Source of the DNA: Candidatus Desantisbacteria bacterium CG1_02_38_46
Lineage (GTDB): Bacteria > Desantisbacteria > UBA1551 > UBA1559
Direction of reading: 5' to 3'
Length of the DNA: 15,051 nt
NCBI GenBank assembly: GCA_001871015.1
Contig: MNUO01000039.1
Location: 1 to 15,051 of the forward strand
The translations under genes were made by a program, and so were the position numbers. Every line of letters begins with the position of its first letter. The stretch's first letter is position 1. Shown piece after piece: positions 1 through 15,051 of this stretch. The notes beneath the pieces were generated by a model that did not search any database, was not told the origin of the DNA, and worked only from the letters and a program-made list of their open reading frames with translations.

Positions 1-263
1 AAATTTGTAATAATCCGGTAGAGCCAGGTGAAGAAACTCGAGCCACCTCTAAATTTTTTTAATGAACTGTGCACCTTTATAAATGCTTCCTGTGAAAGGT
101 CATCAGCGTCATAATGATTACGGGTAAACCTGTATGCAAGGTAATAGGCTCTTTTCTGATACTTACGCACCAGAGAGCTGAATGCATCTTCTTCACCTTT
201 CAGGAATTGTTTAATTAACTCAAAATCTTCTTTAATTTCTTCTTTTGTCAAGTTAGACACCAC
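1..263 (-). CDS. ECF-type RNA polymerase sigma factor, N-terminal part (runs off the left edge)
   Basis: The first 87 codons are open and read as sigma-70 region 2: an ELIKQFLKGEEDAFSSLV helix, then YYLAYRFTRNHYDADDLSQEAF, then FFTWLYRI, which is the core-binding and -10-recognition block of ECF sigma factors. Region 4 lies beyond the window. A TAA at 281-279 blocks upstream extension, leaving GTG at 263 or GTG at 260 as the start. No Shine-Dalgarno sequence precedes either, and an ATG overlapping at 265 is in another frame and stops at once. The region just upstream is a leftover piece of a DUF4143 ATPase gene, so the native promoter may have been displaced. The family call is firm; the exact start and whether it is expressed are not. 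Confidence 0.85.
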   Translation of the reverse strand, partial: MVSNLTKEEIKEDFELIKQFLKGEEDAFSSLVRKYQKRAYYLAYRFTRNHYDADDLSQEAFIKVHSSLKKFRGGSSFFTWLYRIITN

Positions 264-271
264 ATTTTTAA

Positions 272-346
272 TAAAGGTTTAATCTTGGGGCAAAAAGGAT
301 TATCCTGATTCCATTTTTCTCTTCAAGCACATCTTGCGAAACTACG
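272..346 (-). pseudogene. Remnant of the 3' end of a DUF4143-type ATPase gene
   Basis: Read in the right frame this short stretch gives VVSQDVLEEKNGIRII followed by a divergent tail and a stop. Residues 453-468 of the intact ATPase at 1627-3072 are the same apart from one R/Q change. At DNA level 299-346 matches 1670-1717 with a single difference (T335 against C1706). No start codon or upstream domain belongs to it, so it is a fragment. Its first bases also supply the TAG stop of the preceding ATPase gene. Confidence 0.8.
299..346. repeat. 48-bp direct repeat, copy A (pairs with 1670-1717)
   Basis: This stretch matches 1670-1717 in the same orientation with 47 of 48 bases identical; the copies are offset by 1371 bp. 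The unit between them holds exactly one gene, the COG1672-type ATPase, and its promoter. Copy B is inside the coding end of the DUF4143 ATPase. The arrangement fits a tandem duplication followed by loss, or insertion of the COG1672 gene into a duplicated ATPase tail. Confidence 0.85.
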
Positions 347-1475
347 CTTTTCTCTCCAGCCATCTTTTGAAAAATACATCGGATAATGTATAATTACCAT
401 TTTCTTTTTCGAGAAAGCCATGGGACAACAATAGATTAACAGAGGTCTGTACAGAAGGAGCTGGGCCCAACTTGTTTTCTGTAAGGAAATCATGTGAAAA
501 AATATTCTTACCTCCCGAAATAGCAATCGCTTTAAGCAAGTGTCTCTGGGATAGGGGCAGGTTGTCCCATATAGTAAGATACACTGGTGTTTGGTTGGAG
601 AGGATATCTGAGATGGTTTCGTCTACATCCTGAACAGTTATCTTTTTCTTTTCGTAACATTTATCCCACAGTTGGTGGCACAAAAATTGAACATTGTAGG
701 GTACATTTTCCGTGAGGGAGATGATTTTTTCGATGGCATCATCAAAAAGGAAAGTTTTTCTTTTGGCAAATTCCTTAACAATGAATTTTTCGAAATCCTC
801 CTTGCTAATTTTGTTTAAATGAACAATTTTACCCATTTTATAAAATGGGCTCGACGGATTTGAAGCCATATCGTACAATATTGTTTTTTTGGAACCGGCA
901 AATATGTAGCTTACGCTATGATGTTGTTGAATGCTTGAGCGCAATGCTTTTTCTATATTTTTGCCATCAAGGTTGCGAATCTCCTGAAATTCGTCAAAGG
1001 CGACAACAATGTGCTTCTTGCGTTTATCGGCAATACTTTCTGGTAGATTATAAAGTTTGTCCAGGAGGAGCAGCTCAAGATTTTTTTCTCGAGGGCGTAA
1101 ATCCAGCCCTAACTCTGTTTTTCCAGAGGGTGACATAGTAATTGTGGGTCTGAGCGCAGGAAGAAATTCCTGTATTATTCTTACCAATTTTTCTGGTTTT
1201 GACTCAATAGCGTTAATTACAGATGATGCGTAAAGGTTGGCGAAACTTTGCAGGGAAGTAGCTTTATAAAGATCAATTCTTGCAGTTAACAACCCTTTCT
1301 TTTTTAATGCAAGAAATAGGTTGACAATCAAAGAGGTTTTGCCGTACCTTCTCGGCGAAATTAAGAATATACGTTCATTACTCTCAATATCCCTGACAAA
1401 TGTTTCTATTTCTTTTTTTCTATCAATAAAACTTTCACCAATGACTTCTTCTCCATAAATGAATGGATTATTCAT
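342..1475 (-). CDS. Predicted AAA-type ATPase, COG1672 / ATPase_2-like
   Basis: A 377-aa ATPase. The P-loop is SPRRYGKTS (residues 40-48), Walker B is IVVAFDEFQEI (156-166, acidic pair D161-E162), and a sensor-like strand YIFAGSK follows at 190-196. The last ~100 residues look like a winged-helix region ending FFKRWLERKA. This is the layout of the archaeal-type predicted ATPases related to STAND proteins; their cellular role is mostly unknown, and many are spread by transfer. The ATG at 1475 is fixed by a strong GGAGGAGG ribosome site seven bases upstream. The stop codon (342-344) lies inside a 48-bp repeat shared with the 3' end of the neighbouring ATPase gene, so the reading frame ends at a recombination joint, though the C-terminus looks complete. 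The gene has its own promoter. Confidence 0.85.
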   Translation of the reverse strand: MNNPFIYGEEVIGESFIDRKKEIETFVRDIESNERIFLISPRRYGKTSLIVNLFLALKKKGLLTARIDLYKATSLQSFANLYASSVINAIESKPEKLVRIIQEFLPALRPTITMSPSGKTELGLDLRPREKNLELLLLDKLYNLPESIADKRKKHIVVAFDEFQEIRNLDGKNIEKALRSSIQQHHSVSYIFAGSKKTILYDMASNPSSPFYKMGKIVHLNKISKEDFEKFIVKEFAKRKTFLFDDAIEKIISLTENVPYNVQFLCHQLWDKCYEKKKITVQDVDETISDILSNQTPVYLTIWDNLPLSQRHLLKAIAISGGKNIFSHDFLTENKLGPAPSVQTSVNLLLSHGFLEKENGNYTLSDVFFKRWLERKA

Positions 1476-1511
1476 GACCGAACCTCCTCCATATGTCTTT
1501 TTACATTATGT

Positions 1512-1539
1512 ATTTTAACATAAAATCTAAAAAATGCAA
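1512..1539 (-). promoter_or_regulatory. Candidate sigma-70 promoter of the COG1672-type ATPase gene
   Basis: On the minus strand TTGCAT (1539-1534) and TAAAAT (1517-1512) are separated by 16 bp, placing the start about 30 bases before the ATG at 1475. The ATPase gene therefore appears to be transcribed independently of the gene upstream. This is a motif match only. Confidence 0.5.
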
Positions 1540-1626
1540 GAAAAAACGACCCCACCCTTACAGTATAGCTAATTTTGCAAAAATGTCAGTAATTTTAATC
1601 CTGCAATGCAAGTTTGATAATTTCAT

Positions 1627-3072
1627 TTATGCCCTTAATTTTAAAAACCATAAAAACAGAGATGCAGGAATTATCCTGATTCCATTTTTCTCTTCAAGCA
1701 CATCTCGCGAAACTACGAGCCCCTTTTTAAAAGTATTGCGCATTGTAAGTAAATCTGAACCTGAAATATGACTTTGATATTTCGTCTCTATTGCAATAAA
1801 CTCTCCTTCTCTTGCGAGGAAATCAATTTCCCTTCCTTTCTTTGAATGCCAGCAGAAGAGGTCCTGCGGCATAAAAGGAATATTTGGATCCCTTTCAACA
1901 CTTCTATAAATATGCATTCCTATTAAATTCTCAATGAGCTGACCCTGTTCTATAGAGGTTAAGAAGATAGGGGGTGATTCGGGAGAGAGGATCCTTCTTT
2001 CTTCTGTATGTGAAACGAGGTGATAAATCAATGGGTCAGCAAAATAAATTTTCTTTCCCTTGACTGGGCGCTGTTTTCTCTTAGAGGGGTCAAGAAAATA
2101 AAGAATAAAGAGCAAAAATGATTCTGCTAATAATTCTGCATAATCCTTTGCTGTTGTGCCTCCTACAATCCCTGAGCCCCTTGCGAGATTGTCCCAGCTC
2201 AGAGGTGTTGTAAGTGATTCCTTGATTTTTCTTAAAGTTCCAAAGGTATAGGCATAACTCTTTCCCCATTTTTCAAGTTCACCCATTATCGCTGCCCGAT
2301 ATAATTCATGGGTGATATTAGATACTCCTCCCAACTGAAGAAAATCCCTGAGGGCTACAGGTAATCCACCGACAACAAGATATTTTTCCAGCACTTCTTG
2401 AAACTTATCCAGGAATGGAAAAGTCTCTTCTATTGTCTTCCAGAAATTCTCAGAAAAAAGCATTTCGCTCAGGCTGAATTGACCAGGATTTCCGGGAAGT
2501 TTTACCCCGGAAGAAATGGCGAATTCAGAAAAACTCAAAGGAAAAAGCACCTTATCAAGTTCTGTCTTTTTCCCCCTCCTTCCAGGAAGTCTTTCTGCTC
2601 CTCTCCTTATATCTGCTGCTGAGGAACCTGTGAGCACAAGACAGGTGTTTTGCAACTCTGCGCTATCCTTCAGATATTTAATTGCTTTTTGCCACTCAGG
2701 AACATTGGTTATCTCATCCAGAAAAATATATCTCCTGCCTTTTGGAGGAAATAGTTTGAGATATGTCCTGAGGATTTCAAGAAGTAACTCATTTTCATTA
2801 ACAAGGTCCAGAGGAAAATAAAATATGTCTTTAGAAAAATTTTGATTTTCGAGTAATTCTTTTATCAAAGATTTTATTAAGGTGGTTTTTCCTACCTGTC
2901 TGCACCCTCTTAAGGTGTAAATATACTCTCCATCCAGTGAAATTTCATTTTTTATTCGTGGCGTCCATTTAAAAGGTGAGGACTCTAAAGCCTTTAAATA
3001 TGGGTCACCATCAATTGAAGAAGGGTTTGTCCACCAGGGATTTTGTCTCGCAAGTTCCTGTCTAATTTCCAT
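1627..3072 (-). CDS. Predicted ATPase with C-terminal DUF4143 (COG1373)
   Basis: A 481-aa protein with an AAA-type core and the DUF4143 C-terminal region. The P-loop is GCRQVGKTT (56-64), Walker B is RYIFLDE (114-120) and LTGSSA at 147-152 is the sensor strand. The second half has the family marks KIYFADPLIYHLV (341-353) and ENLIGMHIYR (381-390), then a PD-(D/E)XK-nuclease-like block, EIDFLA (415-420) followed by IAIETK (426-431). Members are widespread, often multicopy and of unproven function; the nuclease-like fold suggests DNA handling but need not be active. The ATG at 3072 lacks a good ribosome site, although the N-terminal residues look typical. A separate consensus promoter lies upstream. 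The 3' end is partly duplicated at 299-346. Confidence 0.88.
   Translation of the reverse strand: MEIRQELARQNPWWTNPSSIDGDPYLKALESSPFKWTPRIKNEISLDGEYIYTLRGCRQVGKTTLIKSLIKELLENQNFSKDIFYFPLDLVNENELLLEILRTYLKLFPPKGRRYIFLDEITNVPEWQKAIKYLKDSAELQNTCLVLTGSSAADIRRGAERLPGRRGKKTELDKVLFPLSFSEFAISSGVKLPGNPGQFSLSEMLFSENFWKTIEETFPFLDKFQEVLEKYLVVGGLPVALRDFLQLGGVSNITHELYRAAIMGELEKWGKSYAYTFGTLRKIKESLTTPLSWDNLARGSGIVGGTTAKDYAELLAESFLLFILYFLDPSKRKQRPVKGKKIYFADPLIYHLVSHTEERRILSPESPPIFLTSIEQGQLIENLIGMHIYRSVERDPNIPFMPQDLFCWHSKKGREIDFLAREGEFIAIETKYQSHISGSDLLTMRNTFKKGLVVSRDVLEEKNGIRIIPASLFLWFLKLRA
1670..1717. repeat. 48-bp direct repeat, copy B (within the DUF4143 ATPase gene)
   Basis: This is the partner of 299-346, encoding ATPase residues 453-468. 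It is presumably the parent copy because it lies in an intact gene. Confidence 0.85.
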
Positions 3073-3155
3073 GTCTACTCATTTAATCTAAAATATATTT
3101 GCTGAAACCACAGTATGTATAGAAAATGAATTTGCTGATTTAACCCACATTAGAT

Positions 3156-3183
3156 ATTATATTAAAAATAAAGGAAAAGTCAA
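3156..3183 (-). promoter_or_regulatory. Strong candidate sigma-70 promoter of the DUF4143 ATPase gene
   Basis: TTGACT (3183-3178) and a perfect TATAAT (3161-3156) are separated by 16 bp on the minus strand. The implied start near 3149 gives a leader of roughly 75 bases. It lies between the palindromic repeats and the ATPase gene, so the ATPase is uncoupled from the methyltransferase upstream. Confidence 0.65.
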
Positions 3184-3237
3184 GAAAAATCGTAAAAATT
3201 TGAAGGTTTTTAACATAAATGTAGTGGCCGAAAGTAG

Positions 3238-3294
3238 GCACTCTGGAAGTGCAGAGTTTACTCTGCAGAAAAGTCGAGGCAGAGTTTACTCTGC
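3238..3294. repeat. Cluster of small palindromic repeats (two GCAGAGT-TT-ACTCTGC hairpins)
   Basis: Two identical 16-bp palindromes lie at 3251-3266 and 3279-3294, a period of 28 bp. The first extends to 8-bp arms (3250-3257 and 3260-3267). A further 5-bp stem (GCACT/AGTGC) at 3238-3252 overlaps the first palindrome. The cluster begins five bases after the methyltransferase stop. No T-tract follows on either strand, so it is not a normal intrinsic terminator. The ~28-bp period and a GTAGTGG word at 3221-3227 recall the three-hairpin element at 8971-9055. Confidence 0.75.
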
Positions 3295-3298
3295 TGGG

Positions 3299-4111
3299 CT
3301 ATGATTGCATTTGGAATAAGTAAATCATATACTTTCGGTGCTTGGTAAAGGTTTGAGCGTCCACAAGGCTTTTTTGCAAGGTTTTTTTGAGGGGTTTTCT
3401 AAACAAGAAACGGGTGATTTTGTAGAAAAATGGAAGGTAAATTCCCAGACTATGCGCAATAATTTTGAAACTGGGGATGAGATAATCATTGAAAAGGGAA
3501 ACCATAAAGTCCAGCGTTGGTAAAATTTTAATTGTAATATCTTCAGATTTGATGATAACAAATCCGTTTGACTCTGCTTCTTTTAGATAGCCCTGATGAG
3601 GGTGGCCAGATATTTGCAGATTACCGTCATCCACATCATCTATCTTAAAAAAATCAGATACTAAAAGATAGCCTTTATCCTTTAAAATTTCACGACATTT
3701 TTTAAATCCCTTTTTAAGGTCTATGTACTGCGCACTTTCAGACATTAAAATTAAATCAAATTTGCGCTCAGTTTTGAAATCTTCAAATTTACTCAAGAAA
3801 AAAGGAATTTCTCCTTTTGTATTTTCCTTGAAAACTTTTTCCTGGTAAGGGTCAGGAGAAAGGGATGTTACTTCATAACCATTTTCTTTCAAGCGTATGG
3901 CATTGCCTCCAACTCCGCAGCCGACATCAAGGATTGTTTTTACACCATCAGGAATAAAACTGATTAAATGATTGATATACCTATCCTGGGCAGTGCGGAG
4001 ATTTTTCATATTCAATTCTTCATTTTCTTCCCAGCAACCGAAATGAAGTTGCTTTGATTTAGTAACTTCAGTATAGTACTTGAGCAAAAGGTTGGGTTTT
4101 TGTTTTGACAA
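3299..4111 (-). CDS. Class I SAM-dependent methyltransferase
   Basis: A 270-aa Rossmann-fold methyltransferase. Motif I is ILDVGCGVGG (60-69), an acidic/SLSPD strand follows near 83-88, then DLILMSESAQYI (119-130) and LLVSDFF (149-155). It resembles the small-molecule methyltransferases that carry an N-terminal LHFGCWEE segment and a methyltransferase-11-like core, but the substrate cannot be named. The start is TTG at 4111: an AAGGAGG ribosome site sits four bases upstream, and the reading frame offers nothing better. It stands alone between the dead toxin fragment and the palindromic repeat cluster, with no evident operon partner. Confidence 0.85.
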   Translation of the reverse strand: MSKQKPNLLLKYYTEVTKSKQLHFGCWEENEELNMKNLRTAQDRYINHLISFIPDGVKTILDVGCGVGGNAIRLKENGYEVTSLSPDPYQEKVFKENTKGEIPFFLSKFEDFKTERKFDLILMSESAQYIDLKKGFKKCREILKDKGYLLVSDFFKIDDVDDGNLQISGHPHQGYLKEAESNGFVIIKSEDITIKILPTLDFMVSLFNDYLIPSFKIIAHSLGIYLPFFYKITRFLFRKPLKKTLQKSLVDAQTFTKHRKYMIYLFQMQS

Positions 4112-4153
4112 TTAACCTCCTTGAAATTATCAGTGTTCCCGTTTACTATCTCT

Positions 4154-4474
4154 TCAGGGTTTTCCTAAAATATCATGTGTGCCGATTCTTCGTAAAAGGA
4201 TTGTATCATTTACTATCTGGAAAGGGAAACGGTAATTCATGGTTACACTACCTTCCCAAATTTTTCACTTTGTTCCTTCTACTTTTTTAACACGAAGAGA
4301 AGGATTTACAAGGGAGGGGGTGTTTTTTCAATTATAACTTTATAGAACAGGGGGGGGTGATTTTTCAATTATAATTTCCAACAGAAAAGATAATTGCTTG
4401 CTTGTTTGTTTTTGAATGTGATTTGTGATGTCCTCATAATCCTTTATAAAGGGTTTGGTAAAAAGTAGTTTCAT
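4154..4474 (-). pseudogene. Broken RelE/YafQ-family toxin gene
   Basis: From ATG 4474 the frame reads MKLLFTKPFIKDYEDI and on for 44 codons to a TAA at 4342-4340, which matches the N-terminus of RelE-type toxins. Further on, in another frame, come NPSLRVKKVEGTK, an in-frame TGA (4267-4265), then KIWEGSVTMNYRFPFQ and ILLRRIGTHDILGKP ending at 4154, which is the family's C-terminal half. Between the halves a ~28-bp segment is tandemly repeated (4312-4340 and 4350-4377), which shifts the frame. One frameshifting duplication plus one nonsense codon make it dead. It starts 10 bp after the stop of the antitoxin fragment, the usual antitoxin-toxin order. Confidence 0.75.
4312..4377. repeat. Imperfect ~28-bp tandem duplication inside the dead toxin gene
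   Basis: Both copies carry a G-rich tract, TG, a T-tract and CAATTATAA; they start 38 bp apart. The second has an eight-base-plus G run. The duplicated piece encodes the middle of the toxin (IIIEK-PPP) twice, so it looks like a slippage or recombination scar rather than a set of regulatory sites. Confidence 0.65.
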
Positions 4475-4484
4475 CTTATTTCGC

Positions 4485-4709
4485 TTATTTCTTTAATGCC
4501 TTAATGGCATCTTCCACATTGTCAAAAGGCCCGACTACATCCCCTCTAATAATGGCTTCGTCAGCTTCTCTCTCCATCTTTTGCCATTTTTCAGACCAAA
4601 ACCATGCCTGATCCCTCGGGATTGTTTTTACAGGTTTAAGAATTATCATATCATCCTTGACAATGGCTTCCAGTAAATCTCCGGGCTCGCAGTGCGCTTC
4701 TTTATTTAC
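4485..4709 (-). pseudogene. 5'-truncated AbrB/MazE (SpoVT-like) antitoxin gene
   Basis: 74 codons read EAHCEPGDLLEAIVKDD, IILKPVK, DQAWFWSEKWQKMEREADEA and PFDNVEDAIKALKK, then TAA. That is the C-terminal three quarters of AbrB/MazE-type antitoxins with the DQAWFW...EREADE tail. The first ~25 residues, the beta-hairpin that binds DNA, are missing: the frame upstream reaches only the edge of the neighbouring cassette and a TAG at 4730-4728 with no start codon. The break coincides with the right-hand cassette repeat. With the broken toxin behind it, this is a dead type II module. The family call is strong; the cause of the truncation is inferred. Confidence 0.75.
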
Positions 4710-4748
4710 ACTACGTTTTTGTATTATCTAAATTTTGTAGTATAAAAG
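4701..4748. repeat. Right boundary repeat of the nucleotidyltransferase cassette
   Basis: This is the partner of 5716-5765. It contains a degenerate inverted repeat (TACACTAC at 4707-4714, GTAGTATA at 4737-4744), spans the end of the nucleotidyltransferase gene, and stops where antitoxin homology begins. Confidence 0.5.
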
Positions 4749-5409
4749 ATAATTTATCAATTAAATCATTTAAAAGTGGGAAGAGCAATTTTGCATCTTC
4801 AAGACTCTTTTTTATTCGAATCTTCCACTTCTTTGGGAATGTTGAATACAATTTGTCAATTTCTTCCAGTTTTAACACTTCACTCACATAAAGTGCCTGC
4901 TCCATATCTTTTATCTTCTTGTCCTTTTTCATTCTTCGCTGAGATATTAAAAGTTTATGCAAACAAAAGGCAGCTGGATTTGGAATAGAGATTGCAACTC
5001 CTTCATCTTCCACCGTGATAGGTTCATCGAGAATGATATCGAGAAACCTTAATGGAATTGCTCTTATGGAAAGTTCTCTTATTGATATGGCTTTATCTGT
5101 ACCCCGACCTCTCTCTGGGACCAGAAATTCGATTTTTAGTTCTGGATTCCATAGATATATAGAACCATCCGCTTTAAAAGAATGGTGAAAACCAAGAGGC
5201 TCAAAAATATCCACCAAAGATACCTTCTTCTTACCTCTGTACGGCGTTTTAATCAATAAGTCTATATCCTGGGTTTTGAACGGATATTTTCTCACTCCAA
5301 AATATTTCTGATACAGAAAAAAACACCAGCTACCTATTAGAATAATCCCTTCTTTCCATAAGTTATTATCATCAATAATTTTAAGCACTTTTTTTACTGG
5401 TTCCAACAT
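4711..5409 (-). CDS. Nucleotidyltransferase-fold protein, GSU2403/NTP_transf_8-like
   Basis: A 232-aa protein of the DNA polymerase beta/MNT nucleotidyltransferase superfamily. The glycine-serine motif is IILIGSWCFFLY (GS at 26-27), the metal-binding pair is in KTQDIDLL (D48, D50), and a third acidic residue is likely E94 in LKIEFLVPE. The middle and C-terminus are helical, as in stand-alone nucleotidyltransferases paired with small partners. Such pairs often act as toxin-antitoxin or defence modules, but the target here is unknown. I chose ATG 5409 over the longer frame (5433) because GAGAGG sits seven bases before it. It overlaps the upstream DUF6788-like gene by 29 bp, so the two are probably translated together. 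Its 3' end lies in the right-hand cassette repeat. Confidence 0.75.
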   Translation of the reverse strand: MLEPVKKVLKIIDDNNLWKEGIILIGSWCFFLYQKYFGVRKYPFKTQDIDLLIKTPYRGKKKVSLVDIFEPLGFHHSFKADGSIYLWNPELKIEFLVPERGRGTDKAISIRELSIRAIPLRFLDIILDEPITVEDEGVAISIPNPAAFCLHKLLISQRRMKKDKKIKDMEQALYVSEVLKLEEIDKLYSTFPKKWKIRIKKSLEDAKLLFPLLNDLIDKLSFILQNLDNTKT

Positions 5410-5707
5410 TTCTTTTCCTCTCAGACCTTTCAAGTATTTTTAATGCCTGTTTTACCTGCTTCAACTGTTCAATCATTAACCTACGTTCTTTAAGACTCTT
5501 CTCAATTTTTGAGGGTTTTTCTTTCCCCAAATATTTATGTATAACTTTTTCTCCTTTTCTAAACTGTAGATAATAATAAACCTTGCCATATATATTCCTT
5601 TTCTTGATACTTCCTTTCGGTAGCAGTTTAATTCTATTGTTCAATTCTTTATGAATATTTCTATAATATTCTTTGCTTTCTTTTAGGATACCAGATAATA
5701 CTTTCAT
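5381..5707 (-). CDS. Small basic helical protein, DUF6788-like, partner of the nucleotidyltransferase
   Basis: A 108-aa, strongly basic protein. The N-terminal ~28 residues are helical. A compact beta segment LPKGSIKKRNIYGKVYYYL...KVIHKYLGKEK (29-64) follows, which matches the DUF6788-type pattern of small proteins, and the C-terminal ~40 residues are a Lys/Glu/Leu-rich coiled coil. ATG 5707 is preferred over ATG 5719 because GGAG lies six bases upstream of it, inside the longer frame's first codons. The gene is first in a two-gene unit overlapping the nucleotidyltransferase and follows a consensus promoter and an inverted repeat. Function is unknown; a partner, antitoxin or DNA-binding role is only inferred from position and charge. 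Confidence 0.65.
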   Translation of the reverse strand: MKVLSGILKESKEYYRNIHKELNNRIKLLPKGSIKKRNIYGKVYYYLQFRKGEKVIHKYLGKEKPSKIEKSLKERRLMIEQLKQVKQALKILERSERKRNVGTSKKSA

Positions 5708-5715
5708 CTCGTTCT

Positions 5716-5765
5716 CCATTTATACACTACAATTGTATAATTCTGTCTATTTTGTAGTGTAAAGG
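5716..5765. repeat. Left boundary repeat of the nucleotidyltransferase cassette
   Basis: About 50 bp that align, with gaps of two bases, to 4701-4748. Shared landmarks in order on the plus strand are ATTTA, CACTAC, GTAT-A, TCTA, TTTTGTAGT and TAAA. The two copies lie in the same orientation, about 1 kb apart. Confidence 0.5.
5723..5761. promoter_or_regulatory. Inverted repeat in the leader of the nucleotidyltransferase cassette (possible operator)
   Basis: Perfect 10-bp arms TACACTACAA (5723-5732) and TTGTAGTGTA (5752-5761) enclose 19 bases. The element lies between the predicted transcription start (about 5768) and the start codon, so it could be an autoregulatory operator or an RNA hairpin that hides the ribosome site. 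A degenerate version recurs at the other end of the cassette. Confidence 0.55.
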
Positions 5766-5774
5766 TTTGTTAAT

Positions 5775-5802
5775 ATTATATCATAAAATTATCAAATGTC
5801 AA
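5775..5802 (-). promoter_or_regulatory. Consensus sigma-70 promoter of the nucleotidyltransferase cassette
   Basis: Perfect TTGACA (5802-5797) and perfect TATAAT (5780-5775) are separated by 16 bp on the minus strand. It is the best promoter in the window. It may be the cassette's own, or the promoter of the antitoxin-toxin module whose 5' end has been lost. Confidence 0.75.
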
Positions 5803-5871
5803 GAGAAGAACAAAAAACTTGCCCTGATTTTTTTAGGAAAAATTTTGGCAATTAAATATTTACAAGAGATT

Positions 5872-6765
5872 TTAGTGGATTGTTCTCAAGGTAACAATTA
5901 AGCTTCCTACAATGATAATTATTCCAAAGATTGTCTGTAAAACATTCAAACTTTCCTTAAGAAAAATAAAAGCAAATAGAGCAATGAATACGGGGATAGA
6001 TAACTCTGCAATTCTGGTGATAAGTATTCCGGAGATTTTAATATTCATTAAAGCAAGATTTATACCTATCATCAATCCATAGACACCGGATACAAATAAA
6101 ATAATGTTTGTCAGTAAGGGTGCATTGGCAACTCTTGAAAGATTTCCCCAGATTAAACTACTGATAAAGAAAAATGGACACATAAAGGCCGTAATTAATG
6201 CAGAGACACAAACAGTATTGAGATTGGCTATCAACCTTTTTTGTAAAAGTGTAGTAAAAACACCGATAAGCGTTGCAATTATAATAAATGTTATTCCAAT
6301 AGAATATTCAAAATTTAGATTTCCTTTGCTAAAAATAAACCCGATAGTTCCACCAAAAGTAAGAAAAAAACCAATATAAAATCCTTTTCTTTTCAAAACT
6401 GCTTTTTCTGAGGGGAAAAATAAAACTGTCAGGAGGATAGTGAGTGGTAAGGACAGGGTAAAAATAAAGCCTGTTATTGTAGCTGAAATATGAGAAAGCC
6501 CCTCAATATAAAAAAACATAAATGCAGCCAGCATTCCTGACAGGAGAAAAATGTTTTTGATTATCTTTTTATTTTTTAGAATTTCTTTTAAATCTCTGGG
6601 ATAATATAAAAAAGAAATTAATAATAGTGAAGAAGAACCGGCGAGAAAACGATAAAAATTCTGGGTGAAAGTATCAAAATAAAAAGTTAAATAACGCTGA
6701 AGAATTGTAACAATAGAACTGCCAATTACATAAAAAATAATTAAAAGTATTTTTTTGTTTTTCAT
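5872..6765 (-). CDS. EamA-family (drug/metabolite transporter superfamily) membrane protein
   Basis: A 297-aa protein made almost wholly of hydrophobic helices, about ten, arranged as two EamA repeats (roughly residues 5-135 and 150-295). The second repeat ends with ELSIPVFIALFAFIFLKESLN, the typical EamA signature of a helix followed by a conserved glutamate, then a final glycine/isoleucine-rich helix. Such proteins export or import small metabolites; the substrate cannot be told. ATG 6765 lies 21 bp after the nitroreductase stop, with only a weak ribosome site, so it is likely the last gene of the long co-directional array. No clear terminator follows it. Confidence 0.85.
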   Translation of the reverse strand: MKNKKILLIIFYVIGSSIVTILQRYLTFYFDTFTQNFYRFLAGSSSLLLISFLYYPRDLKEILKNKKIIKNIFLLSGMLAAFMFFYIEGLSHISATITGFIFTLSLPLTILLTVLFFPSEKAVLKRKGFYIGFFLTFGGTIGFIFSKGNLNFEYSIGITFIIIATLIGVFTTLLQKRLIANLNTVCVSALITAFMCPFFFISSLIWGNLSRVANAPLLTNIILFVSGVYGLMIGINLALMNIKISGILITRIAELSIPVFIALFAFIFLKESLNVLQTIFGIIIIVGSLIVTLRTIH

Positions 6766-6786
6766 CTAAAAATTGGGGATGGGTTC

Positions 6787-7359
6787 CTATTTTCCTATAA
6801 TAATTTCATCAAGGGAGCGCTTTGGCACATGGTGAATATCTTTATTATCGCGCCAGTACTTTATATTTCCATCTTGTTTTACTTCCTCGATTATTACTGT
6901 TTCTTTTGGTTTACCAAGGGCGATAACAAGGAGTATCTCGTATCTTTTAGAAATATTTAGAGATTTCTGAAGTTTCTCCCGATGCACAGAACTGATTATA
7001 CATCCGCCAAGCCCTTTTTCTGTAGCGCCAAGAAGAATGCTCTGACTGGCTATTCCATGGTCACAGCCAAAGGACTTACTTATTTCTGTATCGCCAAGTA
7101 TTATTATATACGCTGACGGTCTTTCTCTTTCAGCGGGACCATCCCAGTTTTTTAGATAGCCAGCCCACATAAGGCAGGGAAAGATGAGAGCATTTTTCTC
7201 TGGGTCGCAGGAAAGAATATATTTTAAAGGTTGTCCATTACCTGCTGATGCAGAGAGTCTTGCAAGATTGACAAGCTCTCTCAATGTCTTAAGGTCTATT
7301 GAGTGCTCCTGATAAAATCGACGAAAACTCCTGTTCTTTTTTATTAGTTCTTCTATCAT
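6787..7359 (-). CDS. Nitroreductase-family flavoprotein
   Basis: A 190-aa FMN-dependent nitroreductase-like protein. Near the N-terminus are RSFRRF (10-15) and SASAGNGQPL (36-45), which contact the FMN phosphate and ring. The middle has GIASQSILLGATEKGLGG (102-119), and the end carries ALGKPKE (147-153) and HHVPKRSLDEII (176-187), typical of a short single-domain nitroreductase subfamily common in anaerobes. It probably uses NAD(P)H to reduce an organic substrate that cannot be named. ATG 7359 has AAGGAAGG four bases upstream. It is separated from the CPBP gene by 62 bp containing a palindromic repeat, and is followed closely by the EamA transporter. Confidence 0.88.
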   Translation of the reverse strand: MIEELIKKNRSFRRFYQEHSIDLKTLRELVNLARLSASAGNGQPLKYILSCDPEKNALIFPCLMWAGYLKNWDGPAERERPSAYIIILGDTEISKSFGCDHGIASQSILLGATEKGLGGCIISSVHREKLQKSLNISKRYEILLVIALGKPKETVIIEEVKQDGNIKYWRDNKDIHHVPKRSLDEIIIGK

Positions 7360-7373
7360 TTTACCTTCCTTTT

Positions 7374-7399
7374 GGATTCCTGCCTGCGCAGGAATGACA
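7374..7399. repeat. Dispersed palindromic repeat (ATTCCTGC-CTGC-GCAGGAAT)
   Basis: Perfect 8-bp arms (7376-7383 and 7388-7395) enclose a four-base loop, bracketed by GG and GACA. This resembles the GGATTCC...GGAATGACA palindromes scattered through many bacterial genomes. It lies in the intergenic gap between the nitroreductase and CPBP genes. No T-tract follows, so an intrinsic terminator is unlikely. Confidence 0.7.
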
Positions 7400-7421
7400 G
7401 TACCAAATTAACTTTGTCAGT

Positions 7422-8318
7422 TCAAAAACTGAAGTTCATCTTGATGCCAAGTGGATTGTTTGCTGGGTCTATGAGGAAGAGGGTAGTGCCAGCTGCAAAA
7501 TTAAACCAGAAATGGGCAGCAATAGGTTTTTCAAGCCGATAACCCTCTTTTTGAAATAACCAGCCCAGGTATAATCCTGATAAGGTCGCAATTCCACCAT
7601 ATGCCCAGGATTTTCCATCTCCCCAGTTCGTCACATGCCCTAACCCAAATATTCCGGAGGAAACAAATAATCCAGCAGTTCTACCCATTGTTTCTTCGCA
7701 CTCCACCTGCAATAATCCCCGGTAGGCACATTCCTCGCTTACTGCTGAATCAAAACTTAAGGTTAGCCACATTCCTTCGTAAACTGCAGTGCCGCATTCT
7801 CTGTCAAACCCGGTGTTCATAATATTTATTGTGGAAATTCTATCGAAACCTTTCCTTTGAGGATTCAAATATCCTTCAGTAGCATTTATGGCTATTCCAG
7901 CAAGGAAAAATCCGTAGACATAAGGACTTTTGATATTTTCCCATCTGAAAGGTGCAAGGATTAATTTATGCAGAGGGGTTTTGTCAATAGGGGTAGTATA
8001 CCCTTCATTATTATTAAGAATGCGAGCCTCACGATATGATGTGAAAATGTTCAGCTCATGGATTTTAAGGGTATTTATATAGAAGAAATTCCATTCTCCT
8101 GAAGCAAGAGCATTCTCAAGACTTTTTCCTGTGATGAATAGAAGGCTCTCAGCCATTAGATATATGTTACCTGCAGTAGGTTGGCCAAGGTAGAAATGTC
8201 CACCGCCAGGTAATAGTATTGACCACAACAAGGTATTTGTAATACTTTTTTCTTCACTCTGTGCCAGTCCTGTGATTGCCAGCAATATGATTATAGTAAT
8301 TACCTTTCGTCTAATCAT
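7422..8318 (-). CDS. CPBP-family intramembrane metalloprotease with N-terminal signal
   Basis: A 298-aa membrane protein. It opens with a signal-like segment (MIRRKVITIIILLAITGLAQS). LLPGGGHFYLG (35-45) then resembles the small membrane modules of DUF5683/TM2-type proteins. The C-terminal half has the CPBP (Abi/Rce1-like) catalytic motifs: EECAYR (195-200), FGLGH (224-228) and HFWFN (269-273), which supply the glutamate, the histidines and the asparagine. The start at ATG 8318 is preferred to the longer frame (8393) because it overlaps the hydrolase stop as ATGATTAG with GAGCTGG just upstream and begins with a clear signal sequence. The 8-bp overlap suggests translational coupling to the hydrolase. 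The substrate is unknown. Confidence 0.82.
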   Translation of the reverse strand: MIRRKVITIIILLAITGLAQSEEKSITNTLLWSILLPGGGHFYLGQPTAGNIYLMAESLLFITGKSLENALASGEWNFFYINTLKIHELNIFTSYREARILNNNEGYTTPIDKTPLHKLILAPFRWENIKSPYVYGFFLAGIAINATEGYLNPQRKGFDRISTINIMNTGFDRECGTAVYEGMWLTLSFDSAVSEECAYRGLLQVECEETMGRTAGLFVSSGIFGLGHVTNWGDGKSWAYGGIATLSGLYLGWLFQKEGYRLEKPIAAHFWFNFAAGTTLFLIDPANNPLGIKMNFSF

Positions 8319-9231
8319 CCAGCTCTTTCCCGAACCAATCCATAACTGCAGAGTAAAATTCCTTTGTTTTATCCCAATACAGGGCTTCTGCATGCTCAGC
8401 GCTATTTAAGATTAAAATTTTTTTAGGTTCATTTGCTAGATTGTAAAGAATTTGTGATTGCTTTGATTCAATGACCCAATCATTTTTACCATGAATGAAA
8501 AGAACAGGACAGTTAATTTTGTCCACAACTGAAAGCGGAGAAGCTACTTTAATGGGTAGTCCAAGCCTTGCACCCATTGGCAGGACTAATACTTTGCCAA
8601 TTGCCTGAATAGCAACTGAATTAGTGCACAGAAGTCCTCCGCCACCGCTCTTGACTTTATCCGGGCTTGAGAGCATACTCACAAGGACCATAGCATCTAA
8701 AGCAGGGCTTCTCGCTTCCTCTCCGATAGAGGCAATTCCTCCAGCAGAGAATCCTATTAGTCCTATTTTCTCGTACCCAAGCCATTTTGCATAATCTATT
8801 GCTATCCGAATATCTGTTCTTTCTTTGGTGCCGCCAGTCCATTCTCCGCTGCTTTCGCCATGTCCACGCATATCAATTGTAATAACGTCATACTTTGAGG
8901 AAATATCCTTTGCCAGAGCCAAAATTTGGGGATATTTGCGAAAACAACAAATGCCATGGACGATGATAATTACAGCAGACCTGAAGGTCTGCGTTACGGT
9001 CCGCCGAGGCGGACCACTACGGTTCGCTACAGCAGGGCAATCCCTGCCACTACGGATATGGGTACCAACGATAGTAACACCATCTTCAGAAGAAATTGTA
9101 AACTTATTAAAATCAAGATTTTTATAGGCACTTAGCTCAGGGTCTCCTGCGACCTGTGAGATAATTAAACCGGTACCCAAAAAAAAGTTGGCGATTCCCC
9201 TTACAATATAGTTGTTCACTAACCAACCCAT
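8311..9231 (-). CDS. Membrane-anchored alpha/beta hydrolase with an in-frame palindromic-repeat insertion
   Basis: A 306-aa alpha/beta hydrolase with an N-terminal hydrophobic anchor. The oxyanion HG is in IIIVHGIC (92-93), the nucleophile is in GFSAGG (S162), the acid is D251 in HGKNDWV, and the histidine is H280 in NSAEHAEAL, so the triad is complete. Strand 2 leads into VGTHI and strand 3 starts AVIIIVHG; between them residues 60-84 are Arg/Pro-rich and unlike the family. They are encoded by three hairpin repeats (8971-9055) inserted without breaking the frame. The reaction is probably esterase- or lipase-like, substrate unknown. ATG 9231 has AGGGAG upstream. It follows the HD-GYP gene by 16 bp and overlaps the CPBP gene. 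Confidence 0.88.
   Translation of the reverse strand: MGWLVNNYIVRGIANFFLGTGLIISQVAGDPELSAYKNLDFNKFTISSEDGVTIVGTHIRSGRDCPAVANRSGPPRRTVTQTFRSAVIIIVHGICCFRKYPQILALAKDISSKYDVITIDMRGHGESSGEWTGGTKERTDIRIAIDYAKWLGYEKIGLIGFSAGGIASIGEEARSPALDAMVLVSMLSSPDKVKSGGGGLLCTNSVAIQAIGKVLVLPMGARLGLPIKVASPLSVVDKINCPVLFIHGKNDWVIESKQSQILYNLANEPKKILILNSAEHAEALYWDKTKEFYSAVMDWFGKELDD
8971..9055. repeat. Composite of three ~28-bp palindromic modules inside a coding region
   Basis: Three hairpins stand in a row: GCAGACCT-GA-AGGTCTGC (8975-8992), GGTCCGCC-GA-GGCGGACC (8998-9015) and GCAGGG-CAAT-CCCTGC (9032-9047). Each is followed on the plus strand by TTACGG or CTACGG. The outer two start with TACAGCAG (8971-8978 and 9028-9035), giving an A-B-A' layout of units 29, 28 and 28 bp long. 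The whole block is read through in frame by the hydrolase gene. The design recalls protein-inserted palindromic elements described in Rickettsia, but the sequence is different. Confidence 0.85.
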
Positions 9232-9247
9232 AATAACTCCCTACTAT

Positions 9248-11680
9248 TTAAACTATTTTGAGGAATGTTTCAACTATCTCAGGGTCAAATTGACTGGAAT
9301 TACATTTCCTCAATTCTTCCATTGCCCCTTCTTTTGTAAATGCTTTTCTATAGGGCCGTTCTGAGACCATTGCATCAAAAGCATCTGCAACAGATAGTAT
9401 GCGAGCCCCGATGGGAATTTTTTCGTCAATTAATCCTTTTGGATAACCTTTGCCATTATACCATTCATGATGGTGCCTGATAATTGAAAGTATTTCCTCG
9501 GATAGCCCGATTGGTTTGATGATTTTGACGCTTGTTTCTGGATGTTTTTTGATTTCATTGTATTCTGAATCAGTCAATTTCCCCGGTTTAAGCAGTATAG
9601 TTTCTTTTATGCCAATTTTCCCTATATCGTGAAGCATTGCTGCGGTAGCTATATTTTCAATCTCAGATTGCGAAAGGTTTAATTCGGTCGCTATTTTTAT
9701 TGCATAGTCACAAACCCTGCTAACATGTCCTCTGGTATAACGGTCTTTCGCATCCAGTGCCTCGGCAAGTGATTGGATTGTTCGCAAATATGACTGACGC
9801 AGGGCCGTATAAAGGCGCGCATTTTCAACAATCACAGAGGCCTCTCCGCATATACCCATTAACATCTCAAGGTCATAAAAAGTGAAAGCCCTTTTCGTCT
9901 CCTTATTATTTACATTCACGACACCAATAACTTTTCCTTTCAACATAAGAGGAACGCTTACCAGAGATCTGGTATAATACTTTTCATGACTGCGTTTTGC
10001 AAATCTCGGGTCCGACTCGATATCATTGACAAGCGCAGGTTGAGCATGTTGAGCAACCCACCCTGAAATTTTCTCCCCAATTTTCAGACTCGTATTTTTT
10101 GCAACTTCCTCATCCAGTCCGCAAGATGCTTTAATGACCAATCTCTCTGTTTCCTCGTCAAGGAGCAATATGGAAACTATTTCTGCGCGCATCGTACTTT
10201 TTATATTGTTCAGAAGAGTTTTTGCTACTGTATCAAGTTCAAGCGAGGAACCCACATCCTGACCTATTTTGCACATTGTTAACAATTGCTCAGTCCTTTT
10301 TTCAAGAGAATGATAGGTTATGGCATTGTGAATTGCAATTGCGGATTGTGCTCCGAGGCTTGATAGCAATTCTATATCATCCTTTTTGTATATCTCGCCC
10401 GAAATTTTCTTGCCCAGGTTAAGCAATCCAACCATCTGATTTCCAACAATCAGAGGAATACAGATTTCAGATTCAAGTTCTCGAAATCTCTGCAAACCCA
10501 CTTCTTTCATCTTTGAGTACCAGGGGTCCATTCCTAACATTTCTTTTTCCACCACTCCACCTTGAGAGAATAGCCAGGTCACGAATGGGTCATCCTTACT
10601 GAGTCGAACTTCGGGAGAACTTATTCCCTTCTGATTTTTAACAAAGTATTCTTGCTTTCCATCATCAAGTATCATTATAGAAGCCTTATTTATGCGTACT
10701 GTGTCTGCAATTATATTCACTATCATAGTCAGCAGTTCTTCTAAGTCCATCAGCACGTTCAGACTTTTAGAAAATGCATTCAGGGTTTCCCTGTACTTAT
10801 ATTTATCCCTGTAAAACACACGGTCTATCAGCTTCCAGATTTTATTCTTAATGCCCATGAAGATAAACAGAAATACTAATAGTAACCCTCCTGTGAGAAT
10901 GGGATTCTCAAACTTTTTGTGAAACATTCTGTGGATTAGAGTAAACACACCTGTATAAGATGCAAGAATCAGGAATGAAATCGCCATGTATCCTAATGTC
11001 CGATAAGTGAAAGTTTCGATGTCCAGAAGACGATATTTCACAATTGCGTAACCGCTGATGAGGATGAATGCTATTACAAATGTGAAACCAAATGGATAAA
11101 ATTCCACTCCATAATCAGCAAGGAAATCAATTGCACCAAAAGAGGCTATCAATATTCCAAAGAACATATACTTTATCCTGACATGTCTGAGCGAACCAAT
11201 TTCTGCCTTTTTGTATTCCTTATAAAGATTATAAATTGATATTAAAATCATGGCCATAAAGAAAATGAGGAATAAAGGATGGATTAACCCTGCCTTTGTA
11301 TAATACCCAAAGAAATAATGTCGCACTCCGCTGATAAAATAATTGGTCCTGCTTAAAAAGAGGAAAATTATTACAATGATATAACTCATGAGAATAAATT
11401 TCTTTTGATTTTTTAATCCGAGGAATGTAACAGTAAAATGATAAATGGTTACAGGGATAAATATTACCCCTAAATACGCGTTTTTATCCCAGAACAATGC
11501 CAATTTTTCATCGGGGCTTAAATAAGTCATGGATATGAAAAATAGCCAGAGGAAGGTAGCGAAAGTCATAAGGGAAAAAGTTATGTTTACTGAGGATTTT
11601 ATGTTCTGTCGTAAAACAAAAATCCCGTAGGCAAGAATCAATATCGATGTAACCAAAGGCGGAATTGCATATGTATTCAT
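9248..11680 (-). CDS. Membrane GAF-GAF-HD-GYP cyclic-di-GMP phosphodiesterase
   Basis: An 810-aa sensor-effector. Residues 1-215 hold about seven membrane helices resembling the 7TM input region of some histidine kinases, and two more helices lie near 225-275. Two GAF domains follow (about 310-450 and 480-620), then HD-GYP (about 630-810). The HD-GYP signature is complete: H652, HDIGKIG (H684, D685), H713, HHHEWYNGKGYP (736-747, GYP at 745-747) and D766. HD-GYP enzymes hydrolyse c-di-GMP to pGpG or GMP. ATG 11680 overlaps the DUF4416 stop as ATGA, with GGAGGAG five bases before it, so it is translationally coupled. The signal sensed is unknown. Its likely opponent, a diguanylate cyclase, is encoded in the same array. 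Confidence 0.92.
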   Translation of the reverse strand: MNTYAIPPLVTSILILAYGIFVLRQNIKSSVNITFSLMTFATFLWLFFISMTYLSPDEKLALFWDKNAYLGVIFIPVTIYHFTVTFLGLKNQKKFILMSYIIVIIFLFLSRTNYFISGVRHYFFGYYTKAGLIHPLFLIFFMAMILISIYNLYKEYKKAEIGSLRHVRIKYMFFGILIASFGAIDFLADYGVEFYPFGFTFVIAFILISGYAIVKYRLLDIETFTYRTLGYMAISFLILASYTGVFTLIHRMFHKKFENPILTGGLLLVFLFIFMGIKNKIWKLIDRVFYRDKYKYRETLNAFSKSLNVLMDLEELLTMIVNIIADTVRINKASIMILDDGKQEYFVKNQKGISSPEVRLSKDDPFVTWLFSQGGVVEKEMLGMDPWYSKMKEVGLQRFRELESEICIPLIVGNQMVGLLNLGKKISGEIYKKDDIELLSSLGAQSAIAIHNAITYHSLEKRTEQLLTMCKIGQDVGSSLELDTVAKTLLNNIKSTMRAEIVSILLLDEETERLVIKASCGLDEEVAKNTSLKIGEKISGWVAQHAQPALVNDIESDPRFAKRSHEKYYTRSLVSVPLMLKGKVIGVVNVNNKETKRAFTFYDLEMLMGICGEASVIVENARLYTALRQSYLRTIQSLAEALDAKDRYTRGHVSRVCDYAIKIATELNLSQSEIENIATAAMLHDIGKIGIKETILLKPGKLTDSEYNEIKKHPETSVKIIKPIGLSEEILSIIRHHHEWYNGKGYPKGLIDEKIPIGARILSVADAFDAMVSERPYRKAFTKEGAMEELRKCNSSQFDPEIVETFLKIV

Positions 11681-12198
11681 TTTATCTCCTCCAGATACCC
11701 GGCCCGCACATCCGAGAAGAAGTGCAGCGCCATATCTATTTTATAATCCGGATAAGTCCAGACAAGCGGATGGAATGCACCTTTTTCATAAATCAGCGTG
11801 ACTTCAGCATGGATTCCATTATTAAGATAAATCCTGTGGCTATAATTTTTTGTGCTCGCCAGTATCAATTTTGCCCCATCAATATACCCGGGGTCAAGAT
11901 TGATTCGTCGTTTGTTATTTATGCTCAATTTTTCCTCGATTTCGTTGGTCTTAATTTTTATTTCTGCAATTTCTTCCGGGCTAATCAATTTTGCAAACGA
12001 CCACCACTGCCGCAGGAGGTTTTTCCCCATTTCTTCTTCATAATAGTTGGTAAAGTTAAATTTAATAATTGGACTGCCCCTGTCAATCTCACCCAGCGAA
12101 TCCCTGAGCGTTGGTTCCGATTCCTTTATTACTTCCTCATCACAGGCGATTATTCCCATAATCAATTTAACAGGTTTCATTTCTTTTATCCTTCCCAT
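11677..12198 (-). CDS. DUF4416 family protein
   Basis: A 173-aa protein that carries the whole set of DUF4416 landmarks: FTNYYEEEMG (49-58), NLDPGYID (100-107), LASTKNYSHRIYL (113-125), IHAEVTL (129-135) and WTYPDYK (147-153). The family is common in anaerobic and candidate-phylum genomes and has no established biochemical function. There is no signal or membrane segment. ATG 12198 has AAGGA upstream, though an in-frame ATG at 12180 also has one, so the first six residues are uncertain. It follows the 73-aa gene by 10 bp and overlaps the HD-GYP gene by 4 bp, which ties its expression to c-di-GMP breakdown. That link is inferred from position. Confidence 0.88.
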   Translation of the reverse strand: MGRIKEMKPVKLIMGIIACDEEVIKESEPTLRDSLGEIDRGSPIIKFNFTNYYEEEMGKNLLRQWWSFAKLISPEEIAEIKIKTNEIEEKLSINNKRRINLDPGYIDGAKLILASTKNYSHRIYLNNGIHAEVTLIYEKGAFHPLVWTYPDYKIDMALHFFSDVRAGYLEEIK

Positions 12199-12208
12199 TT
12201 TTATATCC

Positions 12209-12430
12209 TTACTTTTTTTTCAATTTTTGATATGGTTTTTTTCCCTCATCAATCCTCAATACTTTCATTCTCTTCCCTGATTTTTCTACAGCATATTTTT
12301 CTTCAGCCATTCTGACTCTGATTTCGTGGAGACCAGCCATCATATCATCCACTTTTCCTCTGGAGTCAGTAAATTCTTTAGCAATGCTATTCCTGACCCA
12401 TACTTTATAAAACTTACTGAAATAAGGCAT
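12209..12430 (-). CDS. 73-aa basic hypothetical protein following the PIN gene
   Basis: A small, highly charged protein with 14 lysines. An internal helix DDMMAGLHEIRVRMAEEK (28-45) recalls the 'xxEVRxIREExxEE' helices of small VapB-like antitoxins, but the match is weak and no DNA-binding fold is evident. ATG 12430 has a strong GAGGGGG site five bases upstream, and the gene sits 12 bp after the PIN gene and 10 bp before DUF4416, which supports it being real. If it is an antitoxin, the toxin-first order is unusual. I do not recognise the family. Confidence 0.6.
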   Translation of the reverse strand: MPYFSKFYKVWVRNSIAKEFTDSRGKVDDMMAGLHEIRVRMAEEKYAVEKSGKRMKVLRIDEGKKPYQKLKKK

Positions 12431-12442
12431 AATATCCCCCTC

Positions 12443-12898
12443 TTAAAATACTGCTGGTTCTATAATTTCCAGTTCGTCATAACCCAGTGAAAGATTCGTA
12501 GTGTTTACTTCCTTCTTCGTTTTTAATTTAACAATATGTTCAAAGTTCCAACTGACTAACACATCAATATGATTAACTGTTGCAACCCCTATATGAATCG
12601 CATCTTCTAAATATTTAGCAGGAATAATTTTTCTCCTTACATATTCTTTTGCCAACTTTGTTATTTTCCTATCCACAGTTGAAAGTATTTTGAATTCCTT
12701 TACCAATCTCAATAACTTATTCCTCAGTTTTTTATTGTTAGTAGCAGATATTTCTTTAATTACTAAGTCTGAAATGAATATCTGACTTCTTCTAATCTTT
12801 AACCAAAAATCTCTGGTGATTTGTTTTCGTGTTTTGTCTTTCTGGTCAAAATATGCATTAGGAACAGATGTATCTAAATATACCTTAAGTTTTTGAGG
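12443..12898 (-). CDS. PIN-domain protein (VapC-like)
   Basis: A 151-aa PIN-domain protein. The acidic active-site residues are visible: D10 in VYLDTSVPNAY, E50 in SDLVIKEIS, D100 in YLEDAIHIG and D113 in NHIDVLVSWN. The VSWNFEHI ending of the fold is typical of a VapC-like subfamily, which are Mg-dependent RNases often acting as toxins. ATG 12898 is chosen over the longer frame (12940) because the fold begins directly after it. An AGG that overlaps the preceding TAG stop lies seven bases upstream, so it is coupled to the QueG-like gene 11 bp before. No classical antitoxin precedes it. Confidence 0.82.
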   Translation of the reverse strand, partial: PQKLKVYLDTSVPNAYFDQKDKTRKQITRDFWLKIRRSQIFISDLVIKEISATNNKKLRNKLLRLVKEFKILSTVDRKITKLAKEYVRRKIIPAKYLEDAIHIGVATVNHIDVLVSWNFEHIVKLKTKKEVNTTNLSLGYDELEIIEPAVF

Positions 12899-12909
12899 CA
12901 TATATTTAC

Positions 12910-13608
12910 CTAATCTTTTTTGGGGCATGCTTTGACACACACTCCGCAGATGAACTGGCCTATGCCGGGCTTTTTTGCGAATTCTTTTAATTTAGCAAGA
13001 CATTTCTCCAGGTCATAACCCTGCTTCGTGATTGCACCAGCAGGACAAACTTCCAAACATTTATAGCAATTTCCGCAATCGCCATTCATCGGTTTGTCCG
13101 GTTCTAACAATAAATCTGTCAGCACCGTAACATACCTTACTCTTGCCCCGAACTCTGGATTGACGAGAAGATTTGACCGTCCGAGCCAGCCAAGTCCTGC
13201 CTGGTATGCAATTGTTTTGTGTGGCAGATGTCCGAGTTGCTGTTTCCAATCTACTATCTGAGAAGCAGGAATTGCAAGCGACTTTCCACCTAAGGCACAC
13301 TGAATTTTGTTTGCAATTTGAAGAGCAGCCTGGTCAAGAAAATGGTTAACTGTGGAATAGTGATGTTTATAAATCAAAGTTGGCTCATCCACTATTCCAT
13401 CAATAATTTCGTCGGACAATCTGAATCCTAATGAAATTCCAAATTTCAAAGGTGCAGACGCATTTATAATTGAAGGATGAAAATACTGTCGCACAGGGTC
13501 AAGAAAAGCAATGCCAAACAGATGAATTCCCATATCTCTGGCAAGATTTTCTAATATTTTTCTGTTTTCATTTTTTATCACATCTATATTTTTTTCATAG
13601 CATGGCAT
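12910..13608 (-). CDS. Short epoxyqueuosine-reductase-like double [4Fe-4S] protein
   Basis: A 232-aa protein related to QueG (COG1600). LGHLPHKTIAYQAGLGWLGRSNLLV (125-149) is the family's most characteristic block. Eight cysteines follow in the double-cluster pattern: C178, C181, C184 and C188 (CGNCYKCLEVCP), C203, then C221, C224 and C228 (CGVCVKACP). QueG proper is ~370 residues with a C-terminal HEAT repeat that binds tRNA; this protein ends four residues after the last cysteine, so it is a short paralog and queuosine synthesis should not be assumed. The start at ATG 13608 is preferred to 13641: GGAG lies five bases upstream, and only 2 bp separate it from the cyclase stop. Confidence 0.82.
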   Translation of the reverse strand: MPCYEKNIDVIKNENRKILENLARDMGIHLFGIAFLDPVRQYFHPSIINASAPLKFGISLGFRLSDEIIDGIVDEPTLIYKHHYSTVNHFLDQAALQIANKIQCALGGKSLAIPASQIVDWKQQLGHLPHKTIAYQAGLGWLGRSNLLVNPEFGARVRYVTVLTDLLLEPDKPMNGDCGNCYKCLEVCPAGAITKQGYDLEKCLAKLKEFAKKPGIGQFICGVCVKACPKKD

Positions 13609-13610
13609 TT

Positions 13611-14705
13611 TTACTCCATCTTCACTGTCAGCAATGAACATTTTCCTCCAAACCCATCATCGCCATATTCTGTAACCTCAGTGTCTACTATCCATTTAGA
13701 CCCGTCTATAAGAAATTTATATTTGTACTGTCCGGCTAAAAGATTAAGTGATATTTTCCACTCACAGGTATTCCCATCATAGCCCATTTTTCCTTGTTTG
13801 GTGTTCCAGCGGTTAAAATTGCCCACACAGGATACCTCTTTAGGCTGGGGGTCATCCTGTCTGTAGGTCAACATAATAGGGTGGAAATAGGAAATTACAT
13901 TCCCACCAAAGAGTTTTGCACGATAGAGCGCTTCGTCTGCCAGAGATATAAGTTCTTCGTCAGCATCGGCATCAGATGGGTATTCAACCATTCCGATACT
14001 CAAGGTAATTTTTACTTCTTTTAATTCCTCTTCCATATGCTGACGAATTCTGGATGTTATACTTTTTGATTCATCCTTATCGGTATCCGGCAGAATACCA
14101 ATTATTTCATCTCCTCCATACCTGCCAATAATATCGTTTTCTCGTGTCGATTCCCGTAAAATTTGAGCTACCTCCTGAAGGATTAAATCGCCGATTTGAT
14201 GACCCTGGGTATCATTCAATTTTTTAAATCCATCAAGGTCCATCATCAACATGCAAAATTTCATTTTCTTTGTCTCGTGTTCCTGAACTGCCTCAGCCAA
14301 TTCCTCCAGTATTACACGGCGGTTAAGTAATCCTGTGAGCGGGTCAGTTGTAGAGAATTTCAGAGTTCTGGCAAATTGAGTCTCAGGGATAATCATCGGT
14401 GCTTTGATGAGCTTTTTCAAGTTCTCAAGATAATCGAGAGTTGCCACCCTGATGCCGATATTTCGCCCCAGTCTTTCGCTAATTAGATACTTATGTCGGA
14501 GTATTTCCTGCCATAATACCCTTGATTTATCCTCGGAAAACCTTTCTGAAGTGAGATTGTAAAGCAGGTCGCTGTAAAAGTTGCTTCCCTTTTTTTCCAC
14601 CACTTTGTCTACGAGATATTGAATTTCCTTTTTAGGTTGGACATCCCCGGAGACAATATCAATCAGGCGGTAACCCTGTTTTTCCAGTTCCTCAAGCTCA
14701 TCCAT
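13611..14705 (-). CDS. Diguanylate cyclase (GGDEF) fused to a C-terminal CBM48/AMPK-like glycogen-binding domain
   Basis: A 364-aa soluble protein. Residues 1-115 are mostly helical and unrecognised. The GGDEF domain runs from DPLTGLLNRR (121-130) through MDLDGFKKLND (145-155) to GGDEI (197-201). The RxxD inhibitory site (R188-D191) is five residues before GGDEI, so product feedback is likely. Residues ~286-361 match the glycogen-binding fold of AMPK beta/CBM48 proteins: VGNFNRW (W300), W316, LLAGQYKYKFLIDG and the second sugar-facing W338. An attached carbohydrate-binding domain on a cyclase is rare in my knowledge. The signature's fifth residue is I, not F, which some active enzymes tolerate. 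ATG 14705 has AAGGAG five bases upstream. Confidence 0.9.
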   Translation of the reverse strand: MDELEELEKQGYRLIDIVSGDVQPKKEIQYLVDKVVEKKGSNFYSDLLYNLTSERFSEDKSRVLWQEILRHKYLISERLGRNIGIRVATLDYLENLKKLIKAPMIIPETQFARTLKFSTTDPLTGLLNRRVILEELAEAVQEHETKKMKFCMLMMDLDGFKKLNDTQGHQIGDLILQEVAQILRESTRENDIIGRYGGDEIIGILPDTDKDESKSITSRIRQHMEEELKEVKITLSIGMVEYPSDADADEELISLADEALYRAKLFGGNVISYFHPIMLTYRQDDPQPKEVSCVGNFNRWNTKQGKMGYDGNTCEWKISLNLLAGQYKYKFLIDGSKWIVDTEVTEYGDDGFGGKCSLLTVKME

Positions 14706-14732
14706 TCATGCTCCTTCCTATCACAGTACAAT

Positions 14733-15050
14733 TTATTTAAGTGCCACTACCATTATTCTTGGCGTTACTTCAATCGGTTGCTGAAAAGTACCGTGGGCAT
14801 ATATCACTGCGTCTTTGAACCCTGCCTTTTTAAGCAAATTTTTTATATCATCATTCGCATAAAAAGTTTCTCTATGGATTTCACAGTGGTTTTTCTTTAT
14901 TCCATTTTCTCTTGTGGTCCAGGTAAGACGCAGTACCCCGATATGGGTCTGGGGGTCATATTTGCTTTTCCATACTGATTTTATTCTCCCTTCATTTCGC
15001 CGAAAGACCCGGGTACCCCAAACTTCGCGTATGGCGTATTCGGTATTCAT
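14733..15050 (-). CDS. C-terminal part of a class I methyltransferase (runs off the right edge)
   Basis: The last 105 codons of a gene that probably begins beyond the window. The piece shows the C-terminal cap of a family of SAM methyltransferases: REVWGTRVFRR, KSKYDPQTHIGVLRL, then ENG-KKNHCEIHRETFY, NLLKKAGFKDAVIY and the end strand IMVVALK. The SAM-binding Rossmann motifs are not present, so they lie off the window. An ATG at 15050 is probably just an internal methionine. It stands 27 bp before the cyclase gene in the same direction and is likely the upstream part of the same operon. Confidence 0.65.
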   Translation of the reverse strand: MNTEYAIREVWGTRVFRRNEGRIKSVWKSKYDPQTHIGVLRLTWTTRENGIKKNHCEIHRETFYANDDIKNLLKKAGFKDAVIYAHGTFQQPIEVTPRIMVVALK

Positions 15051-15051
15051 A

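Follow-up and report, generated by a model that had tools for sequence, protein, structure and literature searches.

REP-type tagged hairpins lie in frame in a hydrolase gene of an uncultured Desantisbacteria genome

A block of three hairpins in an alpha/beta hydrolase gene of Candidatus Desantisbacteria bacterium CG1_02_38_46 is very probably a head-to-tail trio of REPs, each made of a GTAG or GTAA tag and a hairpin, which inserted at the loop that links two core strands of the enzyme, oriented along the coding strand and leaving the frame open, presumably through movement by RAYT. REPs are GTAG-tagged palindromes mobilised by RAYT (TnpA-REP) transposases and are usually called extragenic. 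The window analysed, of 15,051 nucleotides, is the whole of contig C103 of a 1.73-Mb genome (133 contigs, 88% complete). The units were classified as REPs because of their tag, hairpin, copy number and placement and because of the RAYT flanking seen in genome G001, which belongs to the same order and is the closest relative compared. This REP/RAYT system, absent from the sequence-only reading, explains the units better than the single new modular element proposed there, since the units are separate tagged REPs that occur singly, paired and in arrays.

The hydrolase gene (306 residues; positions 8311..9231, minus strand; Pfam matches, Hydrolase_4 and Peptidase_S15) reads uninterrupted through the hairpin block. 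Perfect hairpins are found at positions 8975-8992 and 8998-9015 (stems of 8 bp) and 9032-9047 (stem of 6 bp). From 9053 to 8975, the minus strand reads GTAGTG-GCAGGGATTGCCCTGC, an 11-nt spacer, GTAGT-GGTCCGCCTCGGCGGACC and GTAAC-GCAGACCTTCAGGTCTGC, the three hairpins being arranged head to tail on the coding strand. Unit 1 (9032..9053, minus strand) is composed of GTAGTG and GCAGGG-ATTG-CCCTGC and encodes RSGRDCPA. The spacer (9021..9031, minus strand) separates it from unit 2 (8998..9020, minus strand), in which GTAGT precedes GGTCCGCC-TC-GGCGGACC and the encoded peptide is RSGPPRRT. Unit 3 (8975..8997, minus strand; GTAAC plus GCAGACCT-TC-AGGTCTGC; VTQTFRSA) directly adjoins unit 2. Thus, GTAG lies 5′ of the hairpin in units 1 and 2 and GTAA-C in unit 3. 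None of 200 dinucleotide shuffles of the window had three hairpins in 100 bp, the maximum being two (6 shuffles). Together, the hairpin coordinates, the shuffles and the translation of the ORF bear out the earlier claim that three palindromes lie in frame in a hydrolase gene. The A-B-A′ build ascribed to them did not hold, the stems (GCAGACC, GGTCCGCC and GCAGGG) all being different, and the T/CTACGG word described as their end is present as the reverse complement of the 5′ tag, CCGTAG(TG) or CCGTAA(C). A search of Rfam gave no real match and one chance hit. Two more family members, GTAG-GC-ACTCTGGAAGTGCAGAGT and a GCAGAGTTTACTCTGC hairpin with a degenerate tag, are intergenic (3234..3294, plus strand) and lie just outside the minus-strand ORF 3299-4111, past its 3′ end. 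The window also contains a 48-nt direct repeat (98% identical), each copy of which (299-346 and 1670-1717) lies at the 3′ end of an ATPase-like ORF, and two 28-nt direct repeats, 89% alike and starting 37 nt apart, between ORFs (4313-4377).

The block occupies codons 60 to 85 (8977..9054, minus strand; RSGRDCPAVANRSGPPRRTVTQTFRS). Alignment with two distant homologues from genome G029 revealed about 6 residues in place of the 26 from R60 to S85, so that the insert adds about 20 residues net, a figure read by eye from the flanks (GTHI ... AVIIIVHG versus GWYV ... AVVLVHG), MAFFT having misplaced the insert. The in-frame insert that the sequence-only reading had placed at residues 60 to 84 is therefore real and extends by one more residue. 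Ser162, Asp251 and His280 are common to the hydrolase and both homologues, in agreement with the intact catalytic triad already proposed. For most of the best solved relatives, the alignment begins at residue 85 or 86, in the strand ending in the HG motif. The single-sequence AlphaFold model was poor (mean pLDDT of 39), and its strands 53-56 and 85-92 fit a loop at residues 60 to 84 loosely. No relative of the hydrolase was found in the viral contigs searched. These results support a palindromic element of mobile type, in frame at a tolerated loop, and the insert probably has no function of its own in the hydrolase.

The three units belong to a genome-wide family rather than forming an isolated element. 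A search of the genome with the block returned dozens of related hairpins, and 266 units consisting of a tag and a hairpin were identified in 41 surveyed stretches (561 kb in all, about one-third of the genome, biased to contigs with matches). The 5′ tag is (C)CGTAG or CGTAA, and two kinds predominate, GTAG-TG-hairpin and GTAA-C-hairpin. A perfect hairpin followed 134 of the 309 GTAGTG words (43%) and 100 of the 270 GTAACT words, versus 0.33% for all hexamers; raw matches numbered 444 in the sequence and 42 in the reversed sequence. With up to two mismatches, GTAGTGGCAGAGTTTACTCTGC had 127 matches, and GTAACTCARRSCTTYAGSYYTGA had 104. Stems vary with pairing kept (GCAGAG, GTCGAG, GCAGAC, GCAGGG, GGTCCGCC and others), which is not independent evidence because the units were selected for pairing. 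As expected for REPs, the hairpins are short (stems in the range of 5 to 13 bp, loops of 2 to 20 nt), dispersed in high copy number and mostly intergenic, with 207 of about 259 units outside long ORFs and 52 inside in this biased sample. The hairpin word of unit 1 recurs at the end of contig C94. The stem of unit 2 had no further exact copy in the genome sequence searched and one copy at two mismatches. The word of unit 3, in which one loop base may differ, is in frame in rnhB (C105) and leuC (C3); AACGCAGACCTTYAGGTCTGC occurs three times, in the hydrolase, rnhB and leuC genes, and encodes VTQTFRSA or ITQTFRSA in each. A composite of about 90 bp, TAGCTAAGGAAATTATACCAAAAGTTATCCACAA + TCAGGACTAAAGTCCTGA + GTTACGTAAC + TCAGACCTTCAGGTCTGA + TTTTTCTTGA, contains a TATAAT-like word and recurs in many near-identical copies (L008, L010, L013, L016, L023, L025 and others). 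In a sample of 386 genomes from across the domain, 7 contained GTAGTGGCAGAGNNNNCTCTGC, and one distant genome, G087, had 30 matches. A scan of named genomes with the unit 1 word gave two matches (a Zixiibacteriota MAG and a Pseudoduganella).

Candidate mobilisers were identified with profile NF047646, which had 2 matches in the genome of the window and 11 in G001. The RAYT gene of contig C109 displays visible HUH and Tyr motifs and scored 79.9 bits in one search and 82.1 in another (cut-off, 80); the second Y1/RAYT-type gene, on C60, has a stop within the matched stretch. No units were found near either gene, which counts against the RAYT explanation. At G001:C23, both RAYT genes have GTAAC units on either side within a few hundred bases, including TCAGACCTTCAGGTCTGA, a word common in the genome of the window. 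At G001:C57, one RAYT gene lies between inverted GTAGC-TGCAGGGCTTGCCCTGCA units with a GCAGGG...CCCTGC stem, as in unit 1. A RAYT gene flanked by REPs is termed a REPtron in PMC3733652, and the gene order at both loci of G001 is, on sequence grounds, that arrangement. For biochemical work, the sister genome supplies RAYTs together with their matching REPs, among them what looks like a GTAA tag class. We infer that the units are mobile and are moved by RAYT. This single-strand transposase of the HUH/Tyr type (TnpA-REP) would recognise the single-stranded tagged hairpin and move or copy it, with the replication fork as one possible setting. Insertion would be roughly blind to genes, and selection would leave only copies that preserve the frame at loops tolerating extra residues rich in Ser, Arg and Gly. 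Separately, contig C53 carries a fragment of a true IS200-type tnpA gene with other hairpins beside it.

About 52 units are in frame in 28 ORFs of the surveyed 561 kb, a count based on open frames and filtering by eye, with six doubtful ORFs removed. The genes, which were named from our own reading of the translations, include rnhB, trmD, leuC, ispG, ispE, trpE, trpG, asd and thrC; some are essential-looking, and the units do not stop their reading. Matches in the PDB back eight of these names (leuC, trmD, pstB, rnhB, trpG, asd, ispE and ispG), and comparison with the PDB homologues revealed 47 residues versus 16 in the homologue gap for leuC, 28 versus 2 for trpG, 39 versus 6 for asd and about 76 versus 18 for ispE (net gain of about 58). 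RnhB gained 12 residues and TrmD 4, the smallest net gain, and IspG is longer than its homologues in two places, with units in the first. Most homologues thus have a shorter loop where the units lie. The ispE-like gene (L080, G000:C18, plus strand, offset 4677-5745) contains seven tandem 24-nt units translated as SRVNSATT/SRINSATT repeats. In the distant genome G337 (L114), a unit occupies about the same loop of asd as in the genome of the window (L081, G000:C63); the asd units of the two genomes differ. In-frame REPs in so many housekeeping enzymes provide a natural catalogue of protein sites that accept loops. Of the same-strand neighbouring units inside genes, 7 of 11 were spaced by a multiple of 3, versus 14 of 54 outside; this is suggestive only, because the comparison pools neighbours that differ in length and kind.

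At two sites, the unit brings no net change in length. In pstB, GTAAC-TCAAGCCTTCAGGCTTGA encodes VTQAFRLE without a gap relative to solved PstB, and in a RAYT gene of genome G116 (L113:1378-1905), GTAGTGGCAGAGCTTGCTCTGC encodes VVAELALL without a gap, by eye, relative to a related RAYT. The pstB-like gene (G000:C61, L047, offset 9270-10020, reverse strand) has PLEQQQRL at the ABC signature versus SGGQQQRL in solved PstB. The standard picture of simple insertion does not account for these two sites. A speculative reading, to which we give a small but real chance, is that some units overwrite an equal length of host sequence rather than adding to it; were this general, the spread of REPs would involve replacement of DNA through single-strand exchange or template switching, and the GTAA-C units would point to a class of RAYT that has a tag of its own. 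This lineage also makes testable the long-open question of how REPs spread, by inserting or by replacing.

The units could instead be coding elements similar to the Rickettsia RPEs, namely, palindromes selected for translatability and dispersed by a mechanism of their own, independent of RAYT. As with RPEs, the palindromes are read in frame as part of unrelated genes; many units lie within genes, and one frame is dominant, 25 of the 42 in-gene units of the GTAG type reading xSGRxxSA. However, stop codons and peptide tolerance alone can give such a frame choice, units outside long ORFs greatly outnumber those inside (207 versus 52), and the tags and the RAYT flanking match REPs, making this reading improbable. 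Still less probable is the retention of the palindromes as RNA hairpins acting in place, in translation control or mRNA decay: the block strand folds well (z = -4.4), but unrelated genes carry the units, in numbers that vary, the homologues of the hydrolase are without them, and nothing connects the site to what the gene does. Misjoining of a repeat into the gene is the least probable reading, even in a MAG of 133 contigs of which one, C94, has the same hairpin word at its end, since on either side of the block the reading frame continues and the catalytic residues are retained, and the same pattern is found in many conserved genes.

The REP reading places the block among several known systems. 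IS200/IS605 single-strand transposons have in common with it the Y1 transposase family and hairpins read as single strands; REPs are tagged single hairpins, the units here are without a gene, and the block in the window holds no transposase ORF and so is not a tnpA gene between two end hairpins. The coding palindromes of Nematomorpha mitochondria (PMC6649704) are also inverted repeats in coding sequence but are long, perfect (up to 284 bp) and organellar. Rickettsia RPE-1, -4 and -6, likened here by their description as cited in PMC3733652, are likewise palindromes translated in frame in many genes, in another lineage; there, RPE-4/6 are counted with CGTC REPs and said to have no dedicated transposase. 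In the Marinomonas REP (PMC8266576; REPtron Mb, group 3 TnpA-REP), GTAG and two unpaired bases precede a perfect palindrome with the loop TTTA, which is also the layout of the commonest unit here, GTAG-TG-GCAGAG-TTTA-CTCTGC; the Marinomonas stem is of 5 bp versus 6 to 8 bp in our units, which are known from sequence. The closest counterparts are the GTAG REPs, which according to PMC3733652 have stems of 5 to 13 bp and loops of 2 to 20 nt and are also found inside ORFs. The tag, the short perfect stem and the small loop are as in our units, and so are the high copy number, the occurrence as arrays and dimers, the presence of in-frame copies in conserved genes and the association with RAYT. In-frame REPs have been described there in Opitutus terrae and others, and this kind of REP is therefore already known. 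The units differ from that description in the GTAA-C class, in a trio mixing two tag classes and in their uncultured, isolated lineage; GTAA was not among the published tag variants in the parts of the literature read. What is new here is the lineage, the scale and wide use of genes, the GTAA(-C) tag and the blocks that mix two tag classes.
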